Positions 1 to 64,000 of a stretch of 64,000 nt of DNA are shown piece by piece (position 1 is the stretch's first letter; every line of letters starts with the position of its first letter). The notes under the pieces are model-generated. The model was not told the DNA's origin. It made no database searches and worked only from the letters and a program-made list of their open reading frames with translations. Made by a program: the position numbers and the translations under genes. The stretch comes from Fibrobacter sp. (lineage in GTDB: Bacteria; Fibrobacterota; Fibrobacteria; Fibrobacterales; Fibrobacteraceae). The stretch covers positions 1 to 64,000 of the forward strand of contig JAKSIE010000004.1 in NCBI GenBank assembly GCA_024398995.1, written 5' to 3'.

Positions 1-93
1 TTATAAAACGGGGTACTAAACAGGAGTTGTTTGGCTATTTGGTACCCCAAAACACATTCAAGCACCCCAAAACCCTTTCAAAATTCAAAAAAA

Positions 94-124
94 GGCGCCG
101 CAGCTCTCTCCCTGCGACGCCTTA
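94..124 (-). terminator. Terminator of the alcohol dehydrogenase gene
   Basis: On the minus strand a G/C-rich hairpin (arms near AAGGCG and CGCCTT with CTGCG/CGCAG inside) is followed by a T-run, 13 bases after the dehydrogenase stop codon. Confidence 0.75.
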
Positions 125-136
125 CACCAAACAAAA

Positions 137-1309
137 TTAAACAGTTGCCTTTGCAGCGATCTGATAGACCTTGGTCACATCGTCTGCGTTCAGCGGCTGG
201 AAGCCCCAACCGTCACCCGGGTTCAGTTTCTGCACCATTTCGGGAATGTCTTCTTCCTTGGCGCCCAGTTCTGCAAAGTTGATGGGCATGCCGATGCTCT
301 TGAGGAAGCTGCGGAAAGCCTTGATGCCAGCGAGAGCGGTGGCCTTGGGATTTTCGAAATTCATGGCACAGCCAAACACGCGGGAAGCCATCTGGGCAAA
401 GCGCATGGGATTGTGATCCACCACGTATTCCATCCAGGAGGGCATAATCACAGCCAGGCCTGCACCGTGGGCGCAGTCGTACTTGGCGCTAAGTTCATGT
501 TCGATAGCGTGGCTGTTCCAGTCCTGACCGCGGCCTACACCGCAGACATTGTTGTGAGCCACCATGCCAGCCCACATGATGTTGGCGCGGGCTTCGTAGT
601 TGTTGGGATCAGCAATGACACGGGGTGCTTCCTTCACCATGGTCATCAAAACCGCTTCGCAGAGACGGTCGGTAATTTCCACTTCAGTGGTATTGGTGAA
701 GTAACGTTCAAATACATGTGCCATGATGTCGGTGACACCGCATGCAGTCTGGTAAGCCGGCAAAGTGCAAGTGAGAGCCGGGTTCAACACAGAGAATCGG
801 GGGCGAATCAGGTCGCTACCTGCGCCACGCTTCAGCATACCTTCCACCTTGGTAATCACAGAGTCGCCGGAACCTTCGGAACCTGCGGCAGCGATAGTCA
901 AGACGGTTGCCACCGGAAGAGCTGCAGCCGGAGCCTTGCCGCTGTAGAAGTCCCAGAAATCGCCTTCATAGGGAACGCCCATGGCAATGGCCTTGGCGCT
1001 ATCGATGGAGGAACCGCCACCAACAGCGAGAATGAAATCCACGCCTTCCTTGCGGCAAAGTTCAATACCTTCGTAAACCTTAGTGTCAATAGGATTGGGA
1101 TGAACGCCGCCCAGTTCCACGTGAGGAACGCCAGCAGCATCCAAGGAAGCCTTCACGCGGTCAATGAGACCGGACTTTACAGCGGAACCACCACCGAAAT
1201 GGACCAAGACCTTGGTACCACCATGCTTTTTAACCAAAGAACCGACTTCATTTTCGCGGTCCTTACCAAATACGAATTCCGTGGGGCTGTAAAAGTTGAA
1301 ATTTTCCAT
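137..1309 (-). CDS. Iron-containing alcohol dehydrogenase (YqhD/BdhA-like)
   Basis: A 390-residue group III NAD(P)-dependent alcohol dehydrogenase, cytosolic, expected to interconvert aldehydes and alcohols. The nucleotide-binding GGGSSIDSAKAIA stretch lies near residue 97. Metal ligands of the family are visible as the D and H of TDIMAHVFE and in the histidine-rich HAIEHELS...CAHG region, as in YqhD and butanol dehydrogenases. Length is normal. The ATG at 1309 has an AGAGGA Shine-Dalgarno just upstream, and the gene is monocistronic with its own terminator. Family assignment is firm. Whether it acts on butyraldehyde, methylglyoxal or another aldehyde cannot be read from the sequence. Confidence 0.93.
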   Translation of the reverse strand: MENFNFYSPTEFVFGKDRENEVGSLVKKHGGTKVLVHFGGGSAVKSGLIDRVKASLDAAGVPHVELGGVHPNPIDTKVYEGIELCRKEGVDFILAVGGGSSIDSAKAIAMGVPYEGDFWDFYSGKAPAAALPVATVLTIAAAGSEGSGDSVITKVEGMLKRGAGSDLIRPRFSVLNPALTCTLPAYQTACGVTDIMAHVFERYFTNTTEVEITDRLCEAVLMTMVKEAPRVIADPNNYEARANIMWAGMVAHNNVCGVGRGQDWNSHAIEHELSAKYDCAHGAGLAVIMPSWMEYVVDHNPMRFAQMASRVFGCAMNFENPKATALAGIKAFRSFLKSIGMPINFAELGAKEEDIPEMVQKLNPGDGWGFQPLNADDVTKVYQIAAKATV

Positions 1310-1533
1310 ATTGATCCTCTTGTTTTTGGGAATAAATCTACAAGTTTATACGAAAAAAACGTTAGTTTTTGCAGATATTTCCGTTCACAAGGGAAAACAT
1401 CCATTTTGGACTATTTTTCCGCCTAAAAAACGCTATTTTTTTCAAAAAAAAGTGGTTCTCATTGCTTTTTTTTGTTCAGTTTATGTATATATTCCTTTTA
1501 GAGCGCCCCCTATTGTGCGCAAAAAGGATATTT

Positions 1534-2058
1534 ATGATTTCTTTCGCTGAAGCTTACAAGATTGCCGCCCAAGTCCACAAAGATCAACAGGACAAGGCCG
1601 GCGGACCTTACATTGATTTTCTCCAGAATGTTGCTGATTACCTTAAGAACAAGGGCGAATCCGAAGAAGTCCAGACTCTTGCTATCCTGCAGGACCTGAC
1701 CACCGGCGCCACCAAAAAGACAGCAGAAGAAATTGTCGCCATGGGTGTCCCCGCAGAAACTGTGGACCTGATCCAGAAGATGACCTACCACAAGAACCAG
1801 GGCTGGATCGACGAATACAGCTGCAATCTTATGGCACAGGGCATGCCCGCCGAAGAGGCAACCTACGAATCTCGAGAAAAAGATTTCGTCCGCTTTGTGG
1901 AAACTCTGAAGGACAATCCTCTGGCAGCAAAGGCCAAGTCCGCAATTCTCAACGTTTTGCTTGAAGACAAGTACATCCACCGCCAGGAACGCCGCGAACT
2001 TAAGACGCAGTTTAGACTGAAAAAGTACAAGGCCGCAATCCAGGCACTTGGTGTATAA
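1534..2058 (+). CDS. RelA/SpoT-type HD-domain-like protein lacking metal ligands
   Basis: A 174-residue protein. Its N-terminus (AEAYKIAAQVHKDQQDKAGGPYI) follows the HD hydrolase signature of RelA/SpoT and small alarmone hydrolases. However, the His expected after PYI is Phe, the HD dyad of LHDV is QD in ILQDLT, and the late Asp (K-L-A-D-L) is absent in AKSAILN. So the fold is probably kept and metal-dependent hydrolysis lost. The ATG at 1534 is chosen because AAAAAGGA stands six bases before it; the longer frame upstream is AT-rich and unconserved in look. It is followed by a terminator and stands alone. A role in binding alarmone or a protein is speculation. Confidence 0.7.
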   Translation: MISFAEAYKIAAQVHKDQQDKAGGPYIDFLQNVADYLKNKGESEEVQTLAILQDLTTGATKKTAEEIVAMGVPAETVDLIQKMTYHKNQGWIDEYSCNLMAQGMPAEEATYESREKDFVRFVETLKDNPLAAKAKSAILNVLLEDKYIHRQERRELKTQFRLKKYKAAIQALGV

Positions 2059-2062
2059 CAGG

Positions 2063-2097
2063 AAAAAGGGAAGTCCAGAGGACTTTCCCTTTTTTAA
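2063..2097 (+). terminator. Terminator after the HD-like gene
   Basis: Hairpin AAAGGGAAGTCC / GGACTTTCCCTTT with a three-base loop and one bulge, followed by a T-run. Confidence 0.8.
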
Positions 2098-2193
2098 TTA
2101 TGAATTACGAAGTACGAATTACGAGAAATATAATCGCGCCGGAGGCGCCTAATTTACTCTAATAATTCATAGCTCATAATTCATAATTGAGAG
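2098..2193. repeat. Palindromic intergenic repeat, copy upstream of serC
   Basis: An imperfect inverted repeat. The left arm has reiterated GAATTACGA units, the right arm repeats the theme as ATAATTCAT units in reverse orientation, and the centre is a GCGCC-GGA-GGCGC hairpin followed by TAATTTA. A similarly built element sits directly after serC (3413-3500). Non-coding; it looks like a REP/MITE-like family. Confidence 0.6.
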
Positions 2194-2227
2194 AATTCTG
2201 CTCATTGCAATTTTTCACTGCTTTTAC

Positions 2228-2235
2228 TAAATTTT
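2228..2235 (+). promoter_or_regulatory. Possible serC promoter element (TAAATTTT)
   Basis: TAAATTTT resembles the TAnnTTTG element seen before several genes here. It lies about 50 bases before the serC ATG, leaving room for a leader with the AAGGA ribosome-binding site. Confidence 0.35.
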
Positions 2236-2286
2236 CCCCCGTCAAAACCAAATGGTTTTGCGAAACTATCAATAAGGAACATAATC

Positions 2287-3405
2287 ATGGCTAATAAGGT
2301 CTATAACTTTAGCGCAGGCCCGTCTGTCCTGCCCGAACAAGCACTCAAGGAAGCTTCTGAAGCATGCATCGACTATGCAAACTCTGGCATCAGTATTCTC
2401 TCCATGAGTCACCGTTCAAAGCCCATCGAGAACATGTTCCTCGAAACTGAACAGCTTCTCCGCGACCTCATGGGTATCCCCGCCAACTACGACATCATTT
2501 TCCTCGGCGGTGGCTGCTCCTTGCTGTTCTGCATGATGCCGATGAACTTCCTCCCGGCCGACGGCGTTGCCGACTACACCGACACTGGTGTCTGGGCAAA
2601 CAAGGCTCTCAAGGAAGCTAAGCAGTTCGGTAACGTTAACGTTGCTTGCTCCACCAAGGCTGATGTGTACAACCACATCGACAAGAACCTGCAGCTCTCT
2701 GACAACGCAACCTACCTCCACGTTACCGCTAACAACACCATTTACGGTACCGAATGGCACAACTTCCCGAAGCCCAAGTCCGGCTTCCTCATGGCTGACA
2801 TGAGCTCCGACTTCCTCGCCCGCAAGGTGAACGTGGAAGACTTCGGCGTGATCTACGGTGGCGCACAGAAGAACATCTCCTGCGCAGGTGTTACCGTTTC
2901 CATCATCCGTAAGGACTTGCTCGGCAAGGTCGATCGTCAGATCCCCACCATGCTGAACTTCAAGACTCATCTCGACGAAAAGACCGGCGTGAACTCCATG
3001 TTCAACACTCCTCCGGTATTCGCAGTCTACACCATGAACCGCACCCTCAACTGGCTCAAGCAGATCGGCGGTGTTGACGCTATCGAAAAGATCAACCGCG
3101 AAAAGGCAGCTCTCCTTTACAGCGCCATCGACAACTCCAAGGTGTTCGTCGGTACCGCTGCTAAGGAAGACCGTTCTCTCATGAACGTTCCCTTCGTCTT
3201 CAACCGCGAAGTTGTTTCCGAAGAAAAGGATGCAGACATGGCTAAGGACTTCATCGAATTCGCAAAGTCCAAGGGTCTCGTCCAGATCAAGGGTCACCGT
3301 TCTGTTGGCGGCTTCCGCGCCTCCATCTACAACGCAATGCCGATCGAAGGCGTCCAGGCTCTCGTCGACTGCATGGGCGACTACGAAAAGAAGATCTTGG
3401 GCTAA
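2287..3405 (+). CDS. serC: Phosphoserine aminotransferase
   Basis: A 372-residue PLP enzyme that converts 3-phosphohydroxypyruvate plus glutamate to phosphoserine, the second step of serine synthesis; it also serves pyridoxine synthesis in some bacteria. Diagnostic features are the N-terminus (VYNFSAGPSVLPE), SMSHRSKP near residue 41, the PLP lysine motif YGGAQKNISCAG near residue 193, and the C-terminal GHRSVGGFRASIYNA. Length matches the family. The ATG is preceded by AATAAGGAAC. It is monocistronic, flanked by palindromic repeats on both sides, with a strong terminator downstream. Confidence 0.98.
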   Translation: MANKVYNFSAGPSVLPEQALKEASEACIDYANSGISILSMSHRSKPIENMFLETEQLLRDLMGIPANYDIIFLGGGCSLLFCMMPMNFLPADGVADYTDTGVWANKALKEAKQFGNVNVACSTKADVYNHIDKNLQLSDNATYLHVTANNTIYGTEWHNFPKPKSGFLMADMSSDFLARKVNVEDFGVIYGGAQKNISCAGVTVSIIRKDLLGKVDRQIPTMLNFKTHLDEKTGVNSMFNTPPVFAVYTMNRTLNWLKQIGGVDAIEKINREKAALLYSAIDNSKVFVGTAAKEDRSLMNVPFVFNREVVSEEKDADMAKDFIEFAKSKGLVQIKGHRSVGGFRASIYNAMPIEGVQALVDCMGDYEKKILG

Positions 3406-3412
3406 TTAGCCC

Positions 3413-3500
3413 TGAGTTTTGAGCAATGAGCAGTGAGTTTTAGTTAGGCGACAGAGTCGCGATAATTTAGCTCACAGCTCATAGCTGACAACTGAAAACT
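3413..3500. repeat. Palindromic intergenic repeat, copy downstream of serC
   Basis: Built like the element at 2098-2193. A left arm of reiterated TGAGCAATGAGCAGTGAG, a central hairpin GCGAC-AGA-GTCGC, then TAATTTA, and a right arm with reversed AGCTCACAGCTCATAGCTG units. The arms differ in sequence from the first copy, but the architecture and the TAATTTA(G)CTC junction are shared. Confidence 0.6.
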
Positions 3501-3535
3501 AAAATCCCGGTGCTTAGGCATCGGGATTTTTTTTG
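3501..3535 (+). terminator. serC terminator
   Basis: Stem AAAATCCCG.TGC / GCA.CGGGATTTT with a TTAG loop and eight T residues. Confidence 0.9.
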
Positions 3536-3574
3536 CATAAACGACCTACCACGACGGCTACCAAAAGTTTTTTT

Positions 3575-3761
3575 AAAAGCTCTGCTGGACAAGTGTTTGC
3601 GTGGTGCCAAAGCTGCGAAATTACTGTAAAAATGCTTGTGAAACGAACCGACAGGGCAGGTTGTAAGTTACATTTGTGCAGTAATAATACAGTAGGCCAA
3701 CGGGCTTACAAATTACAACTTATTTGCTAAGCGCACGTTTACGCCTAGCAGAGCTTTTTTT
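3575..3761 (+). ncRNA. Candidate structured RNA (6S-like architecture) or long leader
   Basis: Between the serC terminator and the next gene lies a 187-base stretch closed by a 12-bp helix: AAAAGCTCTGCT at 3575-3586 pairs with AGCAGAGCTTTT at 3747-3758 and runs into a T-tract. Inside is a long irregular stem: ATTACTG (3620-3626) with CAGTAAT (3679-3685), AAATG (3630-3634) with CATTT (3671-3675), CTT with AAG, and AACC (3646-3649) with GGTT (3659-3662). The 3' side also holds small hairpins (GCC-AACG-GGC; CTAAGCG/CGCCTAG). Size, closing stem, open centre and apical arm resemble 6S RNA, but I recognise no sequence signature. It could instead be a leader of the lipoprotein that starts 12 bases after the T-run. 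A 65-codon frame inside has no protein-like character. Confidence 0.4.
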
Positions 3762-3772
3762 AATTTCAAGAT

Positions 3773-4111
3773 ATGAAGTTTGTTCGTATCATCTTGCTTT
3801 CACTGGCTCTGTTGATGGGGCTGAACGGTTGTTCGTCAGAACTTGAGATCCTTGGTGCATTAACACTCGTTACACTCCCTTTTGCCACGGCAGACTACGG
3901 CCCAAAGGAAGCAAACAAAGACTCAACAGCCATAGAAGATGATTCGAAGGATTCAGCTCAGGCAGTAACGGTGACAGACACAACCGCAACACCCCAAGAA
4001 TCCAGCAACCTCGCTATAAAGGTGATATCGGTTTCGTTAGGAGTAATCATCATGGCCTTGCCAGTAGCCATGCTCTTGTGCATAAGCGGTATCCCCGGCC
4101 TTGGGGGATAA
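3773..4111 (+). CDS. Small lipoprotein with a C-terminal membrane segment
   Basis: A 112-residue protein I do not recognise. An N-terminal lipoprotein signal peptide ends in the lipobox LNGC (Cys20). A Ser/Thr/Asp-rich stretch (residues 45-75) is followed by a hydrophobic segment (about 82-105, LAIKVISVSLGVIIMALPVA). A lipoprotein with a second membrane anchor at its end is uncommon. It starts 12 bases after the T-run of the candidate RNA, so it is either expressed by read-through of that structure or from a promoter overlapping it. No clear Shine-Dalgarno is seen. Confidence 0.6.
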   Translation: MKFVRIILLSLALLMGLNGCSSELEILGALTLVTLPFATADYGPKEANKDSTAIEDDSKDSAQAVTVTDTTATPQESSNLAIKVISVSLGVIIMALPVAMLLCISGIPGLGG

Positions 4112-4127
4112 AGACAGGATAAAAAAT

Positions 4128-4155
4128 AACCCGAGTCTTTGACCCGGGTTTCTTT
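4128..4155 (+). terminator. Terminator between convergent genes
   Basis: Stem AACCCG / CGGGTT around a loop of about eleven bases, followed by TCTTT. It lies between the lipoprotein and the convergent GerW-like gene. Confidence 0.6.
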
Positions 4156-4203
4156 GTTTACAGATGATTTGCGGCGACGTTCCATTGCCGCGACAATCAA
4201 GAA

Positions 4204-4536
4204 TTAAACTTCGTCGCTCTTCTTGAACTTGTTGACCACGTCAGGAACAATGTCCATAACCTTGGACACCAAGGAGCTGTCCTTGGAGATAGGCATAATG
4301 CGAACGTCATCGCCCTTGATGACCAAGAATGCAACCGGTTCCACAGAAGCGCCACCACCAGAGGCTGAGGTATCGCCCTTGCTGGAATGGCCGCCAAAGC
4401 CAAAGCCAACGGAAACGCGGCTTACGGGAACCACGGTAGATTCGCCGGCCTGGATAGGCTGACCGATAACAGTTTCAGCCTGAGTAATGAAACGGAGTTT
4501 TTCTAAAAGAGTTTCTGCAAGTTTTTCAATAGCCAT
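4204..4536 (-). CDS. GerW/YtfJ-family protein
   Basis: A 110-residue protein of the sporulation-protein YtfJ (GerW) family, which also occurs widely in non-sporulating bacteria where its role is unknown. Family hallmarks are the N-terminal helix AIEKLAETLLEKL, the TVIGQPIQAGESTVVPVSRVSVGFGFGG strand region, a Gly/Ser-rich loop, and the hydrophobic VEPVAFLVIKGDDVRIMPI segment. No signal peptide. A TATATTAA element stands four bases before the ATG with no Shine-Dalgarno, which suggests a leaderless message. It is the last gene of a run of minus-strand genes. Confidence 0.85.
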   Translation of the reverse strand: MAIEKLAETLLEKLRFITQAETVIGQPIQAGESTVVPVSRVSVGFGFGGHSSKGDTSASGGGASVEPVAFLVIKGDDVRIMPISKDSSLVSKVMDIVPDVVNKFKKSDEV

Positions 4537-4590
4537 GTTTTTAATATAGATAAAATAGGTTAAAAGTGGTTAGTGGTTAGTGATTAGTGG

Positions 4591-5454
4591 TTAGTAGCGG
4601 GCCTCGAAAACACGATCCGCCGCGTTAAAGAACTTCCTTTCTAGATCAAACCAATCCAGGTAACCCCAGACAACAACCACGCGGCCACCAGCCAACTGTT
4701 GCGCCATGCCTCGGGATATAAATTCAGAATCGGCAAAGCCATCTACGGTAAAGTAGACGCATTCGTTATCCTTTGCAATACCCTTGGGATCAACCTTATG
4801 AAGCTTTCGTGCCCATTCTTCGTAATTTTCGGGAGACACCTGGTCCCAACTACGTGCAACATTCCAACGAAGACCGCCGTCGCGATAGCTTTGAACCAGC
4901 ACCGGGAACTTAGATTCCAAGCCCAAGAAATTCTTTGTCTGGATAGAGGTTCTCCCCTGTTCACGATGTTCAAAGGGTAGGCTTAAGAATGCCTGAGGAA
5001 ATCCACCTCGATAACCGGGGAAGCCGCGAACGAAGTTCTCAAGGTCGCTACGTTCGTAACGGCGGAAGCTGTCGTGTCTAAAAATGAAAATTCGCTCATC
5101 CGCACGGAAACTTTGCTCCAAGAAATCACCTCTCAAGATCGGGGCACTTCCCTGGAACTTTCCGCTGTTCATGTAGTAATCCAAGGCATACACGTCGCTC
5201 TGGAATTCCATGATCGTCACATCAAGGGTGTCACCCACCATCACTGGATAATGATATCGGATGATCTTGGTGAGGCTTGTATCCGGATTGTTCAGTTCCT
5301 TGATTTCTGGAGTCGTAGAACGAATGGACTTGTAGTAGATTTCGCTATAATTCACGGGAACAACTTCTTCTTCCTTGCAGCCAGTAGTTGCCGCACATAA
5401 AGCAGCTAGGGTCAGCAGGGCGACAGCGCGAAGTTTCTTGGTGAACTTGATCAT
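4591..5454 (-). CDS. Lipoprotein of unknown function
   Basis: A 287-residue exported lipoprotein with an n-region rich in Lys/Arg, a hydrophobic core and lipobox ATTGC (Cys26). The mature part has mixed alpha/beta character with many aromatic and Arg residues (for example ERIFIFRHDSFRRYERSD and VVVVWGYLDWFDLERKF). I recognise no domain with confidence; the fold hints at periplasmic DUF6599-like proteins, but that is weak. It starts 31 bases after the Fe-S protein gene on the same strand. TAAATTCA lies seven bases before the ATG, possibly its own promoter. Confidence 0.75.
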   Translation of the reverse strand: MIKFTKKLRAVALLTLAALCAATTGCKEEEVVPVNYSEIYYKSIRSTTPEIKELNNPDTSLTKIIRYHYPVMVGDTLDVTIMEFQSDVYALDYYMNSGKFQGSAPILRGDFLEQSFRADERIFIFRHDSFRRYERSDLENFVRGFPGYRGGFPQAFLSLPFEHREQGRTSIQTKNFLGLESKFPVLVQSYRDGGLRWNVARSWDQVSPENYEEWARKLHKVDPKGIAKDNECVYFTVDGFADSEFISRGMAQQLAGGRVVVVWGYLDWFDLERKFFNAADRVFEARY

Positions 5455-5485
5455 ACGGATTTGAATTTAGTATTTCTTGAAGGCG

Positions 5486-6355
5486 TTAGCGGTCGTGACG
5501 CTCGGCATAATTGCAAAATTCGTATAGCGGACAGGTTCTGCAGTTTTCAGTAACGGCCCGGCAAATGAATCCGTCTTTACCTTCTTCAAGGAAGAACTGG
5601 AGAGCGTGGGCAGCAACGTAAGGAGCCACGGAGGGTTGTGCGGATTGCAAAGATTGGGTGGAGTGCGCGGCGACTAGGGCTGAGTAAAACTCGTTAGCCA
5701 TTCGCTGCTTGGTGCGCCCGTCCAGTTCCGAGAACCTGTCGTTCTTGCCCGGGCCGAGGATTGCGAGAAAGCGGCGGCCACCCATAGTCAATGGAAGAGA
5801 CGGAAACTTTTCTGCGGAAGCCGCATTTAGTCCAAGCCCAACAGGAGCAGGACCAATCAAGCGGTAAATTGCAGCACAAGCCTTTGGGCGAGGATTTCCC
5901 TTCCCCATGAAGTAGATCTCGCCCAAGTCTCTCCACATTTCCATCGGTGAGCGGGATTGGAGCCAGCCCAGCAGGTCCTCGTGACGACGGACGAAATGGC
6001 CCACACTCCAGATGATGCCCGAAGCGTGTTCAGCCACAGACCAACTGCGGTTTGCAAAAACCGACTTGACACATTCGTCAATGTCACAGTCCTTAGGTAC
6101 GGGAAGCGTCCACAACTTTTCATCTGGAAACTTCTCGTAAAGAGCATTCAATAAGGCAGAAATTTCAGAGAAGGAACATTCCTGAAACAAGGTGGTTCCC
6201 AAAAGAACCCAAGCAATCTTTCCATTGACGGTAGCGGATTTTTTCGCTACCTGCATTACAGGATCAGGAACTTTGGCAAAACGTTCCACGAATGCAGCCG
6301 TTGCCTTGAATAGCACCGGTTCATCATGGATAAAACGTTTTACTGAAACTGGCAT
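5486..6355 (-). CDS. Endonuclease III-like Fe-S cluster protein, divergent
   Basis: A 289-residue cytosolic protein. At its C-terminus are Cys265, Cys272, Cys275 and Cys281 in the spacing C-x6-C-x2-C-x5-C, the [4Fe-4S] loop of endonuclease III/MutY/AlkA-type (HhH-GPD) glycosylases. The N-terminal part (residues 45-75, ending TLFQECSFSEISALLNALY) resembles the first helices of that fold. The usual helix-hairpin-helix (L-P-G-V/I-G) with catalytic Lys, and the VDTHV Asp motif, are not recognisable. So it may bind DNA without glycosylase activity or represent a distinct subfamily. The start lies two bases after psd ends, so the two are probably co-transcribed. Confidence 0.7.
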   Translation of the reverse strand: MPVSVKRFIHDEPVLFKATAAFVERFAKVPDPVMQVAKKSATVNGKIAWVLLGTTLFQECSFSEISALLNALYEKFPDEKLWTLPVPKDCDIDECVKSVFANRSWSVAEHASGIIWSVGHFVRRHEDLLGWLQSRSPMEMWRDLGEIYFMGKGNPRPKACAAIYRLIGPAPVGLGLNAASAEKFPSLPLTMGGRRFLAILGPGKNDRFSELDGRTKQRMANEFYSALVAAHSTQSLQSAQPSVAPYVAAHALQFFLEEGKDGFICRAVTENCRTCPLYEFCNYAERHDR

Positions 6356-6357
6356 TA

Positions 6358-7209
6358 TTAAAGGGCTTCACCAACCTTAACGGCCTGGCCAACACGGTTC
6401 TTGAACAATTCAGGATTGCGTTCGTGGATCTTCTTGTCCACAACTAAAATCACTGTGCTGCCCATTTCAAAACGGCCAAGTTCACCACCCTTTTCCACCA
6501 TGATGGTTTCTGAGGGAGTCCAGTCCATACGTTTCTGATCACGGGGCAACTTGCCAGCGTTGGTCAAAAGATCATCGTTGTAAACAACACCAATTCGACC
6601 CACATTGGTGGCACCCACCTTTACAACCAAAAGTTCGGAACCATCTTCCAAACGGATGTGACTGGTAAGGCGTTCGTTAATGGAAAACAATCCTTCCACA
6701 CGTTCTACGCTACCCACATTTACCGGCCAAAGAGTACCAGGGCAGTAGCTAGCGCCAATGACTTGGCCCTTCACCGGGCTATGGATACGATGATAGTTGA
6801 ATGGCGCCAAATAGATAGTCGCAAAAGCACCACCATCAAAACGTTTGGCCATTTCCTCGTCGCGGATCAAATCCTTGAGAGTATAGGTTTTGCCCTTGGC
6901 CTGAATCAATTCCTGCTTTTCGTCGAAAGTCGCAGTCTGGGAAAGAACACCATCCACCGGACTTACAATTTCGGAATCGGCCACCGGACGCATACCAGGC
7001 TTAAGCTTACGAATAAACAACTCCCCAATATTTGCGTAATGTTCCAAGGGATACTCGGACTCGTCCATGTTCAGTTTGTAATAGCTGCAGAACAAGTTGC
7101 GAGCCAACTTAGAAATACACGGTAAACGAAGGCGGGTCACAGCACCGAAGGCACGGCTAGCGGCATTCTTCGGCAGGAGCTTCATAAAGACATAAAAAGC
7201 AGTATTCAT
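6358..7209 (-). CDS. psd: Phosphatidylserine decarboxylase
   Basis: A 283-residue proenzyme that makes phosphatidylethanolamine from phosphatidylserine at the inner membrane. Visible signatures are SPVDG (residue about 84), FNYHRIHSPV (about 140-150), and the self-cleavage motif MGST near residue 254, whose Ser becomes the pyruvoyl group (LGST in Escherichia coli). Length fits the bacterial type. The partner enzyme, phosphatidylserine synthase (pssA), is near the other end of the window. A TAAATTTG box ends five bases before the ATG and no Shine-Dalgarno is present, so the mRNA may be leaderless. Confidence 0.97.
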   Translation of the reverse strand: MNTAFYVFMKLLPKNAASRAFGAVTRLRLPCISKLARNLFCSYYKLNMDESEYPLEHYANIGELFIRKLKPGMRPVADSEIVSPVDGVLSQTATFDEKQELIQAKGKTYTLKDLIRDEEMAKRFDGGAFATIYLAPFNYHRIHSPVKGQVIGASYCPGTLWPVNVGSVERVEGLFSINERLTSHIRLEDGSELLVVKVGATNVGRIGVVYNDDLLTNAGKLPRDQKRMDWTPSETIMVEKGGELGRFEMGSTVILVVDKKIHERNPELFKNRVGQAVKVGEAL

Positions 7210-7214
7210 AAGGT

Positions 7215-7222
7215 CAAATTTA
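7215..7222 (-). promoter_or_regulatory. Promoter element TAAATTTG of psd
   Basis: TAAATTTG followed by five bases and the psd ATG. The element fits TAnnTTTG (Bacteroidota-type -7 box), and the spacing puts the transcription start at or next to the start codon. Confidence 0.5.
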
Positions 7223-7227
7223 AAAAA

Positions 7228-8067
7228 TTAATGAGATTCAAGCTTGCTGAAATCCACGGAGAACATCTTCCAAAGTCTTGCGGCAAAAGGCGTAGACCAT
7301 TCCTTTTCCGGAGCTACGCGGCTGGTCGTTGCTGCAGTAAACTTGGAATAAGTCAGGAACACCAATTCGCCATAACGGGCATCCCAAAGAGTCCAAAGGA
7401 TTTCCCATACATAGCCGCCACTCTTGCCCAGGTCCGTATCCATGGTCACATTAACCATCACCGGAATAGAAAGATAACGAAGGCCGTAACGACTGGCAAC
7501 TTCGTTCAGCATGTTCTTCAACTTGGCAGGGACTTCGCGGGCATAAGCCTGTTCAATACCTTCGCGATCAATCCAAGGAGCCAGATTTCCAAGTTCAGCA
7601 TCGTCGGCAAACTGAGATGCAAGAAGCCGAACAGACAAGCTATCAATGTAAGAAGAATCCGCTTCGGGAACCTTGCTACCCGGCAGCATCAATTCTCGAT
7701 TCATTTTTGGGAAAGCTTTTACAAACAGGGAATCTTCGATGCGAGCCAAGTCAAAGTCTACAGCATCCGCACTAAAGCTGTGGCAGAATTTGCAAACCTT
7801 GGGACGATTTGCATTCACCTTGAGTGCAGGAAACACACCAACTACAGCGTTGGAATCAATTCGGCTGTAGGCATCCTGGTTCCACTCGCGGTAAAAAGTT
7901 TCGTCAATAATTTTCAGTTCAATGTCACCACGCTTACCGCATTCTTCGCAGGGGGTGTCCATCATTCCGGAGTCGCCGCCAGCGCCGCCACCTACGTTAT
8001 CACGAAGGCCCGCACAAGAAGTGAGGAAAAGTAAGGCTAAGAACAAAAGTGTTGAATAAATTTTCAT
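7228..8067 (-). CDS. Lipoprotein of unknown function with CxxC pairs
   Basis: A 279-residue exported protein: signal peptide with lipobox LTSC, then a Gly-rich spacer. Two Cys pairs, CEEC (about residue 40) and CKFC (about 95), could bind a metal or form disulfides. The rest has no domain I recognise; its C-terminal half (GYVWEILWTLWDARYGELVF) looks like a beta-rich domain. The ATG at 8067 is preferred to the TTG two codons upstream. The gene lies between dtd and psd on the same strand, with 18 bases to psd. Confidence 0.75.
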   Translation of the reverse strand: MKIYSTLLFLALLFLTSCAGLRDNVGGGAGGDSGMMDTPCEECGKRGDIELKIIDETFYREWNQDAYSRIDSNAVVGVFPALKVNANRPKVCKFCHSFSADAVDFDLARIEDSLFVKAFPKMNRELMLPGSKVPEADSSYIDSLSVRLLASQFADDAELGNLAPWIDREGIEQAYAREVPAKLKNMLNEVASRYGLRYLSIPVMVNVTMDTDLGKSGGYVWEILWTLWDARYGELVFLTYSKFTAATTSRVAPEKEWSTPFAARLWKMFSVDFSKLESH

Positions 8068-8097
8068 ACTCAATAAATTATAAAATTAAACAGCTTC

Positions 8098-8127
8098 GAT
8101 TGCTTCGGCCTTCGGCCTCGCAATGAC
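8098..8127. repeat. REP-like palindromic repeat
   Basis: A 30-base element with outer arms ATTGC/GCAAT and an inner GGCC-TTC-GGCC hairpin. It is of the widespread family that reads GTCATTGCGAGG on the other strand. It lies between dtd and the lipoprotein gene. Confidence 0.6.
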
Positions 8128-8135
8128 ATTAGGGA

Positions 8136-8570
8136 TTATTCAAGCATAATGGTAAAGGGGCCGTCGTTCACAAGGCCCACTTGCATATCAGCGCCAAAGC
8201 GACCGGTCTGAACATTAGCAACTTCCTTACGACACTGGTCAATGATGTATTCATAAAGTTCGTTAGCCAACGTAGGATTTCCAGCGCCATTGAACGTTGG
8301 GCGATTTCCCTTATTGCAATTGGCATACAACGTAAACTGGGAAACCAGCAAAAGTTCGCCGTTCACATCCTTGATGCTCAAATTCGTCTTACCGTTTTCA
8401 TCGGCAAAAATGCGCAAGTTCATCATCTTACGAATTAAACGATCCGCATCCTCACGAGTATCCGTTTCACCGACCCCAATAAGAACCATGTAGCCCTTAT
8501 CGATTTTGCCAACGGTTTCACCTTCAATATCTACTTGGGCCTGAGTAACACGCTGAATTAAAAACTTCAT
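8136..8570 (-). CDS. dtd: D-aminoacyl-tRNA deacylase
   Basis: A 144-residue proofreading enzyme that hydrolyses D-amino acids (and glycine mischarged on tRNA-Ala) from tRNA. Both signature motifs are present: SQFTLYA near residue 77 and the cross-subunit motif with GPFTIML at the C-terminus (family NxGP; here NDGPFT). The start is taken as the ATG at 8570 because Dtd proteins begin M-x-x-x-x-Q-R-V; a TTG lies one codon upstream. An AGG lies about eight bases before the ATG. It follows the asparaginase gene by 40 bases on the same strand. Confidence 0.96.
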   Translation of the reverse strand: MKFLIQRVTQAQVDIEGETVGKIDKGYMVLIGVGETDTREDADRLIRKMMNLRIFADENGKTNLSIKDVNGELLLVSQFTLYANCNKGNRPTFNGAGNPTLANELYEYIIDQCRKEVANVQTGRFGADMQVGLVNDGPFTIMLE

Positions 8571-8610
8571 CAATTAACCTAAGAAATCAAAATGTTTAAT
8601 GAAAATCAAA

Positions 8611-9594
8611 TTACGCCATTTCAAAGATCTTGCGGAGTTTTGCAGGATTCTTTGTTTGAGTTAACGCAAGACGTAAAAGGACTGCGGCCTTCTGCGGAGG
8701 CAAAGTACCAGCGCTGACGCGGGCGACACCATCGGGAGCCTGTGACAGGGCTTTGTTCAGTGTAACGGTCCCGTGATTGATGCGTGTGGACATAACTACA
8801 GGAATATCAATATTGGCCAAGGCCCTGGACCAGGCGAGGCTGAACTCACCAGAGCCTGCACCTGCAATAACAACACCATCGGAGACACTGGCGGCGTATT
8901 CCAAAAGGCGCGGGTCAGAATCCACGGCGAAGTAGACAACGTTTACCACGGGCAGTTCCGTAAGGTTTGAAACGTCAAAGAAATTCCTGTTACAATCGCA
9001 ATCTAGAACAGAGCAGTCTCCTGTATCTCCAGGATAATTAACGCCCATGGGTTGCAATAAGTCTGCACTGCATTTCTGAACTCGGCGGGCATCAAACAGT
9101 TCGTCGCCAAAATAGACCCACACGTTATTTTCGGGCTTATCATCAGCCACGGCAAACGCAACCGCAGTCCTTACAGCTCCCAACAAATTGGCAGGTCCAT
9201 CGGGTTCCTTGGCTGTTGCAGGGCGCATGGAACCCGTAAGAATAACAGGCTTATCCGTGTTCAAAGTCAAGCTTAAGAAATAGGCGGTTTCATCCATGGT
9301 GTCCGTACCATGAGTAACGACAAAGGCATCTACAGATTGAGCCGAATTGTCGTCATCAGCCAATTCATCAATGCGGCGAGTCAATTTCAGCCAAAGTTCC
9401 GCAGTCATGTCATCTGAATTCACATTGCAAATTTGCTCCACCGTCACATCGGCATAATCCGCAATTTCAGGCACCGCAGCAACAAGATCCGCACCAGCAA
9501 TCTGACCTGACACGTAGCCCGTATTAGCCCCATCCTCGCCTACACCGGCAATAGTTCCGCCAGTCGCAAGAATAACGATATTCTTTTTTGCCAT
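8611..9594 (-). CDS. L-asparaginase, cytosolic type
   Basis: A 327-residue asparaginase/glutaminase-family amidohydrolase. The catalytic threonines are in ILATGGTIAG (Thr of GGTI) and THGTDTMDETAYFL; ILTGSMRPA follows. No signal peptide, so it is probably the cytosolic enzyme, although type II paralogues have similar motifs. The start is the ATG at 9594 with CTAGGTAAT before it, one base after the stop of the upstream peptidase gene (9596); the ATG at 9609 would overlap that gene. Tight coupling suggests translation follows on from the peptidase gene. Confidence 0.94.
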   Translation of the reverse strand: MAKKNIVILATGGTIAGVGEDGANTGYVSGQIAGADLVAAVPEIADYADVTVEQICNVNSDDMTAELWLKLTRRIDELADDDNSAQSVDAFVVTHGTDTMDETAYFLSLTLNTDKPVILTGSMRPATAKEPDGPANLLGAVRTAVAFAVADDKPENNVWVYFGDELFDARRVQKCSADLLQPMGVNYPGDTGDCSVLDCDCNRNFFDVSNLTELPVVNVVYFAVDSDPRLLEYAASVSDGVVIAGAGSGEFSLAWSRALANIDIPVVMSTRINHGTVTLNKALSQAPDGVARVSAGTLPPQKAAVLLRLALTQTKNPAKLRKIFEMA

Positions 9595-9595
9595 A

Positions 9596-10591
9596 TTACC
9601 TAGCCTCATCCAGCAACTGTTCCGCAGATACGGAATAATACTTTTTCAAGGCCTTATCAACATCTAGATGACGAAGGCTTTGAACAAATTCTCTAAAAAA
9701 TTCGAAACTTCCGTTCCGGTTCAGCATTTCCCGAACCATACGTTCAGAATACCAGTAAAGTTTTTCTGCGGAGCTGCGATTCGCCTCATTTATAAACGGT
9801 TCCGTCAACGCATTCAAAGAGGGAGAACCTCCCGATGGGCGGAGCTTATTTATTCGGGAGCCATCAACAACCTGTGCAATACCTTCGTTAATCCAGAGAG
9901 GAACCTTAGCTCGTGTCATAGCCCGAACAAAGGCGTGCGTCAACTCATGAAAAAACATAGGGCGATAAACTTCGGGATATTCCATCACATTTACCGGAAC
10001 TCGAAGTTTTCCATCATAAACGGCCCCCACCCAATCCGGGCGCGGCCCTACACCTTGATACTCTTCGGACTGGAACAACACCAGGTGCATTTTATTTTCT
10101 GGGCTAAAACCGAACAAACGGCAAAGCGAATCGTAGGCCACTTCCAGAACAGCCAAGGCTTCCGCCACATCTCGTCTTGAGAGGCGACCTTCGAATTCCA
10201 AGCGAAAGTGAGCCGAACGTTCCAATCCCAAGGTCGCCATTTCCTGCTTAAGCAAAGCAGATTTCTGACGGAGATAATCCAGTTCCTTACTTTCATATCC
10301 CAAGGATTCCACATATCCAATACAATCGTCGTAACGTTCCTGCTCATAAAGAATTCCTGCCAAGTGCAAATGCAGGTTCTTGTCGTCGGGAGTTTCTTCT
10401 AACAACGCCCTTACACTTTTCTCGGCGCAAATCCATTCGCCAGCATCCAAACATTCGTTCGTTTCCGCCACCAAGTTTTCATGTCTGTTAAAAGCCTTCA
10501 GTTCCGCGGATCGTTCCTTAAACATGTGAAGTGCCCACACAAGAACCAGCAATAGGACAACGACAAGGACTATGGGTTTAGGAGATTTCAT
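9596..10591 (-). CDS. Membrane-anchored zinc peptidase (HELTH...E) with TPR-like region
   Basis: A 331-residue protein. An uncleaved N-terminal membrane segment (about residues 7-24) is followed by a helical TPR-like region (40-115) and a gluzincin-type catalytic domain of the peptidase-MA-like group. The zinc motif is HELTHAFV (about residue 214), with the third ligand in WINEGIAQ. The catalytic domain faces the periplasm by topology. Substrate unknown. Its start is only 21 bases from that of a divergently transcribed gene that also carries an HExxH motif. Confidence 0.8.
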   Translation of the reverse strand: MKSPKPIVLVVVLLLVLVWALHMFKERSAELKAFNRHENLVAETNECLDAGEWICAEKSVRALLEETPDDKNLHLHLAGILYEQERYDDCIGYVESLGYESKELDYLRQKSALLKQEMATLGLERSAHFRLEFEGRLSRRDVAEALAVLEVAYDSLCRLFGFSPENKMHLVLFQSEEYQGVGPRPDWVGAVYDGKLRVPVNVMEYPEVYRPMFFHELTHAFVRAMTRAKVPLWINEGIAQVVDGSRINKLRPSGGSPSLNALTEPFINEANRSSAEKLYWYSERMVREMLNRNGSFEFFREFVQSLRHLDVDKALKKYYSVSAEQLLDEAR

Positions 10592-10612
10592 TATATTTTA
10601 AGGTAGTAAAAA

Positions 10613-11227
10613 ATGGCACATCTATTCCGACAAATTCTTGACTTTTTGGCCATTGGCTATGGAGCCCAGGGCGTAGCGGCAGCCAGCGGTGTGCTGACAG
10701 TCATTCTCATATTTTCAGTCATCATCGTCGGAACAATTATGAGTGGCATTGAAAAAATTCAAATTGTCATTCTTTCCAAGCTGTTCGGCGAACGAACCGC
10801 CCTATTCATTTGCAATTACATTACCATTGCAGGCACCATCATCCACGAATGCGCCCACGCTCTGTTCGCAACCTTATCCGGAGCTAAAGTCACAGAAATC
10901 AGTTTCCTCGACACCAAGGGCAATTCCCTAGGGCACATAAGCTACGTTGGGCGAGGACCCATTTTTATGAGGGGAATCCAGGATTCCCTTTGCGCCTGCG
11001 CTCCGGTTTTTGTTGGACTGATTTGTAAATTCATTATCATCAACCAAATATTCCATGGAACTTACCCCATCTGGGGACAAGTCATCCTGTGGTACTTGGC
11101 AATTTCCGTCATTGACCACATGTCAATGAGCCCTATCGACATTAAACATTATTTCCAAGGAATCTGGGCGGTAGTGCCCATCGTATTCGCAGCAGTTTTC
11201 TGCTACGGATACTTTATCGTGACCTAA
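10613..11227 (+). CDS. M50-like intramembrane metalloprotease candidate
   Basis: A 204-residue integral membrane protein with about five hydrophobic segments. HECAHALFATLSGA (near residue 82) places the HExxH zinc motif in a membrane helix, followed by strand-like KVTEISFL, as in site-2 protease relatives. A later Asp in MSPIDIKHY could be the third ligand (family motif xPxDG). It is small for the family and lacks a PDZ domain, so the activity is inferred. AAGG lies about eleven bases before the ATG. It overlaps the convergent DUF4416 gene by four bases. Confidence 0.7.
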   Translation: MAHLFRQILDFLAIGYGAQGVAAASGVLTVILIFSVIIVGTIMSGIEKIQIVILSKLFGERTALFICNYITIAGTIIHECAHALFATLSGAKVTEISFLDTKGNSLGHISYVGRGPIFMRGIQDSLCACAPVFVGLICKFIIINQIFHGTYPIWGQVILWYLAISVIDHMSMSPIDIKHYFQGIWAVVPIVFAAVFCYGYFIVT

Positions 11228-11775
11228 AGTACCCTTATTTTTTTTGCAGCACTCGCCTTCTTAAATTTCTCTCTAATCAGCTGTAAATCATGCTGATAGG
11301 GGTTGCGTACAAAGTCCTCGAAAGCCCAACTTGTGGGGTGGAAAACACCCTTGGCATAAGTCAAGAGCATATCTAGCCAAACACCCTTGCCAGCGTAAAG
11401 CTTGAACGGTCCACGCTTATAGCTGGGCAACACCACCTTGTCCAAGTCCATATAACCGATATCAATGTTCACGTGACGATGATCCGGATTTTCACTGGTA
11501 GCCGTGGTCAATTCCAAAGCATTGCTACGTTCCTTTTCGTCAGCAATGGTCTCAGGAGAAATAGTCTTTTCAAAGGACACCACACCACGATACAATCCAT
11601 CACCCATTTCCGGCGTGTAGTAGGGAGTTTTATCAAAAGCAAAAAGCCTGCCCTTGTGGCGAATCGATCCCCAAGTCTTTTCCAACATTTCCAAAACTGC
11701 AGGATCCCACTCCGAACCTTTTTGAAGGACAAAGGCAATCAGCTGAGCTTGTTCAGAAAATTGAGAGGCTTTCAT
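11224..11775 (-). CDS. DUF4416 family protein
   Basis: A 183-residue cytosolic protein of a family common in Fibrobacter, Deltaproteobacteria and related groups, with unknown function. Matching stretches are FDKTPYYTPEMGDGLYRGVVSF, the core RHVNIDIGYMDLDKVVL, and LYAGKGVWLDMLLTYAKGVFHP, which follow the family pattern of R-x-x-N-I-D-P-G-Y and T-x-Y-Y-x-x-E-M-G. The start is set at the ATG at 11775, with GGAAG seven bases upstream; the longer reading overlaps the preceding gene. It is translationally close to the metallopeptidase gene upstream (stop at 11786). Confidence 0.85.
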   Translation of the reverse strand: MKASQFSEQAQLIAFVLQKGSEWDPAVLEMLEKTWGSIRHKGRLFAFDKTPYYTPEMGDGLYRGVVSFEKTISPETIADEKERSNALELTTATSENPDHRHVNIDIGYMDLDKVVLPSYKRGPFKLYAGKGVWLDMLLTYAKGVFHPTSWAFEDFVRNPYQHDLQLIREKFKKASAAKKIRVL

Positions 11776-11785
11776 ATTACTTCCA

Positions 11786-13054
11786 TTAGTGGGGATAAAT
11801 TGCCAAGGTGGCGCGAATAAAATCAAGTTGTTGTTCAGAGAAACCGTCGTATTCACTTTCGGTATCATAGGGGAACATCACATTGCTTGCATCAGGGCAT
11901 TTTCTAAAGTCATATAACCTTTCTGCAGCGGAAATCTTGATTCTTGACATAGTCCAATCGCCGACATTTAGATCAGAACGTTTCTTGAACAAAGGGCTAA
12001 GCCAAAGCTGTTCGCAGAAAGGAGTGTCTTCAAAACCATCTTCCTTATTTGACAAATCTCCGCCTTCAAAGACATCGCCACTTGCCGTCGTCGTATGACG
12101 CAAGCCAAAGAAATGACCTGTTTCATGAATTGCCGTCGTAACAATTTCATTCTTTTCAAGAGAGCGAACACTTGTAGCCCCCTTCACAAAAGCTCCAAGA
12201 ACTACGGTACTTCCTGCGCCGCCACCCATGTTTCCACTGAACAAGTTACTATACCCCAAAACATCTTCATCGATGATATAGTCCACAAGAACCATATCCA
12301 GAGCATTTTCGATTCCTGGCCATCCACCAAGTTCGCTGACCATTTTGTCCTTGGAAGACCACCCGGCATACCATGGTTCATTAGCAGGATACTTTGAGCC
12401 TAAGGTAGGATGTTCATTTGCATAGTTCACATACAGGGTATCAATTTTGATGCTTGAGTAAATCTCTCTAAAACTGGCAAGCAAATCCTCTGCAAGTTCA
12501 TCAATGGTAAAACCTTTTATCTTTGCAGCCACATTGCCAACAACAATCAAATTCAAAGACATTCGATCCGAATAGGCGCCATCACCTTTGAGGCGAACGT
12601 TATTCGTCGTGCCTTCATAATAGGTTTCATGTTGGACCAAGGTCAACGCCCAAGTTTCACTAACACTTTTCTCGCATAAGAACTTGTAGACATATCGACC
12701 TTCTTCCAATTTTCCAGAAACGTTTTTGACTTTGTATAGATTAAGATAATTTTCATCACCCTCTACAGGCTTGGTTCTATACAGTTGCAAAAGAGGAGCT
12801 TCCGCAAAAGATGTATCCGCATCAAAGGACAACTCGTAAGTTGCATTAGGGTGCACCATAAAGATCAAACCGTGTGAAAGATTTGCAGACGCAGAATCAT
12901 TGACCGCTGCATCATTAGGGAACAGCCTAAAACGAAGACCATTGTTCGGATAAACGTTTGGGATTTTTTCTTCTGAATCGACCACACATGCTGAAAACAT
13001 GGCTGACATAGCCATTAAAAAGACTGTCAAAACACTTTTACAGATTTTTTTCAT
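11786..13054 (-). CDS. Metzincin-type metallopeptidase lipoprotein
   Basis: A protein of about 422 residues with a lipoprotein signal peptide (lipobox FSAC). The catalytic motif HETGHFFGLRH is the HExxHxxGxxH zinc site of metzincins, and NVMFPYD downstream supplies the Met-turn, giving a pappalysin/M43-like or related catalytic domain (about residues 170-420). The N-terminal part looks like a beta-sandwich. It is expected on the outer membrane or surface, degrading host or plant-associated proteins; that role is inferred. The ATG giving MKKICKS is preferred over a TTG five codons earlier. Confidence 0.82.
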   Translation of the reverse strand: MKKICKSVLTVFLMAMSAMFSACVVDSEEKIPNVYPNNGLRFRLFPNDAAVNDSASANLSHGLIFMVHPNATYELSFDADTSFAEAPLLQLYRTKPVEGDENYLNLYKVKNVSGKLEEGRYVYKFLCEKSVSETWALTLVQHETYYEGTTNNVRLKGDGAYSDRMSLNLIVVGNVAAKIKGFTIDELAEDLLASFREIYSSIKIDTLYVNYANEHPTLGSKYPANEPWYAGWSSKDKMVSELGGWPGIENALDMVLVDYIIDEDVLGYSNLFSGNMGGGAGSTVVLGAFVKGATSVRSLEKNEIVTTAIHETGHFFGLRHTTTASGDVFEGGDLSNKEDGFEDTPFCEQLWLSPLFKKRSDLNVGDWTMSRIKISAAERLYDFRKCPDASNVMFPYDTESEYDGFSEQQLDFIRATLAIYPH

Positions 13055-13122
13055 AACAGCAGGGTCCAAATTCAGAAAAAAAGCGTGTATACAGAAAATT
13101 TCTCTCCGTAATATAGGTTAAT

Positions 13123-15522
13123 ATGCTTTGCCGAAACAATTTTAATATGTTTTTCTGGAACCAAATGGAGCAATTACTGACCCCATTGTCTGGAAAACCA
13201 GCCCTTTTAAGCGCCATCGTCATGGCAATCACATTTGCTAGCCTAGATGCTCCAAGTTTTGCTTTCGCATTACTTATTCCCATTATCTTCGTAAATCATG
13301 TTCTGCCCCGTTTTTTACAATGGGTCATCTTTATTTCATTAGCGGCGGGAATCATCTGCCACGAGGTCTCACTTTCAGAAATCAGCGGGGTTGAAACTGC
13401 AGCAAAACACAGCGCAACGGAGAATACGCAAGAAAAAGGATGTGGTATCGTGGAAAGTAGCCAGGCGAAAGCCTCGGGCCAGGCAATTATTATCAAGATT
13501 ACGGATTCGACAGACAGGGGCAAACGTATCCGCCTGACAGAAAAAAGGGACTTACCCATATTGCCTCTGCCCGGCGATTCCATTTGCTATGAAGCGTCCT
13601 GGTATCCGATAAATCCACCCACAGTTCCGGGCGGATTCGATACAAAGGGATGGCTGCATTCTCAGGGACTTGCCAACTATGGTAAGTTCAAGCATTGGAC
13701 GGTCTATAAGCATCATTGGGTTCCCGAGCGGAGCTTTTACGAATTTCGCAAATGGATTTCGCGGCGATTCGCCCAGTACTTGCAGCCTGCGGAGACCGGA
13801 CTATTGCTTGGTTTGCTGGCTGGCGACCGTTCGGGAATTCCCGATGCGCTGCGCAGTGATTTCCAGAGGTCCGGCCTTGTCCACGTTCTGGCAATTAGCG
13901 GGTTCCATGTGGTTCTTTTGGCAGGAATGCTTATGATTTTTTTGAAGGCCACTGGACTCCCCCACCACATTGTGCGAGTCGCGGCAATCATCCTGCTATT
14001 AGTTTATATTCCCGTAACTGGAGGTTCGCCTGCCGTTAGGCGCGCAGTTTTGATGTTCGCCGTTCCCCAAGTGGGCGCGTTATTCCAAAGAAAGGCCAAC
14101 ACCCTAAACAGCCTAGGCGTGGCTCTACTTTTCATCATGATCCCCGAACCGGCCGTTATTTGGAATCCCGGATTCCAGCTTTCTGTTGCCGCAACCATGG
14201 GCATTCTGATTAGCGGTCCCATGAATCCCCTAAAAAAGATTCCTGAACCGCTGAAAAGAAATAAAATCTGGAATTTATTTCAAGGTTATATTCTTGAGCC
14301 CACATACGTTACTTTATGTGCAACGCTTTCCACAGCACCATTTCTTATCCATCACTTCAAGACGCTATCCCCCTTCGCTTGGCTTGGGAACATCGTTGTG
14401 GTTCCCGCCATTTCCATGGGGATGCAAGCCGGCCTCTTCGCCCTCATCTCTCCTGTAGACTTTATTCGGGAATACTTTTGTTACGCAGCCCAGCTCTTTC
14501 TAAGACTCGCTACCCTCCTTACAAACAAACTGTCCGATTCTGCCCAAGCCTCCATGACTGTAGGTCCCTTCGGTCCTAGCATTTTGCTGCTTTGCGGAGT
14601 CTTGGTGGTCCTGCTTCCCTTGAGCAGGGCAAATAAACTGGCCCGGGCCTATGGCTTTATCTGCCTTCTGATTTTTTCCATCTTTTTTGCCTACGAGGGT
14701 CTATTCAAGGCAAACCACCCCAGCTGGAAACTTACCACAATCGACATCGGTCAAGGCGACAGCCACCTGATTACAACCCCCTCCGGCAAGCACCTGCTCA
14801 TCGATGCCGGCGACTCTGAACTCCTTGGTGGCAAAGGGAAAAAAGATTCTGGCAAGGACGTCATCGTCCCCTACCTTCACCACATCGGCGTCTCCCGTCT
14901 GGATGCTCTCATCATAACCCATCCGGACCTGGATCACTACGGCGGTTCTCTTTCCATACTCAAGACTTTTCCCGTCAAGGAACTATGGATTACAGACTGC
15001 GCCCGCATCGAGAATAAGGATTCCTGGCAGAAGGTCATCGAACAGGCTTTCAAGCGAGACGTTACCATCCGGGACATAGCACGAGGTTTCACCTGGAAAG
15101 AGAACTACTTTGAACTACAGGTGCTTCATCCGGACACCCGAACCTGCTACGATGCCAACACCCAAAGCATCACCTTCAGAGCCAAGGGCCTTGGCCACTC
15201 CGCCATCCTTACAGGGGACCTTACCATTGCCGGTGAAAAAGAAATTCTAAAGAAAGATGTGGTACTAAAAAGCGACGTCTTAAAGCTTGGCCACCATGGA
15301 TCAAAAACATCCAGCAGTCCAAAGTTTCTACAGGCGGTTGACCCCAAGGTTTCCATTATTTCAAGTGGTCGTCGTAACCGTTTTCGTCACCCAAGCAAAA
15401 AGGTAATCCAACGTCTGGATTCCCTTTCTATTCCTTACCTAAATACTGCTGTTGTTGGAACGATCGATATAATTTTCAGTAACGACTCGATGCAAGTCAA
15501 GACAATGCTTGAACCGAACTAG
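13123..15522 (+). CDS. comEC: ComEC/Rec2-type DNA uptake channel
   Basis: A 799-residue inner-membrane protein. N-terminal helices and a small soluble domain are followed by the Competence domain (from about residue 220: GLLLGLLAGDRSGIP and VLAISGFHVVLLAG) with many membrane segments. A C-terminal metallo-beta-lactamase-like domain (about 535-799) has ITHPDLDHYGG, TGDLTIAGE and LGHHGSKTSS, so the nuclease-type motifs look intact. This is the translocation pore for single-stranded DNA in natural transformation. It overlaps the convergent gene by four bases. No other competence gene is nearby. Confidence 0.94.
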   Translation: MLCRNNFNMFFWNQMEQLLTPLSGKPALLSAIVMAITFASLDAPSFAFALLIPIIFVNHVLPRFLQWVIFISLAAGIICHEVSLSEISGVETAAKHSATENTQEKGCGIVESSQAKASGQAIIIKITDSTDRGKRIRLTEKRDLPILPLPGDSICYEASWYPINPPTVPGGFDTKGWLHSQGLANYGKFKHWTVYKHHWVPERSFYEFRKWISRRFAQYLQPAETGLLLGLLAGDRSGIPDALRSDFQRSGLVHVLAISGFHVVLLAGMLMIFLKATGLPHHIVRVAAIILLLVYIPVTGGSPAVRRAVLMFAVPQVGALFQRKANTLNSLGVALLFIMIPEPAVIWNPGFQLSVAATMGILISGPMNPLKKIPEPLKRNKIWNLFQGYILEPTYVTLCATLSTAPFLIHHFKTLSPFAWLGNIVVVPAISMGMQAGLFALISPVDFIREYFCYAAQLFLRLATLLTNKLSDSAQASMTVGPFGPSILLLCGVLVVLLPLSRANKLARAYGFICLLIFSIFFAYEGLFKANHPSWKLTTIDIGQGDSHLITTPSGKHLLIDAGDSELLGGKGKKDSGKDVIVPYLHHIGVSRLDALIITHPDLDHYGGSLSILKTFPVKELWITDCARIENKDSWQKVIEQAFKRDVTIRDIARGFTWKENYFELQVLHPDTRTCYDANTQSITFRAKGLGHSAILTGDLTIAGEKEILKKDVVLKSDVLKLGHHGSKTSSSPKFLQAVDPKVSIISSGRRNRFRHPSKKVIQRLDSLSIPYLNTAVVGTIDIIFSNDSMQVKTMLEPN

Positions 15523-16238
15523 AACGCTTGCTGAACGAACAGGGCAATCTTCTTGCCAGAATTATTGTCATCCTTGAGAATGCCAATATCAAAGTCCACG
15601 CGGATGCGAGTGCCACCCAAGGAAACTTCGGCCTTGGGGATAATATCAGCCATAAAGTCGCGGATAGGATGCCTAATCGTTGAAGAGGCGGTCACTTCGA
15701 TCATGAACAGGAAATGTTCACCAAAGTGCAAAGTGGGCTGGGTACCAAGTTCAAGTTGAGCCCATCCATCACCCTTGTCCACGCCAGAAAGTACGCCGAC
15801 GCGAGCTTCGTAGTAGTTAGAGAACACCTTGGCGATGTAATGTTCCTTGCCATAAGTCAAGATCACTGCAGTTCGGTCATTGCGGTTCAGGCCAAAATAG
15901 CCATCCAATTCAATAAAACCGGAATTACCAATGCGGTAACGACCACCGAAGTCAATGGAGGCAACCACATTGCTCAAGCGATTGTATGCGAACACATCAA
16001 TTTTAGCACCGAGATCCCAGTCTCTGGCAACCTGACCAACAAGATTGATGGGAAAAAGCACCTGGTCACCAAAATCAGATTGAAGACCAACACCTGCAGC
16101 CAGCTTTTCTGCAGGGCGACCATCCGGCCCAAAAGTGTAACGCATATTCCAAATACGATCTACAGCAAAAGAACTTGAGGCAAGCAAAGCTACCACAAGA
16201 CACACAATAGATACAATAGAAAAACGATTCCTACCCAT
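15519..16238 (-). CDS. Exported beta-barrel-like outer-membrane protein
   Basis: A 239-residue protein with an N-terminal signal peptide (cleavage likely after SSFA), alternating hydrophobic beta-strand pattern through the mature chain (for example GFIELDGYFGLNR and AKVEVSLGG-type strands), and a terminal Phe, as in outer-membrane barrels. No specific family recognised. The ATG at 16238 gives a normal signal peptide; an in-frame ATG two codons upstream is possible. TAAATTTT at 16255-16262 on the same strand is a candidate promoter element. It is divergent from hisC. Confidence 0.75.
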   Translation of the reverse strand: MGRNRFSIVSIVCLVVALLASSSFAVDRIWNMRYTFGPDGRPAEKLAAGVGLQSDFGDQVLFPINLVGQVARDWDLGAKIDVFAYNRLSNVVASIDFGGRYRIGNSGFIELDGYFGLNRNDRTAVILTYGKEHYIAKVFSNYYEARVGVLSGVDKGDGWAQLELGTQPTLHFGEHFLFMIEVTASSTIRHPIRDFMADIIPKAEVSLGGTRIRVDFDIGILKDDNNSGKKIALFVQQAF

Positions 16239-16285
16239 ATACATAAACTTAACTAAAATTTAGGGAAAAAAGTTCCAAGGTTTGC

Positions 16286-16293
16286 TAAATTTG
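16286..16293 (+). promoter_or_regulatory. Promoter element TAAATTTG of hisC
   Basis: A full TAnnTTTG match 25 bases before the hisC ATG, leaving a short leader with an AGAGG ribosome-binding site. Confidence 0.5.
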
Positions 16294-16317
16294 TGATAAA
16301 CAGCAAGAGGTTTTAAC

Positions 16318-17406
16318 ATGATTGAACCGCGTCCGGAATTATCCAAGCTTTCTGACTACGTCCCTGGCAAGTCCATGGACGAAATTCGTGCTAAATACGG
16401 CCTAACCGATGTGGTGAAGCTGGCATCCAACGAAAACCCCCTGGGTCCTTCTCCCAAGGCCAAGGAAGCCTACCTGAAGATTGTGGACACCTTGCATCTG
16501 TATCCTCGCGGCGATGCTCCCACCTTGATTAACGCTCTCGCTGATTACTACAAGGTGAACACCAACCAGCTGGTGCTGGGCAACGGCTCCGACGAAATCA
16601 TCGACATGGTGGGCAAGGCATTTATCCGTCAGGGCGACAACTGCGTGGGCATCACCCCCACCTTTAGCGTCTATAAGTTTACCACCCTCTCTAACGGCGC
16701 CGAATTCATCGGTGTTGGTGAAGGAGACCAGAAGACCGACTTGAACAAGCTGGCAGCAGCCATCAATGAAAAGACCCGCGTGGCCTTTATCTGCAGCCCC
16801 AACAACCCCACTGGAGTTTACTACACCGGTGCAGAACTTTGCGAATTCCTGGATAAGGTTCCAAGCAATGTGATGGTGTTCCTGGACGAAGCCTACTCCG
16901 AATTTGCAACCGCAGACGATTATCCTCGCATGTTCGAAATGATCGCAAAGTACCCCAACCTGCTTATCAACCGCACCTTTAGCAAGATCTACGGTCTGGC
17001 AGGCATTCGCCTGGGTTACGCCATTTCCAGCGAACAGGTCATCAAGGCCATGTGGAAGATTAAGCCGCCCTTCGACATTAACCTGGCCGCCCAGGCAGCA
17101 GCAATTGCAGCACTTGGCGACAAGGAACATGTGGAACGTACCCGCCAGCTGAATGCCGACGGCATTAAGGTGCTGAAGCCTTTCTTCGAAAATCTCGGTT
17201 TCAAGGTGCTTCCCACCCAGGGCAACTTCATCTGCGTCCACATTGGCGAAAAGGCCAAGGAAATGGTGCAGTTCCTGGAAGAACGTGGTATGATTATCCG
17301 CGGTCTCACCAGCTTTGGCCTGCCGGAACACGTGCGCATTACTCTGGGTAAGGCAGAAGAAAACAAGTTCTTGATGGAACTTGTGGAAAAATGGGTGAAG
17401 GGGTAA
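16318..17406 (+). CDS. hisC: Histidinol-phosphate aminotransferase
   Basis: A 362-residue PLP enzyme that converts imidazole acetol-phosphate to histidinol-phosphate. Signature stretches are LASNENPLGPSPKA near residue 36, the PLP-binding SPNNPTG, FLDEAYSEF, and the lysine motif NRTFSKIYGLAGIRLGY near residue 218. Length is normal. AGAGG precedes the ATG. The next gene on the strand is an inositol-monophosphatase-family phosphatase that fits the following step of the pathway, so the pair likely works together, although 213 bases separate them. Confidence 0.96.
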   Translation: MIEPRPELSKLSDYVPGKSMDEIRAKYGLTDVVKLASNENPLGPSPKAKEAYLKIVDTLHLYPRGDAPTLINALADYYKVNTNQLVLGNGSDEIIDMVGKAFIRQGDNCVGITPTFSVYKFTTLSNGAEFIGVGEGDQKTDLNKLAAAINEKTRVAFICSPNNPTGVYYTGAELCEFLDKVPSNVMVFLDEAYSEFATADDYPRMFEMIAKYPNLLINRTFSKIYGLAGIRLGYAISSEQVIKAMWKIKPPFDINLAAQAAAIAALGDKEHVERTRQLNADGIKVLKPFFENLGFKVLPTQGNFICVHIGEKAKEMVQFLEERGMIIRGLTSFGLPEHVRITLGKAEENKFLMELVEKWVKG

Positions 17407-17619
17407 CCCCCTTTTATTCCCCGCAAGGATAACAACGTTTTTTCTTGCGGGCGGGGCCCCAGCTCGGAGTTGGGCAAAGCCCCAAATCCTAGCCTCATCA
17501 ATAATCAAATAAATTTGATTGCTGATTTCGGCTTACGGATTTGTGCGAAGGCCCGACGCGCAAGCAGGATAGAACATTACCGCTTTTAATTACGTCCTTT
17601 TTGCTGGAGAGATTATCTT

Positions 17620-18447
17620 ATGACCGCTACCGCAGAAAACAAAGAACTTTTGAACATAGCCTTGAAGGCTGCTGAACTTGCTCAGGGGAACATCCTGAAG
17701 TATTTCCAGCAGGACGTGGGCGTGGAATGGAAGGCCGACAAGACTCCCGTCACCATCGCCGACAAGAAAACCGAAGAACTTTGCCGCGAATTCTGGGCAA
17801 AGGAAACTCCGGGCTTCGGCGTCATTGGCGAAGAATTCGGAATCGAAAGTCCCGACGCAGAATACCAGTGGGTCATCGACCCCATCGACGGCACCAAGGC
17901 ATTCATCCACGGGGTTCCCCTATTTGGCACCTTGATTGCCTTGTACCGCCGCGGGGAAGCAATTGCAAGCTTGATTCGCATTCCAGCCATGAACACCGCC
18001 GTATGGGCTGTGAAGGATGGCGGAGCGTTCCTCGGCAGCAGCGCCCAGGATTGCCGCGTTTCCAAATGCTCCCCGGTAGACAAGTTGTCCGACGCCCTCG
18101 TCTTGAGCGGCACCGTCAACACCATGGAAACCGCAGGCTATGGCGAGCAGTACGCCGCCGTACGTCGCGCAGCACGCCTCCACCGCGGTTGGGGCGACTG
18201 CTACGGTTACTACCTGGTTGCCGCAGGCCGCGCCGAACTGATGATTGACCCCGTGGTTTCCCTCTGGGACATCGCACCGTATCCGCTGCTTTTCAGCGAA
18301 GCCGGCGGCAAGTTCAGCCTGCTGAATGGCGAAACGAAACTCTTCGACGCAAACGGCAAGCCCACTGCCCCCATTTATGAAGGCTATACCAGCTTCGCTT
18401 CCAATGGACTCATCCACGACGAAGTGGCAAGTTACTTCAAGAAGTAG
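17620..18447 (+). CDS. hisN: Inositol-monophosphatase-family phosphatase, probable histidinol-phosphatase
   Basis: A 275-residue Mg-dependent phosphatase. The metal sites are visible: GEEFG (about residue 69), WVIDPIDGTKAFIHG (about 86-100), and the C-terminal SLWDIAPYPLLFSEAGG. HisN-type histidinol-phosphatases belong to this family, and the neighbour hisC makes the substrate, so dephosphorylation of histidinol-phosphate is the best guess. Inositol monophosphatase or 3'-phosphoadenosine phosphatase (CysQ) activity cannot be excluded by motif alone. A weak terminator follows. Confidence 0.8.
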   Translation: MTATAENKELLNIALKAAELAQGNILKYFQQDVGVEWKADKTPVTIADKKTEELCREFWAKETPGFGVIGEEFGIESPDAEYQWVIDPIDGTKAFIHGVPLFGTLIALYRRGEAIASLIRIPAMNTAVWAVKDGGAFLGSSAQDCRVSKCSPVDKLSDALVLSGTVNTMETAGYGEQYAAVRRAARLHRGWGDCYGYYLVAAGRAELMIDPVVSLWDIAPYPLLFSEAGGKFSLLNGETKLFDANGKPTAPIYEGYTSFASNGLIHDEVASYFKK

Positions 18448-18503
18448 TTCTGCCTTCGTCATCCCCGACATTCCAATTTGTCATCCCGGCCCCTTTATAA
18501 AGA

Positions 18504-18535
18504 AACAGCCTCGGTTTCCGACCGGGGCTGTTCTT
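18504..18535 (+). terminator. Probable terminator after hisN
   Basis: Stem AACAGCC.CGGT / ACCG.GGCTGTT with a short T-rich tail. Just before it are two GTCATCCC-type repeat fragments (about 18459 and 18480). Confidence 0.6.
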
Positions 18536-18575
18536 GTGCCAGACTTTCGTCCAGCACTTTGGGGGTTAGGAGGAA

Positions 18576-21134
18576 TTATTTCACAGTGAACACGCCGTTT
18601 TCGTAGTCGATGACCACGGGCTTTGCGGCGGAAATTGAGCCAGCAAGGATTGCGTGACTCAGGGGGCGTTCTACGTTGCGTTCAATAAAACGCTGAATAG
18701 GACGTGCACCGAATTCCGGCTGGTAGGCGCCATCGGCGATTGCCTCCAAGGCGGCGTCGGACAGAGTCAACTGCAGATCCTGACGGGCGGCACGCTTTGC
18801 AAGGCCAGCGAACTTCAGCTTTACAATGTCGCGGATCTGAGGCTTGGTGAGGCTCTGGAACACCAGAGTTTCATCCAGACGGTTCAGGAATTCCGGACGG
18901 AAGAAAGCATGAAGGTTGGCGTCAATTTCATCCAAGGTCACCGGCGCCGTATTGCCAGAGGCCAAGCGTTCACGGAACTTTTCAGAGCCCAAGTTAGAGG
19001 TCATCAAAATCAACGTATTCTTGAAGTTCACCGTGCGGCCCTTACCATCGGTCAAACGACCATCGTCAAGAACTTGCAGCAAGGTGTTGAACACATCGGG
19101 GTGAGCCTTTTCGATTTCATCCAGCAAGATGACGCAGTAAGGCTTGGTACGTACAGCTTCCGTCAGCTGGCCACCCTCTTCGTAGCCTACGTATCCCGGA
19201 GGAGCGCCAATCAAACGGCTAACCGTATGCTTTTCCATGTATTCGCTCATGTCGATACGGACCAGAGCATTTTCGTCATCGAAAAGTTCCACAGCCAAGG
19301 CCTTGGCCAGTTCCGTCTTGCCGACACCCGTGGGGCCCAGGAACAGGAAACTTCCGATAGGAGCGTTCTCGCGACTCAACCCACTTCTATTTCTTAAAAT
19401 AGCTTCGGACACCGCTTCCACTGCATCATCCTGACCGATGACACGAGCGTGCAGGCGTTCATCCAAGTGCAACAACTTGGACTTTTCACCTTCGCAAAGC
19501 TTGGTTACGGGCACGCCAGTCCAGCGGCTCACCACCAGTGCAATGGTATCTTCCGTCACCTCTTCGGTGAGTTCGCCGTCACCTGCAGCCTTCGCAACAG
19601 CCGCAGTCTTTTCAGCGATTTCCTTTTCCAGGTTCACGATTTTGTTGTACTTCAGTTCTGCGGCGCGGTTCAAGTCGTAGCGGGCTTCGGCCTGTTCCAT
19701 TTCGTCCTTGGCCTGCTGCAAAGCTTTCTTCAAGTTCTGCAGCTCAGCACTCTGGGCGCGACGATCCTGCCAGCGCTCCTGCATAGCCTTTACGGCGGCA
19801 GCAGTCACAGCCAGATCTTCACGCAGTTCCTTCAAGCGCTTTACGGAATTGTCATCCGTTTCCTTCGCCAGAGCCTGTTCCTCGATCTTCATCTGCAGTT
19901 CCTTACGCTGCAAGGTATCCAGAGCTTCAGGCACCGTATCCATCTGGGTCTTTACAAGGCTTGCGGCTTCATCAATCAAGTCGATGGCCTTATCCGGAAG
20001 GAATCGGTCGCTAATGTAACGGCTAGACAGCTTAACAGCAGCCACCAGCGCATTGTCGTGCAAACGGACTCCGTGGTGGGCGTCAAAGCCGTCCTTAATA
20101 CCACGGAGGATGGAGATAGATTCTTCTTCGCTAGGTTCGTCAACCTGCACCGGCTGGAAACGGCGTTCCAACGCGGAATCCTTTTCGATGTACTTACGGT
20201 ATTCCTGGGTGGTGGTAGCGCCAATGCAGTGCAGTTCGCCACGAGCCAGCTTCGGCTTCAGCATGTTACCCAAGTCCATGGAGCCCTCGGTCTTGCCGGC
20301 GCCCACGATGGTATGGATTTCATCAATGAACAGAAGAGTATTTCCGTCTTCTTCAAGAGCGTCCAGAACAGATTTCAGACGTTCCTCGAAGTCGCCGCGG
20401 TACTTTGCGCCAGCCATCAGGGCGGACAAATCCAGGGCGAAAAGTTTCTTGCCCTTCAAGGCGTCAGGCACATCGCCGCGATAGATTCGCTCGGCGAGCC
20501 CTTCGACGATAGCGGTCTTACCCACGCCAGGTTCACCAACGAGGCAGGGGTTGTTTTTCGTCTTTCGGCTAAGGATCAAGATAACACGACGGATTTCCTC
20601 TTCACGGCCTATGACCGGCGAAAGCTTGCCATCGGCAGCCATTTCCACCAGTTCACGGCCATACAACTTCAGCGGAGACTGTTCCTCGGCATTGGCGGCA
20701 CCAGCGAAAGGATCGGAGAGCCAAGTCTCCACCACTTCCACAGAGCCCAGGGCGTCCTCAAACACCTTGGCAAGGCCACGGTCCCCCGCAAACTTCATCA
20801 GGGCCACCAGCATGTCGCCGGGAGTCACCATACGGTTCACCTGACGGGCCGCCTGCACAGCAGCACGCAAAACACGGTTCAAATCGCTATCGGGGCCCAC
20901 ATCCGGGTTCGCCCCTTCCACACGGGGCACCTTCTGCACAAAGGGTTCCAATCGCCCGCGCAGTTCATTGCCCTTAATACCCTTACTCTTATACAGCTTT
21001 TTCAGGGTAGCGTCAGGACCTTCCACCAGACCCACAGCCAAGTGGGCACATCCCAGGTAAGAATGGGAATTACGGTCCATCAAACTCTGGGCCTTGGCCA
21101 AAACCTTTTCTGCATCGTTATTAAAATCAGACAT
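18576..21134 (-). CDS. clpB: ATP-dependent disaggregase ClpB
   Basis: An 852-residue Hsp100 chaperone that pulls proteins out of aggregates together with DnaK. The N-terminal Clp-N repeats (1-145) are followed by AAA-1 with Walker A GEPGVGKT and Walker B LLFIDEIH, a long coiled-coil middle domain (about 395-530, [13 protein letters not shown] to AELKYNKIV) that distinguishes ClpB from ClpA/C, AAA-2 with GPTGVGKT and [11 protein letters not shown], and the C-terminal D2-small domain. The ATG has AGAGGCGAAT before it. A near-consensus sigma-54 site lies 58 bases upstream; no CIRCE element is visible. Confidence 0.97.
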
Positions 21135-21334
21135 ATTCGCCTCTTTTGGCGCCCGGGGGCGCGCTTTCCTTTTATTTATCGCTCCTTCTTATGCAATTGT
21201 CATGCCAATTTTCAAAAACGCCCCTCTTTTTTGAAAAAATGGGTTTTTGGGGGCAATTTTGATTAAAAACGTTTAAAAAAGAGCTGTTTTTATATCAAAA
21301 AGAAGCAATATTCAGCCTTAAATTGAGACATTAC
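21135..21334. other. Upstream region of clpB
   Basis: AT-rich, T- and A-tract-laden non-coding DNA carrying the clpB ribosome-binding site and the sigma-54-like site at 21192-21208. No open frame with protein character on either strand. Confidence 0.6.
21192..21208 (-). promoter_or_regulatory. Sigma-54 (-24/-12) promoter-like site before clpB
   Basis: On the minus strand the site reads TTGGCATGACAATTGCA. It matches the RpoN consensus YTGGCACGRNNNTTGCW at all defined positions but one, with the GG and GC ten bases apart. It points toward clpB and would give a leader of about 45 bases. Confidence 0.45.
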
Positions 21335-21452
21335 CGGGTGTGGCGCTCGGTCGGGTGTGGCGCAAGCGCCACCCACTGCGGCTCGGTCATGCCAGAATGC
21401 AAGCATTCCGGCGCGACACTCGCCTTGTAGGGTGTTGTAAAGTCATACAACA
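21335..21452. repeat. Cluster of short direct repeats and palindromes
   Basis: Two direct copies of GGGTGTGGCGC (21336 and 21353), the palindrome TGGCGC-AA-GCGCCA (21358-21371), the palindrome GAATGC-AA-GCATTC (21395-21408), and a hairpin GTGTTGTA-AAGTCA-TACAACAC (about 21432-21453). Non-coding and more G/C-rich than its surroundings, it looks like a mosaic intergenic repeat. Confidence 0.5.
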
Positions 21453-21533
21453 CTTTGTCATCCTGGAGTATTCCATCTTGGAGGAGGAATATGTAATTTA
21501 TGGATACAAAACCAAACATCCCATACACCAAAA

Positions 21534-21568
21534 AACGATCTCTCCATCTCGGAGGGATCGTTTTTTTA
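21534..21568 (+). terminator. Strong terminator without an upstream plus-strand gene
   Basis: Twelve-pair stem AACGATCTCTCC / GGAGGGATCGTT, loop ATCTC, then seven T residues; the A-run before it makes it usable on both strands. On the plus strand the nearest upstream gene is more than 3 kb away. Confidence 0.8.
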
Positions 21569-21591
21569 TAGCCCTATATGCATCAAAAAAG

Positions 21592-21617
21592 AAAACCAGG
21601 CCCTTCGACCTGGTTTT
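21592..21617 (-). terminator. tldD terminator
   Basis: Perfect nine-pair stem AAAACCAGG / CCTGGTTTT with an eight-base loop, 49 bases past the tldD stop, followed on the minus strand by a T-rich tract. Confidence 0.85.
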
Positions 21618-21665
21618 AAACTTTTCTGCTTCAGCCAATCAACGATGTTTGCTTTTTACGTAGCC

Positions 21666-23066
21666 TTAGCGGCCGCCAACAAGGATCTGGTCCACCTTAA
21701 TGGAGGGCTGACCCACTGTCACAGGGATGTGGCCGGAATTAGCGCCGCAAACGCCTGCGGCAAGTTCCCAGTCGTTGCCCACCATGCTAATGCGGGGCAT
21801 GATTTCGTGGCCCTTTCCGATGAGAGCAGCACCGCGGACCGGTTCGCAAATCTTACCGTTACGGATAACGTAACCTTCGTCCACGGCGAAGTTGAATTCA
21901 CCAGTAGCCGGGTTCACAGAACCGCCTGCCATACGGGCGGCATACAGGCCGTAATCCACGCTGGAAATCATGTCGTCCAAGGTATCCTTACCCGGGGCGA
22001 TAAAGGTATTGCGCATGCGGCTTACAGGAGCGTACTTGTAGCTTTCGCGGCGAGCGCTTCCAGTGCGGGCAATACCCACTTCCTGGGCGCCAACACGGTC
22101 AGACATGTAAGTCTTCAGCACGCCATTTTCAATAAGCACGGTGCGTTCCGTAGGAGTTCCTTCGTCATCCACCTTCAGGCTTCCCCAGACACCGTCCAAG
22201 GTACCGTCGTCAATGGCAGTCAGGCAAGGCTGGCCAATGACTTCGCCCAGCTTTCCGCAGAAGGGGCTTGCATTACGACGCACCGATTCCGTTTCCAGCG
22301 GATGGCCGCAGGCTTCGTGGAAAATCACACCGCCAAAGCCGTTACCCATGACCACAGGCATCTGCCCACCGTTGATGTAGCCAGCAGTCAGCATGCGAAG
22401 TACGCGTTCACCTGCAGATGTTGCCATCTCCTCGGGAGAATAATTCGCCAGCAGTTCGTAGCCGCCAATGGCACCCGGGCGTTCTGCAGACGTCAAACGT
22501 TCCGTTCCATCCGTAGCCGTCACACTGACGCTCAAGCGCAGGTGAGAACGATCCATTTCGATGTTCAAGCCTTCGCTGTTCAACAAATGAATATGAGTGC
22601 AGTCATCAGCAACACTGACTGCCACCTGGGCAACCTTGTCGGACATGGCACGAGCCGTCCTGTCCGCACGGAACAAGAAATCCTGTTTTACCGCCTGCCC
22701 CAAGATGCGGGGGTCCTTAAAAGCAGCCGCATTATAATCGCAAACACGCTTTGCAGGCGCAAACTCAAAAGGCTTCGCAGCAGAGCCTGCCCCACCATTC
22801 ATGGCGGCAATGCGGCCGAAAGCCAAAGTCTTCACCAAGTTAATCAAGGCCTCTTCGGACTCATCGCTGGTAAAACCGTAAAGCACCTCGGTACCATACA
22901 GCAGACGAATGCCAATACCGTAATCGGTACCAGCCGTAGCCGATTCAATCTGGCTAGACTTCAGGCCCAGGGAGGAACTGCGAGTTTCCTCTTCAAAAAT
23001 TTCCACAAAGTCAGCACCGGCACTCTTGCCGGCTTCAAAAATCTTTACCGCAACAGACGGATTCAT
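21666..23066 (-). CDS. tldD: TldD-type metalloprotease
   Basis: A 466-residue zinc peptidase subunit of the TldD/PmbA family, which trims peptides such as microcin precursors and antitoxins. The zinc motif HEACGHPLE lies near residue 255, in the sequence GNGFGGVIFHEACGH; the C-terminal VGQPSIKVDQILVGG is typical of TldD rather than PmbA. Length fits. The start is just after hisF (three bases between), so the two form an operon. A PmbA/TldE partner is not in the window; TldD usually needs one. Confidence 0.93.
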   Translation of the reverse strand: MNPSVAVKIFEAGKSAGADFVEIFEEETRSSSLGLKSSQIESATAGTDYGIGIRLLYGTEVLYGFTSDESEEALINLVKTLAFGRIAAMNGGAGSAAKPFEFAPAKRVCDYNAAAFKDPRILGQAVKQDFLFRADRTARAMSDKVAQVAVSVADDCTHIHLLNSEGLNIEMDRSHLRLSVSVTATDGTERLTSAERPGAIGGYELLANYSPEEMATSAGERVLRMLTAGYINGGQMPVVMGNGFGGVIFHEACGHPLETESVRRNASPFCGKLGEVIGQPCLTAIDDGTLDGVWGSLKVDDEGTPTERTVLIENGVLKTYMSDRVGAQEVGIARTGSARRESYKYAPVSRMRNTFIAPGKDTLDDMISSVDYGLYAARMAGGSVNPATGEFNFAVDEGYVIRNGKICEPVRGAALIGKGHEIMPRISMVGNDWELAAGVCGANSGHIPVTVGQPSIKVDQILVGGR

Positions 23067-23069
23067 CGA

Positions 23070-23846
23070 CTAAACCTCGCGAGTAGCCACGCCACCCTTG
23101 CGCATAGCATCCTTGATTTCAGGAATGGTGTAGTCGCCAAAGTGAACCATGGAAGCCACCAGGGCAGCATCTGCGGAAGTCTTGTTGAACAAGTCCACAA
23201 TATGGTCCGGAGTACCGGCACCACCGCTAGCAATCACCGGAATCTTCACAGCGCGGGCCACCTGGTCGGTAATATTCAATTCGTAACCGTTCTTCACGCC
23301 GTCGGTATCAATAGCATTCAAGCAAATTTCACCAACGCCCAGTTCTTCGGCCTTCTTGGCCCATTCCACGGCATCCAGACCCATAGCCTGACGACCGCCG
23401 CGAATATACACTTCGTAACCGCTGGGGAACTTCTCGGAAACGCCAACGAACTTGGCATCCATACCCAGCACAATGCACTGACGGCCAAAAGCCTTGGCTC
23501 CTTCAGCAATAATCTCAGGATGAAGAACAGCCAAACTGTTCACGCTCACCTTTTCGGCACCGGCAAGCAAGGCCTGGTGCATATCATCAAGATTGCGGAT
23601 ACCGCCGCCAACAGCAAAGGGAATAAAAACACGCTTTGCAATCTGACGGATCATCTCCATGTCACAGGGGCGATTTTCGGCACTGGCGGTAATATCATAG
23701 AACACCAGTTCATCAACGCCTTCATCGCTATAGCGGGCACCCATCTCCACCGGATCGCCGATATCGATATTACCCTTGAACTTAACACCCTTCGTCACCT
23801 TGCGGTCACGGACATCCAAGCACACAATCAAACGTTTAGTAAGCAT
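23070..23846 (-). CDS. hisF: Imidazole glycerol phosphate synthase, cyclase subunit
   Basis: A 258-residue TIM-barrel enzyme that uses ammonia from HisH to form imidazole glycerol phosphate and AICAR. The catalytic Asp is in IVCLDVRD (residue 11) and the second Asp in NAIDTDGVKNGYE (about residue 133). LVFYDITAS and VIASGGAGTPDHI are phosphate-binding loops. HisH is not beside it, so his genes are scattered here. TAAATTTG ends four bases before the ATG with no Shine-Dalgarno, the clearest leaderless candidate in the window. Confidence 0.96.
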   Translation of the reverse strand: MLTKRLIVCLDVRDRKVTKGVKFKGNIDIGDPVEMGARYSDEGVDELVFYDITASAENRPCDMEMIRQIAKRVFIPFAVGGGIRNLDDMHQALLAGAEKVSVNSLAVLHPEIIAEGAKAFGRQCIVLGMDAKFVGVSEKFPSGYEVYIRGGRQAMGLDAVEWAKKAEELGVGEICLNAIDTDGVKNGYELNITDQVARAVKIPVIASGGAGTPDHIVDLFNKTSADAALVASMVHFGDYTIPEIKDAMRKGGVATREV

Positions 23847-23850
23847 AACG

Positions 23851-23858
23851 CAAATTTA
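23851..23858 (-). promoter_or_regulatory. Promoter element TAAATTTG directly before hisF
   Basis: TAAATTTG, then CGTT, then the hisF ATG. The spacing predicts transcription starting at the start codon itself. Confidence 0.55.
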
Positions 23859-23882
23859 GAAAAACCTGAATCCAAATTAAAA

Positions 23883-23910
23883 GGAGGATTCCGAAGAATC
23901 CTCCAAAAGT
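23883..23910 (-). terminator. Thioredoxin gene terminator
   Basis: On the minus strand GGAGGATTC, the stable loop TTCG, and GAATCCTCC, then TTTTAATTT. Confidence 0.9.
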
Positions 23911-23930
23911 CTTTTTCCGTAGACCAGGAA

Positions 23931-24254
23931 TTACAGGTTACGGTCGATAACAGTCTTCACAGTGTTCTTGGGAACTGCGCCAACCACATTACCCACTTCA
24001 ACACCGTTCTTGAACAGCTTCATATTGGGAATGTTGGTGATACCGAAGCGAGCGCAAATATCGCTAACACCCGGTTCATCCACGTTAATCTTGGCGATGA
24101 TAGCCTTGCCTTCGTATTCGGCAGCAAGTTCTTCAACAACCGGCCCCATCATCATGCAAGGGCGGCACCAAGTAGCCCAGAAGTCGACAAAAACCAATTG
24201 ACCAGAGCTAATCACTTCATCAAAATTTTGAGCAGTAAGAGTCAAAGCAGCCAT
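23931..24254 (-). CDS. trxA: Thioredoxin with WCRPC active site
   Basis: A 107-residue classical thioredoxin with Cys30 and Cys33 in DFWATWCRPC, the cis-Pro in ITNIPNMKLFKNG, and no signal peptide, so it is a cytosolic disulfide reductase. The residue after the first Cys is Arg rather than the usual Gly of WCGPC, which may shift redox potential or partner choice. The ATG at 24254 is chosen because GGAGG lies six bases upstream; an ATG four codons earlier would bury that site. A TAAATTGT promoter-like element is at 24276-24283. Confidence 0.95.
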   Translation of the reverse strand: MAALTLTAQNFDEVISSGQLVFVDFWATWCRPCMMMGPVVEELAAEYEGKAIIAKINVDEPGVSDICARFGITNIPNMKLFKNGVEVGNVVGAVPKNTVKTVIDRNL

Positions 24255-24290
24255 TATAGCCTCCATTTACGGTACACAATTTAGCAAAAA

Positions 24291-25322
24291 TTAGAACGCA
24301 AAGCCAAGGGTATAGTTAATATCAAAGCCTACACCCTCATTTGTCACATCATTCACGTCTTTTTTGGCGCCCTTATCAATAAAAGCCTGGTTATAGATAA
24401 GACCCGCATCCAAGGAGGTGACAAAATGATTGCCAATCTGATACTTTCGACCCAGATACAAACCGAAGCCAATGCTGTTGCCAGTATCCTTGATATCATC
24501 GTTATTAACGTCGTTGAACTTATGCTCCACCTGAATGTATTCAAAAGTGAAATTGGCAGATGCAAACCAGCCCACATGCTTACGGTCAAAATAATAACGG
24601 AAACCTTCGGTCAAACCGTAAATTGAAACCTCACCACTTTGAAGACTCTTTGAAATGGTCTTACTGGCGTAGTAAGGACGGGTAATGACAGATGCATTTG
24701 AATTAACGACAACTTCCACAGTGGCATAGAAGGTCAAGCCATGACGGAACATGGGGTAGAACGTCAAGGAAATGGGCTGGATTTCGATGGCGAATGTAGG
24801 TTCGTCACTCAAAATCAGCTTAGGCTTTTCCGGAGTCTTTGTGGAATCCTTTACTGCGACTGCAGCGGGCTTTTCCGAAACTTGTTCTGCAGAAGCCGGA
24901 GATTCAACGGGGGTTGTAGTTTCTTCAGTCGCAGCTGTAGTTTCTTCAGCAGGAGCAGAAGGTTCTTCCGTAGTGGTCGCAACTTCAGCAGAGGCAGCAA
25001 CCTCCGCAGGGGCTGCATGTTCTTCAACAGAAGTTGCAGCTTCCACAGGAGCTGCATGTTCTTCAACAGAAGTTGCAGCTTCCACAGGAGCTGCGGGTTC
25101 CTCTGCAGGGGCAGCAACTTCAGCAGTATCAGCAGCAGATGCAACAGAATCTACAGCAATAGCGGTATCGGCGGTAGGAATCGCAGTCGAGTCAACAACA
25201 GAAGCAGAATCAACTGCAACCGCAGCCGTGTCAACAACAGCAACAGCTTCTACTTCCTGTGCAAGGGACACTGCACAGAAGCTTGCCACCCCGACAATAA
25301 AACTTCGAAAACTACACACCAT
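24291..25322 (-). CDS. Outer-membrane barrel with Ala/Glu/Thr/Pro-rich N-terminal linker
   Basis: A 343-residue exported protein. Signal peptide, then about 150 residues of low complexity (Asp/Ala/Val/Ser, then reiterated Ala-Pro-Val-Glu-Ala-Ala-Thr-Ser-Val-Glu-Glu units), then a beta-strand domain (about 180-343) ending in Phe (YTLGFAF), as in outer-membrane barrels. Two exact 39-base tandem copies underlie part of the linker. Last gene of a five-gene cluster, 28 bases after the preceding lipoprotein gene. The linker may reach through the envelope or bind peptidoglycan; function unknown. Confidence 0.75.
   Translation of the reverse strand: MVCSFRSFIVGVASFCAVSLAQEVEAVAVVDTAAVAVDSASVVDSTAIPTADTAIAVDSVASAADTAEVAAPAEEPAAPVEAATSVEEHAAPVEAATSVEEHAAPAEVAASAEVATTTEEPSAPAEETTAATEETTTPVESPASAEQVSEKPAAVAVKDSTKTPEKPKLILSDEPTFAIEIQPISLTFYPMFRHGLTFYATVEVVVNSNASVITRPYYASKTISKSLQSGEVSIYGLTEGFRYYFDRKHVGWFASANFTFEYIQVEHKFNDVNNDDIKDTGNSIGFGLYLGRKYQIGNHFVTSLDAGLIYNQAFIDKGAKKDVNDVTNEGVGFDINYTLGFAF
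25012..25089. repeat. Two exact 39-bp tandem copies inside a coding linker
   Basis: Copies at 25012-25050 and 25051-25089 are identical and encode 13-residue units in the linker of the barrel gene. The length is a multiple of three, so copy-number change would keep the frame. Confidence 0.9.
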
Positions 25323-25350
25323 ACATTTCCCAATCTTTCATCGATTAAAA

Positions 25351-27522
25351 CTAATAGCTAAAACGAATCTCGTCTGCATACAATGCCGCACCCACAGTTC
25401 CCTTATAGTAATTACCCATGGCACTAGATGCCATTGCAATGCGAATGTGGGTCACAGCAAAGTCTTCCGGTTTGTCGGTTTTCACAAGATGGTTATCAAT
25501 GCCATTCTTATTTTTCAGTGTCGAATTAAACGTACTTGAATTTTCAATCGGAGATCCAGCAAAGGGCGTTCCATACTTCAATTTCATTCTAATAGTTGTA
25601 TATCCTTCACGACTAGCCGGCGAAATTGAAACCACATCCGGATCATCCTCGGAATCCACTGTGGTAGCGCGATACCAAGCAGAAGCTACCATAGTATTTT
25701 CCGCTCCAGACCTATACTGGTTTTTTCCATCGTTTGATGTAGATGTTCTGTTTTCCAAAACAACATAAAGGTCACACGAGTCTCCGGCCCCCGCATACTT
25801 CACGTCAAATTCCACATAACGGGGACGAGCTTTAAACGGACGGCCAAAATCAATCAATTCGTTACCATCTTCATACTTCAATAAATTGTCACTACCGAGG
25901 AGTGCGGGAACTTTTTTGGGATTAAAATAACCAACAAACATATTGCCACTTGCAATTTTCCCAACAATATTTTTTGTCACCATTTTTACAACAGACTTAT
26001 TTTCGTTGACCGTTAAAGTCTTTCCTGCAGTTGCAGCATCATTATTACCATTATCCCAACCATCCACATCGTTTGTTCCGCCAAAAGCATCAGACACCCA
26101 CGTGTTAAAATCACTATTCTGATACTGGTAGCCCGCTCTGATTTCATACCTTTCAGAAACAAATCCATTGGAAACTGTAACCCACTTTGAAGTGAGATCA
26201 TAGCTCTCGCCATTTTCCAGTTCTTCAACAGAAGCGTCCTCAGACAATTCAATTCCGCTCACTTCCAGTTTAGACAGATCCGTCATGAATTTCAGATTAT
26301 CAAAATGAATCCAACGGAACCACTCGCCGTTTTCTTCGATACTATCAATAACAGCATCGTTACCGGCAATCTTCATTGCAGTAATTCGAGGTGCCACAGC
26401 AGCTTCCTCAAAATCAGCAGAAATAGTCCACTCCACAGTGCTGCCATCTTCAGCCATGATAGTCATGGTCACTGGTTCGCGCAAATCCAAAGCCTCAGCT
26501 TTCAAGTTCTGAGAAGCGGATTCAGAAACCTCGATAGCCAGCTCAACAGAAACGATTTCCTTCTGTTTCTGAAGATGAACAACAACAGTTTTATTTTCTG
26601 TATCAATGGTCGCATCTGCGATTTCATTCTTGGCAGAAATAGAAACCAATTCCTTTTCCGTAGAGGCAGGCTTTTCATCTTCAGCCGCAATATCAACCAC
26701 AACAATCCAAGTCTGCTTGGTCTTGCCGTCTTCTGCAGTCACCACAATTTCCTGGGCATTGGACCAATCCTCAATCTTTTCAGGATCCGGAGAAATAGAG
26801 GCTCCATCAGAAATCTTGTAGGAATTCACCGTAGCGTCTTCAATCTTCTGGTCGCTGGCCAACTTTATGGAAATGGTATCGCCTGCGTGACCAACCTTGA
26901 ACTGATTCTTGAAAGTCAGCTGCAAGTCCGTTTCCGTTTTCAGAGCCTTTTCACTGCTGCTAGAGGATTCTGCCTTTGCAGAACTGCTAGAACTTTTTGC
27001 ATTCTTGACACTGGAAGAAGACTTTTCGTCCTTGGAGTCAGAAGAAGGTTCTTCCTGTTCAACACCGGGAATGGTGATTTCTATTTTCCAAATAGCCGGG
27101 TCTCCATTTTCTGCGACAAGCATAACATAGATAACCTGGCTCTTGGGAATACGAATCTTGCTGCCGGCCTTAAGGTTCTTCTTCACATAAGAAACTTCGT
27201 TTGCCAGGGAATCCAAAGCAGCAGAGTCACTGGGAAATTCCTTGAACTTCCCGTCCACCAGGTGGAGGGTCGCCAAGTTACTCGCACTAATGGATTCAAT
27301 GGTCAAGGAATCCCATGTTTCCAAGGATTCCGGCGGAGCCACCGTGGTCACTTTAATGATGTGTTCTTCTTCAGAAACAGAAGCGTCACCATCTTGCTCC
27401 TCAAAAACGATGTTCTTGAAAGCCTTGTAGTGGGACGCCTCAAACTCATCGTAATCGGCGGTACAAGCCACAAAGGAGAGTACCATCGCTGCAAACGTAA
27501 AAAGGGAGAAAAACTGTTTCAT
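25351..27522 (-). CDS. Surface lipoprotein with repeated beta domains, poly-Ser linker and PCMD-like domain
   Basis: A 723-residue lipoprotein (lipobox FVAC, Cys20). After an N-terminal beta domain (25-155) comes a Ser-rich linker (160-198). Two or three DUF5018-like beta-sandwich modules follow, each ending in a V-T/M-A-E-D-G-x-T-x-x-W motif (TAEDGKTKQTWIV; MAEDGSTVEWTI). The C-terminal region (about 455-723) resembles the PCMD (putative carbohydrate metabolism) domain of Bacteroidota lipoproteins. A surface carbohydrate-binding role is inferred. It lies nine bases after a related gene. Confidence 0.75.
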   Translation of the reverse strand: MKQFFSLFTFAAMVLSFVACTADYDEFEASHYKAFKNIVFEEQDGDASVSEEEHIIKVTTVAPPESLETWDSLTIESISASNLATLHLVDGKFKEFPSDSAALDSLANEVSYVKKNLKAGSKIRIPKSQVIYVMLVAENGDPAIWKIEITIPGVEQEEPSSDSKDEKSSSSVKNAKSSSSSAKAESSSSSEKALKTETDLQLTFKNQFKVGHAGDTISIKLASDQKIEDATVNSYKISDGASISPDPEKIEDWSNAQEIVVTAEDGKTKQTWIVVVDIAAEDEKPASTEKELVSISAKNEIADATIDTENKTVVVHLQKQKEIVSVELAIEVSESASQNLKAEALDLREPVTMTIMAEDGSTVEWTISADFEEAAVAPRITAMKIAGNDAVIDSIEENGEWFRWIHFDNLKFMTDLSKLEVSGIELSEDASVEELENGESYDLTSKWVTVSNGFVSERYEIRAGYQYQNSDFNTWVSDAFGGTNDVDGWDNGNNDAATAGKTLTVNENKSVVKMVTKNIVGKIASGNMFVGYFNPKKVPALLGSDNLLKYEDGNELIDFGRPFKARPRYVEFDVKYAGAGDSCDLYVVLENRTSTSNDGKNQYRSGAENTMVASAWYRATTVDSEDDPDVVSISPASREGYTTIRMKLKYGTPFAGSPIENSSTFNSTLKNKNGIDNHLVKTDKPEDFAVTHIRIAMASSAMGNYYKGTVGAALYADEIRFSY

Positions 27523-27531
27523 ACTAACCCC

Positions 27532-29070
27532 TTAGTAGTTTAGCTTAAATTCATCAATAATCAACTGTGAGCCTTCGCCACCGCGGAAATTCTTTTTCAT
27601 TTGAGAACTTGTACCACCATCGGCCACGTAAGCCAAGGCAGAAGAAGCAAACATCACACGAATGGAGACAACTTCTTCGTCACCCGTTCCGAGAGTAAGG
27701 CCCTTGACGCCAATAGCTTCATCGGCGATCAAACCTGCATCACCACCATATATCAGCGGTACAGTCTTCTTTCCCATTTCCACAGAAGCACTGTCGGAAA
27801 TTTTGCCCGCAGCAACGATCTTGTTATCGGCGCTGACCAACGCAACGTAAATCAAGGAAGACTGAGGGTAAGTGTTATTGGTGTTACCCACATGATTGTA
27901 TGCATAGGTTACATCGAAGCTTACAGGGTGGCCTTCAAAAGGCTGACCAAATTTCATATACTGGGAGAAATCGGCAGGGCGCTTATCTGCACCGGCATCT
28001 TTGTTGTCGGCCATATAGATGGAAGCGGCATCCGTACCTGTGTAAGATCCTGCAAAGTAGAATCCACCAGCCATTTTCCAGCCACCCTCAATCTTAAGGA
28101 TGCCCACGGCAGCAGTTCCAGAAACAGACTTAGTAGTCAGAGTAATTTTTGAATTATTGAATATGGCATTAGCTTCAGAAGCCATGGTAATATCATAATC
28201 GACAACCACATTGAAAATTCCGTAACCCTTGGTCGCCATAGCATCGCTGGTACTGCCCCAGAAGGTCTTGTCCCAACTATCGAAACTGGAACCCGGCAGC
28301 TGCGGTTGGTCCGCAGAAGTACTGGATTCAATAACCTCTTCACTAGAGCTGGATTCGTCAACAGCTTCAGAAGAGCTAGAGTCTTCAACGATTTCAGAGC
28401 TACTAGAATCAACAACTTCTTCAGAGGAACTGGATTCTACGATTTCTTCGCTGCTGGAACTTTCCTCAACAGGTTCTTCGCTAGAACTAGATTCTACGAC
28501 TTCTTCACTAGAGCTAGATTCAGCAGTTTCTTCGCTGCTGGAGCTTTCCTCAACAGGCTCTTCGCTAGAGCTAGACTCATCCTCTTCTTCAGCGGAGCTG
28601 GAGGATACCTCATCATCTGCCGCTTCAGAGGAGCTAGAGGAGCTCTTATCCTTAGAGCTAGAAGACTTTTCTTCAGGGAAAGAAACCTCCCACACCGCAA
28701 CCGTACGGTTTTCATCATCCAAGACAACAATTCGCACGACATTACCATCGCCGAACTTGATGACAGAGCCTTCCTTCAGTTCTGCGTCCCAGTCAAAAGA
28801 CGGATCCACCGGATCATCGTCCGTAGCGACAAAATACTTGCTTCCGCCCAGAGCTTCCAAAGAGCCTACGACCAGGGAATCAACTGCACCAGACAAGGTG
28901 ATTTCGTGATTCTTGGCATCAATTGTAAAATCAACCGCCTCAAAAATGTCTACTGCGACCATTTCATCTGGAACAATTTTTGTACCAGAATCTTCACAGC
29001 CCGCCATTAGGCCTAAAGAGGCAAGCAAAGCACCACCAACAACCAACTTCTTTAAATGTTTACGTTGCAT
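27532..29070 (-). CDS. Surface lipoprotein with long poly-Ser/Glu linker and PCMD-like domain
   Basis: A 512-residue lipoprotein (lipobox LMAGC). A short N-terminal beta module (about 35-135, VWEVSFPEEK at its end) is followed by about 125 residues of reiterated S-S-S-S-E-E-x-V-E/D, then a PCMD-like domain (about 265-512; FDSWDKTFWGS, FGQPFEGHPVSFDVTY). It is a shorter relative of the next gene downstream. Poly-Ser linkers are typical of Fibrobacter cell-surface and cellulolytic proteins. The second gene of an apparent duplication, in the same operon. Confidence 0.75.
   Translation of the reverse strand: MQRKHLKKLVVGGALLASLGLMAGCEDSGTKIVPDEMVAVDIFEAVDFTIDAKNHEITLSGAVDSLVVGSLEALGGSKYFVATDDDPVDPSFDWDAELKEGSVIKFGDGNVVRIVVLDDENRTVAVWEVSFPEEKSSSSKDKSSSSSSEAADDEVSSSSAEEEDESSSSEEPVEESSSSEETAESSSSEEVVESSSSEEPVEESSSSEEIVESSSSEEVVDSSSSEIVEDSSSSEAVDESSSSEEVIESSTSADQPQLPGSSFDSWDKTFWGSTSDAMATKGYGIFNVVVDYDITMASEANAIFNNSKITLTTKSVSGTAAVGILKIEGGWKMAGGFYFAGSYTGTDAASIYMADNKDAGADKRPADFSQYMKFGQPFEGHPVSFDVTYAYNHVGNTNNTYPQSSLIYVALVSADNKIVAAGKISDSASVEMGKKTVPLIYGGDAGLIADEAIGVKGLTLGTGDEEVVSIRVMFASSALAYVADGGTSSQMKKNFRGGEGSQLIIDEFKLNY
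28330..28660. repeat. Degenerate codon repeat encoding Ser-Ser-Ser-Ser-Glu-Glu units
   Basis: About eleven approximate units of 24-36 bases, built on TCTTCGCTAGAGCTAGA-type cores (minus-strand Ser codons), within the lipoprotein gene. Unit lengths vary by whole codons. Confidence 0.7.
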
Positions 29071-29081
29071 AGTGATTCTCC

Positions 29082-30017
29082 TTAGAAGAATGCGACCAAT
29101 GAGAAATTCAAGGCCAAAAGGTTAATGGTAAAGTTTACGACATTCGCCACCACACGGCTATGGCTTTTGCCATTCTCTTCTACATCCAGAACCGAGGTGC
29201 TCAAGCCCAGCAAGCCCACAGATGTTTCAAAAGCAAATCGGTCCAGCACCATAATGCAAATGCCCGGATTGATGCCGACCTCAATAGACCAAGAACTATT
29301 TTTAGACTTGTCCAAATCCTCACCATTGTCGCTTTGAGAAATACCGTAGGAATAGCCTAGCTTAATCGATGTTTCATTAAACACATACAAATTTCTAGAA
29401 GAAATCACCTTAAAGTAATTTTTCAGCATAGGCTGGAAGAAAAATCCGTTGCTCACGTACTTGCGATGCTGCTTCATATCCAAAAGATCTTCGAGCAAGG
29501 AAAAATCGATATCGTACCAAGTACGGGAGTAGCCAGCCCTCATACCAATGGCCATTGCATCCTTAACGAAGTAACCACCGAAGGCTTCCAAGGTAAAGGT
29601 ATAGCCATAGGCCTCGTAGACATCGCCAATCATAATATTCAAAGCGTCGTCTTCAGAATTAGCCTGAATCAGGGAAAGGGTCAAGCCAGAATAGATATGT
29701 CCCTTGGAAATAGTTTCGTCGGGTTCTACAGGATACAAGGCGCCAAGCACGCCGCCAGTCTTAGAACTGGAGGAAGAATACATGGCCTCTACGGAACTAG
29801 AAGAAGAGGACACCGCCTCTACTAGACTTGAAGAACTTAACACTACGGAAACAGAGCTGGAGGATTCCGTGCTGTAAGAATCAACGACCGCAGAACTGGA
29901 AGACTCTACGACAGCAGGTTCGGAACTAGAAACAGCTTCCTGCGCGTCTTGAGCAAAGGAAGACACTCCACCTAACAAAAATGCAAATAATGCAACTAAC
30001 CCAAAATTGTTTTTCAT
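29082..30017 (-). CDS. Outer-membrane barrel with Ser-rich N-terminal region
   Basis: A 311-residue exported protein. Signal peptide (cleavage near SSFAQ), then a Ser/Val-rich tract with five S-S-S-S clusters (about residues 25-90), then a beta-strand domain ending in Phe-Phe (FSLVAFF). The start is placed at the ATG at 30017, because the upstream in-frame part overlaps the preceding gene and lacks a signal-like profile. Eleven bases separate it from the next gene. Probably an outer-membrane barrel partnered with the lipoproteins encoded after it. Confidence 0.72.
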   Translation of the reverse strand: MKNNFGLVALFAFLLGGVSSFAQDAQEAVSSSEPAVVESSSSAVVDSYSTESSSSVSVVLSSSSLVEAVSSSSSSVEAMYSSSSSKTGGVLGALYPVEPDETISKGHIYSGLTLSLIQANSEDDALNIMIGDVYEAYGYTFTLEAFGGYFVKDAMAIGMRAGYSRTWYDIDFSLLEDLLDMKQHRKYVSNGFFFQPMLKNYFKVISSRNLYVFNETSIKLGYSYGISQSDNGEDLDKSKNSSWSIEVGINPGICIMVLDRFAFETSVGLLGLSTSVLDVEENGKSHSRVVANVVNFTINLLALNFSLVAFF

Positions 30018-30039
30018 AATGATTCTATTAATCACTTTT

Positions 30040-31635
30040 TTAGAAAGCAAAGATAAACCCTGTTGTAAGAAGGCCCAAGCCAACAGCACCAAGACCTACA
30101 CCAATTCCAAACTTGATATCGCCATTATCGTTCAATCGATTATTGTCCTTAATCATCTTCTGAGTATCGGGACTATCAAATGCAGCCAACTTTTCATAGG
30201 CATGCTTCTTATCAGCAGCCTTGCTCCAATCACGTTCGGCAAGCAACCACAAAGTTCCGCCAACAACAATAGGAGCAATAGACGCGTACATCATAATACG
30301 GCCTTTACGATGTTTACTACGTCTTGCGTTAAACTCGTTCTGGGACTGAATGAAGTCAAGGTCATCAAGCACAGGCGTCATTTCAACGTTAATCAAGTTC
30401 GGCATGTACGGTCTGATTTCCGTAGTCACGGAGGTATCGCGATAACCGACCTTACGCAAGTAGATCGTCGCACTCACCTGGGGCTGAACGTTATCAACCA
30501 CCATATCGGTGATGTAGTGAGGCATTACGTACTCCGTGGGAGCTTCGTTGACGAAAACTTCAACAGCTTCGGGGTCCGTATTCAAGGTCAAACGGGTTGA
30601 AGGACGGAGCACAGGGATTGTCACCTTGTTCAGGCTATCCTTGTTAATGCGAACAACGGCGGAGCCCCACCATTCCACATCCTTAAGGACCTGCATCACA
30701 GAGATAGTGTACTTGCCGGGCCTGATATTCTTGATGGTATCCGGAGCAACCTGCTTCAGAGGAATACCGTTCACAAAGAGGGAGCATGCGGCAGGTTCAG
30801 AAATAACAAGGAGGTTTGCACTGCCCTGAGGATAAAGATCGATTTTTTCTTTCTTCTCGATAATTACGGGAACAACGTAGTTGGAAAGAGAAAGGTCGAT
30901 CATGGCCTCGTCTTCCAGGTTGTAAAGTCGCTTCAAATCCAAGCGGAAAATCTTGATAAACGGATTTGCCTTGTCAGCAGCAATGCTATCCTGAATTTCG
31001 CGTTGGCGGATTTCCTCTTCGACCTTGGCAATCTCTTCCATTTTCTTACGGTCGTCTTCCTTGGCCAAGGCTGTTTCAAAGTCGTCATCGGCACCGTCGT
31101 CTTCGGCCACAGTTTCAGCAACAGTTTCGGACTGGGCGGCAACAGACTCCTTGATGGCGTCGGTCATGATAACGGAGGTGTCCTTTTTGATTTCGACCTC
31201 TTCCTCGTCATCTTCCTCGGTTTCCTCAACCTGCTGGCCGTTGCTTCGCTGAAGTTCGGCATTGGCGGCATCCGCAAGACGAGCAAAGCGCTTCATCTGC
31301 TTTTCTGTCGGCTTCTTAAGGTAAACCGTATCCTTTTCAATCTTTACGAAAATAGCTTCCAGTTCAACAGAGTCGCCACTGACCCAATAGCGAACAGCGA
31401 CTTCCCTACTTTGGGGGACTTCAGGAACAGCGGCTTTCACAGAATCTACAATAGTCTTGGACGTAGAATCCACAGCAGCGGGAGCTGCGGTTTGAACCTC
31501 ATCGGCAGATTGCGCAGATGAACCCTCAAATACAGTTGCTTGAGCAGAAGAATCTTCCGTGGACCAGTCATCATCATCCTGGGCAAAGGCGATTACGCTC
31601 AAGAACGAAAACAGAACAAAAATCTTCCTCAACAT
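30040..31635 (-). CDS. PEGA-domain envelope protein with C-terminal membrane helices
   Basis: A 531-residue exported protein. Signal peptide (cleavage near AFAQ), an acidic low-complexity part (20-60 and 130-200, many Glu/Asp), a charged helical stretch, then two PEGA-like beta modules: LLVISEPAACSLFVNGIPLKQV (about 275) and TRLTLNTDPEAVEVFVNEAP (about 350). Two hydrophobic segments lie near the end. PEGA domains often bind surface carbohydrate or S-layers. First gene of the five-gene cluster. TATCTTTC ends five bases before its ATG with no Shine-Dalgarno. Confidence 0.75.
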   Translation of the reverse strand: MLRKIFVLFSFLSVIAFAQDDDDWSTEDSSAQATVFEGSSAQSADEVQTAAPAAVDSTSKTIVDSVKAAVPEVPQSREVAVRYWVSGDSVELEAIFVKIEKDTVYLKKPTEKQMKRFARLADAANAELQRSNGQQVEETEEDDEEEVEIKKDTSVIMTDAIKESVAAQSETVAETVAEDDGADDDFETALAKEDDRKKMEEIAKVEEEIRQREIQDSIAADKANPFIKIFRLDLKRLYNLEDEAMIDLSLSNYVVPVIIEKKEKIDLYPQGSANLLVISEPAACSLFVNGIPLKQVAPDTIKNIRPGKYTISVMQVLKDVEWWGSAVVRINKDSLNKVTIPVLRPSTRLTLNTDPEAVEVFVNEAPTEYVMPHYITDMVVDNVQPQVSATIYLRKVGYRDTSVTTEIRPYMPNLINVEMTPVLDDLDFIQSQNEFNARRSKHRKGRIMMYASIAPIVVGGTLWLLAERDWSKAADKKHAYEKLAAFDSPDTQKMIKDNNRLNDNGDIKFGIGVGLGAVGLGLLTTGFIFAF

Positions 31636-31640
31636 GTAAA

Positions 31641-31648
31641 GAAAGATA
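31641..31648 (-). promoter_or_regulatory. Promoter element TATCTTTC of the surface cluster
   Basis: TATCTTTC, five bases, then the ATG of the PEGA gene. It fits TAnnTTTN with a leaderless-type spacing. Confidence 0.4.
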
Positions 31649-31651
31649 CAT

Positions 31652-31678
31652 AAAAAAAGGGGGGTTACCCCCCCCTAT
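31652..31678 (-). terminator. Terminator of the RsmB-like methyltransferase gene
   Basis: Six G and eight C residues flank a TTA loop, followed on the minus strand by seven T residues. It ends only four bases before the promoter element of the surface cluster. Confidence 0.8.
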
Positions 31679-31681
31679 TTT

Positions 31682-32440
31682 CTAGGTTTTCACCAATTTT
31701 GCGCAATAAATTGGGCCCCTACCTTCAGAACGGTCCGGAAGGATGTGAATTCCCAATTCCGTACGGTCTGCCCCAGGCAACAAATCAGCGATTTCAACAG
31801 ACTGCATAGATGGGCGTTTTTTCAGGATTTTTCTCACGACATCGTCATTTTCCATGGGGGAAAGAGCGCAAGTTCCGTACACAATAAAGCCACCCGGTCT
31901 GAGGGCGTCTACAGCGGAAGCCAAAAGCGCGCCCTGTTCCACAGAAAGGCGCTTCACGCGCTTACTGGACCATTCCGCCAAGTGGGTCGGAGACGCCAGA
32001 ACATGCCTGTCCGAGGAACAAGGGGCATCCAGCAAAATGCAATCGTAGGATTCCTTCTTATGAAGGCCAAATTTCATGCCATCATAACCCGTAACATTGA
32101 TAATGCTACGCCAATTTTCCGGCAGGGAATCATCGATGACTCGCTTCAGACGCATACGACGATCCGGCGAGCGATCGTTGCTCTGCAACGACCCCTCCCC
32201 CTTCAGTTTGGAAGCAATAACAAGGGTTTTTCCACCCGGGGCAGCGCACATATCCAGCACATCCATTCCCGGCACCACCCCAAGCGCTTCCGCGGCAAAA
32301 ACCGAAGCCTCATCCAAAAAATAAGGTTCCAGATTATCGCCAAACTGCAATTTCGTTGCCCTGCCCTCGCCCTTCAGAGCTTCTAGCAGCTGAGGCCAAC
32401 GATCGCCATACAACTTTTCGTAGTAGTCAAAAAATTCCAT
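31682..32440 (-). CDS. RsmB/NOP-family RNA m5C methyltransferase, catalytic domain only
   Basis: A 252-residue SAM-dependent enzyme. Motif I is MCAAPGGKTLVIA, the motif IV Cys is in LLDAPCSSDRH, and the catalytic Cys of motif VI is in VYGTCALSPMEND, so both cysteines of the m5C mechanism are kept. It lacks the NusB-like N-terminal domain of RsmB and the PUA-type tail of RsmF, resembling compact NSUN4-like enzymes. Target RNA unknown. TATGTTTG ends six bases before the ATG, so it may be leaderless; a GTG one codon upstream is also possible. Confidence 0.88.
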   Translation of the reverse strand: MEFFDYYEKLYGDRWPQLLEALKGEGRATKLQFGDNLEPYFLDEASVFAAEALGVVPGMDVLDMCAAPGGKTLVIASKLKGEGSLQSNDRSPDRRMRLKRVIDDSLPENWRSIINVTGYDGMKFGLHKKESYDCILLDAPCSSDRHVLASPTHLAEWSSKRVKRLSVEQGALLASAVDALRPGGFIVYGTCALSPMENDDVVRKILKKRPSMQSVEIADLLPGADRTELGIHILPDRSEGRGPIYCAKLVKT

Positions 32441-32446
32441 CACCTA

Positions 32447-32454
32447 CAAACATA
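32447..32454 (-). promoter_or_regulatory. Promoter element TATGTTTG of the methyltransferase gene
   Basis: A full TAnnTTTG match, six bases before the ATG at 32440. Confidence 0.45.
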
Positions 32455-32488
32455 GAAAATGCTAGAACCCCCTTGCCTTTCATCAAGA

Positions 32489-32517
32489 CTCTGCAAACAA
32501 TGAAATTGTTTGCAGAG
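32489..32517. repeat. Perfect 13-bp inverted repeat
   Basis: CTCTGCAAACAAT and its exact complement ATTGTTTGCAGAG, separated by GAA. It is followed on the plus strand by a GGAGGT...ACCTCC pair, with no T-run. It lies between the methyltransferase gene and tRNA-Gln. Confidence 0.8.
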
Positions 32518-32556
32518 GAGGTCTTAGGGGGACACCTCCCCCCTTGTCACATAACG

Positions 32557-32587
32557 AAAAAGCCCCTCGTTTCCGAGAGGCTTTTTC
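32557..32587 (-). terminator. tRNA-Gln terminator
   Basis: Stem AAAAAGCC.CTCG / CGAG.GGCTTTTT, immediately after the tRNA 3' end; on the minus strand the second arm runs into T residues. Confidence 0.85.
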
Positions 32588-32588
32588 A

Positions 32589-32659
32589 TTGAGTTACCAG
32601 GATTCGAACCTAGACAAACAGAGTCAGAATCTGTTGTGCTACCGTTACACCATAACTCA
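32589..32659 (-). tRNA. tRNA-Gln (anticodon CTG)
   Basis: The minus strand folds into a full cloverleaf: acceptor TGAGTTA/TAACTCA, D stem GTGT/GCAC with AACGGTA loop, anticodon stem ACAGA/TCTGT with loop TTCTGAC (anticodon CTG), and T arm CTAGG-TTCGAAT-CCTGG. The T1-A72 weak pair is typical of tRNA-Gln. The discriminator is A, and CCA is not encoded. No sign of an element integrated at its 3' end. Confidence 0.95.
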
Positions 32660-32683
32660 TCGTGTGAGCCAAAGGTAGTAAAG

Positions 32684-34084
32684 CTACTTTTCCTTGGCAA
32701 GGGGGTTTTCAAAAATATTTTGACTTGGAACCTGGTAAGTCATGCCCTGAATCTGCTGAATAGCTCCTTCCGGGAGGGTTACACCGGTCAAAGTCACGTA
32801 AATCCAGCTGGGAGCCTCAGATTCCAGCATCTTAGCCATAACCTTGCGGTCACCACTGTACAGCACAACTTCCTGTGCTCCAGCAGGCATATCTCTCAGG
32901 ACAAAGGTCTCGCAGGCAACGTCGCGAACGAAGTGAGACGTACCCTTGATACCCACAACCACACTGTTCAGCATGCAGTTATTGCTCTGGGTGGAGTCAT
33001 TCTTGTCAACAATCACGTTAACCTTGCTCACCAGGCCAGCGGCCCTAACCAGAGTATCTGCCCCAAGGTCCAAGGTATCCTTCAGGTCCTTAATTTCCTT
33101 TTCAAGAACGTAGCGAGAAGTTCCAGCCTGGGAAACAACATTGTCCTGGATCTTGCGGTATTCCACTCGGAAAGAGTCTTCGGGGACTTCCTTAGGAACG
33201 TTCAGCCACCAACGGCCAAGACTGTCCGTCGTAGTCATCACGGTAAACTTCAAGGAATCGCCTTCAAATCCGAAACCGTACAAGTCCGTAATCAAGTTGA
33301 CTTCGACACCTTCGCAAGCCTTACCGTTCTTGCAGAAAACCTGGCCAGAAATTCGGGAAACCAGCTTAGCTTCCGCTTCGTTTTCCTTGATCAAGGAATC
33401 GATTTCAGCGGTGGGGCTCCAAATAAAGGGACCAATTTCAAGAGTGTCGCCAGTTTTCAATTCGCCGCCCATGCTCCAGGTACGATAGACCACTGTATCG
33501 GACAGGCCAGAATTCTGGAGTTTAGCCACAATCTGGGCATCACCCGGGTAGAATTCCATCCACCAGTTACCTTCCGGCAGCAGAATCTCGAATGTATCAC
33601 CGGCAAACACGCTTTCATAGAACGGAGTTCCAGAAACGCCAACGATGAAATGAGAGCCTACCTGGACTGCAGGTTCAAGCACATCTTCGTAGACCAAACT
33701 ACTCTTGAATACAGCAGCCTTAGACAAGGTAATCTTGTCAAGATCCTTGGCCTTGCGAGTCGCCTTGGGCAGGAAGAAAATTTCAGAAACAGCAGCGTCA
33801 ATGACTGCCAGCTGGAAGGTGTCAGAAAGAACGGAGTCGAAAGAGTAAGCACCGTTAGAATCTGTGGTCACTTCGATCAATTCGGGAACGCCAACACCGC
33901 TTTCTACGTGGGTTCGAGCAATACGGACAATTGCATCAGAGGCTTCGGAGCCATCGGCACGATAAACCACGCCGGCAACGGTATTACCCGTATCGGTAAC
34001 TGTTCCCGCGACCTTATCTGTACATCCCACCAAGCCCAAAATCAGGGCCATAAGCATAGAAGATTTCAAAATAATCTTACTCAT
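32684..34084 (-). CDS. Lipoprotein with carboxypeptidase-regulatory-like domains
   Basis: A 466-residue lipoprotein (lipobox LVGC, Cys21). The first mature region (about 28-110) is a carboxypeptidase-regulatory/CnaB-like beta-sandwich: TVAGVVYRADGSEASDAIVR, then TDSNGAYSFDSV. A second similar module (about 245-330) has SRISGQVFCKNGKACEGVEV and TDSLGRWWLNVP. The remainder is beta-rich. Such modules are structural or ligand-binding parts of surface proteins. Its start codon overlaps the stop of the TIGR02147 gene by four bases (ATGA), so regulator and lipoprotein are translated as a pair. Confidence 0.78.
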   Translation of the reverse strand: MSKIILKSSMLMALILGLVGCTDKVAGTVTDTGNTVAGVVYRADGSEASDAIVRIARTHVESGVGVPELIEVTTDSNGAYSFDSVLSDTFQLAVIDAAVSEIFFLPKATRKAKDLDKITLSKAAVFKSSLVYEDVLEPAVQVGSHFIVGVSGTPFYESVFAGDTFEILLPEGNWWMEFYPGDAQIVAKLQNSGLSDTVVYRTWSMGGELKTGDTLEIGPFIWSPTAEIDSLIKENEAEAKLVSRISGQVFCKNGKACEGVEVNLITDLYGFGFEGDSLKFTVMTTTDSLGRWWLNVPKEVPEDSFRVEYRKIQDNVVSQAGTSRYVLEKEIKDLKDTLDLGADTLVRAAGLVSKVNVIVDKNDSTQSNNCMLNSVVVGIKGTSHFVRDVACETFVLRDMPAGAQEVVLYSGDRKVMAKMLESEAPSWIYVTLTGVTLPEGAIQQIQGMTYQVPSQNIFENPLAKEK

Positions 34085-34935
34085 TTTTCATCCTCTTCAG
34101 TTTCGGGTGGAAGAGCCATTTTTTCCTTGCTCAGGGGGAAGAACTGGATGTTCATCTGGCAGACCATAGCTTCGCCTTCGTCGGAACGGATGATATCCAC
34201 AATTTCCTTACGGAACAAGTCAATCTTACTGATAATGCGTTCCAATCCTTCGGGAGAAACGCTCATCGTCATACAAGATACATTTCTGCGTTCAGTACTG
34301 TAGTGATCCAGCGCATTTTTTCCCAAATCAATCATTTGCTTCTGGAATTCATGCACAAACAAAGGTGCAATTTCACTACCGCTGAAGATGGCCTTGTTCT
34401 CAGAGTGGAAGAAACCGTCTTCGCCAATTTCAATCAATCCCAAGGAACGAAGCAACTGGATAGTCTGCTTTGCCTGAGGCAGGGTAATCTTGGGGTTGAG
34501 GAACAAAGCCAATTCCTGGATGTTCTTTTCGTTAATCTTCAGAACTGACAATGCTTCACGGGCTGCAACATAATACCACTTGCTGTAGTATTCCTGCTGG
34601 CTCTTGGTAAGAGATTTGATAGCGCTAGGCAACAAGGCGGACATTTGGTCGAAGATGGCCTGCTTGGAGGCAGCCGTTGTCGCATGAGTAAAGTCAACCA
34701 TCAAAGTAAAGTAGCGGCCTTCCTTTTCATTCAGACCCAATGCCGCAATAAACTTAGGCAGCATTTGCGGAGTCAGGGACTTGCGGCCACGAATCAGATC
34801 CAAATAGAAACCAGACGAGGAATACCCCGCCTTCTTAGCGAAGGATCTGTACGAAAAATACCTCTGGACGGACTTACGATAGTCGTAGTAGTCCTGCAGA
34901 TATTTTCTGTAGTTATAATATGCGTATACGTTCAT
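34081..34935 (-). CDS. TIGR02147-family protein, probable transcription regulator
   Basis: A 284-residue cytosolic protein of the TIGR02147 (DUF4423-containing) paralogous family characteristic of Fibrobacter. The N-terminus VYAYYNYRKYLQDYYDYRK is the family start. A helix-turn-helix-like region follows (about 28-75: YRSFAKKAGYSSSGFYLDLI, then RKSLTPQMLPKFIAALGL). The C-terminal part carries the DUF4423 signatures (EYYSKWYYVAAREAL; QTIQLLRSLGLIE; CMTMSVSPEGLERI). DNA binding is inferred from the helix-turn-helix. It is translationally coupled to a surface lipoprotein. TATATTTA ends six bases before its ATG. Confidence 0.85.
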   Translation of the reverse strand: MNVYAYYNYRKYLQDYYDYRKSVQRYFSYRSFAKKAGYSSSGFYLDLIRGRKSLTPQMLPKFIAALGLNEKEGRYFTLMVDFTHATTAASKQAIFDQMSALLPSAIKSLTKSQQEYYSKWYYVAAREALSVLKINEKNIQELALFLNPKITLPQAKQTIQLLRSLGLIEIGEDGFFHSENKAIFSGSEIAPLFVHEFQKQMIDLGKNALDHYSTERRNVSCMTMSVSPEGLERIISKIDLFRKEIVDIIRSDEGEAMVCQMNIQFFPLSKEKMALPPETEEDEK

Positions 34936-34941
34936 CGGGTA

Positions 34942-34949
34942 TAAATATA
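34942..34949 (-). promoter_or_regulatory. Promoter element TATATTTA of the TIGR02147 operon
   Basis: TATATTTA, six bases, then ATG; no Shine-Dalgarno. Confidence 0.4.
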
Positions 34950-34967
34950 ATTTTTTTGACGATTTTT

Positions 34968-35127
34968 GGGAACACCTAAAAACGTAAAAATAGGGTCAAA
35001 ACAGGTGTATTTAAACACATTTTGCCCTTGAGACCACTATGAGAACACCTGGAGAACACTTTCGTGAACACTCGTCGTTTTTAGTATACCCACATCAAAA
35101 AAAATTGCCTATATTTGGGGAACACCC
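34968..35127. promoter_or_regulatory. Five direct GAACAC repeats (candidate operators)
   Basis: GAACAC occurs at 34970, 35043, 35054, 35066 and 35120, all in the same orientation, mostly as G(G/A)GAACACC/T. The three central copies are spaced 11 and 12 bases apart, about one helical turn. A partial inverted motif (GTGTATTTAAACAC) is at about 35005-35018. All sit in the 320-base gap between the TIGR02147 operon and the divergent hydrolase-like gene. Confidence 0.5.
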
Positions 35128-35140
35128 AATCCCATCCCTC

Positions 35141-35178
35141 GGACTTCCGCTTCACTCCAAGCGGAAGTCCTTTTTTTT
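35141..35178 (+). terminator. Strong intrinsic terminator with no upstream plus-strand gene
   Basis: Perfect 12-pair stem GGACTTCCGCTT / AAGCGGAAGTCC, six-base loop, eight T residues. On the minus strand no T-run follows. It implies a short plus-strand transcript starting within the intergenic region. Confidence 0.85.
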
Positions 35179-35242
35179 GACCAGGCAGGGATGCGGAATA
35201 GCAAAGGAGTTTCGCAACGTTCCTTTGGGAACGGGGATTTTC

Positions 35243-35250
35243 TATCTTTG
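35243..35250 (+). promoter_or_regulatory. Promoter element TATCTTTG of the hydrolase-like gene
   Basis: A full TAnnTTTG match, five bases before the ATG at 35256. Confidence 0.5.
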
Positions 35251-35255
35251 AACTC

Positions 35256-36095
35256 ATGAGTTTAAAGAATATGCATTTGGGAACAAAATTGAAGGAACTA
35301 TGCTTTCGAGCACTACGCCTTATCGGAGTATTCGCCCTGATCTACGCCTGCATGGTGTTCTACCTTGCCCTTACAGAACGCCAAAAGGCATTCCCTAGGG
35401 CAATAACCCACACAGAAGCGAACGCGGCTATCCAAGGCAAAGCTAAGCAACTCACTTGTAAACTGGAAGACGGAATCGTCTTGAATGGCTGGAGTATCGG
35501 CAACGAAAGCGACCCCGTATTGCTCTACTTCCCCGACGCAGAAGAAGATGCAGCGCAGTTCCTGGCCGAGGTCGAATCCGTTTCCAGCAATCAATTAGTT
35601 GCGTTCAACTACCGCGGCAGCGGCGAAAACAAGGGAAAGCCCTCCGAAGAAAATTTCGAATTGGACGCAAACCAAATTGCACAATGCGCGGTACAAATTA
35701 ACGGGAAAGCCCCTCAAACCCTCGTAGGAAGAGGTACAGGAGCAATTTTGGCAACCAAGCAAGCCCTTATCTACCAGAAATACGGAACAAAAAATCTCAT
35801 TCTCTTAGATCCACTGTTCAGCATCGCCGATGCCGTGTCTGAAAAATACAGGAAACTTTACCCCAAATTTCTCGTAAGAGCAGACGTAAGCATATCGCAA
35901 GAAGAACTTAACAATTCGGAAATCACGCCTGTAATTATCATCGACAGAAAGCAGTTTGAGCAAAGGACTTTAAACTCCGTACAAGATATGAAAAAGCGTG
36001 ACATACAACACAGAAACGGAGAAACGCTTAAAAACATGTTGATAAAAAACGTTATTTTAAGCGCTTTCCAGGGCGATTCATTAACAATAAATTAA
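35256..36095 (+). CDS. Membrane-anchored alpha/beta-hydrolase-like protein without the nucleophile Ser
   Basis: A 279-residue protein with an N-terminal membrane segment (about residues 18-38, RLIGVFALIYACMVFYLAL). The remainder follows the alpha/beta-hydrolase pattern of YfhR/BEM46-type proteins: VLLYFPDAEEDA (strand 3/oxyanion region), VAFNYRGSGENKGKPSEE, and the nucleophile elbow. The elbow reads VGRGTGAI, with Gly where G-x-S-x-G needs Ser. A catalytic His near the end is not evident. It is probably not an esterase; a scaffold or binding role is possible. Monocistronic, divergent from the TIGR02147 operon. Confidence 0.7.
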   Translation: MSLKNMHLGTKLKELCFRALRLIGVFALIYACMVFYLALTERQKAFPRAITHTEANAAIQGKAKQLTCKLEDGIVLNGWSIGNESDPVLLYFPDAEEDAAQFLAEVESVSSNQLVAFNYRGSGENKGKPSEENFELDANQIAQCAVQINGKAPQTLVGRGTGAILATKQALIYQKYGTKNLILLDPLFSIADAVSEKYRKLYPKFLVRADVSISQEELNNSEITPVIIIDRKQFEQRTLNSVQDMKKRDIQHRNGETLKNMLIKNVILSAFQGDSLTIN

Positions 36096-36099
36096 TTTT

Positions 36100-36111
36100 C
36101 CTGTATACAGG
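36100..36111. promoter_or_regulatory. 12-bp perfect palindrome CCTGTATACAGG
   Basis: It stands five bases after the hydrolase-like stop codon and 130 bases before the next gene, within AT-rich DNA. A possible operator; too short to be a terminator. Confidence 0.3.
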
Positions 36112-36240
36112 ACTTAATTTATTTCAAAAAATTCGTTCAAAATTATTTAATTCTTTTTTTCTTACAAATGTTGCTATCCCTATTGGATTTTTGTTAATTT
36201 GCTGTGGGTAAAACAAAAACATTAGTGAGGAAATAAAATT

Positions 36241-36987
36241 ATGGAAAATGTACTTGTTAAAATGGACATCCGCGGATTTCTCCGCTTTCCGGCAGAAGCA
36301 ATCAAGGCAATGAAGCTCGACAAACTCGCCAAGCAGGAAAGCAACAAGAATGGTGAAACCGTAGACGTAGGTCCGTTCGCAGATATCGAAGTCGATCCTG
36401 TAGGCAAGCGCATTGCCATTACTCCCACCAAGGAAGCCAAGGCAACCTCTTTCCGTTTCATTTTGGGCGTTAACGGCTCCAAGTCCAAGTTCCTTTACTT
36501 CAAGGGTGCTCTTAACGCTATCGGCGAAAAGATCGCAACTGGCGCCTACACTCTGGAAAAGGAAGGCAACAAATACGTGTTCACCAGCAAGAACGCCTCC
36601 AAAAAGAAGGGTGAATGGCAACTGATTGCCTGCCGAAATGCCGTCGCAAACAAGACAATGCTCTCCATTGACTCCCGTGGAACCATTATTTTCGACAAAA
36701 ACTCCAAAAATGCCGTGAACACCGTCGTAAATAATACTATGATTGCAGAGTACGACGCTGCCAAGAAGAATTTCAAGCTGACTTTCAGCAAGAAGGGCTT
36801 CATCAACGTCCGCACCATTGCTAGCCACGCTAACGCATCCTTCATGGGTACTCTTTCTTCCCAGGGCATCGCCCTCCCCAAAAAGAGTTTCCGTACCGAG
36901 TGCAAGATTGACGGCAAGGTGTTAACATTCAACATCGCTGCATTGGTTGCCGAACAAAAGGCTGCAGCCAAGGCCAACAAGAAATAG
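36241..36987 (+). CDS. Unknown protein with two AbrB/SpoVT-like repeats
   Basis: A 248-residue Lys-rich soluble protein I do not recognise. It seems to be internally duplicated. Residues 6-63 (VKMDIRGFLRFP, then ADIEVDPVGKRIAITP) and 140-186 (LSIDSRGTIIFD, then IAEYDAAKKNFKLTF) share the pattern h-x-h-D-x-R-G-x-h-x-h...I-x-x-x-D...K-x-h-x-h-T, the swapped-hairpin pattern of AbrB/MazE proteins. The interval is long and the C-terminus (AAAKANKK) is basic. DNA binding is possible but unproven. GTGAGGAAA lies before the ATG. It is followed by a small membrane protein 24 bases later. Confidence 0.6.
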   Translation: MENVLVKMDIRGFLRFPAEAIKAMKLDKLAKQESNKNGETVDVGPFADIEVDPVGKRIAITPTKEAKATSFRFILGVNGSKSKFLYFKGALNAIGEKIATGAYTLEKEGNKYVFTSKNASKKKGEWQLIACRNAVANKTMLSIDSRGTIIFDKNSKNAVNTVVNNTMIAEYDAAKKNFKLTFSKKGFINVRTIASHANASFMGTLSSQGIALPKKSFRTECKIDGKVLTFNIAALVAEQKAAAKANKK

Positions 36988-37011
36988 TCAAACGACGCCA
37001 CGAGGTTCAAC

Positions 37012-37458
37012 ATGTTTGAAGTCCTTAAGACCTTTTATATGACGCACTACAACTTTGCTGCACTCAGCTTGTTGTTGTTGCTTCTCTTCATCTTTCTTAT
37101 GACAAAGAGGAACGTCCGTATCGGTGTTGTCGTACTGGCAGCTTTCATTGCGCTCAACGTCTTCCTCTTTAAGAAAACCGATGGAAAGGCCTGGACCATC
37201 TACATTGATCAGCCCGAAACAACCGACATCTACGGTCAGCGACAGACCACACCCCCTATCGAAATGACCTTCTCCGCCAAGAAGAACTGGACCATTACCG
37301 ACGAAAAGGGCGAAGTCCATCATTGGTGCTGGTTTGACGCCGCTTGGGACCGTTTCGCAAGCACCGACGTTGTCGCTTGGATCTGGGGTGAAAACGCCTC
37401 TAAGAAGATGATGAAATCTTCTGAAACCCGCCTCAACGAAGACGCTAGTAACAACTAG
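37012..37458 (+). CDS. Small membrane protein of unknown function
   Basis: A 148-residue protein with two hydrophobic segments (about 15-31, AALSLLLLLLFIFLM; and 35-53, VRIGVVVLAAFIALNVFLF) and a C-terminal soluble part of about 90 residues rich in Trp (HHWCWFDAAWDRF, VVAWIWGENASKK). No family recognised. It is close behind the AbrB-like repeat gene and probably co-transcribed. A bidirectional hairpin separates it from convergent lpxH. Confidence 0.65.
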   Translation: MFEVLKTFYMTHYNFAALSLLLLLLFIFLMTKRNVRIGVVVLAAFIALNVFLFKKTDGKAWTIYIDQPETTDIYGQRQTTPPIEMTFSAKKNWTITDEKGEVHHWCWFDAAWDRFASTDVVAWIWGENASKKMMKSSETRLNEDASNN

Positions 37459-37466
37459 TCTGTCTA

Positions 37467-37484
37467 GAAAGTCGAAAGACTTTT
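37467..37484. terminator. Bidirectional terminator with GAAA loop
   Basis: AAAGTC-GAAA-GACTTT between the convergent membrane protein gene and lpxH; the last bases overlap the lpxH stop codon. Confidence 0.6.
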
Positions 37485-38202
37485 AAAATTCTTTCAGAGA
37501 AATTTCACCTGCTTCCATCTGGAGGTAGGTGAGTTTTTTCATCCAGTCACCGGGGGAAGCCACAAGACCTCGTTCCACATTCCAAGTACCAGGAACATGG
37601 TGATGTCCAAGAATGCAGAAATCGCAGTTCCTTTCTTGCATAGCATTGCCAGCCCAATCAAGGTACTCGTCCATCTTGATAATGCGGGATTCGCCATACT
37701 TACGGCTATTTCTGCCAACAAAGCGTGCAAGAGCCATGCCCCAGTCAGGATGCAACTGCTTGAACAGCCAACGGTTCAAGGGAAGATCCAACACTTTACG
37801 GAAAAACCTGTAACCGTAATCGGACTTTGCCACACCATCACCGTGTCTGCAAAGGACTTTCTTGCCCTGGATGTCAAGAACAACTTCCTTATGGACCTGT
37901 ACGCCCAGCGCCTTCGGGAAAAAATTCCCATACGCAAAGTCATGATTGCCCTGCAACAAATACACCTGGGTACCGGACTCCACTAGAGACGACAATGCGG
38001 CAAACAACTGGAAATGATCACGACTGACGTAGTATGAGTATTCGTACCAGAATTCAAACAGATCGCCAACAACCACAAGGTGGGAGGCCTTACCCGCAAT
38101 GGATTTGAGAAAATCAACCAATCGAGCCTCGCGATTAGCAACACAGCCCGGAGGATCAATGCCAAGGTGGGCATCACTGATAAAATAAGCGTTCAAATCC
38201 AT
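37483..38202 (-). CDS. lpxH: UDP-2,3-diacylglucosamine diphosphatase
   Basis: A 239-residue calcineurin-like phosphoesterase that produces lipid X in lipid A synthesis at the inner membrane. All five metal motifs are present: FISDAHLG (D-x-H), VVGDLFEFWYEY, LLQGNHDFA, LCRHGDGVA, and ILGHHHVPG. The FEFWYEY stretch is typical for LpxH/LpxH2. TAAATTAG lies four bases before the ATG with no Shine-Dalgarno, a leaderless candidate. It is divergent from a lipoprotein gene whose start is 33 bases away. Confidence 0.92.
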   Translation of the reverse strand: MDLNAYFISDAHLGIDPPGCVANREARLVDFLKSIAGKASHLVVVGDLFEFWYEYSYYVSRDHFQLFAALSSLVESGTQVYLLQGNHDFAYGNFFPKALGVQVHKEVVLDIQGKKVLCRHGDGVAKSDYGYRFFRKVLDLPLNRWLFKQLHPDWGMALARFVGRNSRKYGESRIIKMDEYLDWAGNAMQERNCDFCILGHHHVPGTWNVERGLVASPGDWMKKLTYLQMEAGEISLKEF

Positions 38203-38206
38203 GCGA

Positions 38207-38230
38207 CTAATTTAGATAATACTATCTTTA
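38207..38230. promoter_or_regulatory. Divergent promoter pair between lpxH and a lipoprotein gene
   Basis: TAAATTAG on the minus strand (38207-38214) is four bases before the lpxH ATG. TATCTTTA on the plus strand (38223-38230) is four bases before the lipoprotein ATG. The 32-base gap leaves no room for ribosome-binding sites. Confidence 0.45.
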
Positions 38231-38234
38231 AAGC

Positions 38235-38813
38235 ATGAAACTGACCAATTTTTTTACATGGTTTTTACCCATCTCCTTTGCAGGGACTTTGGCAGGCTGT
38301 TCCGTAAATTTGACCCGAGGCAACCTAGATGGAGTTCCCCTGACAGAAGAGAAGTACAGTTTCTTTGGAAATATTCCTATGGTCTATAACGGAGACACCC
38401 TGCAATTGAGCCAGAATCTTCTGAGGGCCTATACAGCGGCAGCAAGTCCTGCAATCTACCCAAGAGAACACTGCAGAGGCACCGCCACCATTAACGCAAG
38501 CGTAAAGCAGAATTCCAAGGGTTCAGCCTTGGCAATTGGCGCCGCATTCATTTCGCTCTGGCCCATTTTGCCCGTAAACGAAACGTGGACCTACCAACTC
38601 AATGTAGGCGTGTACTGCGACGGAACCTTGGTAAAGCACATTGAATTTACCGAAGAAGACCAAGTCCGGGCAACGCTCTACGGAAAATTCCGCAGCGACC
38701 TTCTAAACAAGGCTTCCGAGGAAATGCACCGTAAGCTGGTTCAGCGTCTAAGCTACGAATTGGGCATGAACAGACCCGTTGACCAGAATTCCGTCAGCGA
38801 CTTCAGCATTTAG
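38235..38813 (+). CDS. Lipoprotein of unknown function
   Basis: A 192-residue lipoprotein with lipobox LAGC (Cys22). The mature chain has a beta-rich core with one likely disulfide (CRGTAT and VGVYCDGT) and a C-terminal helix (EEMHRKLVQRLSYELGM). No domain recognised. It may be co-transcribed with rsmI, 27 bases downstream, but the promoter looks leaderless. Confidence 0.75.
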   Translation: MKLTNFFTWFLPISFAGTLAGCSVNLTRGNLDGVPLTEEKYSFFGNIPMVYNGDTLQLSQNLLRAYTAAASPAIYPREHCRGTATINASVKQNSKGSALAIGAAFISLWPILPVNETWTYQLNVGVYCDGTLVKHIEFTEEDQVRATLYGKFRSDLLNKASEEMHRKLVQRLSYELGMNRPVDQNSVSDFSI

Positions 38814-38840
38814 TATTTTACAAGATAAGCATTAGAGACT

Positions 38841-39527
38841 ATGGCACACACCTTATACATCGTCGCAACGCCCATTGGCAATATGGAAGACATCACCTAT
38901 CGTGCTGTCCGAATTCTTAAGGAAGTTCCTCTGGTTCTCGCCGAAGACACCCGTCACTCCCGTGTTCTTTTTGACGCCTACAACATTGCGACTCCGATGG
39001 AAGCCTACCACGACTTCAACAAGGAAAAGGTTACGCCCAAGTATGTGGAATTCCTAAAGAACGAAGGCGACATTGCCCTCATCAGTGATGCGGGTACCCC
39101 CGGCGTTGCAGATCCCGCTTTCAACTTGGTTCGCGAATGCGTCCGCGAAGGCATTGATGTTCGCGCTGTTCCCGGCCCTTGCGCCATGATTACAGCTTTG
39201 GTTTCCAGTGGCATGCCTACGGACCATTTTACCTTCCAGTATTTTTCTCCCAAAAAAAGCGCCCAGCGCATTCACCTCTTGGAAAAACTGAAGGGCGAAG
39301 AGGCTACCCAGATCTTTTACGCAAGTCCCCATAACATCGACAAATTCGTCGAAGAAATAAAGCAGGTTTTCGGAGACATTAAGATTGCTCTGATGCGAGA
39401 ACTGACCAAAAAGTTCGAAGAACACCTTATTGGAACACCTACCGAAATTTCTGCCCACTTCAAGTCCCATCCGCCGAAGGGAGAGTTCGTCTTGATTTTC
39501 AACCCTCAAGACAAAAGCGGATTGTAA
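38841..39527 (+). CDS. rsmI: 16S rRNA (cytidine(1402)-2'-O)-methyltransferase
   Basis: A 228-residue tetrapyrrole-methylase-fold enzyme that 2'-O-methylates C1402 of 16S rRNA. Signatures are LYIVATPIGNMEDITYRA at the N-terminus, LAEDTRHSRVL (about residue 34), ALISDAGTPGVADPAF (about 78), and AVPGPCAMITALVSSG (about 115). It is shorter than Escherichia coli RsmI (286), lacking the C-terminal extension, which is normal for the core enzyme. It follows a lipoprotein gene and precedes lnt. Confidence 0.95.
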   Translation: MAHTLYIVATPIGNMEDITYRAVRILKEVPLVLAEDTRHSRVLFDAYNIATPMEAYHDFNKEKVTPKYVEFLKNEGDIALISDAGTPGVADPAFNLVRECVREGIDVRAVPGPCAMITALVSSGMPTDHFTFQYFSPKKSAQRIHLLEKLKGEEATQIFYASPHNIDKFVEEIKQVFGDIKIALMRELTKKFEEHLIGTPTEISAHFKSHPPKGEFVLIFNPQDKSGL

Positions 39528-39571
39528 TATAGCGTAAAACAGAACGATTCCATTCTAAAACGTCTAGCGAA

Positions 39572-41542
39572 ATGAAGTTCAAAGAAAAAATCAAATCCGT
39601 TCCCAGAGTATTCTGGATCTATGCCGCGATCTTACTGTTGGCAGAGATCGTCGTATTCGCATTGCGCCCTGACGAGCCAGGGCTGTACACCCACAATCTC
39701 CAGATTATTCCCTTTGTTATTGCACTTCCCTTTCTTGCTGTCAAAAGCGTTCGTTCCAACTTTACGCATTGGATTTACACCTATAGCGCTCTTGCATTTT
39801 TATTCCTCGCCTTGGACTACACAACCGCGGATTACAACGGAGCGGGCCACGCCGGTTTAGTTCAAATCGCTCTGACATTCCTGCCGGCAGGCTTGTTCTG
39901 GATAGCCCTTTTCATCCGCTGGAATTATTTCCGATTTAAAGAGCCCGACTCCCGTGCCGCCCTGATTCTTTCTGCGTTCGCCTGGGGCCTTTACGCTTTC
40001 GCATTCCCGCCCATGCCCCTGGGTCCTGCAGCATTGCTGCTTCTCGTCCCTTGGTTCTTGGTAATGAACAGATATGGAAGGCCGCAGGCTATTTTCGCAA
40101 CATTCTGGTCAGGCATTCTTTACAACTGCATCAATTACTACTGGATCTACAACGTCATGCACGTTGACGCCGCCCCCTCCGGACTGATTCTATTTGGACT
40201 TTTCCTACTCATTTCCTATTTCAGTGTCTACAACGTGCTGGCCGCCTACGTCTACACTTTAGCAAAAGATGCAACCATCAAGGGCAAGAAAGTATTCTTC
40301 TGGTTATTCCCCATATTCTATGCCGGCCTAGAAATGACCCGCACCCGCGGCGACTTCAGTTTCCCCTGGAGCCATCTTGGTTACGCCTTCGGAAACCATT
40401 TGGAACTGCTGCAGGCGCTCCCCTGGATTGGTATATTCGGCTACACCATCTTGATTGTAGCATCAAACCAAATTGTGGCCTACAGCTTTGAACGAAAGGC
40501 GTTCCTGCAAGAAACCAGCATTCTTGGCAAGGTCAAAAAAATCATCCCCAACATTTGCGTTCCCGCCATCATATTCCTGGTCCTCCTAATCCAAGGGTCT
40601 ATAGTACTGTCCGCCCCCGAAGCGGTTCCTTTCTATAACGCAGAAAAAGAAGAGAATCCCAGTATTGCTCTAGTACAGCCCAGCATTACTCAGGGTATGA
40701 AATGGAGCAAGGACCGTTTTGACTCCATCGTTAACAAGACCTTGGGCATGGCCAAGGACAGCACAAACGATAGTGTCAATATTATCGTTCTTGCTGAAAC
40801 CGCAATTCCCGACTACATCAGACGCCAGCCCGATGTAACACGTCGATTGCAGGTTCTTGCCAATCGAAAAGATTCCTACCTCGTTACTGGCGCCCTGGAT
40901 TACAAGCGTAATCCGGCAGGATCCATCCGCAAGTACGACATCTACAACGCAGCATTCCTTTTCTCCCCCAAGGGACAAGGTTTCCAGCGCTACATCAAAA
41001 AGCATTTGGTTCCTTTCAGCGAACGCATTCCTTTTGACGACATCTTCCCCATTCTCAATTACGTCGACCTTGGTGAAGGCGACTTTGTTCCCGGAACAGA
41101 AACGCCAGTCTACGCCCCGTACAGTTGGACACCCTACATTTGCTATGACGCCATCTTTGGAGACCTGGTCCGTGCAGCAATCCGCGAAGGCTCTCGTCTG
41201 ATGGTGAACATCACAAATGACGGTTGGTTCGGGAAAAGCACCGCACCCTACCAGCACCTTAATCTGGTCCGTTATCGCGCCATTGAAAACGCTATGCCTG
41301 TCGCCCGTATGGCAAACTCCGGCATATCCGTTTTCATTGACCAGTACGGCCATTTCGACATGAACACCGAAATTTTCACCGATGCCGTCATACAAAGAAA
41401 AGTGCCTCTCAAGACGAGAGACACTCTTTACACCAAAATCGGCGATGCTGTAGAAACCGCTCTACTGTGGTTTTTCTTGTTCTTCTTTATCGCAAGCTTT
41501 GTCACTTGCAAAATCAACAAGAAGTTTAGAGCAAAAGCATAG
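39572..41542 (+). CDS. lnt: Apolipoprotein N-acyltransferase
   Basis: A 656-residue inner-membrane enzyme that adds the third acyl chain to lipoproteins. About eight N-terminal membrane segments (1-345) are followed by a nitrilase-type catalytic domain: Glu in VLAETAIPDY, Lys in KKHLVPFSERIPF, and Cys in YICYDAIFGDL. NITNDGWFGKSTAPYQHL is the family signature. It is longer than the Escherichia coli enzyme (512), with extra N-terminal membrane segments. Its presence fits the many lipoproteins here. The 3' end overlaps a convergent gene by 17 bases. Confidence 0.95.
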   Translation: MKFKEKIKSVPRVFWIYAAILLLAEIVVFALRPDEPGLYTHNLQIIPFVIALPFLAVKSVRSNFTHWIYTYSALAFLFLALDYTTADYNGAGHAGLVQIALTFLPAGLFWIALFIRWNYFRFKEPDSRAALILSAFAWGLYAFAFPPMPLGPAALLLLVPWFLVMNRYGRPQAIFATFWSGILYNCINYYWIYNVMHVDAAPSGLILFGLFLLISYFSVYNVLAAYVYTLAKDATIKGKKVFFWLFPIFYAGLEMTRTRGDFSFPWSHLGYAFGNHLELLQALPWIGIFGYTILIVASNQIVAYSFERKAFLQETSILGKVKKIIPNICVPAIIFLVLLIQGSIVLSAPEAVPFYNAEKEENPSIALVQPSITQGMKWSKDRFDSIVNKTLGMAKDSTNDSVNIIVLAETAIPDYIRRQPDVTRRLQVLANRKDSYLVTGALDYKRNPAGSIRKYDIYNAAFLFSPKGQGFQRYIKKHLVPFSERIPFDDIFPILNYVDLGEGDFVPGTETPVYAPYSWTPYICYDAIFGDLVRAAIREGSRLMVNITNDGWFGKSTAPYQHLNLVRYRAIENAMPVARMANSGISVFIDQYGHFDMNTEIFTDAVIQRKVPLKTRDTLYTKIGDAVETALLWFFLFFFIASFVTCKINKKFRAKA

Positions 41543-42164
41543 GTGGCCAATGCCCGGCCTTAGGCCTTTCCTTGAATTCAGCTCCAGGTAACAACGGCTT
41601 CAAGGACAAAGTCATCTCAGGCTTGATTGCCTCATCCAATCGACCGTAGAGAACTTTGGTTTCTCCGCAAACGGGGATACTTTGTTCAATTCTGTTTTTC
41701 GCAAGATAGCTCAATCCGTCACAAAGGGCCTGTGGTTTCATTTTCTCGGCATTTTTAAGCCAATCCTCCTGCCATTCACCAAATTCATTTTCGTACAGTT
41801 CCATGAATGCATTTAAGGACGGTTCAATTGTTGTCAAAGTGCGACGTGCCATAAACTGAAGATTCTGTTCCGTCCAGTTACCTTCTTCAGAGCAAAAGTC
41901 CGAAAAGGGCGACAGGAGAATCCACTTTTGATCCTTAGGACGATCAACAGCATTGCACATCAAAGTTAACGCACCCAAGCCCCAGCCAACAACGGTGGAG
42001 GCTTCCTTTAAACCCGGCAATTCGTATATATGATCCAAGCAACCGGCCATTTTTTCATAGGGCACAAAAATATGGTCTGCGGAAGAATCAACTGCCATCA
42101 AGTCGTCCTCCCACATTCCTAGATCAGCAGCCCAATCAGGTAGCCAATACCATTTTTCGCTCAT
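41526..42164 (-). CDS. BioH-like alpha/beta-hydrolase fold protein without the nucleophile Ser
   Basis: A 212-residue cytosolic protein that follows the BioH pattern: LPDWAADLGMWEDDL at the N-terminus, an elbow after ASTVVGWGLGALTLM, a late Asp in LYGRLDEAIKP, and His in KAGHWPPML. The elbow is G-W-G-L-G, so the catalytic Ser of G-W-S-x-G is replaced by Gly, while Asp and His are kept. Esterase activity is doubtful. GAGG lies before the ATG. If it were active it would be a candidate pimeloyl-ACP esterase, but no biotin genes are nearby. Confidence 0.7.
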   Translation of the reverse strand: MSEKWYWLPDWAADLGMWEDDLMAVDSSADHIFVPYEKMAGCLDHIYELPGLKEASTVVGWGLGALTLMCNAVDRPKDQKWILLSPFSDFCSEEGNWTEQNLQFMARRTLTTIEPSLNAFMELYENEFGEWQEDWLKNAEKMKPQALCDGLSYLAKNRIEQSIPVCGETKVLYGRLDEAIKPEMTLSLKPLLPGAEFKERPKAGHWPPMLLL

Positions 42165-42291
42165 AATGAACCTCGATCAAAGCACCAATAAAAATCTCAG
42201 TAGTTTTAATATATCGCGTTTTCAAGATAAATGCATTTCCATCTAAAAAAAACATTTGTACTTGACCACTTCATATTGATTAAATAACTTT

Positions 42292-43191
42292 ATGTATGTG
42301 ATTTCTACAAAGTTTTTTTCATCATATTCCGCAACTGTGATACAAATCTCACAATACGAAAAACGTGTTCCAAATTGGAATATTCGTGGAGATCAAAAGG
42401 CCAAATTTTCCTGGACCTTGATTTCTTTTTTTCTGGTTGTATGTCTATTTTTCGCGACCAATGTATTTGCGGCTGCAAAAAATTTGCCAACGAGGCCAAC
42501 CAACAGCAATGTCTATGACGAAGTCCATTTGATGTCCACTCAGGAAATTCGTTTATTTAACTCTCTATCCGAGGAACTCTATAAAAAGACTGGTGTAGCC
42601 ATAGCTTGCGCACTAATGAATGACATCGGCAGCGCAGATTACCGCACTTTCGCAATGCAAACTGCAGAACAATGGGGCGTTGGTGGAAAAAGTAACGAAG
42701 GTGTCCTTATATTTGTCAGTTTAAAGCAACGCCGCCGAAGTGTCGAAGTAGGCTACGGAGCCGAAGGATACCTACCCGATGTGCTTGTGGAGCGCCTCCA
42801 ACAGAAAACACTTGTTCCTGCGTTCAAGCAACAGAAATACGGCGAAGGAATCATTAGCCTCGCATGGGAATTGGCGCAGACCTCAGCAAAAGCCAAAGGT
42901 GTCACACTAGATCTTCAGCAAGATCTGTATATTGACGAGCAGCAGACTCCTCCCAGCATGATTCTTTTTATCATGTTCATTTTCTTCCTGCTTATAATGT
43001 CCAAATTCAGCGGAGGCAGGGGAAACGGATGTTTGTGGTTCTTGCTGGGAAACGCCATCGGTTCGTCTTCCCACAGGAACTACGGGTCCCGAGGCGGTTT
43101 CGGTGGTGGTTTCGGAGGAGGCCGAGGTGGTTTCGGAGGTGGTTTTGGCGGAGGTCACTTCGGTGGCGGCGGCTCCGGTGGAAGTTGGTAA
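42292..43191 (+). CDS. TPM-domain (YgcG-like) membrane protein with Gly-rich tail
   Basis: A 299-residue protein. A hydrophobic segment (about 40-62) acts as signal/anchor after an unusually long N-terminal extension. Then comes a TPM domain (about 72-195: VYDEVHLMSTQEI, then NEGVLIFVSLKQRRRSVEVGYGAEGYLPD), a second hydrophobic segment (221-240), and a Gly/Phe-rich tail ending GGSW, as in YgcG proteins. The domain likely faces the periplasm. No clear Shine-Dalgarno supports the ATG at 42292. It is first in an operon with an NTase-like gene and LemA, a typical pairing. Confidence 0.82.
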   Translation: MYVISTKFFSSYSATVIQISQYEKRVPNWNIRGDQKAKFSWTLISFFLVVCLFFATNVFAAAKNLPTRPTNSNVYDEVHLMSTQEIRLFNSLSEELYKKTGVAIACALMNDIGSADYRTFAMQTAEQWGVGGKSNEGVLIFVSLKQRRRSVEVGYGAEGYLPDVLVERLQQKTLVPAFKQQKYGEGIISLAWELAQTSAKAKGVTLDLQQDLYIDEQQTPPSMILFIMFIFFLLIMSKFSGGRGNGCLWFLLGNAIGSSSHRNYGSRGGFGGGFGGGRGGFGGGFGGGHFGGGGSGGSW

Positions 43192-43202
43192 GGTATATAA
43201 TT

Positions 43203-43892
43203 ATGAAGAAAAATTTAAGCGTACTTGAATTGCAGAATTCGATTTGGCCCGAGCAGTTAAAATCGGCATTAGGTGAAAACTTGATTTCGGCTTTCGTCCA
43301 TGGGGACTGCCTTATGGAGGGGTTTAACTCCATGGAAAAGCCCTGGACAGTCAGTTTCATTCTTAAGGACAATTCAAACCAGAGTTTGGACGCTCTGCGA
43401 ACTCTTTTGCCCAAGGCAAAAAAGGAAAATCTGGAATTCCGTTATTTCTTCACCTTAAAAGAAATCCAGACCTCCGAAGACGTCTATCCACTAGAGTTCC
43501 TGCACATCGCAAGCCGTAACGAAACCATCGCAGGCCAGCAACCGCTTCCTGGCTACAAGCCCAACTTAGAAAAGCTCCGCCTAGAATGCGAAAGAGAACT
43601 TCGCGGTTTTTTGATTCGTTTGCGTCAGTCTTTCATCTATCTTAAGGAAGACCGAAATCCTCTTGGATTTTTCGTCCGCGCCAACGAAACCATGTTACCG
43701 ATTATGTACGGCGTATATTACCTGCAACACGGAAACTACCCGAATTGCCATCAGCAAATCTTTGATGCATTCCCGACACTTATGACTCCAGCTAGCAGCC
43801 GAGACGAAAAACTGTTCTTGGAAAGCGTAAATAACTACATTAGCACTGTCACAGAAATTGTCAACCTTGTGGATACCATGGAGGTAAAATGA
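43203..43892 (+). CDS. Nucleotidyltransferase-like protein of the TPM-LemA operon, apparently inactive
   Basis: A 229-residue cytosolic protein. LISAFVHGDCLMEGFN (about residues 27-42) resembles the h-G-S/D elbow of minimal nucleotidyltransferases, but the following D-x-D is missing (WTVSFIL). Then VYPLEFLHIASRNE and ERELRGFLIRLRQSFI resemble the helical HEPN-like half found in similar pairs. So the fold is recognisable and the metal site lost. The ATG at 43203 fits the end of the TPM gene (11 bases) with AAGG upstream; the longer frame overlaps it. Its stop overlaps lemA by ATGA. Confidence 0.65.
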   Translation: MKKNLSVLELQNSIWPEQLKSALGENLISAFVHGDCLMEGFNSMEKPWTVSFILKDNSNQSLDALRTLLPKAKKENLEFRYFFTLKEIQTSEDVYPLEFLHIASRNETIAGQQPLPGYKPNLEKLRLECERELRGFLIRLRQSFIYLKEDRNPLGFFVRANETMLPIMYGVYYLQHGNYPNCHQQIFDAFPTLMTPASSRDEKLFLESVNNYISTVTEIVNLVDTMEVK

Positions 43893-44497
43893 AAAAGGTC
43901 ATTCTCGTAACTTTGGCAGCCATCATTCTGCTCGGCATCATCATTGTGAGCAAGAGCGTTGGCGTATACAACACTATCATCAGTCTGGACGAAGGTGTAA
44001 AGGCCCAGTGGGCTCAAGTAGAAAACACTTATCAGCGTCGTTTTGACCTTATTCCCAACATCGTAGCCACCGTACAAGGCGAAGCAGACTTCGAAAAGAG
44101 TACCTTAACCGCCGTAGTTGACGCTCGCAGCCACATGGGTGGCGTGGTCAAGGTAGATAACGAAATGCTTGGCGATGAAGTGGCCATGAAGCGTTTCCAG
44201 GAAAGCCAGGCAACCTTAGGCAACGCCCTCCAGCGTTTGATGGTCGTTACCGAAAACTACCCCAACCTCAAGAGCAACGCCGCGTTCCAGGATCTTCGTA
44301 TCGAGTTGGAAGGTTCTGAAAACCGCATCGCCGTCGAACGAATGAAGTACAACGAAGTGGTCAAGGAATATAACACTACCATCAGACAGTTCCCCAACAA
44401 CCTCATCGCTGGTTTTGCAGGCGCCTCCCCCAAGGTTCCATTCTCTGCCGATGCAGGCGCAAGTACTGCTCCCCAGGTCAAGTTCGACACAAAGTAA
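43889..44497 (+). CDS. lemA: LemA family protein
   Basis: A 202-residue membrane-anchored protein. An N-terminal membrane segment (about 3-22) is followed by the helical LemA domain, with the signatures DEGVKAQWAQVENTYQRRFD, LIPNIVATVQG and YPNLKSNAAFQDLRIELEGSENRI. The C-terminus is a flexible Ala/Pro-rich tail. LemA proteins often sit beside TPM proteins, as here; the molecular role is unknown. Translation is coupled to the NTase-like gene by a four-base overlap. A terminator follows. Confidence 0.93.
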   Translation: MKKVILVTLAAIILLGIIIVSKSVGVYNTIISLDEGVKAQWAQVENTYQRRFDLIPNIVATVQGEADFEKSTLTAVVDARSHMGGVVKVDNEMLGDEVAMKRFQESQATLGNALQRLMVVTENYPNLKSNAAFQDLRIELEGSENRIAVERMKYNEVVKEYNTTIRQFPNNLIAGFAGASPKVPFSADAGASTAPQVKFDTK

Positions 44498-44500
44498 CAT

Positions 44501-44532
44501 AAAAAAAGCTCGCCACTCGGCGAGCTTTTTTT
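44501..44532 (+). terminator. Terminator after lemA
   Basis: Stem AAAAAAGCTCGCC / GGCGAGCTTTTTT with a four-base loop and a T-run; also usable for the convergent gene. Confidence 0.9.
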
Positions 44533-44545
44533 TTCGATTCAGGCT

Positions 44546-44788
44546 TTAGAAAGATTTTTTCTTTTCAGGAATCTTTTCCACCGCCTTCACCGCATAGATG
44601 TAAAATTCATTTTCAGCAATAATATCACCATCGCACAAGGCGCAATCCACTCGGATATCCAGTTCAATGCCATCTCTGGCCATTTTCATAAATGTCTTGT
44701 TTTCTAATTCTGCATTTTCAAACAAGACATCAATAACTTTCTTATAGGTTCCGTGGTGGGTTGTTCCCAGGACTTCAGTACAAAGCAT
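44546..44788 (-). CDS. Small UreE N-terminal-domain-like protein
   Basis: An 80-residue protein. CTEVLGTTHHGTYKKVIDVL and MARDGIELDIRVDCALCDGD, then IIAENEFYIYAV, follow the pattern of the UreE N-terminal domain (T-x-x-L-G...DG-x-x-h-x-I-x-L...DGD-h-h). The nickel-binding C-terminal domain and His tail are absent, and no urease gene is in view. The Cys pair CALC is additional. It lies 25 bases after the DUF3300 gene on the same strand; AGAAGG is about 13 bases before the ATG. The assignment is a pattern match by eye. Confidence 0.45.
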   Translation of the reverse strand: MLCTEVLGTTHHGTYKKVIDVLFENAELENKTFMKMARDGIELDIRVDCALCDGDIIAENEFYIYAVKAVEKIPEKKKSF

Positions 44789-44813
44789 CTAATTATCTAC
44801 ACCTTCTAATAAA

Positions 44814-46025
44814 TTAACGTCTTCTGCTGGAGGTAGAGCCAGTGCTGCTAGAGCGGCTATCGCTACGGCGTTCAACGTGAGCAGGAGCACTAGAGCGACG
44901 GCTGCTGTTGTCATTCCTATAGCGATCATCATCGTTACTAGAGGATCTTCTAGAGTAGGATTCTTGACGCGGAGCGGAACTCTGCTTGGCCTCAGTACGT
45001 GCCGGAGCACGTCTTTCAGAATTCTGAGCCTCAATGCGAGCCGGGGCATGACGTTCGCTGCTACTCTTTACCACAGAAGTGCTGGTATTCTTCACAGAGG
45101 CTGCCTGAGAACGTGTCGAACTTTCAACACGAGCCGGACGACGGTCACTGGACTGTACGCGGCGATCATCCCTACGGCGATCCATCAAACCAGCCCTCAA
45201 GTCATCACGACGCGGAGACGGGGACACTTGACGCTTGCTGGGGGCAGGAGCCGGACGGTAGTGGGGCTTACGAGGAGGCGGATTGTAGCGGCGCGGATGA
45301 TGGGGAATCGGACGGTGCGGATACCAGCGGTAATCACGGACATAGATGTAGCGGTAGTGCCAGTCGAACCAGCAGGAGCCCCAGCCCCATTCACCGTACC
45401 AAGTACCGAGCCATGCATGATGGTGGTATCTTACAGCAGGGTGATAGTGGTCTGCATATACATAATAGACTACGTGAGGATTATAGACCGGAACATAGAC
45501 ATATTCTGTACGAGTCGGTTCGATAACAATCTTTTCGGTCTTAGTCACCACAATCTGGTCATCAGACTTCAGATGGCCGTAATTATAGGCAACCTGACGC
45601 ATACGCTGAATTGCATCCAAGACCTGATCCTTCTGGAAGGAAACTGCATCGCCCAGCTGGTCTGACCAAGTACGATACTTAGCCATAGTAGCAAGAACTG
45701 TGGGGAACGGTATCAAGGCCTGAACGCTCGGGTCGAACTTGAGGTTTGCGTTTTCCATTGCTGTTGCAAGGGCTTCGCCATTCAAGTTTTTGTGAGCCTG
45801 GGCCCAAGCATTAGCATCCGGAATTTGGTCGCCATAGGTTGCAGCAGTAAGTACGTGAACCAGGAGCGGGTCCGGATACAAGGCAATGGTCGAAACAAGA
45901 GTGTCAAGTTCACTATTCGTAAAGCCTTCAGCTGCTTTTGCAGTCACAGGGAAGCAAAGGAATGCTGCGAGAACAATCCACAACAGCTTCGACATCGGCT
46001 GTCTAAAGATTTTTGTGTTAAGCAT
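44814..46025 (-). CDS. DUF3300 family exported protein with Arg/Ser-rich tail
   Basis: A 403-residue secreted protein. Signal peptide (cleavage near AKAA), then the DUF3300 domain (about 30-240) with LDTLVSTIALYPDPLL, AATYGDQIPDANAWAQ and IQRMRQVAYNYGHL, then a His/Tyr/Trp-rich stretch, and a tail of about 150 residues of Arg, Ser, Glu and Pro with low complexity. Function unknown; the tail could bind acidic polymers. The ATG at 46025 is chosen because GGAGG lies seven bases upstream; the ATG ten codons earlier has no signal-peptide profile. Confidence 0.87.
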   Translation of the reverse strand: MLNTKIFRQPMSKLLWIVLAAFLCFPVTAKAAEGFTNSELDTLVSTIALYPDPLLVHVLTAATYGDQIPDANAWAQAHKNLNGEALATAMENANLKFDPSVQALIPFPTVLATMAKYRTWSDQLGDAVSFQKDQVLDAIQRMRQVAYNYGHLKSDDQIVVTKTEKIVIEPTRTEYVYVPVYNPHVVYYVYADHYHPAVRYHHHAWLGTWYGEWGWGSCWFDWHYRYIYVRDYRWYPHRPIPHHPRRYNPPPRKPHYRPAPAPSKRQVSPSPRRDDLRAGLMDRRRDDRRVQSSDRRPARVESSTRSQAASVKNTSTSVVKSSSERHAPARIEAQNSERRAPARTEAKQSSAPRQESYSRRSSSNDDDRYRNDNSSRRSSAPAHVERRSDSRSSSTGSTSSRRR

Positions 46026-46215
46026 AATAAACCTCCAATATTCAAGATACAACAATTTGGTGCCTGAGATTTTCCATTGGTTGCATTGAAAACAATTTTT
46101 TATAAAAAAAATTTACGTTGCACAAATTTACACGTTTTTTTCTTTGACAAGCATCTCATTTTTAGGAAAAACATGCTAGCCGGTATAAATTAAGGTCGTG
46201 TTTTTGGAGGATTAT

Positions 46216-48057
46216 ATGGCAGTTCATCATAAAGCCATCGCATCTGTCGCATTAATTGCCGGCGCATTAACAAGCAATGCAGCGGCACAGACCATCGACC
46301 TTCCCGCTATTTTTGTTGACACCAAGCAAAAATGCCTAGACAATAAGGTCTCACAAAAAATCCCGGCAACCATGAAAGTCCTGGATGGGAAAACAAATTC
46401 CATCGCAGATAGTGCCAAGGGAAAGCTCTATGACATCGGCATCAAGGTGAGAGGACAGTCATCAGCCATGTTCCCTAAGCCTGGCTACAGCGTGGAAGTT
46501 CGTGACTCCGCCGGAGAAGGCATCGATGTGAGCATGCTGGGGCTCCCTCCCGCAGACGACTGGGTTTTCCATGGTCCCTATGTGGACAAGTCCATGATGC
46601 GTAACTCCCTAGCCCACTGGCTCTTTAGACAGGCAGGCCGTTACAGCCCTCGCACCATGCACTTTGATTTGTATATCAATGGCGTATACCGTGGAGTTTA
46701 TGTTCTTATCGAAAAAATCAAACGTGGTAAATACCGCGTCGATGTATCCAAGTTAAAAGACGAAGACATTAGCGGCGATGACGTAACTGGTGGCTACATC
46801 TGGGCGTTCGACAAGACCGGCACAAACACAGGTGGAGCTGGCAGCGGCAGCGTCAACGCTGAAGGCTTCGGTACCTCCGATGGCTTGAACGTCATTCTCC
46901 ATTACCCGAAAAAAGAAAATATCAAACCCCAGCAGGAAGAATACCTGAAGAAGTACTTGAACGATCTTGAAGGATTGTTCAAGAACGGCGGTAACGGGAA
47001 CGGATACGAAAACTATGTGGATGTAGGTTCCGCAGTAGATTATGTGCTTCACCAGGAAGTTACCAACAATGCAGATTCCTACTGGTGCAGTTTCTTCTTG
47101 CACAAGCCCAAGGATAGCAAGGGCGGTAAGGTAACCTTAGGTCCTCCCTGGGACTTTAATCTCGCCATGAGTAACGGCAGCCAACCCGAAGGTCAAAACA
47201 ACAACGGAGGCTGGGGCGGGGGATTTGGCGGCATGGGTGGCGGTTTCGGAAGCTCCGGAACCACCGGCTGGCAAATTGAAAACAGCAGCAAGCAGATTGC
47301 CGACGGAAACGGCGGCGGCGGTATGTGGGGCGGATTTGGCTTCGGCGGAAGCTCCCTGAAGGCTCCCCGCTGGCTTACCAGCATGTGGAAAGATCAAAAG
47401 TACCAATCCGAGCTAAAAAAACGTTGGGCAGAATTGCGCAGCGGCGTATGGCACACAAAGACCTTGGACGTATACTTGGATTCCATGAAGGTTTACTTGA
47501 AGAACGCTGCCGATAGAAACTTTAAACGCTGGCCCAATCTGGGCAAGGCTAGTGGCCAGAATGAAGCCGACCCGCAACCGATGAAATATTGCAACCAAAC
47601 TAATGGCGGTGGCATGAGCATGGCCATGGGCGGTTACAACGCAGACACCTGGGATGGTGAAGTAGAGCATCTCCGTAAGAAAATGAAGGAGCGCATGGCC
47701 TGGATGGACCAACAACTTGGTTTCACTGAACCCGCAAACCCCATCGTAACGGAACCTGTAATCCATATTCCTACCATCGAAGAGAAGAAGGATGATTCGC
47801 AGGATTCCGTGACGGTCCCCCCCATCACCCAGAATCTGGATTACAACAGGCTCTCCCCCACCAACTACTTTGTTGTTGACGGAAATAGACTTGAAATTCA
47901 AACGGACATTGGCGGAACATTCGCCATTATCGACCTTAAGGGCGCAACCCTATTCAAGACAAAAATCAAGACTGGCTCAACATCCATGCAGATTCCAGAC
48001 AAGGCGAAGAACACCCACTGGATAGCAACACTCAACGGAAAAATGCTAAGTCGATAG
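46216..48057 (+). CDS. CotH-kinase-like secreted protein with C-terminal sorting-type domain
   Basis: A 613-residue exported protein. Signal peptide (cleavage near AAAQ), then a CotH domain (about 55-380: IKVRGQSSAMFPKPGYSVEV, DDWVFHGPYVDKSMMRNSLA, YRGVYVLIEKIKRGK, LGPPWDFNLAMSN). A Gly/Asn-rich insert (about 330-380) lies inside the domain. The C-terminal 60 residues (FVVDGNRLEIQ, GTFAIIDLKGATL, ending HWIATLNGKMLSR) resemble type-9-secretion sorting modules used in Fibrobacter. GGAGG is five bases before the ATG at 46216. CotH proteins phosphorylate coat proteins; whether the catalytic residues are kept is not certain. Confidence 0.85.
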   Translation: MAVHHKAIASVALIAGALTSNAAAQTIDLPAIFVDTKQKCLDNKVSQKIPATMKVLDGKTNSIADSAKGKLYDIGIKVRGQSSAMFPKPGYSVEVRDSAGEGIDVSMLGLPPADDWVFHGPYVDKSMMRNSLAHWLFRQAGRYSPRTMHFDLYINGVYRGVYVLIEKIKRGKYRVDVSKLKDEDISGDDVTGGYIWAFDKTGTNTGGAGSGSVNAEGFGTSDGLNVILHYPKKENIKPQQEEYLKKYLNDLEGLFKNGGNGNGYENYVDVGSAVDYVLHQEVTNNADSYWCSFFLHKPKDSKGGKVTLGPPWDFNLAMSNGSQPEGQNNNGGWGGGFGGMGGGFGSSGTTGWQIENSSKQIADGNGGGGMWGGFGFGGSSLKAPRWLTSMWKDQKYQSELKKRWAELRSGVWHTKTLDVYLDSMKVYLKNAADRNFKRWPNLGKASGQNEADPQPMKYCNQTNGGGMSMAMGGYNADTWDGEVEHLRKKMKERMAWMDQQLGFTEPANPIVTEPVIHIPTIEEKKDDSQDSVTVPPITQNLDYNRLSPTNYFVVDGNRLEIQTDIGGTFAIIDLKGATLFKTKIKTGSTSMQIPDKAKNTHWIATLNGKMLSR

Positions 48058-48077
48058 GAATTCCCCCTACAAAACAC

Positions 48078-48110
48078 AAAAAGACCTCGTCGAAAGACGA
48101 GGCCTTTTTA
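48078..48110. terminator. Bidirectional terminator between the CotH gene and glnS
   Basis: Stem CCTCGTC-GAAA-GACGAGG flanked by A-rich and T-rich tracts, between two convergent genes. Confidence 0.88.
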
Positions 48111-48142
48111 TATCTAGCCAAGTCGCGAACGATTCGTGCTAC

Positions 48143-49810
48143 TTACTTCGCAGGATTGAAGGAATCCTTCAGGCCCACGGTGCGGTTGAACACCAGCTTG
48201 CCCGGCTTGGAATCGTCGGAGTCCAGGCAGAAGTAACCGAGACGCAGGAACTGGAAGCGGTCTTCCATCTTGGCGTCGGCCAGGCTGGGTTCCAGCTTGG
48301 CCTGCTTAATGACCATGGATTCGGGATTCAGGTAGTTGTGCCAATCTTCGCCTTCGGGAACATCGGACGGATCTTCCAATGTGAACAAATTATCGATGAG
48401 GCGGACTTCGGCGTCCACAGCGTGAGCGGCGCTCACCCAGTGAATGGTGCCCTTCACCTTGCGACCATCGGGAGATTCGCCACCCTTGGACAGCGGATCG
48501 TATTCGCAATGGATAACGGTCACCTTGCCATCGGCATCCTTTTCGACGCTCTTGCAGGTAACGAAGTAGGCGCCCTTCAAACGGACTTCGCCTTCCGGCT
48601 TCAGGCGGAAGTACTTCTTGGGAGGTTCTTCCATGAAGTCTTCGGCTTCGATGTACAGTTCCTTGGAGAACGGTACCATGCGGGTGCCTGCGTTAGGATC
48701 GTTGGGGTTGTTTTCCACTTCCACCATTTCCACCTTGCCGTCTTCCCAGTTGTCGATGACAACCTTCACCGGGTCGATGACAGCCATGGCACGCTTGGCG
48801 CTCTGGTTCAATTCTTCGCGGATGCAGAAGTAAAGCAGGTTCACGTCCACCATGGATTCTGCCTTGGACACGCCGATGCGGCTGCAGAATTCGCGGATGG
48901 AGCTGGGAGTAAAGCCACGACGACGGAAACCGCAGACCGTGGGCATACGGGGGTCGTTCCAGCCAAGAACAGCCTTGGTTTCCACCAGTTCAAGAAGCTT
49001 ACGCTTACTCATCATGGTGTAGGTTAGGTTCAGACGGGAGAATTCAATCTGCTGGGGGCGGTTTTCCAGGCCCAGTTCAATAAGGAACCAATCGTACAGG
49101 GGACGATGGGCTTCAAATTCAAGAGTACAGATGGAGTGGGTAATGCCTTCGATCCAGTCGCTGATGGGGTGAGCGAAGTCGTACATGGGGTAGATGCACC
49201 ACTTGTCGCCAGTGCGGTGGTGAGTGCAGTGCTTGGTACGGTAGATCACCGGGTCGCGCATGTTCATGTTGGGGCTAGAGAGGTCCACCTTTGCACGGAG
49301 GCACTTTTCGCCATCGGCATACTTGCCGTCACGCATTTCGCGGAACAGCTTCATATTTTCTTCAACGCTACGGTCGCGGTAGGGTGACGGCTTGGAGGGC
49401 TTACCGGCGTCGTTGCCGCGGTATTCCTGCATTTCGTCGCGGGTCAGATCTTCAACGTAGGCCTTGCCCATTTCGATCATCTTTTCGGCGAATGCGTAAA
49501 TCTGGTCGTAGTAGTCGGAAGCAAAGAATTCTTCCTTCCATTCAAAGCCCAGCCACTTCACGTCTTCGCGGATAGAATCCACGTATTCCACGTCTTCCTT
49601 GGTGGGGTTGGTGTCATCGAAGCGGAGGTTGGTGAAACCACCAAACTTCTGGGCTGTACCGAAGTTCAAGCAAATGGACTTGGCATGGCCGATGTGGATG
49701 TAACCGTTGGGTTCCGGAGGGAAGCGGGTCAGCACCTTGTTGCGCTTACCGGTTTGCAAATCATTGACAATGATGTCTTGAATAAAATTCGAAGATTCAG
49801 GAATATCCAT
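48143..49810 (-). CDS. glnS: Glutaminyl-tRNA synthetase
   Basis: A 555-residue class I synthetase. The HIGH motif is in [20 protein letters not shown] (about residue 27-46), and the KMSKS counterpart is MMSKRKL (about 268). The C-terminal anticodon-binding beta-barrels are present to the end, and the length matches bacterial GlnS. A direct GlnS lets the cell charge tRNA-Gln without the GatCAB route; a tRNA-Gln gene is 15 kb away. A TAAATTTT promoter-like box is about 40 bases upstream. Monocistronic. Confidence 0.97.
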
Positions 49811-50040
49811 TTTTTTAACCTTTTAGGGTTTTGCCATAATTTTACCTGAAAAATTTAGAAAAAACCATTTACAAGTAGAGAAAACAGCCTTTTTTACCCC
49901 TACTTTTTAGCGTTTAAAATAAAAAAAACAAGTTTTTCGTTATTTACATACAAATTAACGTTTAAATCCTTAGCCTCAAGAAGTCTATCCAGCTCCTCAC
50001 ATACCCAAAAATCAACAATAATAGCCGTCCTAATTATTTT

Positions 50041-50069
50041 TTGACGTTCCTAACTCATTGAAATAAACT
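50041..50069 (+). promoter_or_regulatory. Sigma-70-type promoter of the RepA-like gene
   Basis: TTGACG (50041-50046), 17 bases, TAAACT (50064-50069), then a leader with AGGAAGGAA before the ATG at 50105. It lies in a 294-base AT-rich intergenic region (49811-50104) that otherwise holds the glnS upstream region and no visible gene. Confidence 0.55.
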
Positions 50070-50104
50070 ACATTACGAGAAATTAGCTAGGAAGGAATCG
50101 TTCC

Positions 50105-51850
50105 ATGGAAAGTTCTAGAAAAATTATCAACCAGTTTCTGAAGAACAGCTTCTCAGGAAGAGAAGTTAAGACCGAACTCTATAAGGCCGGTGTTGCAGCA
50201 ATGGAAGAAGGTTGGACCTTCATGGACGCCAGTTTCCAGCTGGGTGGCAAGGCTCGTGACGAAGGTATGGATGGCGACGAGGTCGAACAAACTCTCCGTC
50301 GTGCATTCTCCGAAGAAAAACGTTCTTCCGAAAGACCGGAACCTGCACCGGCTCCAGTTCAGCAGCCTCAGCAGTCTGCAGCACAGCAACCCGCCCCCGA
50401 GGCAGCACCGGTTGCAATGCCGATGATTTCTCCCCTTTCAGCTGGCATGATTTCCATGGAGCAGATGCTTGCTCTCGGTCTGGATACCCAGTCCTTGGAA
50501 TTGTTACAGAACTTTAAAATTGACCCGGAAGCACTTTCTATTCCTTGGCCTGCAGCAGACTGGCGTAAGGACTTCGCCAAGCTCCTGGAAGCCACTTTTG
50601 CTCCGGACGAAACCATTGAATTCAAGGTTTCCAACACTCCTTCCAGTACTGAAGAAGTTGTTTCAAACATCGTTGGCCAGGACGATTCTATCAAGAAGAT
50701 CATGAAGAGCCTTGATAGTCCCGAGGGCGCACTGCTTTGCATCAACGCCACCAAGGGCGGCGAAGAAGCTACCGACGAAAGCTGGCATTACCGTTACGTA
50801 GTCGTGGACAATCCTAAGATGTCCTTGGCTAAGCAGCTGGCTTACTACAAGGCATTGAACCTCCCCTGCGCAGCCTTGGTGAACACAGGCGCAAACTCCG
50901 TGCAGGCTTGGATCAAGATTCTTGCTTCCGACGAAGAAGAATATAACGAACGTGTAAACTTCCTTTTCAACACCCTGGATTCCCAAGGCTTTAAGGTTGA
51001 CGCATCCAACCGCAATCCGCACATGATGGTTCGTATGCCAGGCGTGCTCCGCGGTGGCAAGCAGCAGTACCTCATCGGTCTGGAACAAGGTGCAAAGAAC
51101 TTTAAGGAATGGCAGGAATGGGTCGAGTACTCTCTGGACGGCAAGCCCCTGATTGAGTTGGCAAGCGACAGTGAAGAAGCTCCGAAGAAAGACCCGTCTA
51201 TTGTAGACAACATGCTGCGCACGGGCGAATTCTTCCTGTTCACTGCACCACCGAAGAGTGGTAAATCCTTGGCGCTTATGGACTTAGGTCTGTCCATATG
51301 TTACGGCGAAGATTGGTTTGGCAACGCAACTACATCTAACGACGTTCTATTCGTGAACTTCGAATTGACCAAGTCTGTGTTCCTGAACCGTCTCTACATG
51401 CTGGGCGCCAAGAGAAATCTTAACGCCAGCACCCCGAAGTTCGGCTTCCTGAACCTTCGTGGTACAGCACTCTCCCCCATTGAAACGGCACAGCTCATTG
51501 CGAAGCGTATTCAAGGTGCAAAGCGTCTGGAAAACCACGATTACCGCGTAGTGGTCATCGACCCCATTTCCGCAGTACTCCACAACCCCAAGTCTACCCG
51601 ATTGAACGGTGCTCCCCATCAGATTTTGATGCAGATGATCGATACAATCATTGCCCTTACCGGTTGCGCCGTGGTCTCCTCTTGCAACCTGGATGAATAC
51701 CCGTACCTGGAGGCCCGTGCCGACAGCGTTATGAAGTTGACCCCAGTTGAAGGCAGTCTGAACCAGTATCAGATTAACGGATCCTTCCGTGAATTCCCCA
51801 AGATGCTTGCCCGCGAATGCTCTTGGATTTATCCGAGATTCCTGGTGTAG
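50105..51850 (+). CDS. RepA-like AAA ATPase with primase-polymerase-like middle domain
   Basis: A 581-residue protein. A helical N-terminus (1-75), a Gln/Pro/Ala-rich linker (76-112), then an archaeo-eukaryotic-primase-like region (about 215-345: VVVDNPKMSLAKQLAYYKAL, AALVNTGANSVQAWIKI, NRNPHMMVRMPGV), then a RecA/AAA_25 ATPase with Walker A TAPPKSGKS (about 380) and Walker B VVVIDPIS (about 480). This order is known from plasmid and phage replication proteins. The SVHAW-type primase His appears as Gln, so priming may be lost while the helicase-type ATPase looks intact. No other mobile-element gene is near. The TrmA-like gene follows 29 bases later. Confidence 0.75.
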   Translation: MESSRKIINQFLKNSFSGREVKTELYKAGVAAMEEGWTFMDASFQLGGKARDEGMDGDEVEQTLRRAFSEEKRSSERPEPAPAPVQQPQQSAAQQPAPEAAPVAMPMISPLSAGMISMEQMLALGLDTQSLELLQNFKIDPEALSIPWPAADWRKDFAKLLEATFAPDETIEFKVSNTPSSTEEVVSNIVGQDDSIKKIMKSLDSPEGALLCINATKGGEEATDESWHYRYVVVDNPKMSLAKQLAYYKALNLPCAALVNTGANSVQAWIKILASDEEEYNERVNFLFNTLDSQGFKVDASNRNPHMMVRMPGVLRGGKQQYLIGLEQGAKNFKEWQEWVEYSLDGKPLIELASDSEEAPKKDPSIVDNMLRTGEFFLFTAPPKSGKSLALMDLGLSICYGEDWFGNATTSNDVLFVNFELTKSVFLNRLYMLGAKRNLNASTPKFGFLNLRGTALSPIETAQLIAKRIQGAKRLENHDYRVVVIDPISAVLHNPKSTRLNGAPHQILMQMIDTIIALTGCAVVSSCNLDEYPYLEARADSVMKLTPVEGSLNQYQINGSFREFPKMLARECSWIYPRFLV

Positions 51851-51879
51851 TTCCTAGGGAAATCAAATAAAAACTCTAT

Positions 51880-53247
51880 ATGTACAAGCAGCCTAAAAGA
51901 AATTATTCCACCCGCCCCGTAAGGGAAGAGCGATTGAATAGCGGTCGGTCTAGCGGTCGCCGTTCGGTGCGAGACGATTACGTAAAACCCATTGACAGTC
52001 AACGAGATACCGCAGTCAAACCTAAGCCGGCAGTTCGTCCTAAACTGACCTTTGAAGATTTAAAGCAGCAGCTGACTTCTTGGGCCACTACGGAAAAGAT
52101 TCCTGGAAAGATTCAGGCATGGTTTACGGCAGACGCTAACGCAGAAAACGCTGATTGGCGAATCACTAAGGTCTATCAGGGCGAACACGAAAAGCTCACC
52201 ATAGAAGCCCCTAGCTTCGAAATGGAAGCTCCCGAAATAGTCTCCAAAATTTTTGAACAACTGAAGAAAGACCACCTTCGTATTTTCAGCAAGGCTCTGC
52301 GTCAGATTTGGTTCCGTGCCGCAGGCAATGGAAATTTCGCATTACTGGTCCAAGTGAATTTGAGAGGACGCAACTCCGCTCACGGCTACAAGACCTTTGT
52401 TGACTTCCTAGAACGCAACTGCCCCCAAGTCATCAGCTGTCACCACATCCAGTGTCTCCCGGACCATCTGTTCGACCCCGCAGGAACACTGGCGATGAAG
52501 GTGGAGGCAAAGGCTGCCTTCGGAAACGATTTCATACAAATCGGCGAAACCGGTTCCTACATGCACGTTCTGGACTGGGCTCCGAGAATTCGAGACGCTT
52601 GGAATGGACTTCCTTCCCGTATCGCAGGCGCCATCCACCCCAATCCCGAAGATTGTTTCTTTGAATTCTACTCCGGAAGCAGTTTCGTAAGCTCCATGCT
52701 GGCCAACCAATTCAAACGCGTGGATTCAATGGACTGTCGCGAATACGCCATGCTTTCTTCCAGAAAGAATGCCCGTGGCGTCATTGACGAAAACATGCAC
52801 TTCCATCGTGGACATGTTGAAGCAGAATTTTTCACCAAGTTCTTTAACAAGAAGGAAAACGAAGGACGTTGGACCTTCTACTTTAACCTTCCCAACGACG
52901 AATCCCTGCCTCCTGGCGTAGAACAGGCAGCCGCACAGGCTCGTCCCGAACGAATCCTGCTCCAGACCTCCGACTTGGAAGTAGCCGTCAAGGAAATCAA
53001 GCGTTTCCGTCGAGAAAGCTACATGCTCCGCAAGAGTATCCCCCTGTACCTGGAACCAGGAAGCGGCAAATTTGACATTTTGTTCATTTTTGTGCCCGAT
53101 AGAGCTGGTATTTTGGGTCAAAATCCCGCTATGGCAGCAAAATCTCATAACGTTCAGCGCCCTCAGGAGCGTGTTTCACGCACTATTCGCCCTGAACAGA
53201 CCCATTTTGCAATAGAAATGCCTACATTTAAACAAAGAAAAGGCTAA
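51880..53247 (+). CDS. TrmA/RlmD-like methyltransferase-fold protein lacking the catalytic Cys
   Basis: A 455-residue protein. A basic disordered N-terminus (1-55) is followed by an RNA-methyltransferase-like body. GNDFIQIGETGSYMHVLDWA stands where FxQxN sits, and EDCFFEFYSGSSFVSSMLANQ is motif I (D-L-Y-C-G-x-G-x-F). But YFNLPNDESLPPG replaces the DPPR-x-G motif, and ERILLQTSDLEVAV replaces the YVSCNPxT catalytic Cys motif. m5U methylation of this mechanism should therefore be impossible. It may be an RNA-binding relative. It follows the RepA-like gene closely. Confidence 0.65.
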   Translation: MYKQPKRNYSTRPVREERLNSGRSSGRRSVRDDYVKPIDSQRDTAVKPKPAVRPKLTFEDLKQQLTSWATTEKIPGKIQAWFTADANAENADWRITKVYQGEHEKLTIEAPSFEMEAPEIVSKIFEQLKKDHLRIFSKALRQIWFRAAGNGNFALLVQVNLRGRNSAHGYKTFVDFLERNCPQVISCHHIQCLPDHLFDPAGTLAMKVEAKAAFGNDFIQIGETGSYMHVLDWAPRIRDAWNGLPSRIAGAIHPNPEDCFFEFYSGSSFVSSMLANQFKRVDSMDCREYAMLSSRKNARGVIDENMHFHRGHVEAEFFTKFFNKKENEGRWTFYFNLPNDESLPPGVEQAAAQARPERILLQTSDLEVAVKEIKRFRRESYMLRKSIPLYLEPGSGKFDILFIFVPDRAGILGQNPAMAAKSHNVQRPQERVSRTIRPEQTHFAIEMPTFKQRKG

Positions 53248-53278
53248 ATTTCAAACAAATTAGCCTGTAAGGAATATT

Positions 53279-54439
53279 ATGCGATTTTTCAAATGTGCAT
53301 CCATCTGCCTCGGTTTGACCGCCCTGTTGGCCTCCGCTTATGTCGTCAAGCAGGGTGACACCCTTTGGGACCTTAGTGACGAGTTCCTTAAGGATCCGTT
53401 CGCTTGGCCGGACCTTTGGGAAAACAATCGCCACATCAAGGACCCGCACTGGATTTATCCGGGTGATTCCATTTACCTTGGCGAAGGCATAGACCAGAAG
53501 GCAGCAGAACAGAGAGCCAGCAAGAAGTTCCCCTGCGATGCAGCAGTATCTGATGCGGATCTTCCCAAGGGCATTACCTCTGCAGGTTGTGATTCCGACG
53601 GTCGCGACGAAAGCTTTGAATCCATGTTGGGCGACCTTCGCGACAAGGATACCAAGAACAAGAAGAAAAAGCGCGAAGAAGACAAGTTCAGTTACTCACA
53701 GCGCCCGGCTCCCAAAATGTTCAATGGTTACTACCAGGCTCTCGCACCGCTGGTCTATGTGCTGGACTCTTTGAAGAACGATTCTAGTTTCATTTCTATT
53801 CGCTCTGCCGAAAAGAAACAGCCTCTCGTTCATATGCCCGAACACGAAGTTCTCGTTGGCCTAGGCAAGAAGACTCACGAAAATCTCAAGAAGGGCGACC
53901 TGATTGAAATTTACGACGCAAAGGCTATCGACGCCCCCGGTAAGGGCCGCACCTTCGACAACTACGCTTTGCTCCGCCTCTCCGGCATCGCAAAGATTAC
54001 CGCTATCGGTGACACTCTTTCTCGCGCACAGATCGTCCAGAGTTTCCGCGAAATCAAGATATCTCAGGCAAAGGCTCGCGTCAAGATGCCGTTGAACACC
54101 ATCAACGTTTCTGGCTACACTGCTGAAAAGGCCGTCATGATGGATTCCCTCGCAATGATTCGCTACGCCATGGATCCCGCTCTGGTTATCGGAGCCTACT
54201 CCTACGTCCTGGTCGACAAGGGTGCACAGCAGGGCTACAACACAGGCGATGCAATTGCAGTCTGGGAAGAAGACGTCTCCGACCCGACCATTCCTCCGCA
54301 CCTCCTGGGTCGCGGTGTTATCGCAAGAGCTGCTGAAAACGAAGCCGCAGTTCTCATTAGAGAAATATATTCCAACAACCGTCGCATCGAAATCGGCCAC
54401 AAGGTTTCTGTGACCCATCGTGCAAACATTGTCAAGTAA
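53279..54439 (+). CDS. LysM-domain envelope protein
   Basis: A 386-residue exported protein. Signal peptide (cleavage near LASA), then a LysM module directly behind it (about 20-66: [41 protein letters not shown]) that binds peptidoglycan. A Lys-rich spacer (about 110-145) and a C-terminal region of beta character (about 150-386) follow, without a recognised domain. AAGGA precedes the ATG. It stands 53 bases before a histidine kinase gene, so cell-wall sensing by this group is a reasonable idea. Confidence 0.88.
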
Positions 54440-54492
54440 TTGCTTTGCGTTTTTCACGGTTGTTTAATAACATCCCGCTATAAAGGATAAAC

Positions 54493-56550
54493 ATGCAGGT
54501 TTCACGCAACAATCTGCTGTTTATCTTTTTATTTGCGGGTGGCATTATTTTGCCGACCGCAATTCTTGCGTTTTTAAGTTTCCGAAATATTCAAAACGAA
54601 GTTTATCTCGCGCAGAAAAACTTCGATGAAAACAGCATTTCTTTCCAGTCGGAAATCGAAGAAGCGGTCTCCAAGGAACAGAAGAAAATTCATCAGGAAG
54701 CCAAAGGAGCCTCCCTGTTCTTGTACGAACAGCCCCGCGGCTTGCTGGATTTTGGAAACGCAACCGAATTCAAATCTGTTGACGGTATCGAGGCTATTTT
54801 CCTTTTCAACAACGGAAGCCTAGTTTACCCGGACATTTCCTCACGTCATTTTTCCAACATCCAGGATTTTTCCACAAGCGTTCCGTCCAATCGCGAAAAG
54901 AACATTTTTAAGGACGAACAGGAAAATCCGGAAAATCGAGAAAAAATCTATCAAAGCCGAGTTACAAGAAGCATTCATCCTTCCGCAATTTTCTTTGACA
55001 CTCCCGAGGAACAAATCCAAAATCTATTGGGAATGATCCGTTACAACTTCCAGAACAAGAAGTACGACGCAGCCCTTGAACTTTTGGACATTTTGGAAAA
55101 GCAACCACACCAGCAAGGTTATTTGCATGCGGACTTGACCAGGTCAGCCAACTTGCTTCACTTTGAAATTCTCGTTGCACAAAAGAAGCACCAAGAAGCG
55201 CAAGACTACTGTCTTTTCATATTAAATCAATTCCTTGAAGACAAGCACATCAAGGACCTGGCTTCCTCCAGATTTTTCTTTGAATCCGCATTCACCCAGA
55301 TTCTCTCCTTCGAAAAACTTCCGCAAGATAAGCGCGAAGCCTTTTGGAATCTCCGCGAGAACTTTAACCGTCAGCTTGGTTACATGGACATTTTGTTCAA
55401 GCACAAGGACTTGTTTGCAGAGCTTCTCGAAGACGACGTTTCCTCTAAGGAAGGTATTCTCTACAAGCAAGAAGACGACGTAACTCTACTCAGAATGTCT
55501 TATCCGTATTTATCCGGAGATCAAGTCGTTATCGCAAAGATTGACAACAAGGCCTATAGAGACCGGCTCGTGAGCAAGATGAAGGTTGTGGCCCAAAGCT
55601 GGAAGAACATTCCCTACTCCATCGTTGACCAAAAGGACAACATTGTTCTTGGATATATTCCCGACAGTTCTACCATCGTTAGCCAGGCGATCTTATCCGA
55701 CGCCATGAACTGGGAATTTTCTCTTTACGAAAAAGATATGCGCGATATCAAGAAAGAATCCCGCAAGCGAATGTTCCTGATGTACGGTTTGATGCTGTTC
55801 GCCCTCTTCGCAGTGATTTTCGGTTCTTTCTTTATGTTCCGCTTTATTACCCAGGAACGCAAGCTTCTTTCCATGAAGGCAAACTTCCTTTCCAGTGTTT
55901 CCCACGAACTTAAGACACCCCTGACATCCATCAAGATGTTTGCCGAAATGATGGCCCGCGGTCGCGTTCAGAAAGTGGAAAAGGTGCAGGAATATTCAAA
56001 TCTCATCGGCAAGGAAGCCACCCGTCTAGAAAACCTGATCGGCGCTATTTTGAACTACACCAGAATGGAACATGGTACAGGCGCCTTCAAGTGGGAGAAA
56101 CTGGACTTTTCTATCTGTGCGCAAAAGGTTTTTGACGCTGTAGAAGATATCGGCATTGAAAAGGGCCTTGAGTTCCGCGTTCATTTTGAAGCCGGCGCCT
56201 ACGTCATGGGCGACTACACCGCGCTTTATAGTTTGGCACAGAACCTCATAGAAAACGCAATTAAGTACACCAATGCCCCTGGGGAAATTACCGTAGATGT
56301 ACAAGTCGAAGAAAATCACGTTGTATTTTCTGTAATGGATACCGGTGTTGGCATCCCCCCCGCCGAGCAAAAAAATATATTTAATGATTTTTATAGAGTC
56401 GGTGACGAAATGACTCGAAGCACAAAGGGGTCCGGACTTGGTTTGGCAATCGTCAAACGAGTAGCAAAGACACACCGTGCCACCATATCTTTAATTAGCA
56501 AACCAGGCAAGGGTTCCACCTTTACTGTAAAATTCAAAAAGGCAGAATAG
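54493..56550 (+). CDS. Membrane sensor histidine kinase
   Basis: A 685-residue kinase. Membrane segments at about 8-28 and 428-450 enclose a large periplasmic sensor of about 400 residues that includes a TPR-like helical part (LLGMIRYNFQNKKYDAALELL and onward). No HAMP domain is visible between the second segment and HisKA. His471 in SVSHELKTPLTS is the phosphorylation site; the ATPase motifs are LIENAIKYTN, DTGVGIP and GSGLGLAIV. The response regulator starts one base after the stop, so they are a cognate pair. Confidence 0.95.
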   Translation: MQVSRNNLLFIFLFAGGIILPTAILAFLSFRNIQNEVYLAQKNFDENSISFQSEIEEAVSKEQKKIHQEAKGASLFLYEQPRGLLDFGNATEFKSVDGIEAIFLFNNGSLVYPDISSRHFSNIQDFSTSVPSNREKNIFKDEQENPENREKIYQSRVTRSIHPSAIFFDTPEEQIQNLLGMIRYNFQNKKYDAALELLDILEKQPHQQGYLHADLTRSANLLHFEILVAQKKHQEAQDYCLFILNQFLEDKHIKDLASSRFFFESAFTQILSFEKLPQDKREAFWNLRENFNRQLGYMDILFKHKDLFAELLEDDVSSKEGILYKQEDDVTLLRMSYPYLSGDQVVIAKIDNKAYRDRLVSKMKVVAQSWKNIPYSIVDQKDNIVLGYIPDSSTIVSQAILSDAMNWEFSLYEKDMRDIKKESRKRMFLMYGLMLFALFAVIFGSFFMFRFITQERKLLSMKANFLSSVSHELKTPLTSIKMFAEMMARGRVQKVEKVQEYSNLIGKEATRLENLIGAILNYTRMEHGTGAFKWEKLDFSICAQKVFDAVEDIGIEKGLEFRVHFEAGAYVMGDYTALYSLAQNLIENAIKYTNAPGEITVDVQVEENHVVFSVMDTGVGIPPAEQKNIFNDFYRVGDEMTRSTKGSGLGLAIVKRVAKTHRATISLISKPGKGSTFTVKFKKAE

Positions 56551-56551
56551 C

Positions 56552-57265
56552 ATGGCAGAGAACTACAAGATTCTGATTGTCGAAGACGAAGAAATCATCC
56601 GTTTCGGTCTGCAAGACAATTTCGAAATGGAAGGCTACACCGTCGAAACTGCAGAAGACGGCGAACAAGCCATTGAAAAGGCCGATTCTTTCGAGCCGGA
56701 CCTTATCCTTTTGGATTTGATGATTCCCAAGAAAAGTGGATTTGAGGTTTGCCGTTATATTAGAAAGAAACACCCCGAGTGCTTCATCATCATGTTGACC
56801 GCAAAGACCGAAGAAACCAGCAAGGTTGCAGGCCTTGAGATGGGCGCAGATGACTACGTCACCAAACCGTTCTCTATCTTGGAGCTCTTGGCTCGCGTCA
56901 AGGCATTCCTGCGCCGTCGCTCTACCCAGCAGGTTTCCACAGAAGCGGCTGCAGCTCCCGATTGTCTGGATTTCTTCGACATTCACGTCGATATCAAGAA
57001 GTTCGAAGCCACTAAGGGCGGCGCACCTCTGGAATTGACCACACGCGAATTTCAGATTATCAAATACTTCTGGAGCCATAAGGGCGAAGTTGTCTTGCGT
57101 GAAGATCTTCTCAAGGAAATCTGGGGCTACACCGATGAGAACATGCCCTCCACAAGAACCATCGACAACCATATCGTCGCCCTTCGTAAAAAAATTGAAG
57201 ACGACCAGACCAACCCGAGAATCATCATCTCTGTACGAGGAGCAGGCTACAAGTTCGATGTGTAA
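56552..57265 (+). CDS. OmpR/PhoB-family response regulator
   Basis: A 237-residue regulator. Receiver domain (1-125) with acidic pocket VEDEE, phospho-acceptor Asp55 in LILLDLMIP, Thr in IIMLTAKTEE and Lys in YVTKPFSI; then a winged-helix DNA-binding domain (about 140-237) with LTTREFQIIKYF and RTIDNHIVALRKKIE. It is the partner of the kinase encoded one base upstream. Its last codons overlap the start of the beta-propeller gene by eight bases, tying that gene to the operon. Confidence 0.96.
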   Translation: MAENYKILIVEDEEIIRFGLQDNFEMEGYTVETAEDGEQAIEKADSFEPDLILLDLMIPKKSGFEVCRYIRKKHPECFIIMLTAKTEETSKVAGLEMGADDYVTKPFSILELLARVKAFLRRRSTQQVSTEAAAAPDCLDFFDIHVDIKKFEATKGGAPLELTTREFQIIKYFWSHKGEVVLREDLLKEIWGYTDENMPSTRTIDNHIVALRKKIEDDQTNPRIIISVRGAGYKFDV

Positions 57266-59783
57266 TTCCAAGAGACATTTTTGGATTACCAAGGCCATTT
57301 TCTCAATGGTCCTGTTCTGCACGTTCTCCGCAGTAGATATCTTTGCTAATTCGATGGAAACTTCCATTCAAGAAGCAATCTACCTGTTCGAAATGAAGGG
57401 AGAAAACGCAGAGGCAATCCGCATCTTGGAAAAGGTCGCCCGGGATGGCGACACAGAAGACAAGGAACAAGCCTACTTCTACCTTGGTAAAATCCAAGAA
57501 TTAGCCGGCAATAAAACATCGTCCAACTTCTACTACAAGCAAAGTCTTTCAAGAACAACGGAAGCCGCCAAGGCCTATTGGCTGTCCGAACGCGAAGCCG
57601 CCACAAGTTTCCAGCCAGAGAATTTGCAAAAACCCTTCATTCCCTTAAAGAAGGTGTTGTACACAACCTACGGATCTAATCCGGCATTCCTTAAATTCCG
57701 TGACGGAAGCATTCAAAAAATTGAGGATGACAAGCTTGCCAACCTCCCCATTAATTTGCCGTCCAACGTCAACGTGCTGTACGTCAATAACAAGGGCGTC
57801 TGGTATCAGTCCGAAGCAAAAGATTCCCTATTTTTCCAATCTATCTACTCTGGGAAAATTCTTCGTAGCTACGCAATCTCTTCCATCGTCGATTTCTGTG
57901 AAAATGGAGAAGAGGCTATTGCAATCACAGAAAACAGCCTTCACATTTTCAACAAAAAGAACGAATCCATCCAAATTCCAGAAAAGTATAACCAATGCCA
58001 AATTTCTGGTTTCTTCAAGCCCACAAATGAATATGTACTGAATTGTTCTGACAACGCACTTCACTTTTTGTCTTCTGAAGACGGAACCGAAAGCAAAGCC
58101 ATCGCACAATTCGACATCATTCAAAAAATTCTTATTGACAAGCACCAGATTTTCTTAACATCCGTCAATTTTCTGTACAGCTACCTGCCTAAGCACAGCA
58201 ATGCTCCTATCTGGAAAGTTCCAGTCAACAACGTGGAAAACATAATTTCTTTCGGCAACAACATTGTCATTCTTGAGGCATCCGGCAAGGTTCAGTTAAT
58301 TGACAAGCCCAGCGGATTTACAAAGGCAGCCATCCGTAGCGACGCCGCCTCAATCTACCCTTTGGCACAAGGAACCTTGGGCCTCTTTACCAACGAAGGT
58401 TCCATCACTACCGTAGATACCTTGTTGCGTCCCATCTGGAATTTCAACTTTACCAAGCCTATTACCATTCCGCCTATCCATACGAATGGTAATATCTACC
58501 TCTATTTCGGCGACAACAAGCTTCGCGCTATCGCTCCAGATTATTACGGCAAAAAAGAACTTTTGTCCAGTACTCTCGTTAGACAGGCTGCCCAGATGAT
58601 CGAGGACGAACAATGGGAAGATTTGCCGGCCCAAATTGATTCGTTGCTGACTGCAGAACCGGGTAACGCAGAGGGATGGTTTTTCAAGGCTCTGTATCTT
58701 GAAAAGACAAACAAGACTGACAAGGAAAAACAAAAAGCATGGGCAGAAGCAGTTCGTTTGTCTGCAAGCAACCCGCAAACAACCCAATACATTCTCAATC
58801 GTTATGGCAAGGCCATTGGCGCAAAATTTGTAAGCCTTCTTCCGATTTCTCCCAAGACAATCTATCCGCAGTTCTTTAGCAACAAGAAAAACCTCTTTAC
58901 CATTGACCCTGCTGCAAATAGATTGCTGTGCATCAACGTTGACAACGGAGAACTCCGTTGGACTAGAAACGTAGGCAAGCTAGACGAAAGTCCCGCCATT
59001 GCAAACAACGAAAACACCTTGGCAATCGCCTCCGGCTATGTGTTATCGGTCTTCGACTTAGCCAAAGATGCTACACCTGCAACAATTCAATTACCAGGCA
59101 AAGCCTTCGAAACACAAATTTCAGACAACGCAATTTACGTTTCTACCTGGAACGGATTCCTTCTGAAGATTGCGGGCAACGATAATAAGCTGGCTTGGTC
59201 TAGAAAGATTTTCTCCGTTCCATTTCTTATGGCAAAGAACGGAAATCAGATTCATCTGAGCAATCTTGAAGGGGAAATTGTTGACATGGATGACGAATCA
59301 GGTCAAGTTAAAGAAGGTTCTTCTCGAAAAGTTATCGGTTCCGTCACTCACATCGTTTCAGCTGATTCTATCCTGGCCGTTGCCACAAGCTCAAACAAGC
59401 TGCACCTATACAATCTGAAGCACATCGACAAGACTCCCACCCAGATCCTTCTAGAATCTTCCGTGACTTCGTTGTCTATTATCAACGACAAGGGCGAACA
59501 GAAATTCATTATCGGACTGGCGGACCAATCCATTTTGCTATACTCCACTTCAGGAGCACCCCTATGGAAATTCCAGGGTAGAAACTCTATTTTCACAAAG
59601 CCGTTCGTAAAGGATAGCGAAGTATGGATTGACCAGAAGAATGAAGTGGTCGCCATATCCTTGAACGACGGGAAAATTGTTAGAAAATTCAACACCCCTG
59701 GAGGTGCAGGCACGCCCTTCGTAACGGGTAAAACCCTGTTCAGCGCCTCCCCCAAACGCCTTTTGTACGGATTTTCTCTGTAA
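57258..59783 (+). CDS. Exported TPR/PQQ-type beta-propeller protein
   Basis: An 841-residue secreted protein. Signal peptide (about 1-30, TKAIFSMVLFCTFSAVDIFA), a short TPR-like part (MKGENAEAIRILEKVARDGD; about 38-75), a long beta-rich middle with WD/PQQ-like blades, another TPR-like segment (about 440-500), and a second propeller (about 540-841: CINVDNGELRWTRNVG, GAPLWKFQGRN, VAISLNDGKIVRKF). The start at 57258 overlaps the regulator stop (ATGTGTAA) and gives a signal peptide; the longer frame upstream only shadows the regulator. Ligand unknown. Confidence 0.82.
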   Translation: MCNSKRHFWITKAIFSMVLFCTFSAVDIFANSMETSIQEAIYLFEMKGENAEAIRILEKVARDGDTEDKEQAYFYLGKIQELAGNKTSSNFYYKQSLSRTTEAAKAYWLSEREAATSFQPENLQKPFIPLKKVLYTTYGSNPAFLKFRDGSIQKIEDDKLANLPINLPSNVNVLYVNNKGVWYQSEAKDSLFFQSIYSGKILRSYAISSIVDFCENGEEAIAITENSLHIFNKKNESIQIPEKYNQCQISGFFKPTNEYVLNCSDNALHFLSSEDGTESKAIAQFDIIQKILIDKHQIFLTSVNFLYSYLPKHSNAPIWKVPVNNVENIISFGNNIVILEASGKVQLIDKPSGFTKAAIRSDAASIYPLAQGTLGLFTNEGSITTVDTLLRPIWNFNFTKPITIPPIHTNGNIYLYFGDNKLRAIAPDYYGKKELLSSTLVRQAAQMIEDEQWEDLPAQIDSLLTAEPGNAEGWFFKALYLEKTNKTDKEKQKAWAEAVRLSASNPQTTQYILNRYGKAIGAKFVSLLPISPKTIYPQFFSNKKNLFTIDPAANRLLCINVDNGELRWTRNVGKLDESPAIANNENTLAIASGYVLSVFDLAKDATPATIQLPGKAFETQISDNAIYVSTWNGFLLKIAGNDNKLAWSRKIFSVPFLMAKNGNQIHLSNLEGEIVDMDDESGQVKEGSSRKVIGSVTHIVSADSILAVATSSNKLHLYNLKHIDKTPTQILLESSVTSLSIINDKGEQKFIIGLADQSILLYSTSGAPLWKFQGRNSIFTKPFVKDSEVWIDQKNEVVAISLNDGKIVRKFNTPGGAGTPFVTGKTLFSASPKRLLYGFSL

Positions 59784-59789
59784 TATTAT

Positions 59790-59819
59790 GAAAACGCACC
59801 CTTTTTGGGTGTTTTTTTC
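59790..59819 (+). terminator. Terminator after the propeller gene
   Basis: CACCC-TTTTT-GGGTG flanked by an A-run and T-run. Confidence 0.8.
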
Positions 59820-59896
59820 GTAAGTGTAAAAAAAAATTGGTGGTTTTTTCTATAAAATCTCACTAAATTTCTATTGGTTATAATCATGGAAGAACG

Positions 59897-61663
59897 ATGA
59901 GCTTAAATAAGTTTTTTAACACATTGTCAATGGCTTCAATAGCACTAGGCACCCTGGTCCTCGTTGGCTGCAACGAAGATAAAAAGGTTGTTGCCGAAAA
60001 CGAAGCTCCGGAGTATCCCCGTAACGAAACCCTGTATATCGGCGGTTTCGACTGGGCACCCCCGTCCAGTTTCAATCCTCTGGACTACGACCCCAACTTC
60101 CCCATTGACGGCAACGTTCGCCTGAGCTACGAAGCGCTTTATGCTTACAATCAGCATTCTGGCGAACTGGAACCCATGCTCGGAGACAGCTACATTGTTA
60201 CCGACTCCAACATCACCGTGCACCTGGACCCCAGGGCTAAGTGGAACAATGGTACTCCGGTCACCGTCGACGACGTCGTCTACACCTTCCATATTGACTC
60301 TCTGCTCCCGACTTCCCGCCATGGAAACTGGAAGTTCCTGAGCTCTGTCACTTCCGACGCAAACAACAACATCTACTTCAACTTTGGCAAGATCAAGAAT
60401 CCGCTCATCATCTTGAACGCCATTGCTGAAACATCCATCCTGCCCAAGGCCGTATTCGAGCCCCTGGTCCAGTCTGCCAAGTCCGGAAAGAGCTACAGCA
60501 TGGATAAGATTACGGAATTCAAGAACGACTCTCTTCCGGTCGTCTCCGGTCCGTATAATCTCAAAACGTTCTCTCCCGACCAGATCGTTCTGGAACGTAA
60601 TGACAACTACTGGGGTAATGTCAAGTACAACGGTCAAAAGCCCGCACCTAAATACATCATCCATTCCCTCTACACTGGCAACAACCATTTCAACAGTGCT
60701 ATGACCAAGGGCAACCTGGATATGTCCTCCGTGTTCCTGCCCCGCATTTGGGACAAGGCAAAGGACAGCATCCGAGCCTGGAGCCGTAACGAACCGTACC
60801 ATCAGCCCGGTTCCATCACCACGCTCTTCATCCAGCACAAGAAGGAACCGTTCAACGACGTGGCTATGCGTCGCGCGATGGCTCATTCCATCAACTTTGA
60901 AAAGATCAAGTCTCGTGCAGTTTCTAACTACACTACCGCAATTCAGCCTGGTTTCATCTTGCCGTTCGGCACTGAATCCAAGTACTTCGTCAAGGAAGAC
61001 GCCGACGCCTACGGTTACAGCTATGACTCCGAAAAGGCAAAGGCTATCCTTACCGAAGCAGGTTACAGCTGGAACGCAGAAGGCAAGCTCCTCGACAAGA
61101 AGGGCCAGCCGGTTCGTTCACTTACCATCGAATGCCCGCAGGGTTGGACCGACTGGGAAGACGCCATCAAGGTTGTGATCGAATCCTTCAAGGAAATCGG
61201 TATTACTGCTGAAGAAAAGTTCGTAGACTACGGTATCTGGGACAAGGACCTCCGCCACGGAACCTTCGACCTCGCTATGAAGACACAGACCGCAGAACTT
61301 TCCGCAGCTACACCCTGGAACCGTTTTGAAGCAGTCATGAGCAGTGACTCCTACAAGCCTGTTGGCGAAGATGCCTTCTCTAACCAGGGTCGTTACCAGA
61401 ACGTAGAAGCAGACAAGCTGATTCTTCAAATTCCTAGCATTACCGATGAAAAGGAACTTGCAGAGGCTTATCGTCAGCTGAACAGGATCTTTATGGAGAC
61501 CATTCCTGTACTGCCGGTCATGTACCGTCCGACTCAGTACTACCAGTTCTCCACGAAGCACTGGACAAACTACCCCACCGAAGAAAATCCCTACGCACCT
61601 CCTCAGATTCTTATCGTGGCAGCAGGCGTTAAGGCACTCTGGGGAATTAAGCCCGCGAAATAA
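59897..61663 (+). CDS. Peptide-type ABC transporter substrate-binding lipoprotein
   Basis: A 588-residue lipoprotein (lipobox LVGC, about Cys25) of the SBP_bac_5 (OppA/DppA) family. Family features are DPNFPIDGNVRLSYEALYAY, the WNNGTPVTVDDVVYTFHID stretch (about 115), PYNLKTFSPDQIVLERNDNYW and VAMRRAMAHSINFEKI. It delivers peptides or similar ligands to a permease; none is in the window, so it may use a distant transporter. GGAAG precedes the ATG. A terminator follows, so it is monocistronic. Confidence 0.93.
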   Translation: MSLNKFFNTLSMASIALGTLVLVGCNEDKKVVAENEAPEYPRNETLYIGGFDWAPPSSFNPLDYDPNFPIDGNVRLSYEALYAYNQHSGELEPMLGDSYIVTDSNITVHLDPRAKWNNGTPVTVDDVVYTFHIDSLLPTSRHGNWKFLSSVTSDANNNIYFNFGKIKNPLIILNAIAETSILPKAVFEPLVQSAKSGKSYSMDKITEFKNDSLPVVSGPYNLKTFSPDQIVLERNDNYWGNVKYNGQKPAPKYIIHSLYTGNNHFNSAMTKGNLDMSSVFLPRIWDKAKDSIRAWSRNEPYHQPGSITTLFIQHKKEPFNDVAMRRAMAHSINFEKIKSRAVSNYTTAIQPGFILPFGTESKYFVKEDADAYGYSYDSEKAKAILTEAGYSWNAEGKLLDKKGQPVRSLTIECPQGWTDWEDAIKVVIESFKEIGITAEEKFVDYGIWDKDLRHGTFDLAMKTQTAELSAATPWNRFEAVMSSDSYKPVGEDAFSNQGRYQNVEADKLILQIPSITDEKELAEAYRQLNRIFMETIPVLPVMYRPTQYYQFSTKHWTNYPTEENPYAPPQILIVAAGVKALWGIKPAK

Positions 61664-61687
61664 GCGAAGGACTTAATTTTAGTTTTT

Positions 61688-61719
61688 AAAAAACGCTCCT
61701 CTGGGGCGTTTTTTTTTGC
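61688..61719 (+). terminator. Terminator after the binding-protein gene
   Basis: Stem AAAACGC.CC / GG.GCGTTTT with a TCT loop and nine T residues. Confidence 0.88.
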
Positions 61720-61738
61720 TTTTTGAATGTAAAAAAAC

Positions 61739-61746
61739 TATCTTTC
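61739..61746 (+). promoter_or_regulatory. Promoter element TATCTTTC of pssA
   Basis: TATCTTTC 30 bases before the pssA ATG; the leader keeps a GGAGG ribosome-binding site. Confidence 0.4.
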
Positions 61747-61776
61747 TCCCAGCACTATTTTTAGTGGAGGTTTTGA

Positions 61777-62580
61777 ATGGGTAAGTCTCGTTTTATTTTG
61801 CCTAACGCATTCACTAGCATGAATTTTTTGCTGGGTGTTTTTGCAATTTGCTGGGTTACCGGCGCCTTCAGTTCTTTCACCAACGCCGACCCGATTCGCA
61901 TGGGTGCATACTTTATCGTTCTTTGCGCACTTCTCGACAAGTTGGATGGTTTTGCAGCACGTTTAGTTAACGCCAGTTCCGAATTCGGAGCTCAGTTCGA
62001 TAGCCTTGCCGACTTGATCGCATTCGGTGTCGCTCCGGCATTCACAGTGTTCTTCACCTACAAGACAATGTCCCCCGAATGGTTCCAGAACAACTTTGTC
62101 TTGATGATTGTTGCTTTTGCAATTTATGTTCTTTGTGCAGCAATGCGTCTCGCCAAGTACAATGCTTGCGACGCAGATTCCTACCACCACCATTTCTCCG
62201 GCCTGCCCTCCACCTTTGCAGGCGGCATCAACGCAGTTCTGGTAGTATACCTCAAGTCCAAGGGCATTTTTGTAGACCCGAACAGCGCAGTCATTTTCAT
62301 TCCCATTTTCGTACTGCTGGTCACCGGCATTATGATGGTCAGCCCGCTGTTCTTGCCCAAGCTCCAGCCCCGCAAGAGCCAGGCTCTCAACATTTTCCAG
62401 ATTGTCATGATTATCATTACCTACATCAGCGGTTTCACTTTCGTATCCGAAAAGATCCCGTTCGTTACCGAGTTCCTGCTGCTGCTCATGGCTTGCTACA
62501 TCGTTATCGGTTTCGGTTTGGGTATAGCAAACCGCAAGCAGATTATCGCCGAAGCCGAAGCAGAAGCCGCCAAGAAATAA
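61777..62580 (+). CDS. pssA: CDP-diacylglycerol-serine O-phosphatidyltransferase
   Basis: A 267-residue inner-membrane CDP-alcohol phosphatidyltransferase of the type II (Bacillus-like) serine synthases. The full catalytic motif D-G-x2-A-R-x8-G-x3-D-x3-D is present, from LDGFAARL to SLADLIAFG (about residues 52-75). About seven membrane segments follow the family plan. The product, phosphatidylserine, is the substrate of Psd encoded at 6358-7209. GGAGG lies eight bases before the ATG. A terminator follows. Confidence 0.95.
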   Translation: MGKSRFILPNAFTSMNFLLGVFAICWVTGAFSSFTNADPIRMGAYFIVLCALLDKLDGFAARLVNASSEFGAQFDSLADLIAFGVAPAFTVFFTYKTMSPEWFQNNFVLMIVAFAIYVLCAAMRLAKYNACDADSYHHHFSGLPSTFAGGINAVLVVYLKSKGIFVDPNSAVIFIPIFVLLVTGIMMVSPLFLPKLQPRKSQALNIFQIVMIIITYISGFTFVSEKIPFVTEFLLLLMACYIVIGFGLGIANRKQIIAEAEAEAAKK

Positions 62581-62598
62581 TTTTCAAAGGATTTATGA

Positions 62599-62632
62599 AA
62601 AGGCTCCCGGAAACGGGGGCCTTTCTTTTTTC
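62599..62632 (+). terminator. pssA terminator
   Basis: Stem AAAGGC.CCCG-GAAA-CGGGGGCCTTT with a T-run. Confidence 0.88.
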
Positions 62633-62671
62633 AGTTTTTTAGTCACAATAGCTCTGGGCTGCGGAACACTC

Positions 62672-63403
62672 CTAGATATTGCACAGAAGTTCCGCAAAAG
62701 CGGCTCCAAAGCGGTCAAAGAGGGCCTCCAAGGGCATTCTAGGCAGTTCCAGAGTAACGCACTCCAGAGGCGCCCCTACGAGTCTTTCTGCAGGGGCTAC
62801 TGCTGTTTGGCGCTCCTTGCACCAGGTTCCTAGGCTTCCGGGCGTAGGATAACCTATATCGGCCTGCCACGGCAAATTAAAGCGTTCACACAGGGCGTCC
62901 ACCAGTTCGGACCTTACAGGGGCATCTACGCAGGCAATAGGAGCATGCATAGACAGGATTGATTTAGGTTCCAGTTCCTGAATCAAGTTCAGGAGGGCTT
63001 GAGTTTCCGGCTCGCTACCGGCGACAGAACCGGGAGACAAAAGCGTATCCCTCGGGGCTTCCAGAACGGAACGGGAGGAAACCAGCTCTGGACTCCAATT
63101 TGATGTCGGAAAATTGCGATTAAGGTCCACCCCATTGGCATTGCCGCGGGTCCCTAAGGTCATGCCGTCGGGATTGGCGCAGAGAACGAAGGCAATATCC
63201 TTCAGGGGCGATGCAAACGCACGAAGGGCGCGGCTCAAAAGGAACGTTGTTTCCGGTTCTTCCCCATGAATTCCTGCCATCACCAAAATGCGGCAGGCTT
63301 CAGTGCAGGGAACGTAATGCAAAGGAGCACCAAGGACGGAGCGCCCGTAAACTTTCAAGGGCAAGCGAAAACGACCGCGAGTTTCTTCTACAAATTCCAT
63401 CAT
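62672..63403 (-). CDS. M14-family zinc carboxypeptidase, murein amidase MpaA-like
   Basis: A 243-residue cytosolic zinc peptidase. HxxE is in VMAGIHGEEPETT, the NANGVDLNRNFP stretch holds the substrate-binding Arg, SMHAP gives the third ligand, and the catalytic Glu is in VTLELPR. Length and motifs match murein peptide amidase A, which cleaves the gamma-D-Glu-diaminopimelate bond in recycled muropeptides. The start is at 63403 (ATGATG) with TTTAGGTTT upstream; a longer frame overlaps the preceding gene. An M15 peptidase gene ends four bases before it. Confidence 0.85.
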   Translation of the reverse strand: MMEFVEETRGRFRLPLKVYGRSVLGAPLHYVPCTEACRILVMAGIHGEEPETTFLLSRALRAFASPLKDIAFVLCANPDGMTLGTRGNANGVDLNRNFPTSNWSPELVSSRSVLEAPRDTLLSPGSVAGSEPETQALLNLIQELEPKSILSMHAPIACVDAPVRSELVDALCERFNLPWQADIGYPTPGSLGTWCKERQTAVAPAERLVGAPLECVTLELPRMPLEALFDRFGAAFAELLCNI

Positions 63404-63407
63404 AAAC

Positions 63408-64000
63408 CTAAATGAAATAGGGGTAGATGTAATCGTCGGCAAGACGGTCCAAGTTATCCAACAAGGCGGATTTGCAGGCGATATCCGTACGTTCGTAAAT
63501 CGAGCGAAGTTCTGCCAAGGAGAAATTTTCCAGGCGCTTTCTGGAAGTAGGCAGATGAGCGATATGCCACTTTTCCGGCTGGATTTTTCCGCGGCCGGGA
63601 ACAAACACGCGGCTAAAGCCGAAAGATTCCCCAGCATCCATCAGTTCCGTCAGTTTTTTGTGGAAAGGCGCGAACATCCCATCGCATTCCGCAGGAGTCA
63701 ACTGCACCTCGTAACCTTCGGGACAAGCATTACCATCAACCACATCCAAGTCCGAGCCCAGGTGGTGTCTGCTGGCTCCGGGAAGTGCAGACCAAGTCAA
63801 AATCGCATACATCAGTTGTTCTTCGTCTGCAGGGCGTTCCATAGGATTGCCAAGGGCATCCAAAAGTTTCAGTTCACCAGACGCCTTACGGTTCCAAATA
63901 CTAAGCTGGCGTTCAAAAGGCCTATAGGCGGACTCCAAGCGAAGAGCGAAGCCCTCCCCAGCCAAGCGGTCTTTTAATTTGTTGAAAAAAGGAAGAACTT
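63408..64000 (-). CDS. M15-family D-Ala-D-Ala carboxypeptidase-like protein, 5' end outside the window
   Basis: The visible 197 residues run off the edge with the frame open to the last base. M15 (VanY/DdcA-like) motifs are present: LRLESAYRPFERQ, the zinc site SRHHLGSDLDVVD (S-x-H-x-x-G-x-D-x-D), and the final His in EKWHIAHLP. It cleaves D-Ala-D-Ala or L,D bonds in murein peptides. Four bases separate it from the MpaA-like gene, so they form a murein-peptide operon. Whether a signal peptide exists cannot be seen. An internal TTG near 63965 is not a likely start because the frame continues upstream. Confidence 0.85.
   Translation of the reverse strand, partial: VLPFFNKLKDRLAGEGFALRLESAYRPFERQLSIWNRKASGELKLLDALGNPMERPADEEQLMYAILTWSALPGASRHHLGSDLDVVDGNACPEGYEVQLTPAECDGMFAPFHKKLTELMDAGESFGFSRVFVPGRGKIQPEKWHIAHLPTSRKRLENFSLAELRSIYERTDIACKSALLDNLDRLADDYIYPYFI

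Follow-up and report, generated by a model that had tools for sequence, protein, structure and literature searches.

Proteins with a PCMD domain (Pfam PF13201) occur in Bacteroidota and Fibrobacter and have solved structures and no known function. In the family represented by BT2081 (3hbz, 4het, 4jrl and 3s30), one or more Ig-like domains are combined with a jelly-roll PCMD domain and a lipoprotein-type leader, and BT2081 has a deep pocket for which sugar binding was proposed (PMC2954218). Two described assemblies consist of an outer-membrane barrel with docked surface lipoproteins: 1) in the SusCD utilisomes, the N-terminal Ig-like domains of the surface glycan-binding proteins (SGBPs) dock on SusC and a C-terminal domain binds the glycan (PMC7618045); 2) in BamG-BamH, which belong to the BAM of Bacteroidota and are reported in most phyla of the FCB group (PMC12611786), the N-terminus of BamH docks on BamG (PMC12578637, PMC12611786).

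The unit described here, SERB-PCMD1-PCMD2, shares with the BT2081 family the Ig-like and jelly-roll domains, the leader and, in PCMD2, the pocket motifs, but differs in having two PCMD proteins, Ser linkers, an extra N-terminal domain, a stalk, a dedicated barrel (SERB) and an exchanged tip, and in the loss of the pocket Asp from PCMD1. It resembles the SusCD utilisomes in its barrel, lipoproteins and, as proposed below, its division into a docking N-terminus and a binding C-terminal domain; however, it contains no SusC, SusD or enzyme, and its barrel is probably too small for such uptake. Docking of a surface lipoprotein by its N-terminus, shown for BamG-BamH, is proposed here, whereas BamG is a 14-stranded relative of FadL, the SERB core has 225 residues with 8–10 predicted strands, and the role differs. 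The preliminary description knew of no system with this composition, which holds for the barrel-PCMD pair in the open-access literature searched but not for the PCMD proteins themselves (BT2081, PMC2954218). A search of the open-access literature (subscription papers being outside its scope) found no paper on PCMD in Fibrobacter.

The window, a 64-kb stretch on contig 59 of a 2.8-Mb draft genome, has its nearest named loci in Fibrobacter MAGs, and the relatives compared are mostly MAGs. Since F. succinogenes S85 is not among the 58 named loci, published proteome (PMC6851124) and expression data (PMC6204037) could not be mapped to the genes described here. The gene order on the minus strand is rsmB, the PEGA-like gene, SERB, PCMD1, PCMD2, AEB, trx, hisF and a further gene. 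This last gene, beyond hisF, we take to be tldD-like. The run of five ORFs from the PEGA-like gene to AEB was recovered, all on the minus strand, with the coordinates of the preliminary description, and the gaps of 22, 11, 9 and 28 nt were obtained again on recomputation; for SERB, a start at 30017 was better than one at 30092 (Table 1). A hairpin scan gave 29 terminator-like sites against 10.3 expected, many of them being nested versions of the hairpin between rsmB and the PEGA-like gene. This hairpin and the one between trx and hisF suggest that a six-gene transcript from the PEGA-like gene to trx is likely, with trx probably included. Upstream of rsmB, positions 32684–34935 hold a gene for a carboxypeptidase-regulatory-like lipoprotein that overlaps a TIGR02147 regulator gene by 4 nt, a pair retained in many hisF-type loci.

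Table 1. Features of the SERB-PCMD1-PCMD2 locus and its neighbours (window positions)
Feature	Position	Strand
Secreted PEGA-like protein (acidic linkers; two hydrophobic segments at the C-terminus); separable gene that opens the probable transcript	30040..31635	-
SERB, a small beta-barrel of the outer membrane; obligate PCMD partner	29082..30017	-
SERB conserved core: GGLLxxLxPVxxDEAI motif and barrel	29082..29759	-
Poly-Ser linker of SERB, specific to the lineage; most orthologues lack it or have a different one	29760..29945	-
PCMD1 lipoprotein, composed of an N-terminal domain, a Ser-rich linker and a PCMD domain that lacks the pocket Asp of BT2081	27532..29070	-
PCMD1 Ser-rich linker, found at 20/20 loci	28306..28668	-
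PCMD2 lipoprotein, mature N-terminus CTADYDEF	25351..27522	-
PCMD2 conserved N-terminal domain (aa 21–150), proposed docking part	27073..27462	-
PCMD2 stalk of DUF5018/Ig-like repeats, often gapped among relatives	26398..26925	-
PCMD domain that forms the type A tip of PCMD2; exchanged among close relatives	25351..26145	-
AEB: DUF3575 barrel with Ala/Glu-rich linker; optional neighbour	24291..25322	-
trx (thioredoxin), probably last gene of the transcript	23931..24266	-
Terminator-like hairpin between rsmB and the PEGA-like gene	31656..31676	-
Terminator-like hairpin between trx and hisF	23883..23904	-

The single-chain model of the SERB core (pLDDT 77.6) folds as a small outer-membrane barrel, as expected from the preliminary description, and the GGLLxxLxPVxxDEAI stretch is conserved ahead of the first strand. 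SERB of the window had no Pfam match over the cut-off; in the family, weak PF13568 matches were obtained for 4 of 33 members (best 3.5e-4), and matches to DUF3575, OMP_b-brl and OmpA_like were only weak. The model aligned with OmpA at Z 10.7, amid many unrelated barrels, and the Foldseek/VIA barrel matches are generic and name no function. No Pfam match to the peptidoglycan-binding OmpA domain was found in SERB or AEB.

The SERB profile matched 88 and PF13201 matched 96 of 167 Fibrobacterota genomes, with both present in 86, SERB alone in 2, PCMD alone in 10 and neither in 69 (Fisher 3e-33, uncorrected for kinship); in the two SERB-alone genomes (G108 and G109), SERB lies close to a contig end. 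Within genus g1, the corresponding numbers are 72, 0, 1 and 7. In loci L032–L069, L100–L157 and L178–L197, with the window copy left out, a PCMD ORF starts within 40 nt of 111 of the 112 SERB ORFs (81 of 82 distinct ones), usually after a gap of 3–15 nt and most commonly of 9 or 12 nt, and the sole SERB without a nearby PCMD stands at a contig end with no downstream bases.

PCMD genes are paired with barrel genes elsewhere as well. In the sister genus g16, the gene for a BT2081-like PCMD lipoprotein overlaps or abuts a PF13568 barrel gene at 5 of 5 loci. The Bacteroidota evidence (Parabacteroides, Prevotella and Phocaeicola) comes from five records of a plasmid collection, in 4 of which a PCMD lipoprotein gene is followed after 13–23 nt by a small barrel gene, two of these being annotated as porin family protein and two being ORFs that align with them. 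The gene order is thus the reverse of that found here, and the barrel is from another sequence family. In the fifth, the PCMD gene of Parabacteroides distasonis lies within a DUF4493 run (L212:164–7547) and has no adjacent barrel, nor does the PCMD lipoprotein gene of g14 (L198). No paper describing the Bacteroidota pair was found in the open-access literature. Kinship of SERB with the Bacteroidota partner barrel or with AEB was considered but found no support, as no profile match extended beyond the signal peptide; hhalign gave a probability of 1.1 for SERB against the Bacteroidota barrel, and the two pairings may therefore not be homologous. A third PCMD setting is seen at L204:4093–6260, L205:7101–9280 and L206:7596–9787, where a secreted PCMD protein, by eye lacking a lipobox, has no barrel neighbour and lies next to a family 4 glycosyltransferase-like gene (searched in L206 only).

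Both lipoproteins, earlier called PCMD-like, matched PF13201 (PCMD1, 4.5e-10, 40.1 bits; PCMD2, 5.5e-17, 62.7 bits; cut-off 28), and their description as a duplicated pair was borne out, yet the duplication is old, with 48 of 194 residues identical between the two PCMD domains of the window. In a domain tree of 99 rows, built from hits covering 60% of the profile, PCMD1 formed one clade (support 100/100). PCMD2 consists, in order, of a mature N-terminus that is mostly C[TS]ADYD, an N-terminal domain, a Ser linker, repeats (missing in many relatives) and the PCMD domain. A lipobox could be identified in 31 of 38 PCMD2 proteins, 29 of them with at least two acidic residues at +1 to +6, and in 16 of 20 PCMD1 proteins, of which 11 were acidic (background, 16 of 59); this type of acidic signal has been reported for surface lipoproteins of Bacteroidota (PMC12578637).

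The model of the PCMD2 tip (pLDDT 78, pTM 0.82) aligned with 4jrl, 4het, 3hbz and 3s30 at Z 13.9–14.2 over 180–186 residues (rmsd 3.5–3.6 Å), the next row having Z 8.1, and with CBM16/CBM29 modules at Z 7–8. The W..GN and ASG(N/S) motifs and the pocket residue Asp259 of BT2081 have counterparts in PCMD2, and the Asp is kept in 54 of 55 PCMD2 tips. In PCMD1, the residue aligned with Asp259 is not Asp, suggesting that PCMD1 tips may not bind a sugar. The levan-binding BT1761, called a paralogue in the BT2081 paper (PMC2954218), was dropped as a guide to function, since PMC7618045 describes a ThuA-like binding domain for it.

We found that the C-terminal tip of PCMD2 has been exchanged between close relatives, which is a new observation. 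Among the best 70 pairs listed (PCMD2 length 400 aa or more), G024, the nearest relative of the window, shares with it 100% identity in the SERB core, 94% in the C-terminal part of PCMD1 and 86% in the N-terminal 170 residues of PCMD2, but 48% in the C-terminal 230 residues of PCMD2. DNA identity drops from about 0.80 to 0.50–0.59 near position 26140 and returns to 0.98 in AEB, with sharp borders. The same shape of replacement was found in G008/G018, where the swap is inside one tip type (type A), and in G028/G002, making three close pairs in all.

In the domain tree, 21 PCMD2 tips (type A) stood apart from the other 34 (type B). Type B is not shown as a clade, since PCMD1 falls among its tips. 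At the position of BT2081 Asn200, all 21 type A tips have Asn and all 34 type B tips have Ser, and alongside this change the equivalent of Phe202 is mostly Tyr in type B. On a 52-row tree of SERB DNA (excluding L063 and L069 for lack of SERB, and one SERB shorter than 600 nt), the tip type changes at least 10 times (bootstraps 9–10), 6 of the changes being forced by well-supported branches. Both types were found in genera g18 and g23 besides g1. One of the g18 genomes, G158 (type A), consists of a single contig, so that errors in MAG assembly are unlikely to account for the whole pattern. Tentatively, and as something possible rather than probable, we suggest that the two types are an old balanced polymorphism, in which the same two ligand-binding tips, different in their pockets, would have been kept and traded across genera of the Fibrobacteraceae with a single conserved barrel beneath them, either as exchangeable heads that set specificity (in the recognition of glycans or of self and non-self) or as an escape from phages.

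Unusual arrangements were noted at two places. The draft genome G013 contains two SERB-PCMD loci (L042 and L068) with different tip types, possibly through contamination (6%) or as a donor copy. At L063:9087–9986, a signal peptide and GGLL motif resembling those of SERB run directly into a type B PCMD tip within one ORF of 299 aa, which looks like a SERB-PCMD2 fusion produced by a deletion.

Adjacency and co-occurrence strongly support the earlier idea of a barrel and surface lipoproteins as one unit as far as SERB, PCMD1 and PCMD2 are concerned. On balance, we favour, with some reserve, the view that these three form one outer-membrane assembly, with surface lipoproteins docked on a barrel and an interchangeable ligand-binding tip, probably for a glycan. 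SERB would be the fixed docking platform by which PCMD1 and PCMD2 are held at the surface; by analogy with the SGBPs and BamH, the conserved N-terminal domain of PCMD2 may dock on it, the Ser linkers and Ig-like repeats would form a stalk, and the jelly-roll PCMD domain, judging from its modelled fold, may be the tip that binds the ligand. Recombination would exchange the tip of PCMD2 and leave the barrel and the remaining locus in place, which would let the assembly alter either its ligand or its recognition by others. If true, this would add a small dedicated barrel to the known combinations of barrel and surface lipoprotein, SusCD and BAM. The dedicated partner gives a direct experimental handle on PCMD proteins, and the natural tip swaps in otherwise near-identical loci offer a natural experiment on tip recognition. 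The preliminary description had also proposed the uptake of plant polysaccharide products: a carbohydrate role is plausible for binding only, whereas uptake through so small a barrel, in a unit with none of the SusCD components, is unlikely (no Pfam match to SusC or SusD was found in ten proteins scanned around the locus).

Tip diversity might instead be driven by enemies (phages or predators) that use the PCMD2 tip as receptor or target, the barrel being a passive anchor. Such pressure would fit the replacement of the outermost domain only, sharply and repeatedly, beside SERB sequences that are up to 100% identical, as well as the presence of both tip types in several genera; however, the types differ within the predicted pocket, at the Asn200 and mostly also the Phe202 equivalents, which fits a change of ligand, and we regard this explanation as rather unlikely. 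The open-access literature yielded nothing relevant on phage receptors or trans-species polymorphism in this context.

It is more doubtful that SERB serves in export or assembly (Slam-like, or as a BAM accessory), bringing its PCMD lipoproteins to the surface and remaining outside the final structure. Its one-to-one linkage with PCMD lipoproteins is consistent with this role, as are the lack of barrel neighbours for the secreted PCMD proteins of L204–L206 and the report that BAM of the FCB group bears surface lipoproteins (PMC12611786). However, SERB is small and has no periplasmic domains. Moreover, Bacteroidota export many surface lipoproteins without dedicated barrels.

The solved homologues are named putative glycoside hydrolases, and such an activity of the PCMD tips would agree with the retained pocket Asp of PCMD2. 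It is improbable, since the position of Asp338, proposed as the second acid of BT2081, is taken by Asn in almost every PCMD2 tip and by Gln in at least one, and the authors of the BT2081 study left activity open (PMC2954218).

The genes flanking the unit behave differently. The PEGA label given earlier is weak: the protein of the window has no Pfam match at E ≤ 1, although PF08308 was matched by 5 of 19 orthologues (best 1.2e-4). AEB matches DUF3575 (1.6e-7). Full-length PEGA (E < 1e-150) lies within 10 kb of SERB in 45 of the 68 genomes with both and elsewhere in 23, and it is absent from 20 of the 88 SERB genomes. At the hisF-type loci (n = 23), PEGA was present in 23, PCMD1 in 19 and AEB in 8, and in 12 of them called genes, by eye DUF1007-like, NicO-like and TIGR02145-like, are inserted between PEGA and SERB. 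Four regions (L213, L214, L215 and L218) retain PEGA, AEB and hisF without intervening SERB or PCMD, and genome-wide profile searches gave neither a SERB nor a PCMD match in G007 and G149, which carry PEGA...AEB regions; no AEB was seen in L216, L217 and L219. These data suggest that the SERB-PCMD module and its neighbours are separable: across Fibrobacterota the SERB-PCMD order is conserved and the five-gene order is not. From the gene arrangement, PEGA, AEB and trx are probably co-transcribed neighbours outside the core assembly, and their probable co-transcription makes a wider complex possible in this lineage. The original proposal of one envelope complex in which all five products bind and import plant polysaccharide products, favoured by the single probable transcript between two hairpins and by PEGA at every hisF-type locus, was rejected on the placement of PEGA and AEB and on the absence of a transporter-sized barrel, and we hold it to be very improbable.

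A low-complexity region had been ascribed to every product of the five genes. In a strict test (30-aa windows under 2.4 bits, loci L032–L069 and the window), such regions were found in 20 of 20 PCMD1, 27 of 38 PCMD2, 9 of 23 PEGA, 3 of 35 SERB and 2 of 9 AEB proteins, compared with 14 of 79 secreted-like, 10 of 27 lipoprotein-like and 6 of 180 other ORFs. The PEGA protein of the window itself fails the test, and SERB orthologues have Pro/Ala/Glu tails or no tail. Low complexity is thus genuine in the PCMD lipoproteins and incidental in the barrels, where it is a local accident, and it was rejected as a common feature of the system after these counts. The DNA of the SERB poly-Ser linker is 0.62 identical to that of G024, and most of the barrel DNA is 0.95–1.00 identical.

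Follow-up and report, generated by a model that had tools for sequence, protein, structure and literature searches.

We analysed a window of 64,000 nucleotides of Fibrobacter sp. DNA, part of contig C59 in a source genome (G000) that is 2.8 Mb in size and 85% complete. On its minus strand, a gene for a regulator precedes a gene for a lipoprotein (Table 1). The reading frame of the regulator ends with GAA AAA TGA, and that of the lipoprotein begins with ATG AGT, overlapping this TGA; both genes and their ATGA stop/start overlap are as given in a preliminary description of this DNA. A tRNA gene (window positions 32589-32659, minus strand) lies directly downstream of the lipoprotein gene. The 5' region of the regulator gene (34936-35180), outside the span of that description, holds candidate operators and a candidate for a divergent small RNA (sRNA).

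Table 1. Features of the regulator-lipoprotein locus, in window coordinates
Feature	Position	Strand	Remarks
Partner lipoprotein, 466 aa	32684..34084	-	Lipobox with Cys21; motif AGTVTDTGNTVAG after the Cys; two modules of beta-sandwich fold (carboxypeptidase-regulatory/CnaB-like)
ATGA stop/start overlap, 4 nt	34081..34084	-	Kept exactly (-4) in 36/50 orthologous loci
TIGR02147/DUF4423 regulator, 284 aa	34081..34935	-	XRE-like HTH (~1-70), winged helix (~105-185), C-terminal helices
Predicted -7/-10 element TATATTTA of the regulator operon	34942..34949	-	Consensus only
GTGTTC candidate operator half-site (-40)	34970..34975	-	Adjoins the predicted regulator promoter; position fixed in orthologues
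Tandem operator AAAGTGTTCTCCAGGTGTTCTC, 22 bp: two candidate GTGTTC half-sites 11 bp apart	35041..35062	-	Repeat positions in orthologues
Additional GTGTTC half-site (-136)	35066..35071	-	Orthologue comparison
GTGTTC half-site that overlaps the point where the divergent sRNA is predicted to begin	35120..35125	-	Orthologue comparison
Predicted -7 element TATATTTG of the divergent sRNA candidate	35110..35117	+	Consensus only
sRNA candidate, ~60 nt	35118..35178	+	Near-invariant 5' GGGAACACCCAATCCCATCC; terminator hairpin 35141-35170, then T8
Predicted 5' start of the sRNA candidate, GGGAACACC		+	Divergent from regulator

The regulator is a member of TIGR02147 (NCBIfam; score 351.6 bits, the cut-off being 50; model positions 2-271 of 272), and Pfam places DUF4423 at residues 105-268, that is, in the C-terminal two thirds. 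A structure model built from 61 sequences (mean pLDDT 90.4) has helices at residues 9-23, 29-36, 43-48 and 59-66, which form a helix-turn-helix (HTH), together with a winged helix (residues ~111-184), also at high pLDDT. In Foldseek the model matched the HTH domains of C.AhdI, DdrO, HigA and ClgR (probability 0.93-0.96; C.AhdI and DdrO each at TMt 0.70, with probability 0.93-0.94 but E about 1). No match had an E-value below 0.18 and no full-length structural match was significant; the assignment of the HTH, therefore, rests on topology, on a Pfam HTH_3 score below the cut-off (13.3 bits) and on domain-level probabilities. A search by sequence for homologues of solved structure returned nothing relevant. 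The model thus shows, computationally, a predicted DNA-binding fold composed of an XRE-type HTH and a winged helix, and bears out the helix-turn-helix-like N terminus of the preliminary description. XRE one-component regulators (the HTH domains of C.AhdI, DdrO and HigA) share this N-terminal topology, to which the window regulator adds the winged helix and the C-terminal helices.

The lipoprotein has a type II signal peptide, with a hydrophobic segment followed by the lipobox LVGC21, which is retained in orthologues, and a lipoprotein partner is present at all 50 orthologous loci. What these features predict for this presumed outer-envelope protein is lipidation, and not surface exposure. Its structure model (overall pLDDT 57) reaches good confidence in just two regions, beta-sandwiches at residues 36-132 and 145-222, which resemble CnaB-type pilin and adhesin structures (E 3e-5 and up). 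PF13620 (CarboxypepD_reg) matched two stretches at 30.3 bits, just under its gathering threshold of 32.3. Given this sub-threshold score and the CnaB/pilin-like fold, the protein is like CarboxypepD_reg but not formally a member of it. The two carboxypeptidase-regulatory-like modules proposed earlier are, thus, reasonable as a description of the two modelled beta-sandwiches, but not as a Pfam assignment.

TIGR02147 is present in 157 of 168 Fibrobacterota genomes, with 16 members in the source genome, 37 in G104 and 56 in G159. A survey of the genes beside them, as proposed in the preliminary description, found a consistent lipoprotein partner. By inspection of six Fibrobacterota genomes, a lipoprotein was the directly next gene on the same strand for 77 of 84 TIGR02147 genes, in contrast to 19 of 269 ordinary genes (~7%) in 400 kb of G104. 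The gap between the two genes was exactly -4 in 26 of the 79 pairs measured, and at most 60 nt in 78. The seven exceptions were two in the source genome (C37 and C82), one in G104 (C1:1851373), both members in G025, one in G159 (C96, counted as an exception with its frame unclear) and one in G031 (C13), where the lipoprotein lies one gene further downstream. Opposite the G104 exception (L343, C1:1850000-1858500) is a divergent operon, the second gene of which encodes a SAETGSPEL-type lipoprotein of the matching subtype, an arrangement showing that the partner lipoprotein can be moved. G025 (L158, L159) has TIGR02147 without a partner lipoprotein, and genera g21 and g31 lack the family altogether; these are natural losses within the phylum.

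The arrangement was also seen by inspection at 52 of 60 further GTDB loci and, outside Fibrobacterota, at 10 of 12 loci (Desulfobacterales, other Deltaproteobacteria, Bdellovibrionales and one further bacterium). Similarity between regulators correlated with similarity between their partners (Pearson 0.36 in G104 and 0.50 in G000, with 0 and 3 of 5000 permutations, respectively), and nearest neighbours agreed between regulators and partners in 10 of 35 cases. The computation shows that pairing of the regulator with a lipoprotein, and the conservation of this pairing, are a rule and more than chance.

Many partners carry, shortly after the lipidated cysteine, a motif of approximately AGG-[ST]-E-T-G-N-x-[VI], for which a GNP ending is frequent outside Fibrobacterota. 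A loose pattern of this motif occurred within 40 residues of the cysteine in 63 of 113 partners. Further along, at +60 to +100, a single one of the 113 had it, and among other lipoproteins it was present in 1 of 24. A profile of partner N termini gave ~45 strong matches in three genomes, of which ~40 were encoded directly behind a TIGR02147 gene, so the association holds both ways; L340, L341 and L342 are lipoproteins that match the profile with no TIGR02147 gene adjacent. Even in partners from Desulfobacterales and Bdellovibrionales (L206, L216, L226, L255), GGTETGNA or GGTEIGNP follows the lipid cysteine. The motif may be a sorting or export signal. Its conservation just past the cysteine in many partners, together with the tight one-to-one pairing, would also suit feedback of the PrgX/Rgg kind, in which the regulator senses either the lipoprotein's signal peptide or its N-terminal segment. 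The regulator does have weak fold matches to PrgX, Rgg2 and ElrR; however, their Foldseek probabilities are 0.05-0.16, the HTH is followed by a winged helix, and a peptide-binding repeat (TPR-like) domain was not recognised, which makes such peptide sensing improbable.

We found GTGTTC 200 times in the 260 nt upstream of the regulator gene at the 50 orthologous loci, versus 4.6 expected from shuffles. These sites keep fixed positions: the first is at ~-40, two more form a tandem near -100/-113 with a spacing of 11 bp, and another falls at ~-156 to -211; the 11-bp spacing was seen in 39 cases. Upstream of ~50 TIGR02147 paralogues in G000 and G104 there was no GTGTTC, save for three paralogues with a single site. 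In the same two genomes, paralogues with an F[ST]W signature in the HTH share upstream sites resembling TTTGTATCAT (for example, L020, L021 and L024), and TTTGTAT lies upstream of 13 of 27 F[ST]W paralogues versus 1 of 25 others (0 of 300 label shuffles for 7-mers). The sub-variants TTTGTATTCC and TTGTATAAT of this site seem to follow the recognition helix. Comparison of repeated 7-mers between orthologous paralogue pairs gave nothing in most pairs and a clear result in few; TGTGTAA was clear for C110, and palindromes were seen by eye for C35 and C82. As far as sequence can suggest, each regulator would have an operator of its own, and the differences in upstream motifs between regulators support the preliminary description's idea of a dedicated regulator. 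We infer that the window regulator itself binds the GTGTTC repeats; another factor could bind them instead.

The block containing the sRNA candidate was found in 92 of 168 Fibrobacterota genomes, nearly all of family f1 and usually in one copy, and it adjoins the regulator orthologue in other genera too. Of the 11 pairs in its hairpin, 9 show compensatory changes, with a covariation of 0.504 versus 0.242 in shuffles (0 of 500) and at most 0.21 in slid controls; the minimum free energy of the candidate corresponds to z = -6.1. It has no start codon and carries two UCCC motifs, which occur in sRNAs that bind Shine-Dalgarno sequences (PMC4132741). With such UCCC-motif sRNAs, for example LhrC of Listeria (PMC4132741) and RsaE, it shares a C-rich 5' segment with two UCCC motifs and a terminator hairpin. 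Unlike them, the candidate is single copy and has no homology at Rfam thresholds (the best matches, RsaE at 16.7 bits and suhB at 15 bits, are below the gathering cut-offs of 79 and 41), and no target was found: across 25 genomes, a second complementary site was nowhere conserved, and duplexes at 201 gene starts were energetically no more favourable than those formed by shuffled sRNAs. The absence of a target and the sub-threshold Rfam matches would also suit a mere terminator or a DNA operator at 35118-35178. A terminator on the plus strand, however, could end only a transcript starting between 34936 and ~35118, near-invariance extends over the first 18 nt of the 5' end, far more than the 6 nt of an operator, and the covariation of the hairpin also argues against this explanation, which we therefore regard as possible but rather unlikely.

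We searched 25 genomes of the genus, away from the locus, for the tandem operator in the form AAAGTGTTCNCNNNGTGTTCYY, allowing at most 2 mismatches; the target lists below rest on such pattern searches, for which reversed-pattern controls gave 13 matches in all. We inspected 44 off-locus sites, and 37 of them were intergenic, versus 14.9% intergenic sequence in a control genome. Matches within coding sequences (L384, L386, L398, L400, L401 and the mismatched ones) were set aside as chance. All but one of the 37 intergenic sites have the start of an exported-protein gene at a distance of at most 260 nt, 30 of these being lipoprotein starts, compared with 38% exported proteins and 10% lipoproteins among control genes taken by the same rule. 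When the targets were collapsed to ~11 gene families (our own grouping), 7 were lipoproteins and 11 were exported (P about 2e-5 each).

An FKBP_N/FKBP_C-type PPIase lipoprotein gene is preceded by the operator in 13 of the 25 genomes, including the source genome (G000 C1:32633, L446; other such loci are L403, L414, L437 and more). The operator is also found upstream of GH45 lipoprotein endoglucanase genes (L409, L424, L442, L379, L396) and of GH8 (L433, L459) and GH9 (L439, by Pfam; L452, by shared N terminus) endoglucanase genes, the GH8 and GH9 sites having 1-2 mismatches and coming from two genomes each. A small lipoprotein gene beside pth is another recurrent target. The operator runs with the gene at FKBP and at the regulator's own operon, and against it in every GH45, GH8 and GH9 case; sites in these two orientations may act in opposite senses. 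In F. succinogenes S85 grown on cellulose, proteomics found four carboxypeptidase-regulatory-like lipoproteins to go down and a GH45 cellulase to go up (PMC6851124), which fits opposite regulation, the gene numbers of that study being unmatched to the present loci.

As the operator also stands before other envelope genes, the regulator would not be private to one lipoprotein. Conceivably, the regulator controls its own operon only, and a second envelope regulator acts both on this operon and at the other sites. The regulator-lipoprotein pairing is strong by itself, and one degenerate site persists, before the pth-neighbour lipoprotein, in a genome where the orthologue was undetected (G132, 95% complete). 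The repeats, however, reach their highest density (4-5 copies) and conservation at the regulator's own promoter, also in other genera, in which no further convincing target came to light, and they are almost absent before paralogues; a purely local role, thus, appears unlikely.

We consider it reasonably probable that the locus encodes an autoregulated one-component system, in which the regulator binds the GTGTTC repeats and controls its own operon, the sRNA and a small envelope regulon. The pairing, the two-domain fold, the orthologue-restricted repeats, the covarying hairpin and the enrichment of sites before genes for exported proteins were each obtained directly by computation. The regulator would be a cytoplasmic autoregulator made from one operon with the outer-envelope lipoprotein, translational coupling presumably fixing the ratio of the two. 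Bound at the direct repeats spaced 11 bp apart, it would control the regulator-lipoprotein operon, the divergent ~60-nt sRNA, whose predicted start is overlapped by a repeat, and the genes for the FKBP-type PPIase lipoprotein, GH45 lipoprotein endoglucanases and other lipoproteins, as well as GH8 and GH9 endoglucanases in some species. The lipoprotein, or the state it is in within the envelope, may feed back on the regulator.

The preliminary description went further and proposed surface switching, each TIGR02147 protein toggling a variable surface lipoprotein so that the coats of cells differ. The large expansion of the family in G104 and G159 and the divergent lipoproteins behind a common N terminus would be in keeping with this idea. 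At the window locus, however, the regulator is a core gene, with one orthologue in each of 78 of the genus's 80 genomes; the DNA upstream of it showed neither an invertible nor a slippage element, and the predicted regulon extends beyond the partner. The terms variable lipoprotein and surface switching, therefore, find no support at this locus, and we judge the switching model very unlikely.

TIGR02147/DUF4423 (PF14394) is a sequence family to which database descriptions assign no function. A literature search returned a single paper naming DUF4423, which lists Bd3700 in a table of the Bdellovibrio proteome, and none on TIGR02147; the lipoprotein pairing, operators and regulon of the family were not found described. 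Envelope responses of the Sigma-E/Cpx type include sRNAs and the periplasmic PPIase FkpA. The regulon predicted here likewise joins a PPIase lipoprotein, other lipoproteins and a small RNA, but has no sigma/anti-sigma or two-component parts; a cytoplasmic one-component regulator and a lipoprotein would take their place, and cellulase genes are included. The control of endoglucanase genes proposed here has a parallel in cellulase regulators of other bacteria, such as CelR of Thermomonospora (cited in PMC3079729); the window regulator, by comparison, is unlinked to the cellulase genes and was not recognised as belonging to the same family.

These results offer a first functional frame for TIGR02147/DUF4423, of which a genome may hold up to dozens of copies; they add an sRNA candidate to Fibrobacteraceae, and the motif after the lipid cysteine of the partners now needs explaining. 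The F. succinogenes S85 genome paper (PMC3079729) describes the transcriptional control of its cellulases as an unanswered question and suspects regulators elsewhere in the genome. For Fibrobacter there is now a named candidate regulator, for which an operator is defined and cellulase targets are predicted, and this makes the question directly testable. More speculatively, and as a proposal we hold only tentatively, TIGR02147-lipoprotein pairs could be a widespread, unrecognised class of envelope regulation in Fibrobacterota and some other phyla, in which a cytoplasmic regulator with two HTH domains is produced along with a lipoprotein, frequently one bearing the motif behind the lipobox, and which reports the state of the envelope or of attachment to the substrate; the core Fibrobacter member with its sRNA could then be the missing regulator between surface lipoprotein traffic and cellulase expression.
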